DNA of 64,000 bases from Helicostylum pulchrum (Eukaryota; Mucoromycota; Mucoromycetes; Mucorales; Mucoraceae): assembly GCA_025677825.1 (NCBI GenBank), contig JAIXMO010000065.1, positions 87,439-151,438 on the forward strand, read 5' to 3'. The number at the start of each line of letters is the position of its first letter. Positions within the stretch are counted from its first letter, which is position 1. A program made the translations under genes and the position numbers. The notes beneath the pieces were generated by a model that was given only the letters and a program-made list of their open reading frames with translations, made no database searches and was not told the DNA's origin. Shown here one piece after another: positions 1 through 64,000 of the stretch.

Positions 1-29
1 TTTATTTTCGTTCGTTTCACCCCCCTTAC

Positions 30-672
30 GTTACTTGAGTAGCTGTACGTGGATGTTTAGCATCCCAGCCTTTACTACCAGCCGTATCTGGCTCCTAAAC
101 GCACTTGTCAGAACGAAACTCTTTTTTGCTTTGTTTGTTATTTGCTTACCTCTGATAACCAAAGTGTTTTCCATGATTCAACTGTCAAAATTTCTCTATT
201 TACAAAGTAAAACGTTTTCAATTTATTTTTTTCGCAACCCTTTTTTCATTGTTTTACCTTTTATAAAAGACAGCTGAGAATTCACCTTGTTTATCACCAT
301 CATTTCTACCAGCACCTACCCACTCGTATTCATCTGCTAACAATGCTTCAAGATCGAGGATTTGGTGGTAGACAGGTTCCTGGTCCCCCAAAAGAAATAT
401 AAATATCCAAGTCCAAAAAAAGTTTTATATAGTTAGCGTACCTGCAAGGCTAAAACGTCAGGGGAATACAGAAGAATTGTATCCATAACCTTCCATTTTC
501 TAATAGACCAAGGTTGTTCTTCGCCGAAAAGAGAGACGTTAAAAGCGTCATCTCTGACGGGAGGAGCAGCGAAAGGACTTGTTGGTGAATCCTTATGATG
601 ATCATGACGAATGTTGAAACTCATCAAGTTTAACTTTGTAGCTCTTTCGTTTGATTCATTTTCTCTTGCCAT
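30..672 (-). CDS. Endonuclease/exonuclease/phosphatase family protein, 3' end cut by window edge
   Basis: Exons on the minus strand 442-672, 258-379, 150-195 and 30-94; a donor (GTAAGG) at 24-29 sends the gene off the left edge, so it is partial. All introns are GT-AG and phases agree. The N-terminus (LNLMSFNIRHD) is the first strand of the EEP fold with its metal-binding Asn. Later exons give a VGAGRNDGDKQGEFSAVFYK segment carrying the Glu of the GE.S.IFY motif, then TLWLSE and GSKGWDAKHPRTAT, which match the bacterial/fungal EEP subfamily (CCR4-exoDNase III-DNase I-IPPase superfamily). The catalytic Asp-His end lies outside the window. The substrate is unknown; this subfamily is annotated generically as a metal-dependent phosphoesterase. 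There is no signal peptide. Family call sure, function open. Confidence 0.8.
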
Positions 673-958
673 TTTTTTTTTTCTTTTTTCAAGAATAAAA
701 AAAGAAAAAGAAGTGAAAAAAAAAAGAAGCTCGGCATCTGAAACGTGCGTGGGATCTTATTTGATAAAAACGTCCCTGTTTCATGCTTTTCTTGGTTGGG
801 TTTAAACGAGACCCTCGTCTCAAAAACGTACAGAAAAAAAAAAATGAAATTTTGAATTTTTTATTTACAAAAAAAAAAAAAAAAGTTAGTGTATAAATGA
901 ATCATGTATAAGTTGTGTATGTGTTTGTTTGTGTGTGTGTGTGTGAATGTTTTGATTA

Positions 959-1362
959 TTAAGCAGAAGCAGGAGTTTCTAAAGTCTTTTGAGCTTCAGC
1001 AGCATTACCGTAAAGTAATTCATATCTCTTCTTGGTCTCTTCATCTAATGTTTGTGCTCTTCCTCTACGTTCAAATTGAACCATATATCTATCAGACTTG
1101 TATGAACCACCACCCAAGGCAAAACACATGACAATATAAAACTATACAATTGTCTTAGTAAACAACATTCTCTCTTACTCTCACTTTCTCTTTATTTATT
1201 TACCTTATTAACAGTTTGTTGCCTCTTATACCAGGGAGTGAAAGCATAAAGCAAACCAGAAGCAAACACACCAACACTTGCCCATTGAGCAGCTCCAATA
1301 GCGAAACCCTTCATGGCGTGGCGACCAGCACTTTCTTGTTCGGTATTGGTAACAACTCTCAT
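959..1362 (-). CDS. Small two-TM protein, HIG1/RCF-like, probably mitochondrial
   Basis: Two exons, 1204-1362 and 959-1141, joined by a 62-nt GT-AG intron, give a 113-residue protein. The first half has a Gly/Ala-rich hydrophobic segment (residues ~18-42, FAIGAAQWASVGVFASGLLY), then the basic loop WYKRQQ, then a second hydrophobic segment (~54-65) and the stretch SDRYMVQFERRGRA. The tail is charged and Ala-rich. Two short membrane hairpins with basic loops and an FERR-like end recall the HIG1/RCF respiratory-chain assembly proteins, but I do not see a diagnostic HIG1 signature, so the family is inference. The model is supported by continuous phase and good splice sites. Function not established from the sequence. 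Confidence 0.6.
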
Positions 1363-2008
1363 ATTAATTTTTTTATGGAAAAAGGTATTTTTTTTAAAAT
1401 ATAAAAAAGAAAAAAAGATTAACTAAACAAAAGTGAATTGCATTTATACTGCTCCCTCTTCTGCCGGAGTTTCAAGAACAGAGAGATAAATCGTATCATT
1501 TTAATTTTAACAGTTTTGATTTGTTTGTCGGGAGAAAGTATTAACAGGGTAAAACTTTTGTGTGTGTGTATTTGTTTATCCTAGCATATATGCTTACACC
1601 CGATCCGAACCAAAAGTTTGCTTTTTTAAAAGCTTGGAAGAAAAAAAAAAGTGTTTTGTATACTTGTTACTATGAATCTGAAACAAAAAACAAGAGCGTT
1701 AAATAATATCCCGGACGAGAACTGATTGGAGAGTTTCTGGTTCTTATGCTTATTAAGAAAATCAAGTACTGTAATAATTGAGTCATACGCTACTCCGGCA
1801 TTCTCCATTAAAAAAAACTTGTATTTCCCACCTTTTCTTTAAAAACTAGCACCAATAGTATCTTCAAAAAAAAAAAAAGACAGAATATAATTTTAAAGGT
1901 TGCACGCCCCTTTTTATCATTGTACTTTGGTTTAAATAGTTGCTTTTGAAACCTTTCAGTTATTTTTTAATTTGAAAATATGAACTTACGTGTATATATC
2001 TAAATCAC
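1363..2008. other. Intergenic, one short unassigned ORF
   Basis: No recognisable gene. A 60-codon minus-strand ORF (1626-1808) begins MENAGVAYDSIITVLDFLNK and then runs into a hydrophobic Phe-rich tail read from an A/T tract; only the first ~40 residues look protein-like. It lies just downstream of the Fanzor relic and could be a decayed neighbour or part of the same element, but I could not assign it. Confidence 0.3.
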
Positions 2009-2773
2009 TTAAAGTGAAACCGTTTTCTCCACGGCGATCGGTCTGTTGAATGGATTTGGTCTACCTTGACCCTCCCAAATAGAATTGGCAATGTCAAGCA
2101 TATTTTTCGTAGCATTGACATCGCGTTGCCAAAGTAAATTACAAGGTTTTCCACATTTCAGGATACCGTTGACTTTAACTCCATTTGAGAGCTTTGGAGG
2201 TTTCATTTTTTCTTCACCTTTACACATGTTACAAGTCTGTAATAAATACAGGTTATTTTTAAACAACTGTTAAAAATAAATAAACTAAAATATACTTACT
2301 ACAGAAGTTCTGAACTCGTTGATATCGACAATTGAAGCAAGACTCTGTTTCTGTCGACAGATTATTTCTCTATATAGTATGTTAGTGACACCGGATTACC
2401 TTTTCTTCATCCTGACTGCATCTTTTTGCTTCACTCCGTCTCCAAAAACGACAAGTGAAACAAGTGTACTGTCTACAAATTTACTTGGTTTCCATTTACG
2501 ACTGTATATTTTTAAGAACGTCGGCATTGATTATTAAATATATATTGCTGCATGCAAGCTTACCTTTTCTCTTCAACATTGTCATTGCTGACGACCTTGA
2601 TAGTCATAGAAGGAAAAAGGTGCAGATTCCTGGCTGTAAAACTGCAACAGGCGAGGCAGATGTTCTAGAAGATACGTTATATGTACTTTGTAAGTTTCAA
2701 GATTCACAGTTTTAGCAATGGGAATGTTAGTTTCAATATCTTTAATATTTTTTGCTATTTTCAACTTGAACAT
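2009..2773 (-). pseudogene. Degraded Fanzor (eukaryotic TnpB-like RNA-guided nuclease) fragment
   Basis: Minus-strand blocks 2582-2773, ~2400-2480, 2300-2369 and 2009-2236 fit together with GT-AG introns and read as the C-terminal half of a TnpB/Fanzor protein. Block 1 has an ETNIPIAKTVNLETYKVHI segment like the helical region before the RuvC core and ends in YDYQGRQ. Block 2 carries VVFGDG. Block 3 ends DINEFRTSV, splicing onto TCNMC. The last exon supplies the zinc ribbon (CNMC ... KCGKPC) and the RuvC-III signature RDVNATKN. TnpB proteins show the same order: EYRTS-C..C-C..C-RDxNAxxN. Breaks: after GRQQ the frame hits TGA, and the continuing sequence is in another frame. The N-terminal half, including the RuvC-I Asp, is not recognisable upstream. 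So it is a relic, not an active nuclease. No terminal repeats were identified. Confidence 0.72.
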
Positions 2774-3425
2774 GGTCGGGTGTGTAGTAAAATATCTAAA
2801 TTGTAACCTAGAAACAGTTAATTGTTTCTATAGCAATTTTTTTTTTTTTTGGGTTCTACAACAACTCTTAGGTAACTGAGGGTACACCCGATAAACTTTG
2901 GGGAGGGAAAAAACTGTCGTCTTTGCATCAAGGACCAAAAAAAAATAAAAAATTAACATAGTTTCCCAAGTCTTTTGGACCTTTAACGGAACAATTTGAA
3001 TAAAACCAACATATCTCACCTGGTCCCAAAGTATTATTTTTCGATATAAGTATCTTTTAATTGTAAACGAAAAAAAGAAAGGAAAAAGAGAGTGTATATT
3101 GTCTCAACTTCCACCATGTGTAAGAACGTTTCAAAAAGAACATTAGAAAAGAACATTAGAAAAGAACCACATAATTAAACACGAAGTTATAATGGTTGAC
3201 ACTGCTTTCTCGACCCTTTGGAAATACCGTTGTTTCTGTGTCACCAAGTTTACACTTAATACAAAAGCATTAAAGAGGTACACATTTACGTGATTTTTAT
3301 CTTTACAGTAAAAAAAAAAGTGCTTTAGATTAAACACCTTATGAAACGCTGTGGTTTTTTATTTATATATAATTATTTAAGCATGATTCAAAAAAATATA
3401 ATTTTTCATTTTAATTTCAATTCTA
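2774..3425. other. Intergenic upstream of Fanzor relic
   Basis: AT-rich sequence with two short minus-strand ORFs (2828-3019, 3143-3337) that I could not match to the Fanzor N-terminus or any other family. It may hold the decayed 5' half of the element. Confidence 0.3.
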
Positions 3426-3609
3426 GCGCTCAAATGCAAAGCAAAGAGACCCGGTTCCCCCTCAAGCAAGCGGCCCGAACCCACCAGGCAGTGACAAAAG
3501 AGCCAAACCACAAGGCATCATTCAAAGGGCACACACTTACCCGAAGGTTAAGGTGGTGGCACAGTATTCCCAAAGGTCCAAAAACGATTTCGGCAGGACA
3601 TCTGAGCGC
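3426..3609. ncRNA. Candidate structured non-coding RNA (unassigned), GC-rich island with complementary ends
   Basis: A 184-bp stretch much richer in G+C than its flanks. Its ends are complementary: GCGCTCAAATG (3426-3436) against CATCTGAGCGC (3599-3609), an 11-bp terminal stem with one G-U/A-C position. Such end pairing is typical of compact structured RNAs; a miniature element with inverted ends is the alternative. Both strands are open (plus 3341-3802, minus 3430-3765), but both reading frames leave the island into low-complexity A/T runs, which argues against coding. I looked for snRNA U1/U2/U4/U5/U6, SRP helix 8 (GGAA loop with AGCA), RNase P/MRP conserved regions and tRNA features and found none. 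The minus strand contains TGGGAATAC near GGACC, loosely like the 3' part of 5S rRNA, not enough for a call. Strand unknown. Confidence 0.35.
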
Positions 3610-4096
3610 GGATAAAAAAAAGAGAAGAAAAAGAAAGAAAAAAAAGAAGGAAATTCGCCCCTTTTTATACTTCTTTTTCCACTCAAAATCAAATCGGGGA
3701 GGTGAAAAAATGAGCTTTAACTGTATATGGAGTGTTTTTTTTTGCAACTTCGGTGCGAGAGTCACGGACTCTATAAATAATATCCTAATGCTTATTAAAT
3801 AAAACTCAGTTTAAAACCACCTCTCTTTCCCAACTCTTACATCCAAATGGTACACACTTGTACAATAAAAATGATTAACTGGCGTATAAGTACGTAAATA
3901 CGAGTATGGCGGTATAATTACGCCATGACTATTAAATGGATCACATGAGAACATAAAAGTGACTCTATTTTATCTTCCTTATTTATCACTTCCTTTAAAA
4001 AAGTCTCTTTTCGCCTTTTTTTTGTTTCTTTTTTATGTTTATACAAACTGATATGGCTATTCTTAGATCAATGACCATCAGTAAAATTACTTTAGT
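3610..4096. other. Intergenic, purine-rich tract
   Basis: Starts with a purine-rich A/G tract (about 3612-3653). The rest is AT-rich with no recognisable gene or RNA. Confidence 0.4.
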
Positions 4097-4270
4097 GAAA
4101 AGTAACAGGACAACTTTTAATTGACTGTGCAAATTAAACCAAGCATTTTTTCACCGGTGGTAAGTAACAGACAAAAAAGACTTGAAAAGTAACAGGACAA
4201 CTTTTAATTGACTGTGCAAATTAAACCAAGCATTTTTTCACCGGTGGTAAGTAACAGACAAAAAAGACTT
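4097..4270. repeat. 87-bp tandem duplication (two full copies plus start of a third)
   Basis: The unit beginning GAAAAGTAACAGGACAAC at 4097 is repeated at 4184 with no difference that I can see, and a third partial start (GAAAAGTA) follows at 4271. The unit contains TCACCGGTGG. It lies in non-coding DNA; near-perfect identity implies a recent duplication. Confidence 0.9.
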
Positions 4271-5159
4271 GAAAAGTACCAGAAAATTTAAACCTTCTTT
4301 TTAGGGATATATATAGTTGATGATTTGGATTACTCTGTAAATGATCACTAGGTCTATTTCATTTTATTTAACTTTGCGTCGTTGATCTTTATTGATTAGA
4401 ATCGTGCCGTTACACCTACTATTTACACAGAAGTAAATAATTTGGACTATTACGCGATAAACCCCCCCCCCCCATTATTGCTTTGAAAAGAGGATTTTAC
4501 TGATTTCTATATGCAGAGAGTTCAACTAGTATTGTTTGGCTTGAGCTTTATATTGCTTGTCGTAATATTTGCAGGCTTGGACAAAGCTATCGTATATTTG
4601 ATTTATGTTATTTATATTCCGGTAAAGTACAAATCACTACAAAAACTTTTTTTTTTTTCTGGAAATTTATATCTTATATTTCCACACACATGTAGATGTT
4701 GTATTTTATCAAATAGAATAATCATGTAAAAACCAAACCCAAACCCCCCAAAAAAAGAAAAAAAAAAACCCCCCTTTTTTTTTTTGCTAAAATAAACGAT
4801 AGGAATTTGCTTTTTTATAAATATAATCCGTCGCGCTCATAAATACGTGTTTACTAAGAGAAAGTAAAAGGAAATGGCTCTGTAATAAGGAGTCTTTAAG
4901 CTTTTTACATACTATAAACCTTGTTGGCTAAAAAAAATTGTTTTCTTCATCAAATAAGACTTCTCAGGGTTTAATTTCAAAAAGGGTCCTTTTTTTTTTA
5001 CGTGTGCCTTACAATTTTAGAGCAATCATACATCCGTTTGTATTGATCTTAATCACAAGAGGGTGTATTTTACACAAGACTATACATAAACTACTATTAT
5101 CTTTTTTCAAAAAAAAAATCTATTGTTATGAATCAAACTATGGTATAATATATGAAATT
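4271..5159. other. Intergenic with homopolymer tracts
   Basis: Contains a 12-C run (4462-4473), a C/A then T-rich stretch around 4735-4785, and a short ORF (4511-4729) with a hydrophobic start (MQRVQLVLFGLSFILLVVIF) that I cannot assign. It probably includes the 3' untranslated region of the arrestin gene that ends at 5160. Confidence 0.4.
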
Positions 5160-7575
5160 CTAGTTATTAGGATAGTACGGATAACTTTGATGCTGAGGAG
5201 GAGGACCTTGATAATTATGATGTGATGGCATACCCATCATACCATAATTTGGTGCAAACGGAGCCGGGAACGGCATAACGTTAGGTTGAGGCTGTGGACG
5301 ATAATTAGGGTTATAATTGTTGTACTGTGGTGGTGGTGCATGGTTGTTGTTGTACTGCGGACTGTGATTATACTGATTATACTGTGCATATTGCTGGTTA
5401 TACTGAGGATTATATTGTATTTGATTGAAATGAGGTCTAGGTTCCGGCACTGGCATACCAGCAAACGTAGGTAGCTGATATTTATTATCCGGTTCAGGTG
5501 AACCCGTTCTTGTATCGCTGGATCGAGAAGGTCTCAATGGTAAAGCCGGAGGGAGATTACCCATCACTGGAGATACAGGAGGTGCTGCTGTGTCTGCATT
5601 TCTAACCGCCCAATGCGCAGAGTCCTGTTGCCCTAATGTACTGCCTGTTGCAGTAGTAGATGTACTGGAGGAAGGTTGTATTCTCGCCATATTATCACGT
5701 CCTGGACTAGGGAAATTACCTACCACTGGAGATACAGGAGGTACTGATGTATCTGCATTTCTAACAACCCAATGTGACGAGTCGTGACGGCCTAACGTAC
5801 CACCTGTTGCAGTAGTAGATGTACTGGAGGAAGGTTGTATAAGTCCTGGATTATAATCATTGAATATTGCCGAGGGACTCATAGCGTTTTTTGAATTATT
5901 TGAAGACGAAGGTAAAACTGTTTGTTCGGGTGGAGGAGACTCAACTGTGTTAAAAGCAGGTTGGTAGTATTGTAATGGGGGTGATGATCCTCCTGAATTT
6001 GTAGCAAGTTCCGATTCGGCAGGTACAGTGGTATCTTCTGTTTCATCTAATGGGGGAGAAGAAGGGGTAGCGATTAAAATAGGTAACGGATGTTGATCTT
6101 CGTTGATAGGTGAACGCGAATCCGGCTTATAAAATGCATCACCATCTGGTCGTGAAGTTACCATAGGAAGAGGAATATAAGCTGGTTTAGGAGGCGTATA
6201 CCTTGGTTTCTGCTGAACCATTTCCACTGGCGCTTCTACATCCAACTCCAAATGCTTCATCGTCTCAGTTACTTGATCATACTCTGAAGAATGTATGGAT
6301 ATATCATCAGCTCGGTGCTCTTCATTTATCTCGGATTCTTCATCGTCCTCATCATCATCAATGTTAAATGTAAGTTTGGGACAGGTACCAACCGTAAACG
6401 GTAAATTAAACAAAACAAATTCTTGCGACGTTTCTTTACGGTAAGGGTTTTCCTCATTTAAATTCACTGATACATGGATAGTATATTCTATCTTAAAGGA
6501 CTGCCCTGATTTATATACTGTTGGACAGGTGTCCTTGGGAATAGCCAAGTTCAACTTGAATGTTTTTGTAAAACTAACAGGTCCCGATATTTCGATATTC
6601 GCAGTGACCTCTTTGAGCACTTTGGGTCCAAATAATTCGGTCCTATAAAATTTCGTAAGGTGATACAAGAAAGCTATTAATATACATTGTGGCCCCCTCT
6701 CCAATAAAATAAAAAAACTTACATGTTTCTACCGTAATAAACTGATCTTAACAATTGTACTGAAATAGCTTTATCACGAACCATAACACCAATATGTTCA
6801 ATTTTGATAGAAATTGGAATCGTATCACCTAAAAAAAAAAGTGTAAGTTGAGAATTTAATCTCTTTTTTTTTTTTTCGTAAGTTTACCTTTAACAGCTGC
6901 ACGTTTTCCAATAATGGTAGAAACTCTTACAGGTTTATGAGCGCCCGTCAAGTAAAGTTCCTTTTCCACTTTAAAATCATTGCGGTACTCTGGGGACTCG
7001 ACATTAATTTCCTCTAAAACGTTAATAAAGCACGTTGCTGAAGCACTGAACATTGTAAATACTTTGTTGTAAGTAGCAGTAAGTCGGTAAGATACTTTCA
7101 ACAATTTACTAATCTAAGTTTTTTTTAGTTAAAAAAAAGGAGCTCACGTGGAGTGGAGAGAGATAAAATGTGATATGCATGGTACTACTTACTTCTAATG
7201 TACTTGGTACTTTACACTCTTTGGAAGTAGGAATTGTAATCATAAAAGGGAATCGATGCGTATGAGGATCAAGAGCATAATACTTTTCACCGTCTGGTGC
7301 TTCAGCAGTAAGAACAGACTTTGAAAATAAAACCATGGTTCTACCACCGAGGTCTACAAGACCTTCTAATACTACCTTGATATTCTTAGTTTTAGTCTCC
7401 TTTTTTAAGTCAAGTACAATATCACCTAAATAACTTTTTTTTAGTGCCTTTCAATTAACCACACACAAAAAAAAAAAATCCTTTTACCCGAAACGTCTTC
7501 ACCAGGAAAGAAATATCTTTCTTGTTTAAGGTCAATGTAAAATTCACTTTCTCGATTCTTGAATAAATCTGTCAT
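5160..7575 (-). CDS. Alpha-arrestin (arrestin-related trafficking adaptor)
   Basis: Five exons on the minus strand: 7488-7575, 7193-7425, 6888-7113, 6723-6828, 5160-6642, giving 711 residues. The first ~325 residues form the arrestin N and C lobes: FFPGEDVSGDIVLDL, the polar strand LEGLVDLGGRT, RFPFMITIP, YRLTAT, and in the second lobe PISIKIEHIG and QLLRSVYYGR. After an acidic stretch (DDDEDDEESEIN) the tail is low-complexity, Pro/Ser/Thr then Gln/Asn/Tyr-rich. It holds a PPQY motif near the end, the canonical Nedd4/Rsp5 WW-binding site, which supports a role as ubiquitin-ligase adaptor in endocytosis of plasma-membrane transporters. The tail also carries a 53-residue internal duplication (see repeat). 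The start at 7575 gives MTDLFKNRESEFYIDL, the usual lead-in to the first strand. Cargo unknown. Confidence 0.9.
5540..5857 (-). repeat. 159-bp in-frame duplication inside the arrestin tail
   Basis: The block encoding IQPSSSTSTTATG ... NADT..PPVSPV.GN occurs twice with a period of 159 bp (53 codons); for example GTTGCAGTAGTAGATG is at 5647 and again at 5806. The copies differ at several codons, so the event is not brand new. Both copies carry Ser/Thr-Pro sites (PPVSPV), possible phosphosites controlling the adaptor (inference). Confidence 0.85.
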
Positions 7576-8647
7576 AATATTTTATTTATTTATTTATTTT
7601 TCTAATTCAAAATAAAATATTAAAAGAAAAAGAAAGAAACAGGAAGGAAGAGTGGATTTTTTTGTTTAAAAAAAAAAGAAAAGGTCGGTTATTGAAAAAT
7701 GCCGGCCATTAAAATATAAAATAAGATTTTATGCTATGTAAAAACTGCCCATTTTGAGGTCTATGCAATACCCAAGGCTGACGAATGTTTGTTTGAACAC
7801 ATTTTTTTTAGGGAGGAATATTTCTCTTTGAAAAAGTAACAATAACAAATCTGCAGGCTCAGTAACTTCCCAAGCCTGCAGAGAAGCATGGTAACGTTTA
7901 CAAATAAACTGTCAATTACTTCTCGTACTACTTCAAAAAAAAAAGTGAAAAGGGAAATAGCAATAAAGAGCGTGCGAGTGACCAGCAAACCAATCCTCAG
8001 CACCATGGAGACTCATGTCTGGTCTTCATATGCATAGCAAGTTGCTCGTTTAAAAGTTTACCTACGTTTTAAATCATACAATTGCTGTTTAATAAAATGG
8101 CCTTGTTTTTTTTCCCGCTTACCTTGTTTTAACGCGCCTGTATTATTTTATTCTTATTAGCTTTTAATGAACTCATCGTTTAATCTATCACCAGTACTAG
8201 ATTCTGTTTTTAAATCCGTAGTTCTATCACGACTACTATAAGATGATGGTCTAAAATATATTATATCACTTCTGTCACGGTAACTCGTCTAAATATACTT
8301 ACGATACCGCTTACAAAAACAGTAACACTAGTAATACCAGATTACATTGGTACGTACTACAGCCATTGCAGAGATAGCTGACTTTAATACAATTTTCGTT
8401 TTAGCTGAATAATATATGCACACAAACATTGATAAGAAGAAATAACAGAGTAATAGTAGCAAGCAATTTTTTTTTTTTTGCTTATTCAAAGTGTCAAGGA
8501 AACATATTTGAGAAGGATGGCGGTGTTGGACAATGTTTTCGGGATTTTCAAAGTGACTGCAGATTAGGCTGATTCCTGTTCGTTTTAATTCGCCACCCCT
8601 TACCCCCCTCCCTCTGTTATTATACCTAAATATATATAAATAGCAAA
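7576..8647. other. Region between arrestin and COQ10 promoters, with orphan ORFs
   Basis: Divergent 5' region of two genes. About 1 kb of AT-rich DNA with minus-strand ORFs at 7761-8006 and 8328-8657, both rich in Phe/Leu/Cys and not recognised. No tRNA or repeat family found. One more protein-like fragment is listed separately at 8157-8293. Confidence 0.35.
8157..8293 (-). other. Orphan exon-like ORF, hydrophilic C-terminal tail
   Basis: Minus strand reads SYRDRSDIIYFRPSSYSSR ... GDRLNDEFIKS and stops at 8157-8159. The composition (Arg/Ser/Asp, little Phe/Lys noise) looks coding. A consensus intron (GTAAGT ... TTTTAG) would end just before the PSSYSSRDR part, but every upstream frame that fits the phase meets a stop. 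It may be the last exon of a decayed membrane-protein gene. Low confidence. Confidence 0.22.
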
Positions 8648-9323
8648 ATGACTGCAATCAACAGACTGCAAAGTCGTCATTTTTTCACCTTACCTAATGT
8701 ATTAAGCTCGAAAAAGCAATACTCGGAAAGAAAACTATTAAAGTAAAAATAAGCCGAAAATAAAAAATAAAAAGAGTCTAACACACATAATAGTTTTTCA
8801 CAAAACCAACTTTACAATGTTGTCTCTAATGTCAATGATTACCATAACTTCATTCCATTCTGTACGGCTTCTAAAGTTTACACAAATAAACTTTTAGGTA
8901 ACAATATCAATGTCATGACTGCTGAACTTTGCGTTGGCTTCAAGTTATTTGAAGAAAAGTATATGTCAAAAGTAACCTGTGATAAACCTCGTTCAGTTAC
9001 CGTAAGTAATTTATTATTTTATGTGAGTCTCTTCAAATGCCAATGATTCCAAATCCTAGCTCTTGTTAATTTAGGCTGTTGCTGCTGACGCCAAATTATT
9101 TAACGATATGACAACTTCCTGGAAATTTACGCCAAACGTACCTCACGCTAAATTAAATTCAGTAGAAGCAGCAGATCATCCTACATGTTGGGTAGATTTT
9201 AGCATTAGTTTCGATTTCGCTTCACCTCTTCATGCTCAAGCATCAAGTGTCTTTTTCGATCAGGTATCGAAAATGATGTTGCAAGCCTTTGTAGATAGAT
9301 GTCAAACAGTTTATAGAAAATAG
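8648..9323 (+). CDS. COQ10: Coenzyme Q-binding protein COQ10 (START domain, mitochondrial)
   Basis: Three exons, 8648-8742, 8794-9001 and 9075-9323, encode 183 residues. The N-terminal ~25 residues (basic and hydroxylated, RLQSRHFFT) resemble a mitochondrial presequence. The START/polyketide-cyclase domain follows: YSERKLLNFSQNQLYNVV, then IPFCTASKVY, the TAELCVGFK strand, VTCDKPRSVTA, and WKFTP with the C-terminal helix (FFDQVSKMMLQAFVDRC). This order matches fungal and animal COQ10, a lipid-binding protein needed for normal ubiquinone function and respiration at the inner membrane. Length is close to the family's (about 200). The first intron splits an Asn codon, restoring the conserved LLN(F/Y)S motif and confirming the model. 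Confidence 0.93.
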
Positions 9324-11057
<1,734 letters not shown>

Positions 11058-11143
11058 AAAAAATATAAAATAAAAAAGAGAGAAAAAAAAATATAACAAT
11101 AAAGAAGATGCTTTTTTTTTAAAAAAAACAGAAAAATGTTTAT

Positions 11144-12163
11144 TTATAAACGCATATAAATACATGCAATAATAAAGGTAATCAAAAGTATACCAGAGTT
11201 CATATTGTGGATGTAATTTGCACTGCTATCAGAGAACATTCCTATTTGTCCTAATCCGCCTAAATCTTGTGCATAACCCAGAGGTGGATATCCTCCAGGC
11301 ATATCTACGTCTGTTGCCCTCGGTGTCGCTCTCGGTGTTGCATGGAGTGTCATTTTTGTTTCGCCTGCTGAAAGACGATGGCCTGAATGTGCTGGAGCAT
11401 CTGTAGTTGGAGGGGGTCCAGCGTGACCGGGAGGTCTGGGAGGAGGTCCTGGTGGTGGTCCTGGTGGCGGTCCTGATGGCGGTCCTGGTGGTGGTCCTGG
11501 TGGTGGTCCTGGTGGCGGTCCTGGCGGTCCTGGTGGTCCTGGATGATGGCCTGGAGGACCTGGAGGAGGATGTGGCGGTGGAGGACCTGGAGGGGGAGCC
11601 GGTTGATTATGATGAGGCGGTGGTGGAGGCGGAGGATGATGAGGTGGCGGAGGGCCTGGTGGGGGTCCTGGTGGATGATGAGGTGGAGGTGGAGGAGGTG
11701 GCGGAGGAGGTCCTGGTGGATGATGAGATGGTGGTGGAGGCGGAGGATGATGAGGTGGAGGAGGTCCTGGCGGTGGACCTGGAGGGCCTGGAGGCGGTCC
11801 TGGTGGAGGTCCTGGCGGGGGAGCATCTGCTACTACATCAGGTTTTGACGGTTCAGAAGATTTGGCGTTGTCAGCAGCTTGAAGTTCGACCAAAGCGGCC
11901 AATATAGACAATGTATCGTTTTCCATATCTAATTGCTCATTCACAGCAAAAATAGTATCCTCTACTCTTTTCTGATCTGATTCATGACCCCAAACAGGTT
12001 CTTCTAATTCATCATTAATAATTCGTGTCTCTGTAACTAGACCAGTATTTGTTTCTACAATATCAGTCCATTCATTTTCTGCTTCATTGTAAGCAAACTC
12101 CAATTCTACTGGAGGCTCTGATGAGCCTATTTCAGCCCATAAACCGTCCAAATTATCCTCCAT
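11144..12163 (-). CDS. Acidic Gly/Pro-repeat protein with C-terminal hydrophobic tail
   Basis: A single 339-codon ORF. Residues 1-115 are acidic and non-repetitive (DNLDGLWAEIGSS, EFAYNEAENEWTDIVE, a DTLSILAALVELQAADN helix). Residues ~115-250 (DNA ~11412-11822) are almost pure GPP, GPPP and HHPPPPPP repeats. A short Thr/Ala/Arg segment then leads to a C-terminal hydrophobic stretch ending the protein (GILLITFIIACIYMRL). There is no N-terminal signal peptide, so the layout suggests a tail-anchored cytosolic polyproline protein, possibly binding profilin, SH3 or WW domains; that is inference. A missed last intron could instead make the hydrophobic end artefactual. Its 3' end lies 86 bp from the proteasome gene, in convergent orientation. 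Family not recognised. Confidence 0.65.
   Translation of the reverse strand: MEDNLDGLWAEIGSSEPPVELEFAYNEAENEWTDIVETNTGLVTETRIINDELEEPVWGHESDQKRVEDTIFAVNEQLDMENDTLSILAALVELQAADNAKSSEPSKPDVVADAPPPGPPPGPPPGPPGPPPGPPPPHHPPPPPPSHHPPGPPPPPPPPPPHHPPGPPPGPPPPHHPPPPPPPHHNQPAPPPGPPPPHPPPGPPGHHPGPPGPPGPPPGPPPGPPPGPPSGPPPGPPPGPPPRPPGHAGPPPTTDAPAHSGHRLSAGETKMTLHATPRATPRATDVDMPGGYPPLGYAQDLGGLGQIGMFSDSSANYIHNMNSGILLITFIIACIYMRL
11412..11822 (-). repeat. GGN-rich minisatellite encoding Gly-Pro-Pro repeats
   Basis: About 410 bp of CCT/GGT/GGA-type triplets within the preceding gene. The strong purine/pyrimidine bias leaves plus-strand frames open too (11407-11907, 11543-11848); those are shadows. Length is likely polymorphic. 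Confidence 0.85.
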
Positions 12164-12725
12164 TCTGTTGTTTTAACCCAATATTGGAGTTAGCAATGTC
12201 AGAAATAATAAACATTGTTTATTGAATATTATAAGAGTCTCCATTTATACAGAAAAAAAAAATTGTTCATGTTTGTTGAGTTTCTGTTTGAACTGAGTCA
12301 ATCGCCCGAGCCGACACAGTTTTTTTTCTGCGCGTGTATTCAGAGCCAGTTATTCTCCACTGTAGCGTATTGAAACAAACAAATCGCTTTTTTTTTTCCC
12401 ATTCGTATAAAGATATGTAAGCTTTAATTGTTGTAGTGTTGTTTTGGCGCTTTTTTTTTTATTCATGTTCACAAATTGATTAATTATAAAAATTTAACGA
12501 AATGGATTGGTAAATAAAAGGGAAGGGTTTGGGGGGGATAAACTGCATGTATAAAATACGAGTGAAGATGAAGTTAAAAGCTGCATATAAGAAAAATAAA
12601 GGGTAGTTAATTGTTTACATAAATAATTAGAGATAGAAAATAGTAATAACGAATGTTTGTTAAATAATTAACTTTGGGGAGAGTTTGTACACAAGAGTAC
12701 TTCAAAAAAATGGAGGAAGAGGGAT
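12164..12725. other. Intergenic between GPP-repeat gene and RasGEF gene
   Basis: Promoter of the GPP-repeat gene (left side) and 3' flank of the RasGEF gene (right side). AT-rich, with poly-A/T runs and a CAGTTATTCTCCACTG stretch; no gene recognised. Confidence 0.5.
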
Positions 12726-14165
12726 TTATACGACACTAGTCAAAAGTGAAGGAGTAGAAGATTCAATTACTCTAGGTTCAATCTGTAAACTTCGTTCGTA
12801 TAACCTTTCTACATCATGACTTTGTTCCAAATTAGATTTGATAAAGCTTTGGAATTCAGGTATAGAATGGAAATTATATGCAAATGATTGAAATTGTTTA
12901 ATTTCGCGAATCACTTCGGCCGCCTTGTGTCGTTTAGCGAAATTAATTAAGTTGTTGGACTTTCGAAGGAAATCAGGATTACCATCTTCGATGAAAGTTA
13001 AATCTTGCAAGTAGATTCCCAAAAAAGGAATACAAGGCGGGTTGACGGAGTGTACAATAAGGCGGTATTCAGTAAAGTTACGGTTTGCTCCCATTAATTT
13101 GCGAATCTGAGCGAGTGCCTGAGTTGTGCTTCGATTGCTCATCTATTTTTTTTTTTTTTTTTTTTTTTTGTTAGTATAGAATATTTAACACCCATTTGTT
13201 ATATTTTACCATCCAAGTTTTCTTCAACCGTCCTACTGCGCTATTATCAAATGCTGATAAAATAGCCATACACGTATTATAGTTATTCAAAAAGCGACAA
13301 TGCTAAAATATAGAGTGTGAAAGTATGAATAAAAAAAAGGAGCTTTGGTCACACTATAAGAACTTACGTCTGCAACTTGTGCCCAATATTTGATGACGAT
13401 AGCCCGCTTTTTAGCTTCTTCAGGTGATAATATACTTTGCGTGACCCAAGCCGTGAGTCGATTACAGTAATGAATTGATTGCTTGATATTTATGGCGACT
13501 GAGCCATCAGCCCCTTCTCTGGACCAAGCCTTACCGAGACACTCAATAGGACGGATGCTACTATAAAGTTTAAAATCCATAATACTTAATTGTCTAGCCA
13601 TCTCAAGCGGGTCAGTATCTAACAATTGAATATTAGACATGTTCTTGGGATAGATTGGGTCAGGACCAGAAATTGGGTTTGGAATAATCTTCTTCATTTC
13701 TCCGCGTGCACTTAGCTCGATTCTCTTTCTGATCAGCTTCATCAGTTGGTTTGCGGCAAAAGAAGATGAATCGCGAATATTTGTATTTGTGAAATATTCA
13801 AATCTACTCAGCAAGTATTCATCTTCATCGATATAGTAATTTTCTAACCAATTCTTCATAACATTAAAAACTCTAATCATATAAAAAAGACTTAATAAAA
13901 TATTATTATTTTAAAAAAAATATAATTTTTTTTTCTTACCTTAAACGAATAAGTTTTTGTTTGCGCTCAGTCCATACGTCTAGCTGTTCCGGAGTTAGTC
14001 TCTCAGGAGGCAAGAGGTTATACCGATCCTCCAACAAGCCCACAAACTCCTCCGTCGTACAGAAGGAACGATAAGTAAGTAAGAAAGTAGCAATAAAGTT
14101 TGTGTCTAAGTAATACAAAAAAGGTTCAATGATCCTCTTTTTTTTTACCCCGCCCTGAATTTCGC

Positions 14166-14196
<31 letters not shown>

Positions 14197-16722
14197 ATTA
14201 CCTAAAGTATCGTGTACCGTAAGTCGTTCCACAAGGGCAGCAAGGGTTCCACCCTTGACAGTATTATCACTACCAAACTCAATATCATTTGGATGATGGT
14301 CGTTACCCAGGGTATCATTTGAGTCCTGAGATCGGTCGTCTGTACGTAGACTAAGCTGTCTTCTACGATGCATGAATTCGGTTGCCTTTCCGTTACCGCT
14401 GCTTGTGGTAGAGATGATGGTTCCAGCCGTGGCACGACGCATACTGAACCTAGAAGGCAAGCCATCATCATTTGGAGACGTAGCTACGCTAAACTCACTT
14501 TGGTCGCTATCTACACCACCGTCTTGACTGCGGGAGCTCGGGTTTGTTGTATACGTACTCTCACTTTGATCCAGGGTCACATCCGAGAACGAAAGGCGAG
14601 GGGAATTCTTGGTGTTCGTGTTCGGTCCCGTGGAAACCGTGGGCGACAAAGTTATATAATCATCTCTGTTTACGCCCATTGTGCGTCTACGCTCTGTGAC
14701 CATGGCAACTACGCTTTGTTCGATGCTTTGTAAGGCGTTTTCCACTCCGACAATCGCTTCATCGATTGTATGGACTGCGTCAGTGACACCAGTATTTATA
14801 TCTGTGAGCGTTTGAATAGCACCAAATAAGTGACCGATGGCTGTGTAGAGAGATTGACGACTAAGACGATACGATGAAATGGAAGGAATTTGATGAATGT
14901 CTATGTTATCTAAATTGATATCATCTAAAATAACAATATATTGACTTATTTGACTTGACAAAATACGGAACATGGAAACAGCGGTTGCTCTCTCTTGATC
15001 AAATTGTGTAATGTTTTCATTGAGTTTTGTAAGTATCTCTGATCCTTTTAATGAAAGCTCTTCTGTGGATACATAGATTTGATGTGCATAGGCTTGTAAA
15101 CTCAATACGAGATCTTGGTTCAATAAGAATTTGGCTTTTTGAATTAACGAATTGTTGGCTTCAATACCCGAGGTATTGGTGGGAACTTTTTTATCATCAG
15201 GTGTAATGGACGCAGTAGATATATTGACGTTACTATAATTATTAACACTCTCAGATATAATTGAGTTTGAGCTTGGTCTAGGAATAGAAGGGTTAAAAGA
15301 GGTTGGTTCAAAAGGAAGCTGGGTTACATCGTCTAGCAATCGAGGGTTCACATAACTAACAAGAATATTATTACGCTGGCAAACTGTGACAAAGTTTCGG
15401 ACTGCGATTAAAACATCATTTGCATCACGTTGAACTTTTTGAAACATGGCCACGATACAAGTAGAGAATTCAGATATTTCAGATCCCATTTTTGAAGATA
15501 AAACTAATTTAGAAAGAGAGGACATCACAGCTCTTCTTGGTTCACGAAACGCCGGGTCTTGCATGGGTTGTGAATCCTTTTCCATTGATCTTGAAGCATA
15601 GAGCATTAATCGAACTGCTTCAACAATAATAGCTGTCTTGGATTGTAATTCTTCAGATTGACCTTTTTGAGCAGATAAATTTAATTGATGAATAGCAAAA
15701 GCAATATCCTTTGCTAATTTGTTCCAAGATAGCTCTTCTACTAGTAGCTCTACATGGATAGGTACTGCTGGTTTTTCATCCACGTACTCTTCTTCACTTT
15801 CATAATCTATCGACCCATTTTCTTCAGTTTTTTTCTACATTGGTATGACAAATTTAGGGGTGGGAAAATACTTTATTTTATTTTATTTACGTACCAAGTG
15901 GCCTGTCTCACTGTCAATTTCATCAAAATCCCAGGTTGTCTCTTGAGTAACCAGATTACAAAAATAGGGGCGACCCTGAGGTGTTTTTCGCTCAACCCAG
16001 TTTTTCATAAGCTAAACAAAGAGAAAAATAATGCATATTTTTAGTACCAATTAAAGTTTAAAAATACTAAAGAAAAAAAAAGAGACAAACCTCTTGAGAA
16101 GTTTTAACTTCACTTTGGTATTCAAAACCGTCTGATTGGTCTGAATGGAAGCTTCTTCTATTCGTTTTCTCGGGTTGTTCTGTAATAATATCATTGTCTT
16201 GATATAAACTTGGATGTTCTGTTTCTATTTGACCAGTGTACTCATTATAGTAATTCCAGGCCTTTCCATCCTCAGACATTTGGATTGTCCAACCGTCGGG
16301 GAGGTTAGCATTATTTCGACTGACTTCGGAGCTATTAGAGCTGTGAGCAGATCGGCTTGAATCGATGTAGCTTTTTAATACGGGTGGATTAGGCGGAAGT
16401 ACTTTATCTGGTGGTCTAGGAAATTCTGGTATATCTTCAACCACTTCCACATAGTTGCTGGGAAACCAACCTCTGTGTCCATTACACCTACATTGGATGA
16501 TAGCCTGATTAGTTTTGATCTCGTGCATCGCTTTTATTTTATTGGGATCTTTTTTTTTTTCTTTTTTTTTTACCATCCATCCCACCATCCCGACTCAAGT
16601 TTTGCAAGTACATCTATGTGGTCGCCTTTTTGAAAGTTTAAAGAAGAATGCTCTTCAGAGCGATAAGCATAGATAGCCCTTACTCGGCCAATAATTTTCG
16701 GCGGCAATGGTAATGCGGCCAT
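12726..16722 (-). CDS. Ras guanine-nucleotide exchange factor with SH3 and two WW domains
   Basis: Eight exons (16574-16722, 16091-16487, 15895-16011, 14202-15834, 13940-14105, 13368-13872, 13210-13302, 12726-13142) encode 1158 residues. SH3 domain at ~12-68 (RAIYAYRSEE, LESGWWDGW, GHRGWFPSNYVE; the second intron half completes the Trp). First WW at ~112-144 (LPDGWTIQM ... WNYYNEYTGQIETEHP), second WW at ~186-218 (NWVERKTPQGRPYF ... TQETTWDF). A long mostly helical and Ser/Thr-rich middle follows. RasGEF_N is at ~750-860 (LTVHDTL-DTNFIATFLLTYRSF, restored only by the TTAG|AC acceptor) and the CDC25 catalytic domain at ~905-1140 (LDTDPLEMARQL, SIRPIECLGKAW, FLNNYNTCMAILSAF). It activates Ras-type GTPases by GDP release. 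SH3-RasGEF is the yeast Cdc25 / S. pombe Ste6-Efc25 layout; WW domains are an addition seen in some other fungi. Confidence 0.95.
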
Positions 16723-19700
16723 AATAATTTTTTAAAAAAAGGGGGGGGGGGAAATTAAAGGGAGCGGACAAGTAAAAAGGAACAGACAAACTTGCTAATC
16801 TCTTTCTCGGTTTATTTTACACAAAAAGAAAAAGGGTAATAAAAAAATATAACAAAAAAGAGAGAGAAAAAGAAAAAAAAAGGCTTTATAAAAAAGATTA
16901 TCGATTTAGAAGAGAAAACCAAAGGAGGGGTTCAAATCAAACGTAGGACAATAAAATGACTTCAAAACTGCTACGTTCTCATAAGTTACCATGAAATTAT
17001 GGATATATACAAGTTTACGGGAAAAGTGTGCAGTGCGGTAAAAATGACGAAAAAAGAATATATATCTTGATATAGAATTATTTTTAGCCAGATCTTCTTT
17101 CTTTATTATTATCTGACTTGTAGTAAACAAGAACTATATATATAACTGCTTATCAATAACAATACTACTGTGCAGCATTAAAAAGTAATCTTTGTAGGAG
17201 GACTTTGGTAGCACAATCCTTATAACTTTTTGTAATACCATAAATAAATAAAAAGGAAAATCCACTTTTACTTCTCTATTCTTTTTCAGTGTAACATTAA
17301 GTTTTGACTTTAATAAAGGAAGATTTATATTAAAAGCTACTTATTTGATTAGCAAATTGAATTAAAACTGACCAAATATAGTATTTAAGTATACGTCTCT
17401 CATGGCCCTTGCGTTTTTTTTTCTTCATATAATATTTCTGAAGTATATTCCAATAAAATAATTACGTGATATATAAAAAAATCATCTTTTTTTTGTGTGA
17501 TCAAATAAATACAATCTTCTCTCCCACAGTTTTTTATTTAAAGCTATATCTACTATATTTGGCTTTTGCCCAAAAACACCACTTGGAAAACATATGCAGT
17601 ACATCCACTCTCAAATGGAACATTTAGCCGATTAAATTCGAACAAAATTTGAAACACCCTTCGATCCCTGTGAACTTACGTCTTACCTTTTTATTTTTAC
17701 TTTATGCGAAGAAGATTCCACCAACATTACGAATGAAGATGGGACTGAAGCTATGTATTTCGAGATTGAAGGCAATCCTTACAATTTAAATAAACTGACA
17801 GATTCCGAGGAGTACCTGAAAAACATACCTTCGGACATCGAATTGTATGAGAACAGCAGTAGAGAAGCTGGTAGTAGCAAGAGTATGAAATATACCGGTT
17901 CAGACAAGGAGCAGATATATATATATATATGCTACATGATGGAACAACCTGTAGTTTATATTTTATTGGAGGCTTCAACCCGATTTTAGCTCCTTAACTG
18001 AGCATTGTTAGCAACCCTTTCACTTATAAAACGTACTTAGAGGTCGAAAAAGAAAGAACAATTCAACATTTATTTTAGAAACCGAAAGTCAAATAAGGCG
18101 AAGTCTAGCTGTGCTTGTACGCCAAATTCTAAAATATATCCTTGTTTAATTGATTATAGACGTCAGTTCAGTCGGTCTTAGTAGAGTAGATGCATTGTAA
18201 ACCCCAAATGGTGTCACCTGATATCAAGGGTCAATGCTATAATATGCGCGTTTAAAGTGACACGACATATAATATTTATAAAATATAGCAATGGTGTCAT
18301 AAGTCAACATTGATAAATTCTAGACTTTTTTTTTATTTTATATATTTTAATGATTATGTCACTGATTGATATTAAATACCCCACATCCATATATACATAA
18401 AAGAGTGCCGTATCACCCAAGTAATTTTTTTATATAAGTTTTGCATGTAAAGTTTATTATCAGAAAGATGATTTTTTTAGCAAAAAAACGACATAATTTC
18501 TCTCACGACATTTAAAGTGAATTTATATACACATATCGCTTTTTATTAATTTGTATAGCTGTCATTTACTGTTTTAAGCAACATCACCAGCCAAACAAAA
18601 ACAAAAACATTCATTGTCGATACATATTTAGGTTTATGTGGCACTGCTATGTACTGTATGTAGTACCAATAATAATGTTTATTAAAGATTTATTAAAATT
18701 AAATATTTTCATTGATGTCAAAGAGGGGGGTTCATTGGAGCGCGGGGAGCCAAGCATGACTCGATTACGGGATGATTGTTGTACTGATTCGTTCATTTTT
18801 TTAACAATTAAGATAAAGAAAAGAGTGTGATAAGACTTACACAAAATAATTGGTATAACGATTTTCACGTTACAGTCGATTTCTCCAATAACAAAGAAAA
18901 GCTTAGCCTAGATTAGAAAATATGGACGCGCAACGTAAACCGTTTGAGGTCAATTTTGTACTCGCTAGTTTTAGGCGTTACGATTAAAAAAGAAACTATC
19001 TATTCAATCTATAGAATTGGTTCTAAGAAGTGATTAGATCAATTGCTTTTGTGAGCCTACTGATTGTATGAACTCCGATAGGCTCAAGAACCTTGGATCC
19101 AAATTACTATCGCTCGCGACTAATTTTGTAACTTTTTTTTTTGGGCTGATTGCTCAAGCACAACGTAAAAAAATATATTACGTATTCAATATCTTGTTCT
19201 ATTTTACTATCTTGTGAGTTATATTAATAAGCTTACACTCATCACTTGGCCTGATGTATATACTCAAATGCGCTTTTGTCGGCGCAATCAATATTTTGGG
19301 CGCTCTCTCTAGCTCCAAAGCGGTGTACGGAAGAAAGCTTAGTGGGCTTAGAACATGAAGGAGAGAGAAAAATTGTAACGCCAAAAACTATCAGATTATT
19401 TTATCAGATTGATTTACTTATCAACTATTTTAACTACAGAAGCTTTAAAGATACTAGAACTTCGAAATCACATGCGTATTAATTATAGACAGAAATTAGA
19501 AGAGGTGCAAGTTGTTCTAGATTATTTGCAGATAAATATGGCCATCACTTCATAAGACAATGAAAGTTTTTTTTTTCCTTTTTGATTACAAACAAATCGT
19601 AATCGTAATAAATAATCGTAATCAAGATAGATAATTTGTTCGCTACATAATATATAAAATGTTCCCGGTAACTATTGTACACCCTCCCCCTTGGCTTACA

Positions 19701-21018
19701 CGGCTTGAAAGAAGAAGAAAAAAATGGTGTGATTAAATATTAATTTCTACCAGAGAGAGAAGATGTTTCAAACCTTATGTCCTCTCGCAGACAGTTTTTT
19801 GCTCTATAGCAGGGTCAATCAATTCTTGTGTTTTAACAGAGGAGTAAGGACGACACAGCTTCTGAAGAGGGGTTTATTGGGTTACTCAGAAAAAAAAATG
19901 GATGTAGAGCCTTTTTTTTTAAAAAAACAATAAACAAATACATAGTAGGTAAGAAAAAAAAGTATTTCATGCTATGCATTTTTACGTATATGGAAATTAG
20001 CAAGCCCCAAATTGGGCCACGTGTAGAAAGGGTATTTCGTCGATTACATGTATTTAATCTTACTCTGCAATTACTTTTACATCAAGTAGTTATTCAGTAA
20101 AAGTAGTAAAAGTGGAGCTTATATTTCGTGTATATGCATATTAGGTTTTTGTTTAACCGTAGGCCAGTTTAAACACAATGCAGGATCTGCCGAAAATAAG
20201 TTACGGGGGTACCCCCACTATGACCATTCGAGTGTCATGCATTTTAGGCAACCGACTTTTTGTTTATTATTAAAATTTTATGCTGTGACAGATTTTGCTG
20301 ATAAAAAAAAAACTTTGTGGCTAAACTACAAAAAAAAAACGCACAGTGAATTTAATCAAATTTAGCGCTAGAAGCACGTAGATTACAATGAACTCAAAAT
20401 ACACTAGGCAACAATTGAAAAAAAAAAGGGCGTAAATACCTCTCTTGAAATAATGTATAGCGGTGAGGGGGCACATATTTTTTCCAGTAAGGACCGTCCT
20501 TTTAAATATTTTAAAAGTGCGTTTAAAAAAAGTCTCAAATGGCATGGACCAGATTTAATTATAATTTTTAAAGTTGTGCCTACATCTAGCGATTTCATTG
20601 TTCTGTCAGGGCAAACATACCATTCAAATTCTCAAATAAAAAAAAAATTGTGAGAGTTGTAGAAGGGAATTATCACTTTCTTGGGGACAAAGAAAAGAAG
20701 TAAAAAAAAAAACTTATAAAATAGCGGCTTCTCCCTTTTTGTTTATGAATGGAGAAACAATTTAACCTTGTTGACACCGGCAACGGATTAATTAATATAA
20801 AGTAATGCAGCGGTTTTTATTTATTTATTTTGTAAAAAAAGGGAAGGAGGGGAGGGAAAAAAAGTTAGCCCACACTTTTTTTTTGAACTTTTACACTGCA
20901 AAGTAGAGAGTAAAATAGAAATGATTTATATAAGTAGTAGTAAAGTGAGAGGATTAGAAAATATTAAGGGGTAAAAAAAGAGTGAGAAAAAAAAAGAAAG
21001 GAAAAACTATGTACACTG
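16723..21018. other. 4.3-kb gene-poor stretch
   Basis: AT-rich DNA between the RasGEF promoter and the 3' end of the fatty acid hydroxylase. ORFs are short and noise-like; the longest plus-strand ones (17753-17989, 20453-20653) are considered separately or not assigned. The ORF at 20453 (start SGEGAHIFSSKDRPFKYFK) looks more protein-like than its surroundings but has no recognised family. No tRNA, rRNA or satellite seen. GGGGGTACCCCCACTAT (~20206-20221) contains a perfect short palindrome. Confidence 0.45.
17700..17989 (+). pseudogene. Probable transposon-derived ORF fragment
   Basis: An open frame reads TNITNEDGTEAMYFEIEGN, then NPYNLNKLTDSEEYLKNIPSD and KYTGSDKEQ, and then enters an (AT)n microsatellite (about 17916-17929) before stopping at 17989. 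The hydrophilic leader followed by KYT..DKEQ resembles the N-terminal region of transposase-like helix-turn-helix proteins common in Mucoromycota genomes, with the microsatellite having destroyed the helices; this resemblance is from memory and weak. No start codon context, no downstream catalytic domain. Confidence 0.3.
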
Positions 21019-22132
21019 TTATTTCGTGATGGGATCTTCAAGGGCTAAGACGGTACCGAATACGTAATCCCATGCTTTCGAGGTAATACCATAACCGCTA
21101 TCAAATTTTTTGTAGTGATGAGCGACGTGATATCTTTTCAGTTCTTTAAAGTAAATTTCGGGCACTTGAGCGTGGTGAAGATAGTAATGGACCATATCGT
21201 AACAAATGTACCCAAAGAAAATACCGGCGATAAATGCATTCGAAGTTGCGGGACGAAAAATAGCATGAGATATATTTATAATGGGAAAACTAATAAGAAC
21301 GGTTAAAGCAGGAGGCATAACTAATCTTAATCTACAAGTATAAAAAAAAAAGAAGGATGTTAGTGTCATAATAATAAAAAAAAAGCTTTTTTTTTTACCG
21401 GTCCATTGGCATATGATGATGAATTCCATGTAAAGTAAAATGTACTAATAAGGCAAGTGGATGATCAGGTAACAAGTCATCAAGATGGAATAAAAATCGA
21501 TGGAGTACATATTCGAGGAAAGTCCAAGTGAGTACACCGATACCAAAGTATAAAGACATTGCTTCGGCAGATATATTTGAAGAATTCCATGATTTGTACA
21601 AGAGGTAACATACAAAAGGTAACCACATCATAGGTACTACAAACCAATTGGTTTTTGAAAGCACATCCAATAAGGGGTTTTCAAAGTAAGGTACACAATA
21701 AGGCGTGTATCTTGGTCTGTGAACTTGTTCAAGATAATATTCCTTTGAATAGGTAGCATTCCATAGTTGAGGAAATAACGCTTTACGAAGATCAAGAAAT
21801 TCCTCGTCGCGAGAATCCTTTGATGTTTCAAAATTTCGCTTCTTTCCTTCACTAAGGTCTTTGGACATATTAGTTACTTCGCCTTCTGTGTCCAAGTCAC
21901 CAATATAGTGTTCTTTTAACAAGTCATAGGCTGCTTCTGAATGAGTATGGTAAGTAATGTCACCAAGTACCGAACTAACATCTGTTCCTGCAAATTCTAA
22001 AAGTATTCCGTCGCCCCCGGGGTGATCTGCCAAAAAACCAGTAATATCATATACTTTGTCATTGACAATAACCCAACACGAGTTTCCGTTAGTGTGGTTT
22101 CTAACTTGGCTTTTTGTAAAAGTTGTCGCCAT
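21019..22132 (-). CDS. SCS7: Sphingolipid fatty acid 2-hydroxylase (cytochrome b5 + FA hydroxylase)
   Basis: Two exons, 21399-22132 and 21019-21331, give 348 residues. The N-terminal cytochrome b5 domain (~1-80) has the heme motif DHPGGDGILLEFAGTD and a second axial-His region (YHTHSEAAYDLL). The di-iron hydroxylase domain has the histidine clusters HRFLFH, HGIHHHMPMD, HYYLHH and HVAHHYKKFD, with hydrophobic segments around 175-225 and 250-290. This is the ER-membrane enzyme that 2-hydroxylates the fatty acyl chain of ceramide (Scs7/FA2H). Length is near the family's 370-384. The intron splits an Arg codon (CG|A) immediately after the second His box, keeping MPMDR-LRLV. Confidence 0.96.
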
Positions 22133-22440
22133 CTAAGTCAAATAAGCTTTTTATTTTTGATTTTATTTTTTTAAAGGGTTACAAAAAAAGAAACAAAAGA
22201 ACCCAAAAAAAAAAAAAACAGTTTGTGATTAAATATGAACTGATTCAAGCTCTGTATCACAACAAAGGTTTTTTTTTTTAATAACCGAAAAGAAAGAGTA
22301 AAGAATGTACAAATTAATATCACAATGAAACCCGCATTTTATTATTTTAGCAATTAAATCGCGTTAGGAAGTGCACTACAATAATAATAAAAAAAGCATG
22401 AATACATCATAAAGAGACAACTTTTTCTTTTCTTTTTTTT
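22133..22440. other. Intergenic, promoter of fatty acid hydroxylase gene
   Basis: About 300 bp of A/T-rich DNA between the hydroxylase start codon and the stop codon of the upstream polymerase-epsilon gene. No further feature seen. Confidence 0.5.
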
Positions 22441-24662
22441 TTACCATTTTTCGGACTTGAGGCTATTGGGATAATAAATACTCCATTCAAAATCTGAATT
22501 TGGGAAACTTCCTGGGTTAATACAATGAGTTCCTTCATAAGTAATACCATAGTTTTCGCATTTATCTGCAATAATTAACTAGAATAATATATATAAGTTT
22601 TTTGTCTCTTGTATTATCTTTGCCTTGATCTTTTTACTTACGGTTTGAGGAAGAGGATATAATCTTAACGCGTTATCATAGGACCAATAGACGGGCTTTA
22701 CAGATAAAGGTAATGGGCTTAGATGACCTTGATCAATGATAGTATGTACAAGCTATGTAAAATAACGTAGTTTGTTAGTATTACTATCGTATTTGCATAT
22801 GTACATAATACCCACGTGTCTAATAGGGTCATTATCAACTTGCAAGTTGGGGGTTAGTAATGTATTTCTCCAAATTTTGCTTAATAAGTCTTCTCTAAAA
22901 ATGACAATATCCTGTGTACAGTAACGGATACGGCACGGATTAGTTGTAAATGTGAGTTTTCTGACCTTGTGTTGCATACGACTAATAAAACTAGGCGGAA
23001 TTTCTCTTTGCGGTAATGTGTTGCCGCCCCATGGGTCCTTCGGCCCAGGAACAAATACAAAGTTGGAGTGAGTTGCCAAGTTGTGAAACTCTCCAATAAG
23101 ATCGGCCAACGCCGAAAAATTATCCTTGTACTCGGCTGTTTGTGAAGCCGAATATCTGAAAGGTTTACTAGAAAAATTTCCAATAAAGATAAATGCAAGT
23201 GGTACCTGCGCATTGGAGTAACCATCTAGAATTATCCTTAACGCCTTCATAACCTTTTTTTCTTTCTTTTGTTAACCTCACATTTTCTTAACATGATAAA
23301 ATAAATATATTTTTTTTTTACCTTGGGTTGGTCCAAGTGCAAGTCAGATATAATAACAAATGAAATGTCTTCGTTTGTCTTTTCTTCTATTTTAAGTAAT
23401 TTCTATACATGTTTTTGACATATTTTTGTTAGTTGCAATTTTTTTTTTTCAAGAAAAAGATATATACATTACTTCGTCAACAAGAGGTTTAGGTAACCCC
23501 AAGAAATCGACGTGACTAAATAACGCACTATATAGTATGGCTTAATAAACGGGGGGTAATACACACTAACTTTTTAATGTCTTACTCGGTCATTTCTCGA
23601 GACTCAGCAGGTGGAAGATTGACCTCTTGTACATGAAACTTGTGATCGTCACCATAATTTCCTTCTACCAACACAAAGGATCCATCTGTAAATAGACCAT
23701 AGTTATATTCCTATCTACATGTTAATGCACTATACAACAACGCTTATATCAAATGCAACACACTTACAGCCTGATCAAGAACTAGTTCTATATGTGCGTC
23801 CTCGTCTTCCAAGAAAACTTTTCCTTCCTCAACCTGAGTCAGCATACCAAATAGAATAAATTCCTCTCCGTCATGACCAATCAAGGCCTTTATTGGTGTG
23901 ATCTACAACAACATAAATCAATACCCCCAACTCTTTGCCCTCTATTTTTTTCTTTTGTGTGCTTACTCTAATAAAATTCGCAGAGTCTGTCATTCTCATT
24001 GTGGGAGGACAAAAATTCTCGTTTCTTAGTAGTCTCTGTTTCACTAATAATAATCTTTCTCTAAACATTTCTCCCTTCTCTCTCGCTCCAGCTAATAATT
24101 TACTTGCTTCTTTCGATCTATTATTCGTTTATCAATCATTTCGTTCGATATCATCCCTTTTTTTTTTTACCTGGCAAAAGCTCTGGTATGTTCATCATAT
24201 ACTAATTTAGGCATACTGAAAGCATCTACTACATGAAAATGTTGTGTTACATCCACAGTTTCAGCACTTTGTTCGTCTATCGTCATATCCTGTAAAGAGT
24301 CGTTAATTTCTTCGTCGGCTCTTTGGAAAGGTGTCAACGTAGCTGCAATAGCTGCCGAACTTTGCATCGTTATAATAACATCCCGGATCATAGCTTCATC
24401 GACAATCACAAGTCTTTCCTCTACAAAATAAATTTTTTTTTCGTTACTTTTTGAGTGCCTCCTTTTTGTGTGTGGATCTCGTACCGCTAAATCGCTTTTT
24501 GTATGCTCTAATGATCTTTTCTATACTGTCTACTACATCGTCTTCTTCGATCAATATTTCTTCCAAGTATCGAGTGGCGTCTGTTTGTACGTGAAGTCCA
24601 TATTTCTTTGTAAATATGTTATAAATAGCTCTCTTCACCTTTGTCCTTGCGTTCGTTGACAT
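22441..24662 (-). CDS. DPB2: DNA polymerase epsilon subunit B
   Basis: Ten exons (24485-24662, 24171-24420, 23967-24060, 23768-23902, 23586-23710, 23473-23527, 23322-23402, 22816-23253, 22642-22752, 22441-22578) give 534 residues, near human POLE2 (527). The N-terminal helical domain ([18 protein letters not shown] ... [12 protein letters not shown]) is the POLE2 N-terminus. The OB-fold region follows ([35 protein letters not shown]), then the calcineurin-like, catalytically inactive phosphoesterase fold: [48 protein letters not shown], and the end [18 protein letters not shown]. It is an essential structural subunit of the leading-strand polymerase and helps assemble the CMG helicase. One donor is GTGGGT and one is GTAATG; phases confirm both. 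Confidence 0.95.
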
Positions 24663-24936
24663 ATTCTTATTTTTAACGAAAAAAAATATTCGCGTAGAAA
24701 AGAAAAAAAAAAAGAATACAAACGACGCGATTTGTTGGTGTCTTTTTTTTTTCTTCGGGTTGTAAAAATAAGAAGCAACAACACAGGGGAAACTTTCATT
24801 TGTAATTTTCTAATAAACGATAGACATAGTACTTTTAAAATATAATTTAATACAAAAAAAAAAAAAAAAAAAAAAAGTAGAATAAGCACCAAAAGTTAAA
24901 TTATGCAAAAGCATTTTATTTACAAAATCATATTTT

Positions 24937-27900
24937 TTACAGTGCAGGATGATAAACACCCTTATAACTTTCTCCAAATAGCATTCTACCTTTATAAATA
25001 TTTTCATCTACCTCTTCTTCTTGCTTGTACTTGTTCATGTAAAAGTTAAGCAGCTCTTGATCTACGTTGAGCGATATCCGTTTATTTATTACTTGCTGCT
25101 CTACAAGTCTTTCCAATTCGTCCTCGGGGTCATTAGAGTGTAACGACTTTACATCAAAGTCTTCTTCCTCGGTATTGTAACTACTTTGACTTGTAACGGA
25201 CGGCCTAATTTTTTTCTGCGTTGTTGTATCGCTCTTGATTGAAGCGCCAGACTTTATGGATTGACTGGTAGATATAGAAGGTGTTGGTTGTTTACTATTC
25301 GACATCAATTTATTTTTCAGTAACGCAGGACTATGACGAAGAGCCGCTCGTAGAAATTCTATAATACACATATTTATCAGTATAAATGTCTTTTTTTTTT
25401 AAAAAAAAAAAAAATACTTACGTCTCTGAATTTCTTCCATCATTTCAGCTAAAGACCATGTCATGTTTCTATACTCCAAATTAGGCTGCTTAAACGGGAA
25501 ATTATACAAGTTATAAAACGTATTCTGTGTAGGTCCTCGTAAACTAAGACAATGCTTCGTTGCTGGAATGCGAATATAAATAAACGTGCGATTGGTAGAC
25601 GACCGATTCTTCATTACTGTAAGCTCGTCCGACTTCATACTCTTTTTCCTTCTTACCGTCTCCTTTACTTTTTTCGTAATCAGATCAAAGCTGGCGAAAC
25701 TTCCCTCACGTTTAGACAACCTACTGTTAAATGTTTTATCTACAGAGCTGGTGGAAAGTGATTGATTATCCAATTTGCTGCTGTTCCCTGACGTGACATC
25801 TAGACCATCTACTAGCGAAACTGCATCCTCGTCGTCCTCATACTCTTCTTCAATTTCTTCGCTGTCCGTTTCATCAGTTTCAACAGTTTCTTCTGCAACA
25901 ACGATACGCGGGAAAAAATAGTCCTTCATGGCGGTACCAAACGCCATACTTATTTGAAGATTCAAAGGCACCAAATTAATTTCCAACTGCTGAATAACCG
26001 GTATCCCACCTACAGGAGGTAGCGACTCCAACACGCCTCTCACCATCTTTTGCCTTGAATCAAACACCTGCCCTGGCTCTACGTACGCATCCAACACATC
26101 TGTAAATACGGGTTCATCCGTCATATTCTTCAGTTGCATCCTCTCCACTTCAATCGTACTTTTACTCGACCCATTCTGCTTATTGAAGAACACAAACTTG
26201 GTATTTGTCAGTATCCATTTACACAGTGAGCTCTCATTATTTAGTACCGCCTCCCACACAATTTCATCTGACGTAAAGCTAAACCGCATCGCATTATCTG
26301 TCTCCTCCAAATGAATATCGCGTCGAAACGTCTGTATGCACCGAATGGCCTCCACGACCAGATACAGCTTTTCCAGGTTTTGCCGCATCTTCTTTTTATT
26401 GCTGTTAAATTCACGGACCCCCAGTGAGTCTAAACGAGGCAACGCTTGCATAAACCGTTGATGCAGCTCCAACAAGACGCGGGACCGTGTCTGCAAGACG
26501 CCTACTTGTTTTACAGTTTCTGCCAAGTCACTGCGTTCAGCCGCCAACATCACGTCTCTAAACCTGTTTAAACGTTCCTTCTTTCTTGGCGACCCACTGT
26601 TTCCTAGCAAAAGATTGATCAGTGTATAGTACAGAACATGTCCCTGCTGCGAGTTCAGCATCAGCTTAAATTGCGGGAAATGCAACTGCATCGTATTCGT
26701 CCTATCCTCAAACGGACTCTTGCGGGACGTATTATACTTGTTAATCTTGATTCTTAAATGGTTGTACCTATCTAGCTGTATCGTGCCGCACAACTGCGAC
26801 GCCACGCGTTGAAAGTTATCAAAGTACTTGACGTCCTTGTAGTACCACAACTGCTCCGGCTGCACCCACGCCGCCCAATGCGAGTTTCGGCATTGCCCAT
26901 AGGCGCTCTGCGTTAACAAATCAACCGCCAGAAACTCCATGCGTTTCGCTACCAACAACTGCGCATTATCCAAAGCCACAATAATCCTGTCCTTAACAAT
27001 TCGTACGTCTTTATCCGCTGCACCACTACTACTGCTGTTATCAATTATGCTAAACGCCTTTACATGGATCCGCTCATTTGTAAACACGATCAAGTGATCT
27101 AGCCCCTTGTCGCTTTGAAAATTCACCTGCGGGTTCACCATATCGATCAAGTACTTGCTCTTCATTTCATACGAGTCCGGAATATTCTTGTACTGGTAAT
27201 CGGGGTCATCCACATTCTCCGTACTGCTTTCAAACACGTGAATGTTTTCATGCGGCTGCTGCGGCTGCTGTGATTTACTCTTATTCTCTTCTTTTTCGTT
27301 ATATGCCACGAAATTATTCAGGCGTTCCGCCAACAGCTTGTCAATTAGTTTCTGCGTCAACTTCTCGGGTTCTTGTTCGGTCACCGGTTGCTTGGTTGCG
27401 GTAGTGGTAGCTACCGGTACATCTGGTTTCCATTGCTGTTGCTTTTCTGCCGTATGCACAAGATCTTGTAAAAACTTGAAACAGCGAGAGGAGAGGTTAT
27501 ATACTTGAACAGACCGATGATCCTTGATCTCTTGCCAGTAATAAATGGCGTCGCGAACAGAATTGTTCCAGATGATTTGCGGGTTGTGGATAAAGAACCT
27601 GTCTTGAAAGGGACCCATGAGCGTCTCCCAGCGACAGAGATCGTTACGACGGCCAATAGATGATGTGGTGGTCTGTGGTGAGTCGCGACCACTGGCGTTA
27701 AGTTCGGTTTCCAAGATCATTTTTGCAATGTACGTATGGAGCATGTACCGGTTTGTACGCAAGTAATTTATTTTTTCGACTAGTATTGCGTGCTATTTTT
27801 AAGAAATAAAAAATTAATGCACGAAATAAAAAATAAAAAAGTTTAGTTTCTTACTTGGTCAGATACTTCTTTCTCATAGGGATGCATTGTATGCATAGCA

Positions 27901-30900
27901 TTAAGCACAATATCCAGCTGCTTATCATACTCTTCAATTGTAATATCCAAATCACTTCCTCTTTTTAACAAATGAGCTTTTTGAAATTCATGCGAGTCTA
28001 AAATATCTTTTTATTAGCCGCGCATAATTCTCATATACACATGAATATTCTTTTACCTGTCCCTTTTCCCATAATACAATCATGCGTCTGTCGTAAATAA
28101 TCTCTACTTGCCGTACTCCCTTCATCATTCTGTCTCACATAATAAAACAACGGTGAAAACGCGAACGGATGCACTCTAATTTTCTTATACCGTATATGAT
28201 TCTGATGCGCAAACGACACCGAGTCCAAAATCACAAAATCTCTTGGATCTACCCACTGAAACTCATCCGCTTCTTCTTCCTCCTCATCATCATCCGACGC
28301 AGTAGCCGACAACGACGCCTTTATCACCCGTAAATCAATCGCATGTAACTCAATTTCCAATTCATGAAAGCTCATTTCCGCCTTAAGCGCCGGGTCCACC
28401 GTATTCAACTCTCGTCGTTGATGCAAATCCACACTGAACTGACTTACCAGCGCCTTGAGCCCTGCGGACCCGCCACCTTTAACATGCATATAACTTTCTT
28501 CGTCCGTACAAAAGAGCCCAATGGCCAATGGGTTGATGACAAACTTGTACTTTACTGTATTTAGGTGCTCGCCAAACGACTTGGATTTCTCTGCGTCGCG
28601 CGGGAACAAATTGCCTTGTCGTACAGGAATTGAGATGGGACTGCCTAGAAGCCTATACCAGTGCGAAAAGTGTTCAATAAAGCAGGGGCTGATATACATG
28701 GCGTTTTGCGACGTGGCGTCTGGAGGAGCTTTATGTAGTTTAATAATACTTAGTGATAAATGAACAAAGTCAGATCTAAACCCATGAAACGCATCATAAT
28801 TATCCTTACCAAAAAAAAAAAAATTAGCTTTTAAAATTATTACTGAACAAATATATTTTTACCTTGTCAAGAAATGTTTCTACTTGCTTTGTAGATTGAA
28901 ACAAAACATTATAATGCGGCGAGAAAACTTGCGACCGACACCTGTTCAAGCGATGCACGCCTACACACTTGTTGCACCTATTACACCCTAACCTTTCAAA
29001 CCCCAGCCCAATGCCCATGCGAATCCCGTCCGTCAACTTAAGCACCACTTTCAAAAACCTATTTGTATCTTCTTCATTAACCATACTTGACTTTCTCTCA
29101 AAGCTATCAGGTAGACTTGGTACAAACCCACCACGTACAAGATCCGGCACGCCAAACGCATACTGCTGACTTACAATCTGCATAAACTCATGCTGCGGGT
29201 TCTTGTATCCTAACAGCCACACCACCTCCTGACTCCAAATCTTTGTCAATCCCGCACCTCGATTCAATAACTCGTAAGGGTCTCGCGTTCCCTTCACCAC
29301 CAGCGCTAAATCTCCACCACCGACAAAACTCAATTTTGTTTGAGTATGTATCGAGAACCTGACCTTGTCCCAGAACCCGAGCCGCGAAGACGGGTCGACT
29401 TGTTCCGCAGAGAGACTTTCCAGCACGCGACCGATATCTTGGATCGCAGGACTGTACGAGACGGACCAGCAGATGGTCGTCATAGAGGGCGTCAGAATAC
29501 GGTAATCAACCACAGAGTAAAACTTGACTGGAGACGTGGTACGTACAGCAGAGAGTGTATATCCCAAGAAAGATCCAAGACCGGGTATGATTGGAATATC
29601 AATAATACGACTACCGCACGATCCACCAAGTTCATCACCTAACGCATAGTTTCCTTCTAAGGACCAAGCGACTCTGCTTTGGTTCCGACTGCGCCGTGTG
29701 CTTATACTTCCATCATCTTCTGCAGTTTGTAGCGGCGGCACGTACAACAACGGTAACGGATAGTCTCTTACTTTCACCCACGTCTGCCCCGCCTTAATCG
29801 AAAGATGAAACGGAACAATCACCGAGAAATTATTATCAAGGGGTACCCCATCACCTATCGTATGAATAAACTGCCTTGTTTCCTGCAACGAGAAATCCGC
29901 CGGTTTAAAACTAATCTTTGTAAACTGCGACGAGAAATGCGCTAAAGCCGGGTACAGCGGACGCGGTTGAATCTCTATGATAAACGACACCGATTCCGGT
30001 CTCTGCACTTCATCCAACGTTTCATCCAGCGCCTCAAACGTCACCGAGTTTCGATAATCGTCCTTTACATGTAGCTCCTTATAAAACGTTTCCTCTTGCG
30101 ACTTTTGGTCCTTAATATTCTTTATCCAAATACTTGAGAAATGCACCAACAACTTTTTCTTTGCTTCACAGATCTGTGCATCGACTTCTGTTAGATCATC
30201 TTGTTCTTCAACAAGCGTAGAACTTTCTTCTTCCGTGGTACAAGTGTCGTGTGCTACTGCCATTTCTTGAATCTTGACCTGTAGGGCTTCTTCATACGCA
30301 AGCCTTTTTTGCTGCTCCACAAGTCCCGTTCGAAAAATACATCGAAGCTTCGCTTCAAACGGGTCGTCGTCAAAAAGCACCTTGAGCACGTGCGTCTTTA
30401 TCTGAATACACGGGATCAAAACAGGGTCGTTGTTACATGTGGGTCCGAAATATGTAAACGCATCCTCCGTCAGCAGCCTTGTATGCAGCACCTTGATCGC
30501 CTTGATCACCCCAATCACACTATCCAGCACAGTCGATAACGTGTAACTGTACGGAACACTTGCAAAGATCTTTCTTGACTTGAGATCGATCTGACGCTGA
30601 TGCTTGATAGAAATCTGTGCTTGATCTATTTCTAGCAACTGCTCCCAGAACTGGGGATGTACCGCCGACTGACCCAACACCATCATATTTCTAAACTTGA
30701 TTACCAGCACTGCCTTGCGCTCAATTACTAACCCGTCCATACGAAGGTACAGTTGATTATCTTTTGGTAAAAACAAATGAACGTCTCCTCTTTCCACCTG
30801 AACATCCAAATCCACAAGTACCTGCACCTTACTACTTTCTTTTTTCTTCTTTCCGCTTAATTGCTGTTTCATACTTAACAAAGACCTTACGAACAATAAA

Positions 30901-32882
30901 CAAACATAATGATGCTGCACCGAATAACAAATTCCGTACTTTTTCACCTTACAAGCAACCGTTACCTGTCTCAGCGCTTCTTGCACCGCACACACCTTTG
31001 CCACCAAATTCAATTGCGAGATCCACACAATCACTTTTTTCTTTTCTTCTTCAGCCAAATGGCCCGTACCCGACGCTTGCTGCAAGTACAACGTATCTAC
31101 ATGACATCGAACGTTCCAGTCTTTTCCTCCCTCGCACACCATATTGAATTTCTGCGTATCAAGCACCAACCGCGTCCAAACCGTTTCCTTTGGTGTGTTG
31201 TCAATGTACCCTTCAGGCACACGGTCCATGCTGATTTGTGCTCTGTCCAGACTCGTGACTACAATAGACCCTTCAGTTACTTCCAGACTAAACTTCAAAC
31301 CATGTAACAAACTCTCTACCCACACTGGACGCTCCTTGCTATTAGAAGTAGGTCTTACCTCCTTCATACGCGCCGGAATCATACTTAGCCAAACCACACT
31401 TGAACACATTGTATCCGAATCATTCCACAATGACACCACCGGTTTCTCAATTGACACCTCGGACTGCACACCCTGATCCAACGAAACGACCGTTTCATAC
31501 TTTACACCTTCCTTTACACCGACCCAAAACCGAATTTTAAATACCAACACCGCATGTTTCATCTGTAAAAACTGAGTTTCACTACCACTTTCTACATGAC
31601 CTATTTTTAATCTATACATTGAGAATTTGGCAGATACACGATATGACCATTTTTGGTTACTGGAGGAACTTGTGGTGCGAGAGACTTTATCCATGAGTTG
31701 AGTCCATTTAGTTGTCAGTTGCTGATACCCAGTTATATTTCTCATCCACTGGTACTCTTCCTGCGCAAACAAAACGTCCAAGTGACTCTCTGAGCCCGAC
31801 GAAGCGGACGGAATATCGTCTCTACCTCTTGTAACGTACTCTCCTGACACTCTTACAATAAAACTCTCGGCCGCTATAACCCCAACGGTTTCCGGTACGT
31901 GCAACTGTACCTTTGGCGAGTTGAACACAATTGCAAACGTACATAACGGTAAATCCGTCCACGTCTTTTCAAACTCTTTGCTCTCTGTTGCCAAGTTGTT
32001 ACTGGTGATTAAATGACTTGCGTGTATATTGACAACAGGCGAATTTAATATACATGTGACACTAATAAACTTGGTGTACGGAGCAAACGTATGCTGCGAT
32101 TTTGCCATTGTAATATCTATACTGGGTACCAACACCACCTGTGTATTTGAAGCCGAACACGTCCATTGACTTGCTGTGACCTGAACAAACGGAGTATGAT
32201 GACGCCGTACCGTGATTGAAATACTGTTTATACTCGACTCTAACTGGGCCCAAACAAGTTGCATACACTCCACTGTTACACGCATTGAATTCAAAACTTC
32301 TCGTGATACACTATTAGTAGTACTACTGGATGATGATGATACTAGTTTCATGATTTCGTCGCAATAAAGAACTGTTTTTCCCAATTGAAACTCTATGTCT
32401 ATATTTGATTGTAGTATACCAGACAACGTGAGTGTGCTCGGTGTAGTGATGGATGCAATTAATTGTTGTTGCCTGTTTAATAGTTGTAACGGTCCTATTT
32501 TAATCTCTAGCTGTTGATGGTATTGAATTGAAAGGTGGTCAAGTTTTAAGGCAACAAGCGTTTCTTTGGTTAGTAGTGAAATGCGATGGATCTCAATAAC
32601 AATGTGTTTGGTAATACAAGTGACGATGATATGCGTCATGCGTAATGAAATGATGTATAAAACTAATCTTTTAACCCATGTTGTTGTAAGTGGTGGTGAT
32701 GGTTCTATGCGTAGTTGAATACCTGTTATACAAATGACGAATTGATACTGTTTAAATGATGCGTTGATTTGGCCTATTTCAAGACCGAATTTATGGTCCA
32801 AGTAGTGTTTGATAGATGTGATGATATGAGGATGATATATAAACAAGATTGCAACAAACAGTAGTAGTAGTAGCCAAACCAT
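24937..32882 (-). CDS. FMP27: FMP27/Hobbit-type bridge-like lipid transfer protein (BLTP2 family)
   Basis: Five exons (28863-32882, 28057-28804, 27855-27997, 25422-27792, 24937-25358) encode 2567 residues, the normal size for Fmp27/Hob1, Hob2 and KIAA0100. I chose the ATG at 32882 (MVWLLLLLFVAILFIYHP), a signal-anchor that fits the family; the frame stays open upstream but only through low-complexity sequence. The GFWDK motif that names the Fmp27 domain is at ~29371-29385 (RLGFWDKVRFSIH). The C-terminal third has the Apt1-like region (WAAWVQPEQLWYYKDVKYF, KYLIDMVNPQVNFQS). These proteins form a long hydrophobic channel of RBG repeats, are anchored in the ER and are placed at ER-plasma membrane contacts, moving phospholipids. 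An acidic stretch (DDDEEEEEADEF) lies in exon 2 and another in exon 4. Confidence 0.95.
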
Positions 32883-33189
32883 GATGCTGTATATAAGAAG
32901 AAGAAGAAACAGAAGAAAGAAAGAAAAAGAGAGAAAAATAACAAAAAACTTGTAATGTATTTCTATACAGCCAAATACGGTAATACCGACACCCGTCTTT
33001 ATAACAAACAAATGACCTTGGATAAAAATATTGTTTTTTTTTTAATATGTATATATATAAAAAAAAAGGGGGGGAAAAAAAGAAGAAAAAAAAAATATAT
33101 ACAAAAGAGAAGTTCTAATATATATGTATATGTATATTTTGGGGGAGAGGACATGGATAAAGTATAAAAAAAGATATAAAGAAGTTTGG
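32883..33189. other. Intergenic between homeodomain gene and FMP27 gene
   Basis: A/G and A/T homopolymer-rich promoter of the FMP27 gene. The frame of FMP27 reads upstream to 33011 without a stop but with Phe/Leu-rich low-complexity sequence, which I treat as untranslated. Confidence 0.45.
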
Positions 33190-34447
33190 TTAAATGGGAT
33201 AAGGAGGAGGAATCCAATAGTCTTTGACGTTGGATAAAGGTAAACTTTGATGCCTCCAACTCTGATGCTGCTGATGCTGCTGCTGGGAAATCAAAAGAGC
33301 CTGCTCAATTGACGAAGGATAACTATCTACAGCAGGAAACCTAGTGATCTGACACAACCGTTCATCCAAGCCAGCAATGGCCAACAGCTCTTGTCGTAGA
33401 TCAGCGGCTAAGCCACGCACAGTATGACGTAACACCACGGACGCTTGCATGCCCTCAGTGAAATCACTGCACTGAACCCACGAAGTGGTTCTATTCTCCA
33501 TAAAGAAAATAGGAGGTTCAATTAAATCAATATCAATTTGAGCTGAAATATTGTCATCCAGTACGTTTAATTCAATCGATGCAATACTGTCAAATGATAT
33601 CATCATTTTAAAATGATAATTACTATCACGAATATGCCAACTAAACGTTCTTTCGTTGAGTTTATAATAACACATCAAATCTTGTTGACTGATTTTCATC
33701 CGATGCCATGATCCAATCGTAACTGCTGTAGCCGTAATCAATCCATGATGGCTGTGCAAAGGTGGCTCACTTTCTACATACACATGCATTTAATTTTTTT
33801 TAATATATTTTTAATTTAAAAACAACAAAAAATTACAAACCCATTCTACGTGGTACAACAACTCCAAATGATTGTGGTGTAGGTGAAGGTGAAATCGTAA
33901 GACTATAAATATCTTCTTCCAACTCATTCGGTCCTGTAATTGAAATAGAAGGTGGATCACTTTGTTGCTGTTGATGATAATGAAACATGGATGGAGGAGG
34001 GGGAGGTGGAGGAATCATCATATCTGTACTCCACGCACGATGAATAGGTAATTTCGCACTGTGCAAGTGTCTATTCATTTGAAACTGTTGCTGTAACTGC
34101 TGCTGTTGAGTCTGTTGCTGCTGTTGCACAAGCTGCTGTTGCTGCGTATACCAATACGTACCTTGATGAGATGTCGCCTCTGCGCACAATCTAGCTCGTG
34201 CCACTTCTTGTTCTTGACGCAACAACACTCTGCGCTGCAGCATCTTTACTTTGGCTCGGCGGTTCTGAAACCATATCTGAATAGATCGTTCTGGCATTTG
34301 TAACTTGAACGCCAACTGCTTTCGCATCTTGGAATCAGGTGTTGCACTCACACTAAACGTTTCTTCTAAAATTGTAAGCTGAGACGGAGTAACACGAGTA
34401 CGTTTTTTCGAGTCATCTGAACTAAGAGGAGGTGTTGAATCGGACAT
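33190..34447 (-). CDS. Homeodomain transcription factor with fungal C-terminal domain
   Basis: Two exons, 33841-34447 and 33190-33773, joined by a 67-nt intron (GTTTGT ... GTATGTAG) give 396 residues. The homeodomain is at ~14-73: KKRTRVTPSQLTILEETF then MPERSIQIWFQNRRAKVK with the recognition-helix WFQNRRAK. A Gln-rich segment and a PPPPPPP tract follow. The second exon is often left as a separate ORF (an ATG lies inside the intron at 33789), but splicing gives RRM-ESEPPLHSHHG and continues into ITATAVTIGSWHRM ... DLMCYYKLNERTFSWHI ... FDSIASIEL, a conserved-looking globular domain that, as I recall it, sits C-terminal to the homeodomain in other zygomycete and basidiomycete regulators. A nuclear DNA-binding regulator; targets unknown. 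Start chosen at 34447 (MSDSTPPLSSDD); upstream frame is low-complexity. Confidence 0.85.
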
Positions 34448-34696
34448 GATAATTTTTGTATTGTAAAATAAAGGAATGTATAGTTTAAAAGGAATGTATA
34501 GTTTAAAAAGAGAGTATAGAGAGAGAAAGGGGGGAGGGGAAGGAGAGGAGGGGAAGCGAAGGGAAGAAAAGGGATATTGTTTAAAGGAAGGGAGAAGGGG
34601 TGGGGGAGAGTGAAAAAAAAGAAAGAGAGGTGAGAAAAAAGTTTTATTATATATTGTTGTGTGACGATTCAATATACCTCTCTCTTTATTTCTACA
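34448..34696. promoter_or_regulatory. Shared divergent promoter, homeodomain gene / RecQ helicase
   Basis: Only 249 bp separate the two start codons. The left part carries a tandem GGAATGTATAGTTTAAAA repeat (about 34471-34507) and a long G/A-rich tract (about 34508-34635) on the plus strand; the right part is T-rich with TTTATTATATATTG before the RecQ start. Regulatory function is inferred from position. Confidence 0.5.
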
Positions 34697-37173
34697 ATGT
34701 CGCATCAATCACAGTTAAACGCTATTAACCAAGAGATCCTATCTCTGGACTCTACTATTGAGCTTCTAAAACAAGACCGGGACATACTTGTCCAACAACG
34801 CAACAAAATAATCGACGCCTTACAACAAACCGCCATTCAAAACGACCTGTCTCAAGATTCTCTCAAATACGATCAACAAGATTTCCCTTGGTCCACCGAC
34901 CTTGTTGAAAAGGCTCAACAACATTTCGGTATAACGCAATTCCGCCCTTTACAATTGCCCATCCTCAACGCCGCCATGGACCAACAACGAGACTCCTTTA
35001 TTGTCTTACCTACCGGTGGTGGCAAATCGCTTTGCTATCAGTTACCTGCTCTCTTAGAAGACGGCTTTACCATCGTTATATCACCTTTGGTATCATTAAT
35101 TAAAGACCAAACCTATCAGTTAAATGAAGCTCGAATTCCTGCTGCCTATTTAACTGCCAGCTCAACAAAAGAGCACGTCAATCAAGTGTACAGAGACATG
35201 GTTCCCGAAAAGGATTCAACCACCACTGTTTATAAATTACTCTATGTCACACCAGAAAAAATCGCTAGAAGCAAACGGTTTATGGCTCGATTAAATAAAG
35301 CGTATGATGCTGGTATGCTGACACGTATTGTAGTTGATGAAGCTCATTGTTGTTCACAACAAGGACATGATTTCAGGCAAGCTCCTTTATTTTTTTTTAT
35401 TTTTTTTCTAACGTATACTTTTGTAGACCTGATTATAAGCAGTTGAATATATTAAGAGTACGTACCAGAAAAAAAAAAGAGATAAAACTGTTTCTATACA
35501 TGTATAACTTACCACAAAAAAAAACAAACAAAATAGACTCTGTTTCCCAAAACAAAAATCATGGCGTTGACAGCCACATGCCCTTGGTCTGTGATGAAGG
35601 ATGTGATGAAAATTCTAAACATGAAACAACCTCATGTCAAGGAAGGTACACTCGTCTTTAGCGCACCATTATACCGTAAATATATCATCTTTTTGGGTCA
35701 CATACATCTTGAAATCTAAAAAAAAAAACTGTATAGGTCCAAATCTCGTCTATAAGGTTGTACAACGACCGGACACTGCGGATGAGACCATCCGACACAT
35801 TACTCGCTGGATTCAACAGACGTACCCCAACCAGTCTGGCATCATTTACTGTTTAAGTAAAAAAGATGCCGAGGTGGTAGCTCAAAATATCATTAAAGAG
35901 AGCAAGAGATCGATCATGTGTGGAACATATCACGCCGACATGGATGAAGTAACTTTTCTTTTAGTACAACGTAAAATTTAGCGTCATTTTTTTTAAAATA
36001 ATCTTTTTTTTTTTTTAGGAAGACAAAGAGTTAATCCATCAACGTTGGAGGAACAAACAACTTCAAGTGATCGTCGCTACAATTGCTTTCGGTATGGGTA
36101 TTAACCATTTAGAAACTAGATTCATTATTCATCATTGCATGTCCAAGTCAGTTGAAGGATATTATCAAGAAAGTGGTAGAGCTGGAAGAGACGGAAACAA
36201 AGCCGAATGCATAGTCTACTATCGCGGAACTGATGGTATACTATAACAATATATGTTGAATTTCCTTTTTTTTTTTTTTTAATAACAAACATATATAAAC
36301 AGCTATGCGCTTATCTTCGCTTGTCGTTGGTGAAGTGACCGGAAGGTCCGGCCGTAAGTGATTTTTTGACCTGCATCAATATTTACTTACTCTTTTATTT
36401 TTAGTTCGTGAGATGGTTAAATACGCTCAGGATTACACTACCTGCCGAAAGATAGCATTTGAAGAATACTTTTCGTTGGACTCTAGTCAAAAAGAAGGCT
36501 TGGTCAACGAGATCACACCTGACCAGGCTTGTGGCATTTGCGATAATTGTACAAGACCTACAAACTCGGTTCTATTTGAAAACATTGGACAAAAAGTGGC
36601 AACCATTGTCCGCTTATGCAACTTGTTGAAATCTGTAAATGAACGAGTCACCATGATTAAGTTGGTACAAATGTTGCAGAAGCGTGGGTTAGGTCTGATA
36701 AAATCTCGTGTTGAAGAAGATACCAATATTATGATCCCATTTGATCGTAAATATAGCGAATACGTAAAGTAAAAAAAAAAAAAAAAAAAAAAAAATATTA
36801 TCAATTTACGAAACCTGTTAATTTTTTTCCGTGTTTCATATATAGAATATTGAACGTATTATCAATCATGCGCTTATTGAAGGTTACTTGACTGAAGACT
36901 TTAATTTTACACCTTACAACACAATCACGTAAGAAGAAGGAGAGAGTTTTGTACATATGTACACATTTAAACTAAAAACCTATTAGCTACATTACTGCGG
37001 GTCCAATGGCTGGAGACGTGTTGATAAATCCAGATATCGAAATAGAATTTTCATTTCTACGTAGTTCGCTTATTCAAGTAACCAATAAGAACCCAAGAAA
37101 GCGTCCACAAAAAGAACTTGTTCAAACTGCAACTAAACGTAAACTTTTACCAGAATGCATTGTATTGGACTAA
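34697..37173 (+). CDS. RecQ-family DNA helicase, RECQL1-like
   Basis: Nine exons: 34697-35376, 35427-35457, 35537-35675, 35737-35948, 36019-36235, 36303-36353, 36405-36763, 36846-36928, 36987-37173; 652 residues (human RECQL 649). An N-terminal coiled coil (~5-50) precedes the helicase core: [13 protein letters not shown], Walker [77 protein letters not shown], and motif [14 protein letters not shown]. The RecQ zinc-binding Cys set follows (YTTCRK ... ACGICDNC) and then a winged-helix region. It is a 3'-5' DNA helicase of genome maintenance. Intron 1 has a GC donor (CAG|GCAAGC at 35377), required to give DFR-PDYKQL. Start at 34697 ([11 protein letters not shown]). Confidence 0.95.
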
Positions 37174-37484
37174 GTTAAATTTCTATTTTCAGTATTCTTT
37201 TTTATAAAAAAAAAAACTTATTGTTTCCCATTTGTGGAACGTTGTATATACCCCAACATTTTTATATTTTATTTTTTATTCCGGTAAGTCAGCAGATAGG
37301 AATGTGTATACATAGTGTTGTAGCACGGAGAAAGCGAATATCGGTCAAAAAAAAAAGGGGGGGGGGAACAAACAAGCTTGATCCAACAGCAACTCCGATT
37401 TTTTCCCTTTTAAATATCAAGCCCATTTTTTTCTTTTTCCTTTCTTTCTCTCTTTTTTTAACAGTTCCAAAAAAATAACCAATT
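37174..37484. other. Intergenic between RecQ and coiled-coil gene
   Basis: Contains A- and G-runs (about 37348-37366) and a T/C-rich stretch before the start codon at 37485. Nothing else recognised. Confidence 0.5.
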
Positions 37485-39104
37485 ATGCTTTCAACTCATG
37501 CAAATAAAAAATTACGACCTAGACTTAAGGTGGTTGCAACCACATTCTCACAATCCACGCCTACAAATATTTGCTCACCACAACGTACGGATTTTATGGA
37601 CGACACACCTTACTCACCTGCTGCCTCTACAACTTCATTTATTTCCTCTGTTTCTTGGGTAGCTGAGAAATCTGCTTCTGAACTTGGTTCTTTATTAAAA
37701 AATGCCTACCGATCCTTACGCGAAAAAGAAAAGAGTAAGTATACATACATACTTTGGATATGTAAAAAGAGACCTAAACTAACAACTGGATGTATAGACT
37801 TGCTACTAGCAGCAGAAATTGGTAAATCATTATTAGAACATAACCAAAATTTAAAAAGAGATTATGATAAATTACTACAAAACGTAAAATCCTGTGAATC
37901 AGTTACAAAACCAGCAGAAGAAAATACTTATGACCAAGATGAAAATACCACAATGCGTATACTCTCCAGTAAAAAAGCATACGACACAATCATTGAATCA
38001 CTGGAACAAAAGAACGCTGAAATCAAGAGCATGCTGGACCAAACCCAACACCACAGCGACCTCACCGAACAACAATACGAAAAAAAGCAACGTAAACTGG
38101 AATCCGAAATCGAGATACTTAAAGACCACCTTGATATTGCCGCTAATAAAATCCACGAACTTGAAGAATCCAACCAACAAAAGAGACAACAAAGAAAGAA
38201 CCTGGACGAAATACGAGAATTTGAACAACAGCAAAAGACGGATGATTTATTTCTCATGAAGGAACTCACCGTGAAAATGCAAGAACTATTTACTGAAAAC
38301 AAGCAACTTCAATCCTCAAAGAAGTCTGTAGAAGAAAAGCTCATCACTTCACTCCATGACCTGGAGAAACTACGATCCAATTTTGAACACTTTGAACTAA
38401 CCCACCAGGGTTACTCCACCTTACAAGAATCCTTTGAACGACAAACCACACATATTAAAGAACTAAACGACTCGTTGGAAGATCACCGACAAATTCTATC
38501 CAGACTACGTGATAAAGGATTATTACATTCAAACACAACTAGCCTGCATGACTTTGATGATAAACCCACCGTCTCCAGCAGCAGCATGCAAAGCTTAATG
38601 GGTGAATTAGAAAACGCTTTTTGGTCTTCTTCTTCACCACACCACCGCTCCAAACTTCAAAAGAGCAATTCCGACACCAGCCTCTCCAGCTTCTCTAAAA
38701 TATACGACCTTGCAACCATGACCGAACGTAATCTCACTTCATTCTATAGCGCTCCAGCTGACTATGCATTAGAAAAACTCCTTAATAAAATGGGTGTGGA
38801 TGACCGTAGCCTATTTGATGATGCCGAACATTTACTTGATTCTTGTGCTGGTGAACTATTTGAACCTGAAGGAAACGGTAGTATTTATGCTGAACACAAC
38901 CTATACCCATGTACTACTACAATATCAACACACTTGTTAAAAAACGATAGTACAGTGCCACCAAAAGGTTTAACAAATCGCATCTTATTTCAAATACGTT
39001 ACTTGTTTCGCTCTATATTTAAATGGTGTAGATTCGCAATCATTTTAGGAACTGCTGTGCTTATCAATTTATGGAAAGGGCCTGATCTCATATTGGAAAA
39101 GTAA
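37485..39104 (+). CDS. Coiled-coil membrane-anchored protein with BICD/TRAK-type CC1 box (putative dynein adaptor)
   Basis: Two exons, 37485-37734 and 37798-39104; 518 residues when the 63-nt intron is removed. The intron is in frame and stop-free, so retention would insert 21 residues. Right after the junction, NLLLAAEIGKSLLEHN (residues ~84-99) contains AAxxG, the CC1-box motif with which BICD, TRAK, HAP1 and Spindly bind dynein light intermediate chain. Coiled coil spans ~84-335. At 350-354 LMGEL fits the Spindly motif (L-x-x-E-L type) that contacts the dynactin pointed end. The C-terminus has a basic segment and a hydrophobic anchor (FAIILGTAVLINLW, ~495-510) five to ten residues from the end, which would place it as a tail-anchored protein on a cargo membrane or nuclear envelope. 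The motif matches are seen; the motor function is inference. Confidence 0.75.
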   Translation: MLSTHANKKLRPRLKVVATTFSQSTPTNICSPQRTDFMDDTPYSPAASTTSFISSVSWVAEKSASELGSLLKNAYRSLREKEKSKYTYILWICKKRPKLTTGCIDLLLAAEIGKSLLEHNQNLKRDYDKLLQNVKSCESVTKPAEENTYDQDENTTMRILSSKKAYDTIIESLEQKNAEIKSMLDQTQHHSDLTEQQYEKKQRKLESEIEILKDHLDIAANKIHELEESNQQKRQQRKNLDEIREFEQQQKTDDLFLMKELTVKMQELFTENKQLQSSKKSVEEKLITSLHDLEKLRSNFEHFELTHQGYSTLQESFERQTTHIKELNDSLEDHRQILSRLRDKGLLHSNTTSLHDFDDKPTVSSSSMQSLMGELENAFWSSSSPHHRSKLQKSNSDTSLSSFSKIYDLATMTERNLTSFYSAPADYALEKLLNKMGVDDRSLFDDAEHLLDSCAGELFEPEGNGSIYAEHNLYPCTTTISTHLLKNDSTVPPKGLTNRILFQIRYLFRSIFKWCRFAIILGTAVLINLWKGPDLILEK

Positions 39105-39992
39105 CTATATAAACAACAACAACAACAACAACAACGCCCAAAACAATAACAATAACGCCCCCCCTTTCTCTTTCTCCTCTCTTTCCTTATTCCACACCCA
39201 TCATTCTTTGTACCATTTACTCTTTTTCTATGTAAAACTTTTATACTTGTGTGTATCATACACTGTCCCCTTTTTTTTTACACACCCACATATATATTTT
39301 ATCTTTGCACGTAAAAAAAAAATCATCTTTTTTATGCAGAATATTTCATGACTGTATACTAACACCACAAAAAAAAACCCTTGTTTAGCTCCTTTTTTTT
39401 TCCCTCTCTCTCTCTCTCTCTTTTGCTACCTACTTGATTATCTATAATGTACTCCTCCCCCTTCTCTCCTCTGTATCATACTTGTAAAAACTCTTTTTTT
39501 TTATATATATATAAAAAAACCTATATAGAAAAACCTTTTTGTGTTGTGTGTTCCTGTTGTGTAACTCTATCACTTTTTCATATGCTTTAATGATTAAAAT
39601 GAAGTGACAATTTGGCATTCCCTGTGTTCACTTTTATTACAGGGAAAAAAAACACACGCACGCTTTATAATAGAATTGTACAATTAGCAATCTTGTAAAA
39701 AAAAACAATTGGTTGTCTTGTAGCAAGGGGATTTTTAATACGTGCATTTTGTTTATTTTTTTTTTAAAAAAAAAAAAGTCGTTTTGGGCTTAGAAATATG
39801 TCGTCAATCCGCTGATCCATTTTCAATTAACCAACATGATGGTCATCTTCTTAATTTTTCTTTTTTATAAAAGTAGTAAGGAGATGATGTCAAGTGGTAC
39901 AATAAGAAGGAGAAGGAGGAGGGCACATGGTGTTCTCATAAGGTCTCTATCACTAGTAGTGTTTAGCAAACGAATTATTTCATTTGTGAAGC
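39105..39992. other. Intergenic with microsatellites
   Basis: Begins with a (CAA)n repeat (about 39112-39135) in the 3' flank of the coiled-coil gene, then long T/C-rich (CT)n and A-rich tracts. No gene found. An ORF at 39836 overlaps the start of the next gene in another frame and looks like noise. Confidence 0.5.
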
Positions 39993-40609
39993 ATGCTAGA
40001 GCAATTAAACCCTCAAATTCATTCAGAAATCATGTTAGCTTCCACCATCACTCCTTTTACTATGTCTGAATATGTTTTAGAGATCATAAATGCTTTTTCT
40101 GGTACGAGTCCCTCAAGGATGGCACTACGAAAAACGTTAATTGAGTATGGACCGAAGCTTTACCATGATAATATCGTAAACGCTGACAGGGCCTTCGTAG
40201 AGGTCACAGTTCGTCATTCGTATGTTTTTTTTTGTAGCATTAAAATTTGATCCTCAAGTATATTTCTTATAGCATGGATTTTATGGACAGTAACAGAAAC
40301 CCGCTGCTATTCCATACTAACGAACGCTCTGCTTGTATTGATACCACTGCATTTATTATAAATAGGTTATTTATCTCTCACAATGACATTGTAAAGCTTA
40401 ACTGGATTGAGCGTGAGCACTGTACAACTTCTACTAGAAAGTGGGACGGTGTTCTTACTAAAGTCGATGACCGTGTTGTGTCAACTTGTTTGATTGAGTT
40501 TGCAGGAGGAATACAATGCAATTCAATTAGTACGAAAGAGAAAAGCGATACCACAAAACTCTACAAGAATATGAAGAGGATCATTATAAACTTGCCAGGC
40601 AACAAATAG
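39993..40609 (+). CDS. Accessory protein of a Mucoromycota-type expanded family, possibly PD-(D/E)XK-like
   Basis: Two exons, 39993-40219 and 40273-40609, with a 53-nt GT-AG intron splitting a Ser codon; 187 residues. Segments: EYVLEIINAFSGTSPSRMAL, DRAFVEVTVRHS, NERSACIDTTAFIINRLF, then WIEREHCTTSTRKWDGVLTK and STCLIEFAGGIQCN. The order (E.. WDGxL .. IEFAGG, followed by KSDTTKLYKNMKRI) recalls large families of unnamed mucoralean proteins with a restriction-nuclease-like core, where an Asp and a Glu strand form the active site; the usual following Lys is not present here. That link is inference. The frame ends at a TAG, after which further weak coding signal (NILCFSRTHTYAIVFIFKV) suggests C-terminal truncation. 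It sits in a transposon-rich island. Confidence 0.5.
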
Positions 40610-41085
40610 GCCAATTTAACCATGATAAAAAGGAGGGTTTATTTAAACATGATAAAAAGACGGATTTATTGAATCATTATAATATATTATGTTTCTCGCG
40701 TACTCATACTTACGCTATCGTTTTTATATTTAAAGTACCTGTTATTGTTGAACGTGTGCCAAAAAATTAAGTAATAAATTGAGACGCGTATTCTAGATAT
40801 ATAAGACTAATATTTTCAATTTAACGCTTGCGTAACAGGCACGCAAGCTTCGTACGCAAGCCAAAAAAAAAAATGCAAAAAAAAAGGCAGCGTTGATAAA
40901 TCACGACGGCAAACCTTTTTTAACATAAAATAATCAAATGGAACTGTTTAAAGATCATTATTAAAAGAATTGCCCAAGTTTTTTTTGCATATCACTTTTA
41001 CTTCTTTCAAAAAGGTGAGTTGAAGTTTGAATATTTTAGCACTGTGGTTTACTTGGAGTGGATTTCAACCCCGATTTCCCCTCTT
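40610..41085. other. Spacer within accessory island
   Basis: Includes an imperfect double repeat of ATGATAAAAAG-type sequence (about 40620-40670) and an inverted-looking GCTTGCGTAACAGGCACGCAAGC (about 40825-40847). No intact gene. Confidence 0.35.
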
Positions 41086-41460
41086 TTATCTTTTTGATAA
41101 AACACGACGGCGCAGCTGAGAGATGTGTTGGCTCTTTTCGATTTTCTTCACCAAGACATGGTTGCTGTTTTCCTTTTCGATCAAAGCAGCAATCATAAAG
41201 CTTTTGCAAAAGATGCTCTTGTCGCCAACCGCATGAACATGAATGCAGGTGCAATTGGTAATGATGAGGATAAGGTTCGGAATGGCTTCTACATCGGCAA
41301 TCAATCGGCAAACTCTTTGCAAATTCGACGATACTATAACAAAAGTTTCCGTTATATCGAAGCTTATAGCCAAGAAAAAGATGTGACTGATGTGTTTGCT
41401 ATTGTAAAGGAATTCTCGAAGCAACAAAAATCACATAGAAAGCTTCGGGAAAACCAATAA
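41086..41460 (+). pseudogene. Fragment of a fungal DDE-type transposase
   Basis: The frame 41125-41460 reads LALFDFLHQDMVAVFLFDQS, then SNHKAFAKDALVANRMNMNAG. This matches, as I recall it, the conserved block around the second catalytic Asp (FxFDxSxNHxxFAxDAL) of an unclassified group of fungal DDE transposases, in which GGKQPxMR normally follows. Here the sequence after NMNAG diverges to unrelated sequence (IGNDEDKVRNGFYIGNQSAN), and no first Asp or final Glu block is present, so it is a piece fused by chance to other sequence. No ATG in the right context and no terminal repeats. Confidence 0.6.
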
Positions 41461-41463
41461 TTT

Positions 41464-42076
41464 ATATTAGCATTCCTGAAATCAGTACTTCTTCGGGCGC
41501 ACATAGTCATTTTTCTCGTTTAGATGGGAAGTGTTGTGACAATGGTAAGGAGAAACGAAGATAATTTGCCAGCTCTTTCAAATTAAACTTTCTGATGTTT
41601 TATATATAGATGATCAGTCCAGCGAAGATGAAATTGATAGTACCTCGGCAACAATAGAAATGCAAACCACAAATATAGTTTCTATCTCCAACAAATCCGA
41701 GTGTCCGAGAAGAAGCTTTGACGACGCAATTCTGCGTGCTTTCAAGATGTCAGCGGCTTCCGAAGAGGAAAAAAACAAGACTTTGTGGATTGCAGATAAC
41801 CTCAAGTTATAATCGTTTTCCCTGTCCGGTGGCACAGAAGCCGAAGAAATTGGTTTATCGCATCGGGATAATGTTGTATCCTTACTAAACAAAGGTCAAG
41901 ACCAGTTATATCAGGTGAATAATGTAACTTTTGTTAAAAAGCGCAGGTGGGATAGTGGTGTTGATTCCAGTGATGAATCAACAGCAACCAATAATGAAGC
42001 AGCGCTCTTGTCAATCTCGCAGTTATGGACTTTAATCTCGTCAGCTTTCCAAAAGAGGTTACATGCAATTAGATGA
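41464..42076 (+). pseudogene. Broken hypothetical gene (one intron, premature stop)
   Basis: A frame with IYISIPEISTSS and SHFSRLDGKCCDN crosses a GT-AG intron (donor ~41545, acceptor ~41610) and continues DDQSSEDEIDSTSATIEMQ, then SFDDAILRAFKMSAASEEEK. It hits TAA in DNLKL at ~41810, but the same frame carries on as a protein-like sequence (LSHRDNVVSLLNKGQDQLY, RRWDSGVDSSDES) to ~42076. This is the pattern of a gene inactivated by one nonsense change. No recognised domain. Confidence 0.45.
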
Positions 42077-42277
42077 TGACAGTTGTCAATTATTAAATGA
42101 TGACTGGACATTCTTGCCTCAATTGCGATTTGTCTGCGCACAGTTGCTTGCTGGTGTCATAATTGTTAACAAGAATAACGAAGCCGTACTTGTCAACACG
42201 GTGGAAATTCCCTCATTATGACATTCAAAGGACTTTAAATAAAAACGGAATTTCGGTTCCCATACAAAAAAAACACG

Positions 42278-43103
42278 GTGGAAATTTACAATAAACAACT
42301 GACACTTGACGTCCATCGAGAGACGTTCGTGAATAAAAACAGCATGTCTGCTTTATCGTCTTTGCCGCCTGTTGAGACCAAATACAACAACACTTGGGTG
42401 ACCATGATGGAAAACACTGATGGTAGGAGGTTAGTTTTGGGCACCAAAACTTTGAACGCCTTAATTACTTCCAGCCTCCGAATTGATTCCATTAAGCAAG
42501 CCAGTATTGATGGAATGACTTCCCATTTCGAACTGGACGACAGTGCTGCTTTAACAACTTCGGTGTACTTGGATAATGATTCAGTAAAAGAAAGCAAGCG
42601 CATTGGCAAGCGACCCTAATGCTGACAAGATTAATCGTTTCAATTTAAGGTATTAACTTCGGCAATTACGGTCCAAATTCCAATACCCCTCTACGTATCT
42701 CCTTTGTCGCGCTTCAAGCGTGTTTGTAGATGATCTGCGTTCGCAGCCGTATACCGTTTTTACTCTATGTGAAGCACCTGACTCAGGCCGTGATTCGGCG
42801 ACAAAAGTGATATCGAAACTATTTAACAAAATTGCTAATACGATTCATTCCAACACTAATCCGACGCTTTCGAAGCAATACGTTAACTCCTTATTTGCAA
42901 CATGCCCTGATGGTCAAATGAAATTGGTCATAAAACAAATTGTAGAATTGTACAATGAAGATGAACATACCATTGTCATTTTGGAAAACTATTCTCTCAA
43001 TGCCTTATTGGCACTTTTAGCTTCCTCGATGTCAACAAGTCTCGTTTCCGCCAACAAATCTGTGGCAGAAAATGTTCAGTCTCGAGTCTTAAATGGCCAG
43101 TGA
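42278..43103 (+). pseudogene. Broken hypothetical gene, two frame-shifted blocks
   Basis: Block 1 (42278-42619) reads MEIYNKQLTLDVHRETFVN, SLPPVETKYNNTWVTMMEN, then ends in GKRP; the adjacent frame continues LASDPNADKINRFNLRY, so a frameshift is likely near 42595. Block 2 (42720-43103) reads FVDDLRSQPYTVFTLCEAPD, KLFNKIANTIHSNTNPTLSK, and DEHTIVILENYSLNALLALL. Composition is coding-like but no family was recognised. Together with the preceding pseudogene this may be one larger decayed element gene. Confidence 0.4.
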
Positions 43104-43132
43104 TTCTACCTCGTATCCCACTTTTACCTCTT

Positions 43133-43370
43133 TTTTTTCAAATTTGGCGCATATTATCTCGACATAACATAAAATAACACATGGCTGCTTTATTTACTTA
43201 TATACTATTACAACATATAAGCCATCACAGTTTTCACTTACAGTAATAAAAAATTTCAAAGCTGACACATATTATCTCAACATAACATAAAATAACACAT
43301 GGCTGCTTTATTTACTTATATACTATTACAACATACAAGCCATCACAGTTTTCAATTGATATGGCACAAA
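43133..43370. repeat. 118-bp tandem duplication
   Basis: CATATTATCTC at 43150 recurs at 43268, and the following ~95 bp (ACATAACATAAAATAACACA ... GCCATCACAGTTTTCA) match almost perfectly (for example CATATAAGCC versus CATACAAGCC). Non-coding, at the right edge of the accessory island. Confidence 0.9.
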
Positions 43371-43901
43371 TGATATAACTACAAGTCACATGAGTCACGT
43401 ACTTTTTTTCACCACAGGTCTTCTACTAATTAATGCACCTTTAAATTTATATATGTGTGCCTTGACACTCGAATCATTGTTTCTTTTTACTGCTGGACTT
43501 TTAATTTGGACACGTAATTAGTAACGTTTGTTTGTAATGGTACCACATGTCACAAGTGCAAGTAATTGAAAAACAATAGATATACCAGAAAATGCAAACA
43601 AGTTTTTCGTACATTTAGTGCTGCCAAGTATATCGATTAAACGGCTCAGCAGATCGATATATGATCCATCCATCTACCAGCTCCGCGAACTTGCAGTTGA
43701 TTTTTTCTCTTACATGGCTAGGCTTTAGATATCTAAGGAGAGAAGGAGGAACATTCTTTTGTAAAAAATATATCTATTCTGACAAACTGTGCGCGTTAAA
43801 ATTAATAAATAAATAAAGCTACTAAACGTATATGAGTCATGTTATAACATTAAATCATGTGCGATTGTTTTGACAACGGGGTCCAAGGTATGCGTAATTA
43901 T
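43371..43901. other. Intergenic right of accessory island
   Basis: AT-rich with no gene seen. CAGCAGATCGATATATGATCC (about 43648) contains a small palindrome (ATCGATAT). Includes the 3' flank of the PfkB kinase gene. Confidence 0.4.
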
Positions 43902-45090
43902 TTATTTGTTTATTACGACTAAATTTTCAAAGCCTTGTTGTGCCACCTTATTTGTAGCCAAGGTACATGCGAATTGCAAAGCAGAGGGCAGGGAACAATG
44001 AGCCTTTGTGAGCGAAGCAATGATGCCCGCATTAAAAGTGTCTCCAGCGCCGACTGTGTCCTTGACTTGTTTAATCTCGTGCGTGGTTGCATGATGTACT
44101 GTTTCGAAGTCCAAGACTGAAGCACCTTTTGATCCCCATGTACAAAACGCCTTTGCGCTATATACACACATATTAGTACACATACACAAATAAAAAGAAA
44201 TGTTATGATTTTTTTACCCGTGTTTTAAATTACGTAAACCAGAATAGTCTCGTAAAAAAGATTCTGCTTCAGTAAAGCCATAATGTTGAGCAAATAGTTT
44301 AGAAAACAAGACGATATCAGCCTAATAAATACTATAAGAAAAAAAGGAGAAAGAATGTAACGTGATGTATAAACTACCTTTTTAATCAATGCTTGTATAT
44401 CTAACCTGTCAGGCTTTTCTAATTCAACTGAAATGGTCAGTTGATGTCTCCAGTTTTCACTGATAGCTTTTTGGTCCAACCATTCAATTTGAAGTAACGT
44501 TTGCTCGATATTTCTACCTTCAAAATGAACCCACCATGAATTATCACTGTTTAACCTATTAAAGTTTTCTATAAACTCATTACATGTCATGTCTTGAATA
44601 CTTTTTTTCCAACGGAGAATAATAATTAGTTGTTTAAGGTTACAAAAGTTTGATAAACTAAAGCAAATATTTACTTGTTGTTTGATATAATCGTTCTTGA
44701 ACCTGATTTTCTATTATGAATAATGGTTGAAGAAGGTGTCAAGTCTTTGTCTCTGAACAAAAGTACTTGTTGTACATGTCTTGATTTTAATTCTTCTACA
44801 ATGTGACTTGAATATGTCTTAATTTTTTAATATAAATAAATCTGAAAAAAATTATACTTGGAGGTTTCACGGGATCCGGCAGCAGACATGTAACACACAT
44901 TAAGATGATGAAATTGAGCCAACACTTGTGCTGTATTGTATGTATTTCCTCCTGTACGTTGTTCTGCGTCCGTTGCTCTTGTCTTTGTATCTTCTTCTGG
45001 AAATTCCGTGACGTGTAATATAGTGTCAATATACACTTGACCAACTAAAAGTACATTGACTACTTTTTGTTCATTAACTTGACTCGACAT
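43902..45090 (-). CDS. PfkB-family sugar kinase, ketohexokinase-like
   Basis: Five exons (44858-45090, 44675-44806, 44378-44600, 44218-44321, 43902-44157) encode 315 residues, the usual length. The N-terminus (NVLLVGQVYIDTILHVTEFP) and the sugar-binding RTGGNTYNTAQVLAQF (GGN..N.A..LA) define the PfkB fold. PSSTIIHNRKSGSRTII and WVHFEGRN fit ketohexokinase (fructokinase). The C-terminal signature DTVGAGDTFNAGIIA contains the anion hole and the catalytic Asp. It phosphorylates a sugar, probably fructose, with ATP in the cytosol; exact substrate is inference. Three internal acceptors lie in A-rich or AAG contexts (TTCAAG, AAAAAG) rather than TAG; phase requires them but they are the less certain points of the model. 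Divergent from the TCP11 homologue. Confidence 0.88.
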
Positions 45091-45263
45091 TTACAACAAC
45101 AACAAAAAAATAAAAAAAAAAGAAGGAGATAACAACACACGTGTAGAGTCACAGGGTAAAACCAAAATAAAAAAAATGCGCTCGTTTAATAATTTTCAAA
45201 TAAATAAAATGCATCACCCTTTTTCTTCCTTCTTTTTTTCTTAAAACTAAAACTAAAAAAGAA
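45091..45263. promoter_or_regulatory. Shared divergent promoter, PfkB kinase / TCP11 homologue
   Basis: 173 bp between start codons, with A-rich sequence on the left, ACACGTGTAGAG near the middle (contains CACGTG, an E-box, about 45139) and a C/T-rich stretch before 45264. Function inferred from position. Confidence 0.45.
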
Positions 45264-48054
45264 ATGGATTCGCCTGATCAGAAAGGATTTTATACGTTTG
45301 CAGCTTCATCCACCGAAACTACGCATAAACCAATGCACTTGGAAAAGCGGTTTAACAAGAAGCGGAACCTCAAAAACCCCAACAAGGAAACCGTCGAAAC
45401 CAAACGAGCCGCAATTTTAGAAGAAAGAAGACGAAAGCTGCACCAAAACTTTCAAAAGGTCAAGAGAATTGCCAAAGAAATGAAGGCTCGTAGAGAAGAC
45501 AAGATTGACTTGTTATCCAAATCCATGGCCTTGGCTGAAATGAACCGTAATCAACATATCGAAAGAAGAAGAGCTGCCTCTAAACAAACCGTTGAACGAG
45601 CTAAATATATCGTCTTACAAAACCAATATCGATCTCAGCAAGAACAAGGTAAGATAAAAAAGGAATAAAGTGGAAAATGAAAGAATAATTTTAATTTGTC
45701 ATATTTTTACTAGAGCGAAGAAGGGCTGAACTTGAAAGTAGACTTGAAAAAACTGAGCAAAGACGATTGGCTCATTTAAATAGATATCAACAGCAAAAGA
45801 AGAAAAAACTAGTCCTTACTCCTTCTTCTTCTCCTACTACTTGTTTAATTACTCCAATGTCTACTATCTCTATTCAGACCAAACTAGATGATCAACCCAA
45901 GCTTAAAAAACCTTCAAACTGGTCCATCATCCTCAAGGCCTTTCGAGAATTAGGTTTACCTTTACCTTCCAATCCAGATACTTGGCTTGAATTCAACCTT
46001 TTAAGCCAAATGCTAAACCAGCCTAAAGTCATTGTCGTTACCACCAAAGTACTAAACACTGCCTTGAAACAAACTGATGAAGAAAGCAGACACCGTGCAC
46101 GTGTTTTATTGACTTCTTACATGACTCTCATGTGTCCCAAAGAAGTATTACAAAACGTAAACGGAACCGAAGAAAAGGTAATACATATATATTTCAGGAA
46201 GACCAATAAAAAATTAATTTTTATTTATGTTAGAGATTACACCTTTCTGCTAAACAAATGCTAACCTTATTTGAAACCTGGCTTAAAGCCCACGGCCGCC
46301 CTGGTGCCACTGTTGCCCGTCTATCCTTTGTCCAAGCCTGGGACGAATATAACCTCTTATTTGAATCCTGGAAATCGCGAGACTGCAACCACCTTGTTGA
46401 AAACATGATTGGCTACTTTGTCGAGCTCTCCACCTTACGCCAAACCATGATTGCCCAAGACAACGACGATTCCGTAGGCGACCAATTACAATCCCAGTTA
46501 AACGAAATCAAAACCAAGTTGCAAAAGCTCGGCGGCCCTGAAGCTTTAGCTCTGTTGCAACGAGCTTTAGAGATGTCCGCTGCATCTACTTCTACCGGCA
46601 GAAAGAAGCAGCAGCAAAAAAATACGCCGCGTACACCTAAATTGGATAATGCGTATGAAACTGAAGCTGATGCCAATCGTCGAGGCGCTAGTGGTGAGCA
46701 GCTGGGTCAACTTTTAAACGGATACGCACCTGAGTCTGGCCTGACAAACGAGCAATTAGCTCATGAACTTATCATGGACCCCGAGTTCAAGCTGCAACGA
46801 CAACCTACCAACGAATTAGAAAGACGAGTTCGCATGATGGCCGAAAAGGCCTTCTTTGATAAAATCTTCCAAGACATTGAGAAAAAAACTCCTGAATTAT
46901 CCTTACCTTCTTTAATCATGGACGTTAAAAACGTAAGTCTTTATTTACTTTCTACTTTTACAAAACAAAAAACTAACCTATTCTGGTAGCGCTTATTATC
47001 TTTGGTACGCCCTGGTACCACTATGCATCAGCACATTAATGATCGTATCGACCTGGACTTAATCCAGCAACAAATGCACCAGCATACATTCGACATGGAC
47101 TCCATGATGGACTACGTACTTGGCGTGATGTCCGATATGTGTGCCCCTGTCCGCGACATCGAGATCCAAACTCTCAGACAAGACCCTAATATCATGCACC
47201 AGATGCCTACCGTTTTACACCTTTTGGAAGACATGAGCCTCGACCTGGCCAATTTCCGCTTAAGATCTTTACGCCCTCACTTGATGCCTATCGCCGTTGA
47301 CTACGAACGCGAGAAATTTGCATCCATGCTAAACACCGGCCATATCCAGCTCGTGCGTACACGATCCTGGTTAACTGAATCCGCCAGTAAATTATGCCTT
47401 GCCGCTGCAGAACGTAACCCCGAAGGTGTACGACCCGAAAAGAACAATAAGCCCACACACGACTCTATCTTTGAAGACGCTTATGTCTCTTTGCTGGTGC
47501 AAGCTGATCCCGTCAGCGCCGATACTTTGCCGGAGACCTTACTCATGGACGCCAAACGTATCCACCAGTTCCAAAACGACGTGCAGGCAGTTACCATTGT
47601 TGCCGCTCTTTTAATGCTAGCGAGAAATTTCGGATCCGCCAGCCCGCAAGCGCTTTCTGATTTAGGCTCCAAACTATTCACTATGCTGGAAGACCCTTCC
47701 ACTGCCATTGACCATTTGGCGACTGAAATTGAACGCGCGGTCAACGTACGACCAGAACGAAGAGAGATGATTCGAACCATGGTGGATAAAACTGTGTCTC
47801 ATTCGGATACCGTGTACTCTTTGCTCTCGCGACGTGTAGCTTCCGTAATTAAATTGTCGATACAGAACAATGCGTTTGTCACCGAGGCGGTTTTAGCTAG
47901 TAACGGATTGCAGCATGTCAGAAGCCAGCTTCAAGCAATTGCGCATAATATACTGCGTATGACGCATCATCATCGAAAGGTCTTTGCGTCTTATTACGAT
48001 GAAATCATCAAAGCTGCTTTACATGAGCATTTTGTTTCTACAAGTCAAAACTAA
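45264..48054 (+). CDS. TCP11 / SOK1 family protein
   Basis: Four exons, 45264-45648, 45714-46177, 46234-46932 and 46990-48054, give 870 residues. The first ~175 residues are strongly charged and helical (KRAAILEERRRKLHQNFQKV, RIAKEMKARREDK), a probable coiled coil. The second half is the T-complex protein 11 domain: LEDMSLDLANFRLRSLRPHL, VDYEREKF, FEDAYVSLLVQAD and LPETLLMDAKRI. In yeast the homologue Sok1 is a high-copy suppressor linked to protein kinase A signalling; the biochemical role is not known. Exon 3 has a FETWLKAHGRPGATVARLSF segment typical of the N-terminal part of the domain. Exon 4 uses TAG acceptor at 46987-46989. No membrane segment. Confidence 0.9.
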
Positions 48055-48170
48055 TCTTTTTTTTAAAAAAAAAAGAAATTTATCACTTATAAATAAAGTA
48101 TTTTTTTTTTATTGTTATTATTGTGATAGTACAATGCGAGGGTATGTTTGAGTGAAAAATAGGGGGAGGT

Positions 48171-50114
48171 TTAACTGTCGTAATTATTTGCAGCGTCGAA
48201 ATTACATTGTATTTTATGAGTAATACCTGTCCCAAAGTCTGCTTCCATACGTAACTCAGTTGACCCAAAGAACATTCTACACATAAAAAAAAAATTAGTC
48301 CAAGCTTTTCTTCTTTTTTTTTTTTTTTTTTTTTCTTTACCTGACAGTGTAAGCTATACGTTCACCCACAACAACATGCGGTAAAATAGGAATTGGTACC
48401 GAAACCGCCGCAACTTGATGCACACCCTGTTGATCAAAGTACCTTGGCTCTTCATCGTTTTCCGTCGCATACAACATGATATCCGTAGCTCGCATCGTCC
48501 CATAGTACACAAACATTCTTTCGCGAATACAATGATCCACCGGCAACACGTCTCCTTTCTGCACAAACACCAAGAACCTTGACGTACACCGAATACTACC
48601 GTCTGGACGTATCACACGCGATGACGTCGGGTCCAACTTTTCGTCAAACGGAAGCCCAGCGTTAATACCGTAGGTTCGACGAGACACACGCGAAGTAATC
48701 ACCCGAGGGTTCAATCCAAAGTACACCGCGCCTCGTACCACCGCCATCGGTGCTCGAGGAGGACACAAGATTTGTTTCACTCGTGTGCCAAATACTTCTT
48801 GTACTCGTTGGAACAAGTAGTTGGAAGACCCGAACCCGCCTACTAGAAAGATACAGGATACTTTTCCATCTAGTACATGATTGTATTGTTTTTCCATTAA
48901 TGCAATCTAATCTCTTTTTTTATTAGTTTTTATTTTACAGTGTGTAGTTAAACTTACCACTCGTTCAATCACAGGCTCAAATACTTTTTCTTTCAACTCG
49001 GCAGCTCGTAACGCCATCGTCCCTTCATCCAAATCATCATCATCCGTATCGATCAAATCCAAGTTTATCGAAACCGGTATATTCAAGTACTGATCATCCA
49101 ACCCGTCAAACTCTGGCTTAATATTATCCACAAACTGATCCATTAAATTATTCATCGCTGCCGCCGGTAACCTATGCGCTTGCGCACCCAGCTTTTCTTG
49201 CATTAAAAGTTTAAAATTATGGTCCAAAAAGACGCTACCGCAACTTTCGCCCATACCCTTTGTGATTTCCTTTAACCGCTTGCTAGAGTCTAAACTGTCC
49301 TTGTCCACTTCAAACACAATTAAATCCACTGTGCCACCACCTGCGTCACAAATCATCATACGGTCTCCCCTTTTAAGATTCACTTGTTCACACATCTTTT
49401 CACAGTATAAGGCGGCTGCCTCAGGCTCTGAGATCAAGAGCAATCGGTCTTGTGGGTCGTCGGCTTTAATAAGACCGGCAATAATGGCTGCTTTACGCAT
49501 TGAGTTTTTCGCATGGTCCGACCACATGGCCGGAACTGTTAAACAGTAACGAAACGTACTAGGATCATAATTCTTGGCGAAGCCTTTTGTTACGTCCTCC
49601 AACACATACTGATGCAGTACTTTTAAGTAGTCTCCAATGTTATTTACCGACGATCTAAAAGATTATATTTAGTCTTTTTTTTTTGCTTTGCTTAACTATG
49701 TGCTTTTTTGTTACCTGTGGTTTTCAGCTATGCCTCGTTGTAAAGACTCGTCCAGATTGAGTTTAAAATTCGACAAGATTATATTTTCCTTGGCAGCTTG
49801 TGGTTTAAGCATCATCTTCTTGGCACCATGTCCCCATTCCACTAGAGTTTGAGGATCGTTTTTCTTGTACAGTGAGAGTGTAGGTGTCTTTGGGTAAAAG
49901 TTACCTCCTTTATGTGGCCTTTTTATTAGAAAAAAAAACATTAGCTTTAGCCCCTTTTTCGCAGCAACAAACAAAATAGTTACCATTTTTGAACGTCGAA
50001 TACTTCGGTGTTGGACTGGTGAGCGTCGTGTGTGAATGCATACGAAGCACCCGAGAAGGTTGTGCCAAAGTCATAAGAGATGACAACTTTATATTTATCT
50101 TTTGTTGAAAGCAT
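48171..50114 (-). CDS. HSP70-like ATPase of the HSPA12 group
   Basis: Five exons (49984-50114, 49715-49918, 48958-49654, 48341-48906, 48171-48276) encode 567 residues. The actin/HSP70-type nucleotide-binding fold is clear: phosphate-1 loop VVISYDFGTTFSGASYAF, CLTVPAMWSDHAKNSMRKAA, SEPEAAALYC, phosphate-2 loop CDAGGGTVDL, and the adenosine motif IFLVGGFGSSNYL. There is no canonical HSP70 substrate-binding domain and no EEVD tail; the protein ends soon after a short beta region (FFGSTELRMEADFG). This is the HSPA12A/B-like arrangement, widely expanded in fungi, whose cellular role is unclear. The first intron falls directly after the phosphate-1 exon. Its divergent neighbour is 1.4 kb away. Confidence 0.92.
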
Positions 50115-51557
50115 ACTTGCAGAAAAATAATAGGGGATGAGAATGAAAAAAAAAAGAGAGTTTTTCTGGTCAGTCAGTTTCTTTTTTTAATCAGTGGGAA
50201 AAAAAGGCAGTCTTCATTAGCCTTTTTTTGCATAAATATTTCTTGTTTGTGGGCGTCGAATGAGGCTTATAACGCCAATTATATTGCAATTAGTGAGTGC
50301 CGTATATCACGAAGGCAAGAATATATCGCAATTTAGATAAATAAGTCGCAGCACAAAAAAAGATGTGGCACCATAAAAGCAGTAACTAACACATCTTCCA
50401 TCTGCATATCTATCTCAGTCTATGATATTAAGGAGACATCGTAATGCCAACCTAGAGCTTAAAACAGGATCCTTGTTTAATTCCTGGCCATTTCGTTCCT
50501 CTTATAAAAAAAAAGAAAAAGAAAGATAGTCTTTTTCCCGTTGACAGAATCAGGTTTTTTGTTTGGTTGTAATTAAAACTAATCATTTTGCTGTGCTTAC
50601 AGTAAACTACGACTACAGATGTGTATATATATGCATACTTTAAATAGTCAAAATCTTAATAGGTACAGTGTTTACCCAACTTGTTTCTCCACATTAATTT
50701 TACTGTTTATGGTAGTTGTGAGACCGCCCTTTTTCTTGCGCATAAAAAATGACGACTTTACAGGTGTTACGAATTTGTCTTTATTTTCTCGGATCTACAT
50801 ACCTCTTACAGAATATCTAACCGTTAATTACTATTGGAGGTGCGCCTACAAATGAATATACAAAACAAAACTCGTTCAGTTTCTTGCGCCTTGGATTTTG
50901 AAGGCTCACTTTAACTGATATCCGTAATGTAAAATCGTCTGTCGAGAATAACGAAGAATAACAATATTTCGATCTTCTTACATAATCAAAAAGGTTCTAA
51001 TGCTTAGGCACCTCAAACATTTCCACTTGCGAATGATAAGGCGAAACAAGAAATAATGTCTAACATGTTTGGCAAAAGTAGCTGGGGGTGTGCGTGTGTA
51101 TGCAATTGGGGGTGTCAAACACTTGTTTTAAAAGAAATACAATTTTAATTTAAAAACAATAGTTCGGTTCAAGTACGTTCTAGGTCCTCAAAGTAAGAAT
51201 AAAGCTTAACCAATAGTGTATATCGTTCTGAGAACTAACTAAACTGTTTCAAATAGCCTTTTTTTAAAAAAAAGTATGCACTTGGAGGGTATTAGCTAAA
51301 AAACTGGACTAAATGTTCACAACCAAACAAGTGATCAAATAATCTTTTTTTTTCTCATGTTTAAAAAAACAAGTGACATAAAAAGCGTTCATTGCTTTCC
51401 GTTAAATCGGGACATCAATATTTGTTTATTTTTTAAATGTGCAAGAAACCCTTTCTTTTTTTTCCTTCCTTTTCTTTCTTTCCCTTCTCTCTTTTAAAAA
51501 AGTTTAATCATTCATTTCCAACTTAAAGAACACCATTGCGTCAACATTGAGCAAGAA
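50115..51557. other. 1.4-kb divergent intergenic region
   Basis: Between the HSPA12-like and methylesterase-like genes. AT-rich with no convincing ORF (50619-50855 is noise-like). The right end has a T/C-rich stretch (TTTCTTTCTTTCCCTTCTCTC, about 51471-51491) before the start at 51558. No RNA gene seen. Confidence 0.5.
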
Positions 51558-51665
51558 ATGCCTTGGTTTAATTCAAACACCTTGTTTGTGTCGGCATCTT
51601 TATTTTGCCTTCCACTACTAGTATTATGCTTCGTACTTTCTTTACCTTTCCTTACTTTTGCTATT

Positions 51666-51708
<43 letters not shown>

Positions 51709-53187
51709 ACATACAAAAAAAGCATAAATTTTATTTACCACGTCTTTTTTATCAGTATCATTGTACTCTATTGCATGGCTTGCCTATTACTTTATGGCAC
51801 AAACCGACGCCGAGTTCAACTTGCCTTATAACCCCACTCGTGTTATCAAGATCAATATTGCGATTTTTGAAATTATCTTTGGATCGTTTACATACTTACC
51901 CATGATAATATCTTATTTGTATTGGCGTTATTGGAAAATGGGTACAGACCGTTTCAAACAGATAGTCAGGTGTGTTTTGGGTTTTAATAATTTCTATATT
52001 TTATCAAAAAACAACAAAAAAATAATAATTTTATATGTAGTCTTGATATTCCATACCACGGTTCTTCTAAATTAGACGTTTATCATCCACCAAAGAGATC
52101 AAACGGTGAATTATCTCCAATTATTGTTTTTGTGTACGGTGGCTCTTGGTCTTCAGGCTCAAAATTGATCTATACTACCTTGGCAAATACCCTTCGTGAA
52201 TTGGGCTATGTTGTCGTCGTGCCTGATTACCGTAAGTACCCTCAAGTCAAGATTGATGGCATGTACCAAGATATCCGTGAATCTATTAAATGGACTCACA
52301 AGCATGCTTCTGATATCAATGGAGATCCCGAATTAATATTTGTCATGGTAACTATAATTCATATTTAGTTTTATTGTATAGTTATACCTACATCTTGTAA
52401 TATATATATAGGGTCATAGTGCTGGTGCTCAATTAGCTGCACAAGTTGTATTATCTGATATTATTGAACAAGTCAAATACAACGATAGCATGCATTACAT
52501 GCAATCACCACCTTTTGTCAGTAAAAAGCACGACCCGTCCATGAAGAACACAAAAAATCATATGATTGACCACAAAAATAAGCCTCGGGATTTTTTACCT
52601 CTTGTAGAGGGTCTCTTATTGTAAGTTGTGTGTGTTGTTTCATATATATTTACTTGGTGCAATATAACTGACACTTCTCAGATTTTCTGGTGTTTATGAC
52701 ATTGCTTCCCACTATATACATGAAACGTCAAGAGGAGTTGAGAAAGTATCAGCCATGGCCAGAGCCATGGGCTCAACAACCGAAGGCTATATTAAAAACT
52801 CGCCTCTTCACCTAATTGAAAAGAATGAAAAACTATTCGCTACCTCTGACGATTTACTAGACTTGTGGCCTCGAATTTTATTATTGCATGGACAAAAAGA
52901 TACCACCGTCGGCATGGATCAATCCGCAAGTATGTTTAATACCTTGGGAAAACTCTTTTCCTTGGAACGTAGACAAGAATTGGATGTGAGAATGAGATTA
53001 TATAAGCGTATGGCCCATGGTGAGCCTGTTACATGTAAGATATATTTGTTATTGGTTTTAAATTTCTCTGAAGTTAAATTTTTTTTTTTAAGCTTTAATG
53101 TCAAACATGTTTGCAAAGAAGAGCGAAAAAAATTTACTGTTAAAGGATATCCAAGAGTTCATCGACTTACCACAAGATGACTTGTGA
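51558..53187 (+). CDS. Membrane alpha/beta hydrolase, isoprenylcysteine methylesterase-like
   Basis: Six exons, 51558-51666, 51756-51969, 52041-52347, 52412-52620, 52682-53034 and 53093-53187; 428 residues. Hydrophobic segments at ~10-36 (FVSASLFCLPLLVLCFVLSL), ~38-52 and ~75-97 precede the hydrolase domain. There, LDVYHPPKRSNG, the oxyanion motif VYGGSWSSGSK (HGGxW-type with Tyr for His), the second strand VVVVPDYRKYPQ, and the nucleophile elbow GHSAGAQLAAQ (catalytic Ser) are seen. FSGVYDIASHY and LLLHGQKDTTVG with a late His (MAHGE) complete the triad. The layout matches isoprenylcysteine alpha-carbonyl methylesterases (plant ICME) of the hormone-sensitive-lipase-like group, which demethylate C-terminal prenylcysteine at ER/Golgi membranes; substrate is inferred. 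Intron 1 contains a 38-A run right after the donor. Confidence 0.85.
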
Positions 53188-53324
53188 AAAAAAAAGTAAA
53201 AATACGCTTTGCTCCAATTGTACAACATTTATATCTACTGTTATGTTTATTACTTATATATATATACATATATCCATATATAATCTCTATGTTTTTTTTT
53301 TTCTTTTTTAAATAAATATAACTT

Positions 53325-54440
53325 CTATGATGAAGAAGTCAAGAAATGCCAAAGTTTACTTATTCCTTCTTCTCCACCAATGTACCATAAAATCATACTA
53401 GAACCAACCGTAGTATTGATCCATTTTTCTCTGCTACTGTTATCTGTGGTATCTTGGGTTTCCTTTGTATGTTCTTTGGTTTCCTGTGTACGTTCTTTGG
53501 TTTCCTTTGCATGCTCTTTTTTGTGTTTTAACTTTGTATCTTTACTGATATCTTGTTTATTTTCATTATGGAAATGTTGCTTTCCGTGTTTGTCGCTGTG
53601 CTGCTTTGCATGATCAAACTTCTTTCTAACACCTGTCGATTTAGGTTCTTCCTTATTTGACACATCCTTCACTTCTTTGTCGTTATCCTTCACTTTATTA
53701 TCGAGTGTAATGAATTCTAAATCCTCTAAAGTTGTTAAGCTCGGTGATGTCGTAGGCGATAATGTATCTGTCAAATCACGACGAGCACCTCTCGATCCAA
53801 CCTTTAAATTAAACGCCTCGACCCATTGTGAGTCCATACCTTCTATTTCTTCAGCGACATCCACCTTCTTTGGTTCCAACGCAGCAGTCTTTTCGGACTG
53901 AGTAGGAATAGATGTAGTATCCTCATCGGCCTTCTTTGGTTCAGACTGAGTAGGAGTAATATCTTCAAGTAAAACGCTAGGCTTAATTTGCTTATTCATA
54001 GGATGGGGTTTAGAAGACCCTGACGTAAAATGATCACGCTCGTCAGCCATGGGTTTTCTACTGCCTCTTTGCGCTACTTTCATTTCAAACGCCTCGGTCC
54101 AAGCATTATCTGCTTCAAAGCTATTATCCGCTTCAAAACTGCTGTTTTCCTTTGGATAACTATCAGCGTCTAAACTGCCAAAGGCAGGTTGTGGTTTGGT
54201 CTTGGGAAGAGATAAGCTGGAAGGTGTCTCGACACCGACTATTTTGGCGGTCTGGTGAGTTAATAATTGGATAATAATTTCGTTCTTTGTGCCAGATAAC
54301 TTGAGGTGGTGCTCTTTGGCCAAGTGAACTAACTCGGGTTTCTTCATTCTTCGAAGTGACGCTTTAGACCATTCCTCGCGCGCTGTGGAGCTTAAATGAA
54401 AAGAACGTCGACTGTTGATATTCGCGATAGTTCGAAGCAT
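53325..54440 (-). CDS. Mitochondrial SAP-domain protein, AIM34-like
   Basis: Single exon, 371 residues from the ATG at 54440. The start MLRTIANINSRRSFHLSSTA is a good mitochondrial presequence (Arg/Ser, no acids), so I prefer it to the in-frame ATG at 54542. A SAP motif follows (~25-60: LRRMKKPELVHLAKEHHLKL .. GTKNEIIIQLL), a DNA/RNA-binding helix-extension-helix. The middle is acidic and low-complexity and carries a twice-repeated motif, W.EAF..KV..RG.R, at ~117 and ~212. A Lys/Glu/Thr/His repeat region (KETKERTQETKEHTKETQ) leads to a C-terminal hydrophobic segment (SSMILWYIGGEEGISKLWHF). SAP plus late membrane segment matches yeast Aim34, of unknown function. Divergent from the universal stress protein gene. 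Confidence 0.8.
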   Translation of the reverse strand: MLRTIANINSRRSFHLSSTAREEWSKASLRRMKKPELVHLAKEHHLKLSGTKNEIIIQLLTHQTAKIVGVETPSSLSLPKTKPQPAFGSLDADSYPKENSSFEADNSFEADNAWTEAFEMKVAQRGSRKPMADERDHFTSGSSKPHPMNKQIKPSVLLEDITPTQSEPKKADEDTTSIPTQSEKTAALEPKKVDVAEEIEGMDSQWVEAFNLKVGSRGARRDLTDTLSPTTSPSLTTLEDLEFITLDNKVKDNDKEVKDVSNKEEPKSTGVRKKFDHAKQHSDKHGKQHFHNENKQDISKDTKLKHKKEHAKETKERTQETKEHTKETQDTTDNSSREKWINTTVGSSMILWYIGGEEGISKLWHFLTSSS

Positions 54441-54731
54441 GTTTATAAACCAGGGTTTCTTGTGTAGAAGAAGAAAGAAAGGATAATTAAAAAAAGAAGT
54501 GGCTTGTTTTTTAAATGGTTGCAAAAAAAAAAGCCCGTCCAACCGGGGTCATTCAAATTATCTCACATCCCGAGAAATAAAAATCATGCAACTGTGTTCA
54601 AATTGGATGATTTTTTTTTCTCGGGTTCCAATCTACTTGGAGTATATATTTCTCTCTTTTTTTTTTCTTCTTCTTCTTTTTTCTTCGTTTTTTTTATTAC
54701 CTTTCTATATATATACTTTAAATCTATCACT

Positions 54732-55493
54732 ATGTCTACTTCAGATCACGCTAACCTTCCCCCTCTTACAAAGAAAGATACTCTTGTCCATGCCTCTGAG
54801 GGACATGCTAAAGAAGACCATCATTTGACTCGAGTCGTTCTTGTTTGCTTGGACCCTGAGTCTTCAGAGACTACATTTAAGTGGGCTTTAGATAACTTTA
54901 TCGTACCCGAAAAGGATCTTGTAAGTTTTACTTTACTGTACGGTATTGTACATAAGCATACTAACGTTACATGATAGATTGTCTTGGTCCATGTTCGTCA
55001 AATTGATATTCCTGTTGCTCCTTATATCGACTCTACCGGGTTTATCGACGATGTAAGTCAAGAAAGAAGAGAAGAAAGTCATCACTTGCTAAGATTATTT
55101 GCCCAAGAGTTAAATAAAAGAAAGGTAAAAAACTAGCGGGGGGAATGCATGATAATAACTTTTTTGATATTAGATTGCGTGTAAAGCTATTTCGATGGTT
55201 GGTGATCCCAAATCCGAACTTTTAAGGAAAGCAAAAGAAATCAGAGCAGATGTTGTGCTTATGGGAGCAAGAAAAATGGGAGCTATTAAAAGGTTTGTTA
55301 ATTACATTTTCTAAAAACCAACAAAAAATCTAAAAAAAAAAAATGTAGAACACTTTTGGGTAGTGTCAGTGATTACATTGTACACCATTGTCCTTGTACC
55401 GTCATTGTGACAAAACAATTGGATCAGAATCATACACAAGAACGCCGAAAATCGATCGTTTCACTTACTGCAAATGAGAGCAACACCAAGTAA
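54732..55493 (+). CDS. Universal stress protein (UspA family)
   Basis: Four exons, 54732-54920, 54978-55124, 55174-55292 and 55349-55493; 199 residues. After a ~30-residue hydrophilic leader the Usp fold starts (RVVLVCLDPESSETTFKWAL), followed by LVHVRQIDIP, KAISMVGDPKSELL, ADVVLMGARKMGAIKR and the ATP-site end TLLGSVSDYIVHHCPCTVIV (G-2x-G-9x-G-S/T-like: GARKMG ... LGSVSDYIVHH). The nucleotide-binding residues look intact. It is a cytosolic nucleotide-binding stress protein; specific role unknown. TCTATCACTATG surrounds the start codon. The intron order and phases give a continuous fold. Confidence 0.92.
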
Positions 55494-56023
55494 AACTATT
55501 TTAGGAAAAAGTCATAACCCCCAGATTAGTTTCTATGCATAAATAAAAAAAGATATAACATTGTGTTTTTGTATAAATATATACTTTGTATTACGAGTTT
55601 TATGGCGCTCTTTTTTTTAAAAAAAAAATCTTTCTAAAAAAACATGGCTAATAGATTTGCCTGAGAACTAGTCAGTAAGTGGATTTATGTGCTCTACATT
55701 AAGTTCCTGTTTAGGTCCGTCCTGATCCATACGAGAAAGATTTCTAATCACCATGTATCAATAGTCCCAGCCCAGTGCCTTGAAAAATAACCGTTGGATG
55801 TAGCAGAACAGTTATGCACTAGTTAGCGATTACATTGTACGCTATTTCTGTTCAAATCAAGTTGGAACAACATACATAGTAGTATAATAAAAATGATTAA
55901 ATATTACGAGTGCATGAAATATATCGCACGAGTAAAAGTGAATCCCGTTATCTTATCATCTATTTTATCATCAATATATATATATTCTATTTTTCTTTCC
56001 CTTTTTTTTATAATATCTTTTTG

Positions 56024-56078
56024 CTTTCTTGTTTCTTGTTTCTTGTTTCTTGTTTCTTATTTCTTGTTTCTTGTTTCT
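56024..56078. repeat. Heptanucleotide tandem array (TTTCTTG)n
   Basis: About seven to eight copies of TTTCTTG, one with an A for the G (TTTCTTA). Simple-sequence expansion, likely length-polymorphic. Confidence 0.9.
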
Positions 56079-56208
56079 GTTGTATTTTTATGTTTGTACG
56101 AACCAATATGGCTCTTCTTAGAATAACCGTCTTCCATAAAGGTAAAGTAATGTACCACACTGTTTCTTCTGAACTTGTAAATTGACAGTGTATCAAGAAA
56201 ATCAAACG

Positions 56209-56241
56209 GGTTCCCCAAGAAGCGTTTTTTTTTGGGGAACC
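56209..56241. repeat. Perfect 10-bp inverted repeat (hairpin)
   Basis: GGTTCCCCAA (56209-56218) and TTGGGGAACC (56232-56241) are exact reverse complements around a 13-nt spacer containing a T run. It lies at neither gene end, so a terminator role is unlikely; it may be a relic of a small element. Confidence 0.7.
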
Positions 56242-57365
56242 TTATTTTAATACGTTAGCATAGCGTCATGTCTCTTTTAAACCTTGAAGTTCGTGCAAAT
56301 GTCAATGGAAAAGGAAATGCAAGAGAAGCTAGAGAAGTAACGTAAACGCGTTATATCCCAAGCAGAGTGAGTTCTGGGTACGAAGGAATTAAACGTTGAA
56401 AAACCGTAAAGTATATTTTACACTATAAAGGTTATACACGTACTACTATTATTCTTATTGTTAATAGTGAAATACATTGTTTGTTTGCTATTAAATTTAC
56501 ATTACAAAAATAAACTTTTTCATTTGATACATTATCTGATATTATTAATAGTATGTGTGTATATTCATGGCAAACCATTAAACAGTATTGGAAAGATATC
56601 GATTATACTTTATTCTGAAGAAAACTATGTTACAGCTAAAGCTATATCTTTTTTGTAAAGGTTCGATAGATGTTTTTCCTTCCTCACAAAAGATTGAAAA
56701 TCCCCACTTCCATAAATGAAATACCTCAAGTCTTTACCCCCAGCGTTGCATTTGATCTATAACTGTTCTCAAATAGTCAAAGACACTAAAGAGCGCCTCA
56801 AGAAGATTAGTGGTATTGTAAGCTTTGATTAACTTGTTCCGTGTGAAGAGAAGTACCTTCCTCTGACATTTGTAATCAATAACAATAAGAAAAGAAAGGC
56901 ACCGTTTCAGTATATTTTTTTTGCATTAGCAGACAAAATTAAATCTTGTCTTTTATTAACCGATAACCGTCTTCTTTTACAACTTTTTTTTCCGAACAGA
57001 AGTGCAGCATTGAGGAAAAAGCCGTACAAAAAAAAACACCGCCATTCAAATGTTTCACTTATGGTTAGTAAATAACTTGTTGACATCAAGAGAACCAGAA
57101 GATTGGAACCCCCTTTTTTTTTCAAATATACAAAAATATATATAAATAAACAGCCAAAATATATGACAATAAGCTGACGTATATGGTAAATAACAAATCA
57201 AAAAGGGATAAAAGGACCCGTTATATCCCTTTATTTCAAGGAATGATGTCATGATTATAAGCAAAAAAAAAAGTCCAAATTTAGCATAAAATAAGCCATC
57301 GTTATTATTTATATTTCTCTCTTCTTCTTTACCTTTTAACGCCGACTTTATTTTACCACCTTTTG

Positions 57366-59500
57366 ATGATTGAAAACAACAACGCATCCAATCCAGACAA
57401 TAATATGACATACATATCACAAGAAGAAAATACTTCACATCAAACTGGCTTGGAAGACAATAATGATCCTCCACATGTTATAGGTAATATTATATTTTTT
57501 TCAACTTATATCATATATAGGAACTATAGACATTAATCAATTTATACAGTACAAGACTTTGGTACCGATAATGATATCAATAAACACTTATCTTCTGACG
57601 AAGACGATTCCGTACGTACACCATCGACCGATAGCCCTATGATCGATCAAGCCAACTTAAATCGACCTACGGATCAGCGTAAAATGAAAAATTCTGTGAA
57701 ATTAGACGATACACCTACAGAAGGAAGACCTAGCATTTATTTATTTATCTTTGTCAACCCACTCTCCGGCGATAAAAAGGGTACTGATTTAGTCCATTTA
57801 CCTATCCAGCATTTTCGTCTGCGTAAATTCCCTCAGGTTCAAGTAGAAATTCATAACATTTTGGATGAAGAGGATCGGATCAATGGCATAAAGAATATAG
57901 AGTTAGTAGAAACAAAGGTTACTTTGGGGCAAGTACCTCCACAAGCTCCATCAGAAAGAAGTGGTAGCAATAGTTCTAGCTCAGATTCTTCGAAGCCCGA
58001 AAAAGGTGTCCTATCAAAAGCTGTTCTAACAAGACAGATTCATGTTTGGAGTGCTGGTGGCGACGGTACAGTAATGTCAGGTAAAATATAAAACAATTAG
58101 GAAACGACGAAAAAACTTTTTATTTATTTATTTCTTCGATTTACTAGTTTTCGAACTTTTGGTAGCCCATAATGTCAACCTTGACTTGGTCTTCTTTTCT
58201 TGTAAGTTAAATATTACTCCAAGTTGAAATATAATTTACTTACCTTTTTTTAAAAAATTAATAACAGGCATTCCATTCGGTACCGGTAATGACTTCAGTC
58301 AAGTCCTCGGCTGGGGTCGTACTATCCCTGAAAAGAATATTTTAGGACAAAAACTACAGCACTTGGAAGAACTCATTTCAGATCGATTAGAGAAATCCGA
58401 AGCCGCTCGATTAGATATCTGGCAAATTACAATGACCTGTTTCCCAGGAGGATATGTTCGCCAGGCCGGTCCAAAAGAAAGGAAAGATGGCCATGACGTA
58501 GCTGAAGTAAAAGAACCTCATGATGGAGATGAGTGTAGTCTTATAAGAAAAATGAGTAATTATATGTCGATTGGCGTACAAGGATTCGTAGGGAGGTAAA
58601 GTACACGAATATATATAAATATATATTTCAAAAATGTTGGCACTAATGCAGCGTGGTTTTTTTTTACGTTAGTGGTTTTGAAGCGCATCGTGCAGGAAAT
58701 AGATTGGCTAATATGTTCGTTTATGCTCATGAAAGTACGAAATGGGTATTTTGGAGAAGATTCCCGGACCTAACTCGATTTATTCGTAATATATCTCAAA
58801 AAGACAACATTTTACTTGAATGCCACTCGCCCGAAGAAAAACGAGATAAAAACTACCCTTCTACTTTCAATTCTGATTATCCACGAATGACCAACGATCC
58901 AATTGATTTTGTTATTCAAAATATTCCTCACATTTGGTAAGAAAAAGAATAATCTAGACAAGTTAGACTATTGTACTAATTATAATTAAATCTAGGGGTC
59001 GTGAAGTGGATCTTTGGGGAGAAGCAACCTCAGGGTTAGAATCTGTAGCCAACCGATCTGGCTGTACTGATCCTAGTACATGGAAGCCTCAGCGCGCAAA
59101 TGATGGTAGACTAGAGATTATGACAATTGAAAATATGACAAGTTATTTGAAGAAATTAGCTAATATTCGCGACCACGTATCTCGTATTGGACAGTTCAAT
59201 TCTCCCTTTAAAATTAACTTTCGTGAACCAGAACATCATACGAAAGAAGTTGACAAAGCTCAAAACAGTTCCATGTGGACCAAAACGAAAGCTTTAATCA
59301 AGGATAAAACTCGGCACAAGTACGAAATGGATAACGTCATTTGTACCATGTGTGATGGTGAATTTTACGAAATTAAGGACCCGAAGTCTATCGAATTCAA
59401 TCGATTCGCTCAGATATGGACTCTCGGTAGAGATGATGATATGAATCAAGGCAGACTTGTTACCGACGAATTGGACGCCCAAAAAGACAATGAACAATAA
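57366..59500 (+). CDS. Diacylglycerol kinase (DAGK catalytic + accessory domains)
   Basis: Six exons, 57366-57483, 57550-58080, 58148-58201, 58268-58595, 58673-58936 and 58996-59500, give 599 residues. An acidic, polar N-terminal ~110 residues precedes the catalytic domain: FIFVNPLSGDKKG, VWSAGGDGTVM (GGDGT ATP-binding loop), IPFGTGNDFSQVLGWG and the accessory domain with MSIGVQGFVG(R/S)GFEAHR and NRLANMFVYAHES. There are no C1 or EF-hand domains and no membrane segment, unlike most animal enzymes. It converts diacylglycerol to phosphatidic acid with ATP. The 18-codon exon 3 (VFELLVAHNVNLDLVFFS) is needed to bridge GGDGTVM to CIPFGTGND, and all phases agree. The C-terminus includes VICTMCDGEFYEIKDPKSIEF, close to the usual end of the accessory domain. 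Confidence 0.92.
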
Positions 59501-59689
59501 GAAGCTGCTATTTTTTTTCTATAGTATCAATTGTACTTTAAAGAAACATAATACCAACCTATCTAAACCTATACTAATAACTGTAAATAAGCCTAACACT
59601 ACTACATAATATCAATTATAAATGAATAAAAATCAACAATTTATCTCACATGTAAAAAGAATTACAATTGCTAAAAATGTTAAATTGTG

Positions 59690-60204
59690 TGTCACATACC
59701 GTTGCTTAAAATATGATTTATCTAAAACCTTACGTATCATGTATTATTGAAAAACGAATTGAGCTTAGCTTCCTCTTTTAAAAATAACCCTAATACAGAA
59801 GTATTATAAAAATATGACTTCATAGCGAAGGAATTCGTTATTTTTAGATAAAGTGAAAGGTTTGTCACGGATATAATTCATTTATGTCATATGCTTCCTA
59901 GTGTTGTTACAAATTGTATTTATTTGTAGTGGTAAAAAATAGATAGGTAGTTGAAATGATTAAAAAAGCTGCCCACGGAAAATAGTAGAGTAAAATCTCT
60001 ATCCCAACTCATTTAGGTCATTACTTTTAAGATAAAAGATCGAAATAAAAAAGCGTGTTCTACTGTCACAGTTAAAATTGAATAAGCTGTGTACTACTTC
60101 AAATTAGATATAAATTACTTTAGAATATAAACTCAATAAAAGATCACCTTTTTACTACTATACATTTATTGCTATAAGTCTCATCTATTAAAATAACTCT
60201 GACA
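59690..60204 (+). repeat. Candidate 5' LTR
   Basis: AT-rich sequence that would begin TGTCAC and end CTGACA, with AATAAAAG (about 60135) as possible polyadenylation signal and ATATAAAT (about 60109) as possible TATA box. The ~185 bp between the diacylglycerol kinase stop and 59690 are ordinary 3' flank. Left border uncertain for lack of the partner LTR. Confidence 0.45.
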
Positions 60205-60206
60205 AT

Positions 60207-60218
60207 TGGTAGCACCAG
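60207..60218 (+). other. Candidate primer-binding site
   Basis: TGGTAGCACCAG lies two bases after the putative LTR end. TGGTAGC is complementary to the 3' end of eukaryotic initiator-Met tRNA (GCUACCA), the most common primer of Ty1/Ty3-type elements. Confidence 0.55.
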
Positions 60219-60253
60219 AAGTTAGAAAAATCAGAAATATTATTGTGTTGTGA

Positions 60254-61723
60254 ATGTCATCAGACAGTTCTACTCAAGAAATATTGGATCATCCAACACA
60301 CGTCAAATATAATATTATTACAGCAACAAAAAGAAAATTACCAGCAAACGAAAGAAAAGAATTAGAGGAATTTATAACATCCAGAGGAATTTTAATAGAA
60401 AAATCAGTAAAATCTATTTTTTCAAGACCGGAAAAATTAGCAATAAAACAAGGATCTGAAGCATTATTAGATCACTACCAAGAATATAAGAAAACAATCA
60501 ACAAAGAAGTAATAGAAGATACTGAAATGACGGACGAAGGAAGTTCTACAGTACAAACGAATAAAGCTTTTTCAGAAGAAGAAGTTTTACAGCTTATTTC
60601 CACAGCATTACAACAACAAGAACAACGACAACAGCAGCAACAGCAGCAACAACCACAACAACAATATTTCAACAACCAAATAAGAATCCCTACACCCCCT
60701 ACTTATAATGGTACTAGAGATGTTACTCAGATAAATAATTGGTACACATCTGTGGAACATTATTTAAATTTTTACAGTTTTGAGAAAGCACGTTGGGTAT
60801 CATACGCTGTATCATTACTAACAGACCATGCTCGATTATGGTACTACCGTATGGCTCAACAAATTAACTACGATCTTTCAAACTGGGAATCATTTAAAAT
60901 ATATATGGATATGGAATTCAAACCGAAATATACTTTACAATCTACTAGAGACAGATTATTTGAATTGAAACAAACCTCTACTGTGCAACATTATATAAAG
61001 GAGTTTCAAAATATTTTATTGGAATTGAATATCACTGACGATGAAGCTATGGATAAATTCGCTCGTGGATTAAAGGATCGTGTAAGAGCCCATGTTTTAT
61101 TAAAGGATCCTTTAGATTTGGAGGGCATGTATCAATGTGCAAGAACATTTGAGTCTGCTACACAATACGGCCGAGTATCAACTAATAATCATTCTTCATC
61201 ATCCACAACTATTGACGATCCAATGGATCTTTCAGTCATTGAAATTAAACAACAAAATCAAATATTATTAAATTTATTGAAACAACAGACTTTTAACAAA
61301 CATAATCATGAACAAAAGTCTAATAGTATTAATTGTTTTTACTGTGATAAAGTAGGTCACAAAAAGATAGAATGCCGAAACAAGAAATGGGATGAAGATA
61401 GAGGCATTTTTCAAAACAAAAGAAGTAACTCCAATAGTAATCGCTATCAAAAACCTCAAAATAATTTCAATAGAAAAACTAATAACTATCAAAGACCAAA
61501 TAATTTTCGTCAACAGCTTAATGCATTATTAGACCAATATGATCCTTTAACTATTAACGAAAATCATAAATCTAACCAAAACACAACTGATAATAGTACT
61601 AATAATAGTACTAATAATAAAAATCTTATTGACTTATCTTCATTTGATAGTCAAGACTACTACTCATACCCTGTATTAAAGCCTGATCACTGTTCCCGAA
61701 ACACACAAGCTATCACCCTCTGA
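60254..61723 (+). CDS. gag: Gag polyprotein of Ty3/Gypsy element
   Basis: 489 residues. Residues ~120-135 form a Gln-rich run. The capsid-like core follows at ~145-310: NWYTSVEHYLNFYSF, ARLWYYRMAQQ, SWESFKIYMDMEF-type segment (NWESFKIYMDMEF), VQHYIKEFQNILLEL, and DKFARGLKDRVRAHV, the Retrotrans_gag order. At ~357-370 there is a CCHC zinc knuckle, CFYCDKVGHKKIEC (C-X2-C-X4-H-X4-C), for RNA packaging. The C-terminal part is Asn/Arg/Gln-rich. The frame ends at TGA 61721-61723, inside a 44-bp overlap with pol. The start ATG is the first after the primer-binding site. Confidence 0.92.
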   Translation: MSSDSSTQEILDHPTHVKYNIITATKRKLPANERKELEEFITSRGILIEKSVKSIFSRPEKLAIKQGSEALLDHYQEYKKTINKEVIEDTEMTDEGSSTVQTNKAFSEEEVLQLISTALQQQEQRQQQQQQQQPQQQYFNNQIRIPTPPTYNGTRDVTQINNWYTSVEHYLNFYSFEKARWVSYAVSLLTDHARLWYYRMAQQINYDLSNWESFKIYMDMEFKPKYTLQSTRDRLFELKQTSTVQHYIKEFQNILLELNITDDEAMDKFARGLKDRVRAHVLLKDPLDLEGMYQCARTFESATQYGRVSTNNHSSSSTTIDDPMDLSVIEIKQQNQILLNLLKQQTFNKHNHEQKSNSINCFYCDKVGHKKIECRNKKWDEDRGIFQNKRSNSNSNRYQKPQNNFNRKTNNYQRPNNFRQQLNALLDQYDPLTINENHKSNQNTTDNSTNNSTNNKNLIDLSSFDSQDYYSYPVLKPDHCSRNTQAITL

Positions 61724-64000
61724 TCGATTATTCTTAAACAATCTCGATAGTGCCTCCAATGCCTTGCCCTTATATAAAACTATGGTTGGTGGATCTACTT
61801 TTAAGATTTTGATTGATAGTGGCGCAAGTACCAACTATGTGCACCCAAAATTGATATCTCATGCATTGACAGAAACTGATGTACTTAACCAAGCCGTGGA
61901 AACTGCAGATGGTAAACAAACAAACATAAATAAAAAAATTACATTTCGATTATTTTTAGGAGACAACCATGAATATCAAGAATTAATATCCGCATATGTA
62001 TTTGAATCAAAATTTGATATTATCCTTGGTCGCAACTGGTTAAAAGAAACTGCACCTAAACCTGACTGGTTCAATGATACGTGGGAACTACAAATCGCAA
62101 ATTCTAATAATACTGTAACAATTCATCCAATTCAAAAATCAAAGATAACAACCATAAATAGTATTACTCCTTGTAATCAAAATGATGATACAACCAACAT
62201 TGATTACTTGGTGTCCGCTACTCAAGTCGCTAGATGGCTTAAAAAAGATCAAATAACTGAATGTTTTGTAGTTAATTTTGTAGATGAAAATACAGGCAAT
62301 CATGCAACTATTACACCTATATCACCTATTGATGCTAAAGATATTCAGTTAGACAAAGAATGGAAGGAGGAATTTTCGAAGTTATTTCCATATGCATTCA
62401 AGGGAGATGTAACGGAATTACCACCTCATCGACATACCAGGGATATTATAGTAACTGATCCAAAAGACGCACCACCTATTTTTCATCAACCTTACCGTAT
62501 GAGTCCTCTTGAATTAAATGAATTAAAAAAACAACTTGCGGATCTTGAAAAGAAAGGATTAATTGTACCTACAGCATCACCATATGGATTTCCAATACTT
62601 TTTGTGAGGAAAGCTGGATCAAATAACGCCGACGGAACACCAAAACTACGAATGTGTTGTGATTTCAGAAGTATAAATAAGATTACTATAGCGCAACGAA
62701 TTCCTATTCCAAGGATAGATGAATGCCTAGATCAACTGCATAATAGTACTTGTTTTTCTCAAATTGATTTGATTGGCGCATTCAACCAAGTTCGCTTATC
62801 AGAATCTGATTCAATGAAAGCAACGATATCACATCGCTTTGGACAGCATAGATTTTTAGTAGCCCCATTTGGATTAAAGAATTCAGGACCGTATTTTCAA
62901 GATGTAATTAACAAAGTATTGAAACAATTTGTGGATAAGTTTGTAATTATATATGTTGATGATTTGTTAATCTACTCCAAAAATGAAATTGAACACAAAG
63001 AACATGTAAAACAAGTTTTAAAAAAACTTGATGAAGCCAAATTTATTATTAATATTAAGAAATCACATTTTAACATGAAAGAGCTTACATTTTTAGGTTA
63101 TCATATTTCAAAAGATGGTATTGCTCCTTCACAACAAAAGACAGAAGCAATTCAAAAATGGCCAGTACCAACTAATGTTCAACACGTTCGTCAATTTCTT
63201 GGTTTAACTCAATATTATCGTCGATTTATTCCTCGTTTTGCACATATTGCTTCACCACTTACAGATTTAACAGCAGGTACAGGATATAAAACTCGATCAA
63301 TTGTATGGACTACACAATGTCAAGTTGCTTTTGATTTATTAAAACAAAAATTATCTTCCGCACCGATATTACTTACACCTGACATGCATAAACCTTTTCG
63401 TATAGAATGTGACAGTTCTGATTTTGCAGCAGGAGCTGTACTTTTGCAACAAGATGATAACAGTAACTGGAAACCTTTAGCGTTTGAAAGTAAGCGTTAC
63501 AGCAAAGAAGAAAGGGTGTACCCCGCACAAGAAAGAGAAATGTTGGCCATTCTAATTGCTCTCAGAAAATGGCGATGTTTTATTGATGGTAAAAAATATA
63601 CTGTATTCACTGATCATTTACCTTTAAAATATTATCGCGATCAAAAACACCCCGTGCCTAGGTTGGTAAGATGGATGTCCGAAATCGAACTATATAATCC
63701 AGATATACAATATAAGGCTGGTAAAGAAAATATTATTCCCGATTTGTTGTCTCGTCGTGATGGTCCTAATTGTGTTCCTGCTAATACATCACTCGAACCA
63801 AAATATTTATATAATACAAATACTACTAATACAAATAATTCTTCCTCTTTAAGTAAACCAATTAAATCAATCAAGGATGACCCTATTCAAGATTGGCCTT
63901 TATTATATTTTCGTGAAGAAGAACAATGGCCTCCATTATTAACTCAAGAATTACTCCAAAATAAAAACAAATTCGTCATCAAAAATCAACATATCTATAA
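61680..64000 (+). CDS. pol: Pol polyprotein (protease, reverse transcriptase, RNase H), open to window end
   Basis: A frame in the +1 register relative to gag opens after TAA 61677-61679 and runs without a stop past 64000 (>773 codons). Aspartic protease: LIDSGASTNYVHPKL (active Asp at codon ~46) and FDIILGRNWL. Reverse transcriptase: LPPHRHTRDIIV, GLIVPTASPYGFPILFVRK, RMCCDFRSINK, SQIDLIGAFNQVRL (first catalytic Asp) and IIYVDDLLIYS (YVDD, ~62952-62963). LGYHISKDG, FLGLTQYYRRFI follow. RNase H: FRIECDSSDFAAGAVL, QEREMLAILIALRKW and FTDHLPLKYY, then AGKENIIPDLLSRRDG. The region at the window edge should lead to the integrase zinc finger. Expression would need +1 ribosomal frameshifting or stop bypass in the gag-pol overlap. 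Confidence 0.93.

What the first reader, a model, noticed from the sequence alone, without database searches (positions are those of the whole stretch)
37485..39104. Fungal protein with the sequence hallmarks of an activating dynein adaptor and a membrane tail
The spliced protein has LLLAAEIGKSLLEHN, an AAxxG CC1 box, at the start of a ~250-residue coiled coil, an LMGEL sequence that fits the Spindly motif ~260 residues later, and a C-terminal hydrophobic anchor. This is the arrangement of BICD2/TRAK/HAP1-type adaptors (dynein light-intermediate-chain site, dynactin-spanning coil, pointed-end site, cargo end), here with the cargo being a membrane through a tail anchor. Known fungal adaptors are mostly Hook-type; a CC1-box adaptor inserted directly in a membrane would be a distinct solution.
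Basis: partly seen in the sequence, partly recalled or inferred. Interest (0 to 1): 0.75.

Follow-up and report, generated by a model that had tools for sequence, protein, structure and literature searches.

The report
Fungal membrane-anchored CC1-box dynein adaptor
A fungal protein family carries the two sequence motifs by which animal cargo adaptors grip the dynein motor and its partner dynactin, plus a conserved hydrophobic tail, so it likely hooks the motor directly onto a membrane without a separate receptor.

Summary
The gene (exons 37485-37734 and 37798-39104, +; Helicostylum pulchrum) encodes 518 residues with AAEIG at 88-92, LMGEL at 350-354 and a C-terminal hydrophobic segment. It belongs to a family whose named members are all early-diverging filamentous fungi; this genome has four. 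Against 177,635 distinct PDB sequences the family profile hits BICDR1 first (E 3.9e-12; CC1-box stretch alone 3e-8); a CC1-box-only profile gives BICDR1, TRAK2, then chance-level matches, BICD2 among them. AAxxG is kept in 61 and the Spindly motif in 60 of 62 aligned members (1.5 expected by shuffling). The host's dynein light intermediate chain has a near-copy of the helix that CC1 boxes bind. AlphaFold predicts helix, loop, 181-residue helix, linker, a low-confidence Spindly helix and an anchor helix. Against: the coil is broken, HBS1 is not at its usual place, four Rhizopus-lineage members read VAxxG, two of four paralogues have a degraded Spindly motif, and the hydrophobic core is only 14 residues, so topology and organelle are open. 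Best reading: a divergent CC1-box activating adaptor with its own membrane anchor. KASH5 is a transmembrane precedent but uses EF-hands. Binding and motility are untested.

The parts
37485..37734 (+). exon 1: disordered N-terminus and the start of the first helix (SVSWVAEKSASELGSLLKNAYRSLREKEK)
   Evidence: the exon-1 helix is conserved across the family
37735..37797 (+). intron, 63 nt, phase 1, without an in-frame stop
   Evidence: GTAAGT / CTAAC / TATAG read directly; same position in the three paralogues, by eye; orthologue gene models such as P0002 are spliced here
37798..39104 (+). exon 2 with the stop codon
37800..37844 (+). CC1 box LLLAAEIGKSLLEHN (residues 85-99); AAEIG at 37809-37823; the spacing of conserved columns puts A88 and G92 on core positions
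   Evidence: profile match to BICDR1 and TRAK2
37968..38510 (+). long predicted coiled-coil helix, about residues 141-321 (ends transferred from the model of the Thamnidium orthologue P0002)
   Evidence: AlphaFold helix 145-325 of P0002; 10-residue blocks at pLDDT 80-98 except one at 71 and 63 at both ends
38595..38609 (+). Spindly motif LMGEL (residues 350-354), at the start of a short predicted helix after a disordered linker
   Evidence: 60 of 62 aligned members keep it; helix 354-367 in the model, but only at block pLDDT 58-60
38970..39074 (+). C-terminal anchor helix (about residues 475-509): basic amphipathic part, then the 14-residue hydrophobic core at 39033-39074
   Evidence: W, R, F, A, G, P columns invariant or nearly so
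39075..39101 (+). short tail KGPDLILEK with the conserved GP
   Evidence: tail lengths and charge

Best explanation
This gene encodes a member of a fungal family whose profile matches, at the CC1 box, the animal dynein activating adaptors BICDR1 and TRAK2, and it is predicted to work as a membrane-anchored dynein-dynactin activating adaptor. Shown by calls: the conserved CC1 box with its alanine and glycine at heptad-spaced positions, the conserved Spindly motif behind the coil region, and the conserved basic-amphipathic plus hydrophobic C-terminal segment. Predicted by the model: two long helices (57 and 181 residues) split by one loop, a linker, and helices at the Spindly motif (low confidence) and at the anchor. 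Inferred from animal adaptors: the CC1 cavity of a parallel dimer takes the LIC helix (VLANFFQSLLSKK in this genome), the coil lies along dynactin, the Spindly motif docks on the p25 pointed end, and the anchor makes the membrane itself the cargo, most likely an ER-type or nuclear-envelope membrane.
For: Family profile against the PDB: the top four sequences are all BICDR1 (whole-sequence E 3.9e-12 to 4.9e-8); the low-bias CC1-box stretch alone has E 3e-8, and the second, coil stretch that helps three of them is highly biased; every other sequence is at E 8.1e-4 or worse. CC1-only profile: BICDR1 about 1e-9, TRAK2 5.9e-4. Pfam HAP1_N in 31 of 50 members scanned at E<=0.01, best 8.5e-8, no other family in more than 2. 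AAxxG in 45 of the 49 homologues of the full-length search in which the pattern was found, the other 4 VAxxG; Spindly motif 60 of 62, 1.53 expected. L85, A88, G92, L95, N99, L102, Y106, L109 are spaced 3-4-3-4-3-4-3 and each is at least 90% conserved, matching the published core cavity at Ala and Gly (PMC9481740, passages). AlphaFold architecture. LIC gene in the same genome, whose helix piece matches only the LIC1 peptides of adaptor co-crystals in the PDB (E 0.044 and 0.088). Dynactin p62 and a DCTN5-type match are present. Anchor core 14 residues in 102 of 105, GRAVY over 1.75 in 105 of 110 with mean tail charge -0.6: the ER-like corner of published rules (PMC5450235, passages), which were set on whole transmembrane domains, not on 14-residue cores.
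Against: No binding, motility or localisation data. The coil is interrupted by a loop and the Spindly helix is modelled at low confidence. HBS1 (QxxY/H) is not at its usual place: 21 of 62 have any such match within 10-110 residues of the box, at scattered positions. Four members of the Rhizopus/Sporodiniella lineage read VAxxG, and the AA-to-VV change in the box of Spindly inhibits LIC binding (PMC9481740, passages). Two of the four paralogues here have LSSEL and LHSEL, which fit the Spindly consensus poorly. BICD2 matches only at chance level (E 0.67, behind four unrelated sequences). All HAP1_N scores that I saw are below Pfam's curated cut-off (best 32.2 of 33.9 bits). The DCTN5 model also rings in 4 of 14 prokaryote controls, in 1 over the cut-off.
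Confidence: 0.7

Rival explanations
1. It is a membrane-anchored coiled-coil tether (golgin-like): the CC1-like sequence is a structural relic and dynein is not bound.
For: Long coil plus C-terminal hydrophobic helix is also the plan of tail-anchored golgins (recalled). HAP1_N scores seen are below the curated cut-off. Four members have VAxxG. The coil alone draws ordinary coiled coils, an EEA1 tether among them at E 1.5.
Against: Of the blocks measured, the CC1 box (mean column identity 0.89) and the Spindly motif (0.79) are the most conserved, then the hydrophobic core (0.69); the coil is at 0.52. The significant PDB and Pfam hits are to adaptors.
Confidence: 0.13
2. It is a LINC-type nuclear-envelope protein: a fungal KASH-like protein whose tail meets a SUN protein and which carries dynein to the nucleus (a CC1-box counterpart of KASH5). 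This would be a special case of the adaptor reading.
For: KASH5 is a transmembrane dynein activating adaptor of the nuclear envelope (PMC9242646, passages). Long multinucleate hyphae need nuclear positioning (recalled). ER-type anchor parameters.
Against: Tails after the core are 8-13 residues in 102 of 110, and 0 of 110 have proline at the penultimate position, unlike the KASH ends that I recall.
Confidence: 0.1
3. It is a peripheral, not integral, adaptor: the basic amphipathic helix and short hydrophobic core lie in the surface of lipid droplets, mitochondria or another organelle, or bind a receptor. This does not exclude dynein binding.
For: Basic, amphipathic helix before a 14-residue core; insertion score positive on the typed scale. 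In the model the segment is one continuous helix, 485-519.
Against: GRAVY of the core is like that of yeast ER tail anchors (PMC5450235); conserved flanking residues and GP tail.
Confidence: 0.25
4. It is chiefly a kinesin-1 adaptor, as HAP1_N-family proteins such as TRAK also work with kinesin.
For: HAP1_N is the nearest Pfam model; TRAK acts with both motors (PMC10011603, abstract start seen in a search listing only).
Against: The matched part is the CC1 box, the dynein LIC site; the Spindly motif is a dynactin site. Kinesin binding was not tested here.
Confidence: 0.06

Closest known systems
BICDR1 (BICD family-like cargo adapter 1), PDB 6f1t, 7z8f
   Same: CC1 box and flanks align over 36 residues (KEKDLVLAARLGKALLERNQDMSRQYEQM within them); the coil also aligns, with high bias; top PDB match
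   Different: the fungal proteins have a loop just after the CC1-box helix, no QxxY/H at the usual place, and a hydrophobic C-terminal anchor; BICDR1 is recalled to bind a Rab instead
TRAK2 / HAP1 (Pfam HAP1_N PF04849)
   Same: CC1-box profile match E 5.9e-4 to TRAK2; HAP1_N in 31 of 50 members at E<=0.01
   Different: all scores seen are under Pfam's cut-off; TRAK reaches mitochondria through MIRO, which carries the membrane helix (PMC10746525, abstract start in a listing)
BICD2 (PDB 6pse, complex with the LIC1 helix)
   Same: Ala and Gly core cavity of the CC1 box as described in PMC9481740; the 6pse chain appears in the CC1-only list, but at chance level (E 0.67)
   Different: not a significant match; no membrane segment in BICD2 (recalled)
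KASH5
   Same: transmembrane activating adaptor with a putative Spindly motif (PMC9242646, passages)
   Different: binds LIC with EF-hands, not a CC1 box
Fungal Hook (HookA, Hok1)
   Same: fungal dynein adaptor; Hook-type matches over the cut-off are also present on two contigs of this genome
   Different: the Hook domain and coil bind dynein-dynactin and reach early endosomes through FTS and FHIP (PMC7649786, passages); no Hook domain match in this protein

Membership tests
CC1-box activating adaptors (features as listed in PMC9481740) | CC1 box with AAxxG at the N-terminal end of the coil | tested here: met
   61 of 62 in A4; profile match to BICDR1 and TRAK2
CC1-box activating adaptors (features as listed in PMC9481740) | binding of the CC1 box to the LIC helix | not testable with these tools
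   a LIC helix is present in the genome; no binding assay or complex prediction available
CC1-box activating adaptors (features as listed in PMC9481740) | long parallel dimeric coiled coil | tested here: inconclusive
   57- and 181-residue helices in a monomer model; dimerisation not modelled
CC1-box activating adaptors (features as listed in PMC9481740) | HBS1 motif (QxxY/H then glutamates, PMC7615804, which says that some adaptors have it) | tested here: not met
   21 of 62 have a QxxY/H within 10-110 residues after the box, at scattered positions
CC1-box activating adaptors (features as listed in PMC9481740) | extended coil between CC1 box and Spindly motif | tested here: inconclusive
   coil predicted but broken by a loop at 121-144 and followed by a linker; Spindly itself has a break in CC1 and JIP3 a 197-residue gap before its Spindly motif (PMC9481740, PMC7615804, passages)
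CC1-box activating adaptors (features as listed in PMC9481740) | Spindly motif (L-hydrophobic-x-E-hydrophobic) after the coil | tested here: met
   60 of 62 in A4, 1.53 expected; fits poorly in paralogues C and D
CC1-box activating adaptors (features as listed in PMC9481740) | C-terminal cargo-binding region | tested here: inconclusive
   conserved hydrophobic anchor; membrane binding not tested
CC1-box activating adaptors (features as listed in PMC9481740) | activation of processive dynein-dynactin motility | not testable with these tools
   needs purified proteins
Pfam HAP1_N (PF04849) | score over the curated cut-off of 33.9 bits | tested here: not met
   own protein 10.6 bits; best seen among members 32.2, although the protein database carries a precomputed PF04849 label on some members (8 of 60, others)
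Hook-type adaptors | N-terminal Hook domain | tested here: not met
   no Hook match listed in the Pfam scans
KASH proteins | lumenal tail ending with proline before the last residue (recalled) | tested here: not met
   0 of 110 tails
Tail-anchored membrane proteins | single C-terminal transmembrane helix with a short tail | tested here: inconclusive
   14-residue core, GRAVY over 1.75 in 105 of 110, but unfavourable 19-mer score on a recalled scale

The most novel reading that the evidence does not exclude
Early-diverging coenocytic fungi have a whole family of CC1-box dynein activating adaptors built into a membrane: motor-recruiting head, dynactin-spanning coil, pointed-end motif and membrane anchor in one polypeptide, with no Rab or receptor needed. 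Four members in one genome would give several membranes or states their own dynein handle. It would be the first CC1-box adaptor class known in fungi and the first with an integral anchor.
Probability: 0.5. Interest if true: 0.78.

Novelty: new variant of a known kind. Interest (0 to 1): 0.68.

Why it matters
In the fungal review whose passages I read, the adaptor discussed for organelle transport is Hook on early endosomes (PMC7649786). A CC1-box adaptor in these fungi would push the origin of this adaptor class back to the common ancestor of animals and fungi, or mean transfer and loss. Its built-in anchor would give a simple test of what an activating adaptor needs: a LIC site, a coil, a pointed-end site and a membrane. 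The VAxxG Rhizopus members and the two paralogues with altered Spindly motifs are ready-made natural variants. It is also a candidate for how nuclei or ER are moved in long multinucleate hyphae (speculation).

Tried and rejected
phmmer of the single protein against the PDB gave only one chance match (E 0.8); the profile was needed. HAP1_N search of the own genome found nothing over the cut-off (one match, E 0.0098, at another locus); the search reads exon by exon. BicD (PF09730) found nothing in the own genome, but rang in no control either, so absence is not shown. Foldseek of the model against the PDB gave 4 matches at E<=10 and none at E<=0.001: a monomer of long helices is a poor query. 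The later protein searches (E<=10) named no animal, Mortierella, chytrid or Dikarya protein; they need shared 5-residue words and many hits are unnamed metagenome proteins, so absence elsewhere is not shown. They used the CC1-box region as query, so the 54 of 54 AAxxG among their new hits is biased; I rely on the first, full-length search (45 of 49; in the other 11 of 60 the pattern was not found: most of these models start downstream of the box, P0060 starts at it, P0044 lacks it) and on the Spindly motif. I considered a chance match of a five-residue motif and rejected it on column conservation. Papers: ten searches listed, by title and start of abstract, no report of a CC1-box adaptor in fungi and none of an integral CC1-box adaptor. 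Four lists were cut (25 of 188, 20 of 36, 10 of 1,325, 10 of 11), and subscription journals and bioRxiv are mostly not held, so this is weak evidence of absence. Passages only, no whole paper, were read of PMC9481740, PMC6336354, PMC7615804, PMC7649786, PMC10886578, PMC5450235, PMC11310688 and PMC9242646.

Full report
What is there. The finding's coordinates hold one two-exon gene. Exon 1 is 37485-37734, the intron 37735-37797 has GTAAGT, a CTAAC branch-like site and TATAG, and exon 2 ends with the stop at 39104. The spliced protein has 518 residues, AAEIG at 88-92 and LMGEL at 350-354. The window lies on contig C131 (151,438 bases) of a 32.2 Mb genome, and a public protein from a contig of that length, 92% identical, is a hypothetical protein of Helicostylum pulchrum (P0003); I infer that the window is from that mucoralean fungus.

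A family, not a single protein. The same genome holds three paralogues, at 38%, 34% and 32% identity to exon 2 (E 8e-57, 9e-33 and 5e-6). All three start exon 2 with DLxLAAExGKxLLExN, go on with heptad-like sequence and end in a hydrophobic segment (the last one, L004, without the GP), and their exon 1 has the same helix before an intron at the same place (by eye). Three database searches gave 114 distinct homologues (count). The named ones are Mucorales, Umbelopsis, Jimgerdemannia and Endogone, and Glomeromycota such as Gigaspora, Paraglomus and Entrophospora (names from the hits, their classification recalled); many others are unnamed metagenome proteins. A quick tree of 57 rows places the window gene with Thamnidium and Mucor orthologues, paralogues B and C in other groups with Mucorales relatives, and leaves paralogue D on a very long branch whose place is unsure.

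The CC1 box. In the first, full-length search the box pattern was found in 49 of 60 homologues: 45 read AAxxG and 4 read VAxxG (Rhizopus arrhizus, R. microsporus, R. delemar and Sporodiniella). In alignment A4 (62 of 114, chosen for length) L85, A89, E90, G92, L95, L96 and N99 are invariant and A88 is in 61 of 62. The conserved column set L85, A88, G92, L95, N99, L102, Y106, L109 runs 3-4-3-4-3-4-3, so the small residues A88 and G92 would lie at adjacent core positions. This is the arrangement described for BICD2 (Ala43, Gly47) and Spindly (Ala23, Gly27), where it makes the cavity that takes the LIC helix (PMC9481740, passages).

Homology to known adaptors. A profile of 50 members (50 of 114) was searched against 177,635 distinct PDB sequences. 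The first four matches are all BICDR1 entries (E 3.9e-12 to 4.9e-8). In the three best the score joins the CC1-box stretch (36 bits, E about 3e-8 alone, low bias) and a coil stretch of high bias. The rest are at E 8.1e-4 or worse, starting with crescentin. A profile of 58 columns round the box alone gives BICDR1 (about 1e-9), TRAK2 (5.9e-4), then four unrelated sequences (E 0.085 to 0.34) and BICD2 in its LIC1 co-crystal at 0.67, a chance-level score. Pfam HAP1_N matches 31 of 50 members at E<=0.01, best 8.5e-8, but no score seen reaches the curated cut-off (best 32.2 of 33.9 bits), and the window protein itself scores only 10.6. So kinship with CC1-box adaptors rests on the family profile.

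The coil and the Spindly motif. AlphaFold on the Thamnidium orthologue P0002 (90% identical) with 61 relatives gives helices 64-120, 145-325, 354-367, 387-440 in three pieces, and 485-519; the stretches 121-143 and 329-352 are below pLDDT 50 and the mean is 70.7. The Spindly motif begins exactly at the third helix, which is modelled at only 58-60. Many adaptors have a disordered stretch between coil and Spindly motif (PMC7615804, passages). The motif fits the published L-hydrophobic-x-E-hydrophobic consensus in 60 of 62 aligned members, against 1.53 expected by shuffling, and its columns (mean identity 0.79) stand out from the linker before it (0.34) and the stretches after it (0.40, 0.19). 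It is absent from P0038 and P0042 in that set, a looser pattern misses it in 8 of 114, and paralogues C and D have LSSEL and LHSEL. The HBS1 consensus is not at its usual place.

The receiving machinery. The host has a DLIC gene whose C-terminal exon reads VLANFFQSLLSKK. In the PDB that exon piece matches two sequences, both human LIC1 helix peptides (E 0.044 and 0.088), from the co-crystals with Hook3, BICD2 and CRACR2A (identified in PMC10886578). The E-values are weak because the peptides are short; the aligned letters are VLANFFQSLLSKK against VLANFFNSLLSKK. Dynactin p62 is present, as is a DCTN5-type match (that model also rings in 4 of 14 prokaryote controls, 1 over the cut-off), and Hook-type matches lie on two contigs. 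These parts would serve Hook as well, so they permit the mechanism but do not single it out.

The membrane end. The last helix is basic and amphipathic, then has a 14-residue core (102 of 105 rows that matched the pattern, of 111 tried) between a basic residue (R or K in 107 of 110) and a conserved GP. Core GRAVY is over 1.75 in 105 of 110, the mean tail charge is -0.6, and 7 of 110 cores hold a charged residue. By the rules in PMC5450235 (passages), which were set on whole transmembrane domains, this is more ER-like than mitochondrial or peroxisomal. Against a plain transmembrane reading, the best 19-residue window scores positive on a recalled insertion scale (median +3.8). The tails have no penultimate proline (0 of 110), so they do not look like KASH tails as I recall them.

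How it likely works (inferred). Anchored by its C-terminus, a dimer would reach out from the membrane, take the LIC helix in the CC1 cavity, lay its coil along dynactin and place the Spindly motif on p25. Dynein would then pull that membrane towards microtubule minus ends. The loop after the CC1-box helix could give slack or regulation.

What is new. KASH5 was reported as the first transmembrane activating adaptor, of the EF-hand class (PMC9242646, passages). Nesprin-2 has CC1-like and Spindly-like motifs in reversed order and needs BicD2 (PMC11310688, passages). My ten literature searches (four of the lists were cut) listed no CC1-box adaptor in fungi and none with its own anchor. I rate it a new variant of a known kind.

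Noticed in passing
window 37735-37797: The intron is a multiple of three and has no in-frame stop; one public gene model (P0001) reads straight through it, which would insert 21 residues just before the CC1 box. Another model of the same gene (P0003, 481 aa) drops other parts.
   Followed up: partly
residues 295-320 of P0002 (end of the coil): The best conserved stretch of the coil behind the CC1-box helix (RQxxHIxELNxSLEEHR); 55 of 62 members have a QxxY/H here. Role unknown; perhaps a second dynein or dynactin contact.
   Followed up: partly
P0026, P0027, P0033, P0039: Rhizopus and Sporodiniella members read VAEIG, the kind of Ala-to-Val change that weakens LIC binding in Spindly.
   Followed up: no
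L003 1465-2841, L004 1003-2169: Two paralogues in the same genome keep the CC1 box but have LSSEL or LHSEL in place of the Spindly consensus.
   Followed up: partly
residues 387-440 of P0002: Predicted helices between the Spindly helix and the anchor, moderately conserved (mean column identity 0.43); no Pfam family was listed for this part in the scans made.
   Followed up: no
window 25402-33041 (-): Hobbit/FMP27-family matches in two long open frames.
   Followed up: no
window 34634-36769 (+): RecQ-like helicase gene directly upstream on the same strand (DEAD match at 34634-35443 and RecQ zinc-binding match at 36362-36769).
   Followed up: no
window 60254-61720 (+): Retrotransposon gag match; other window genes include a homeodomain protein (33836-34708, -) and Tcp11 (46234-48051, +).
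   Followed up: no
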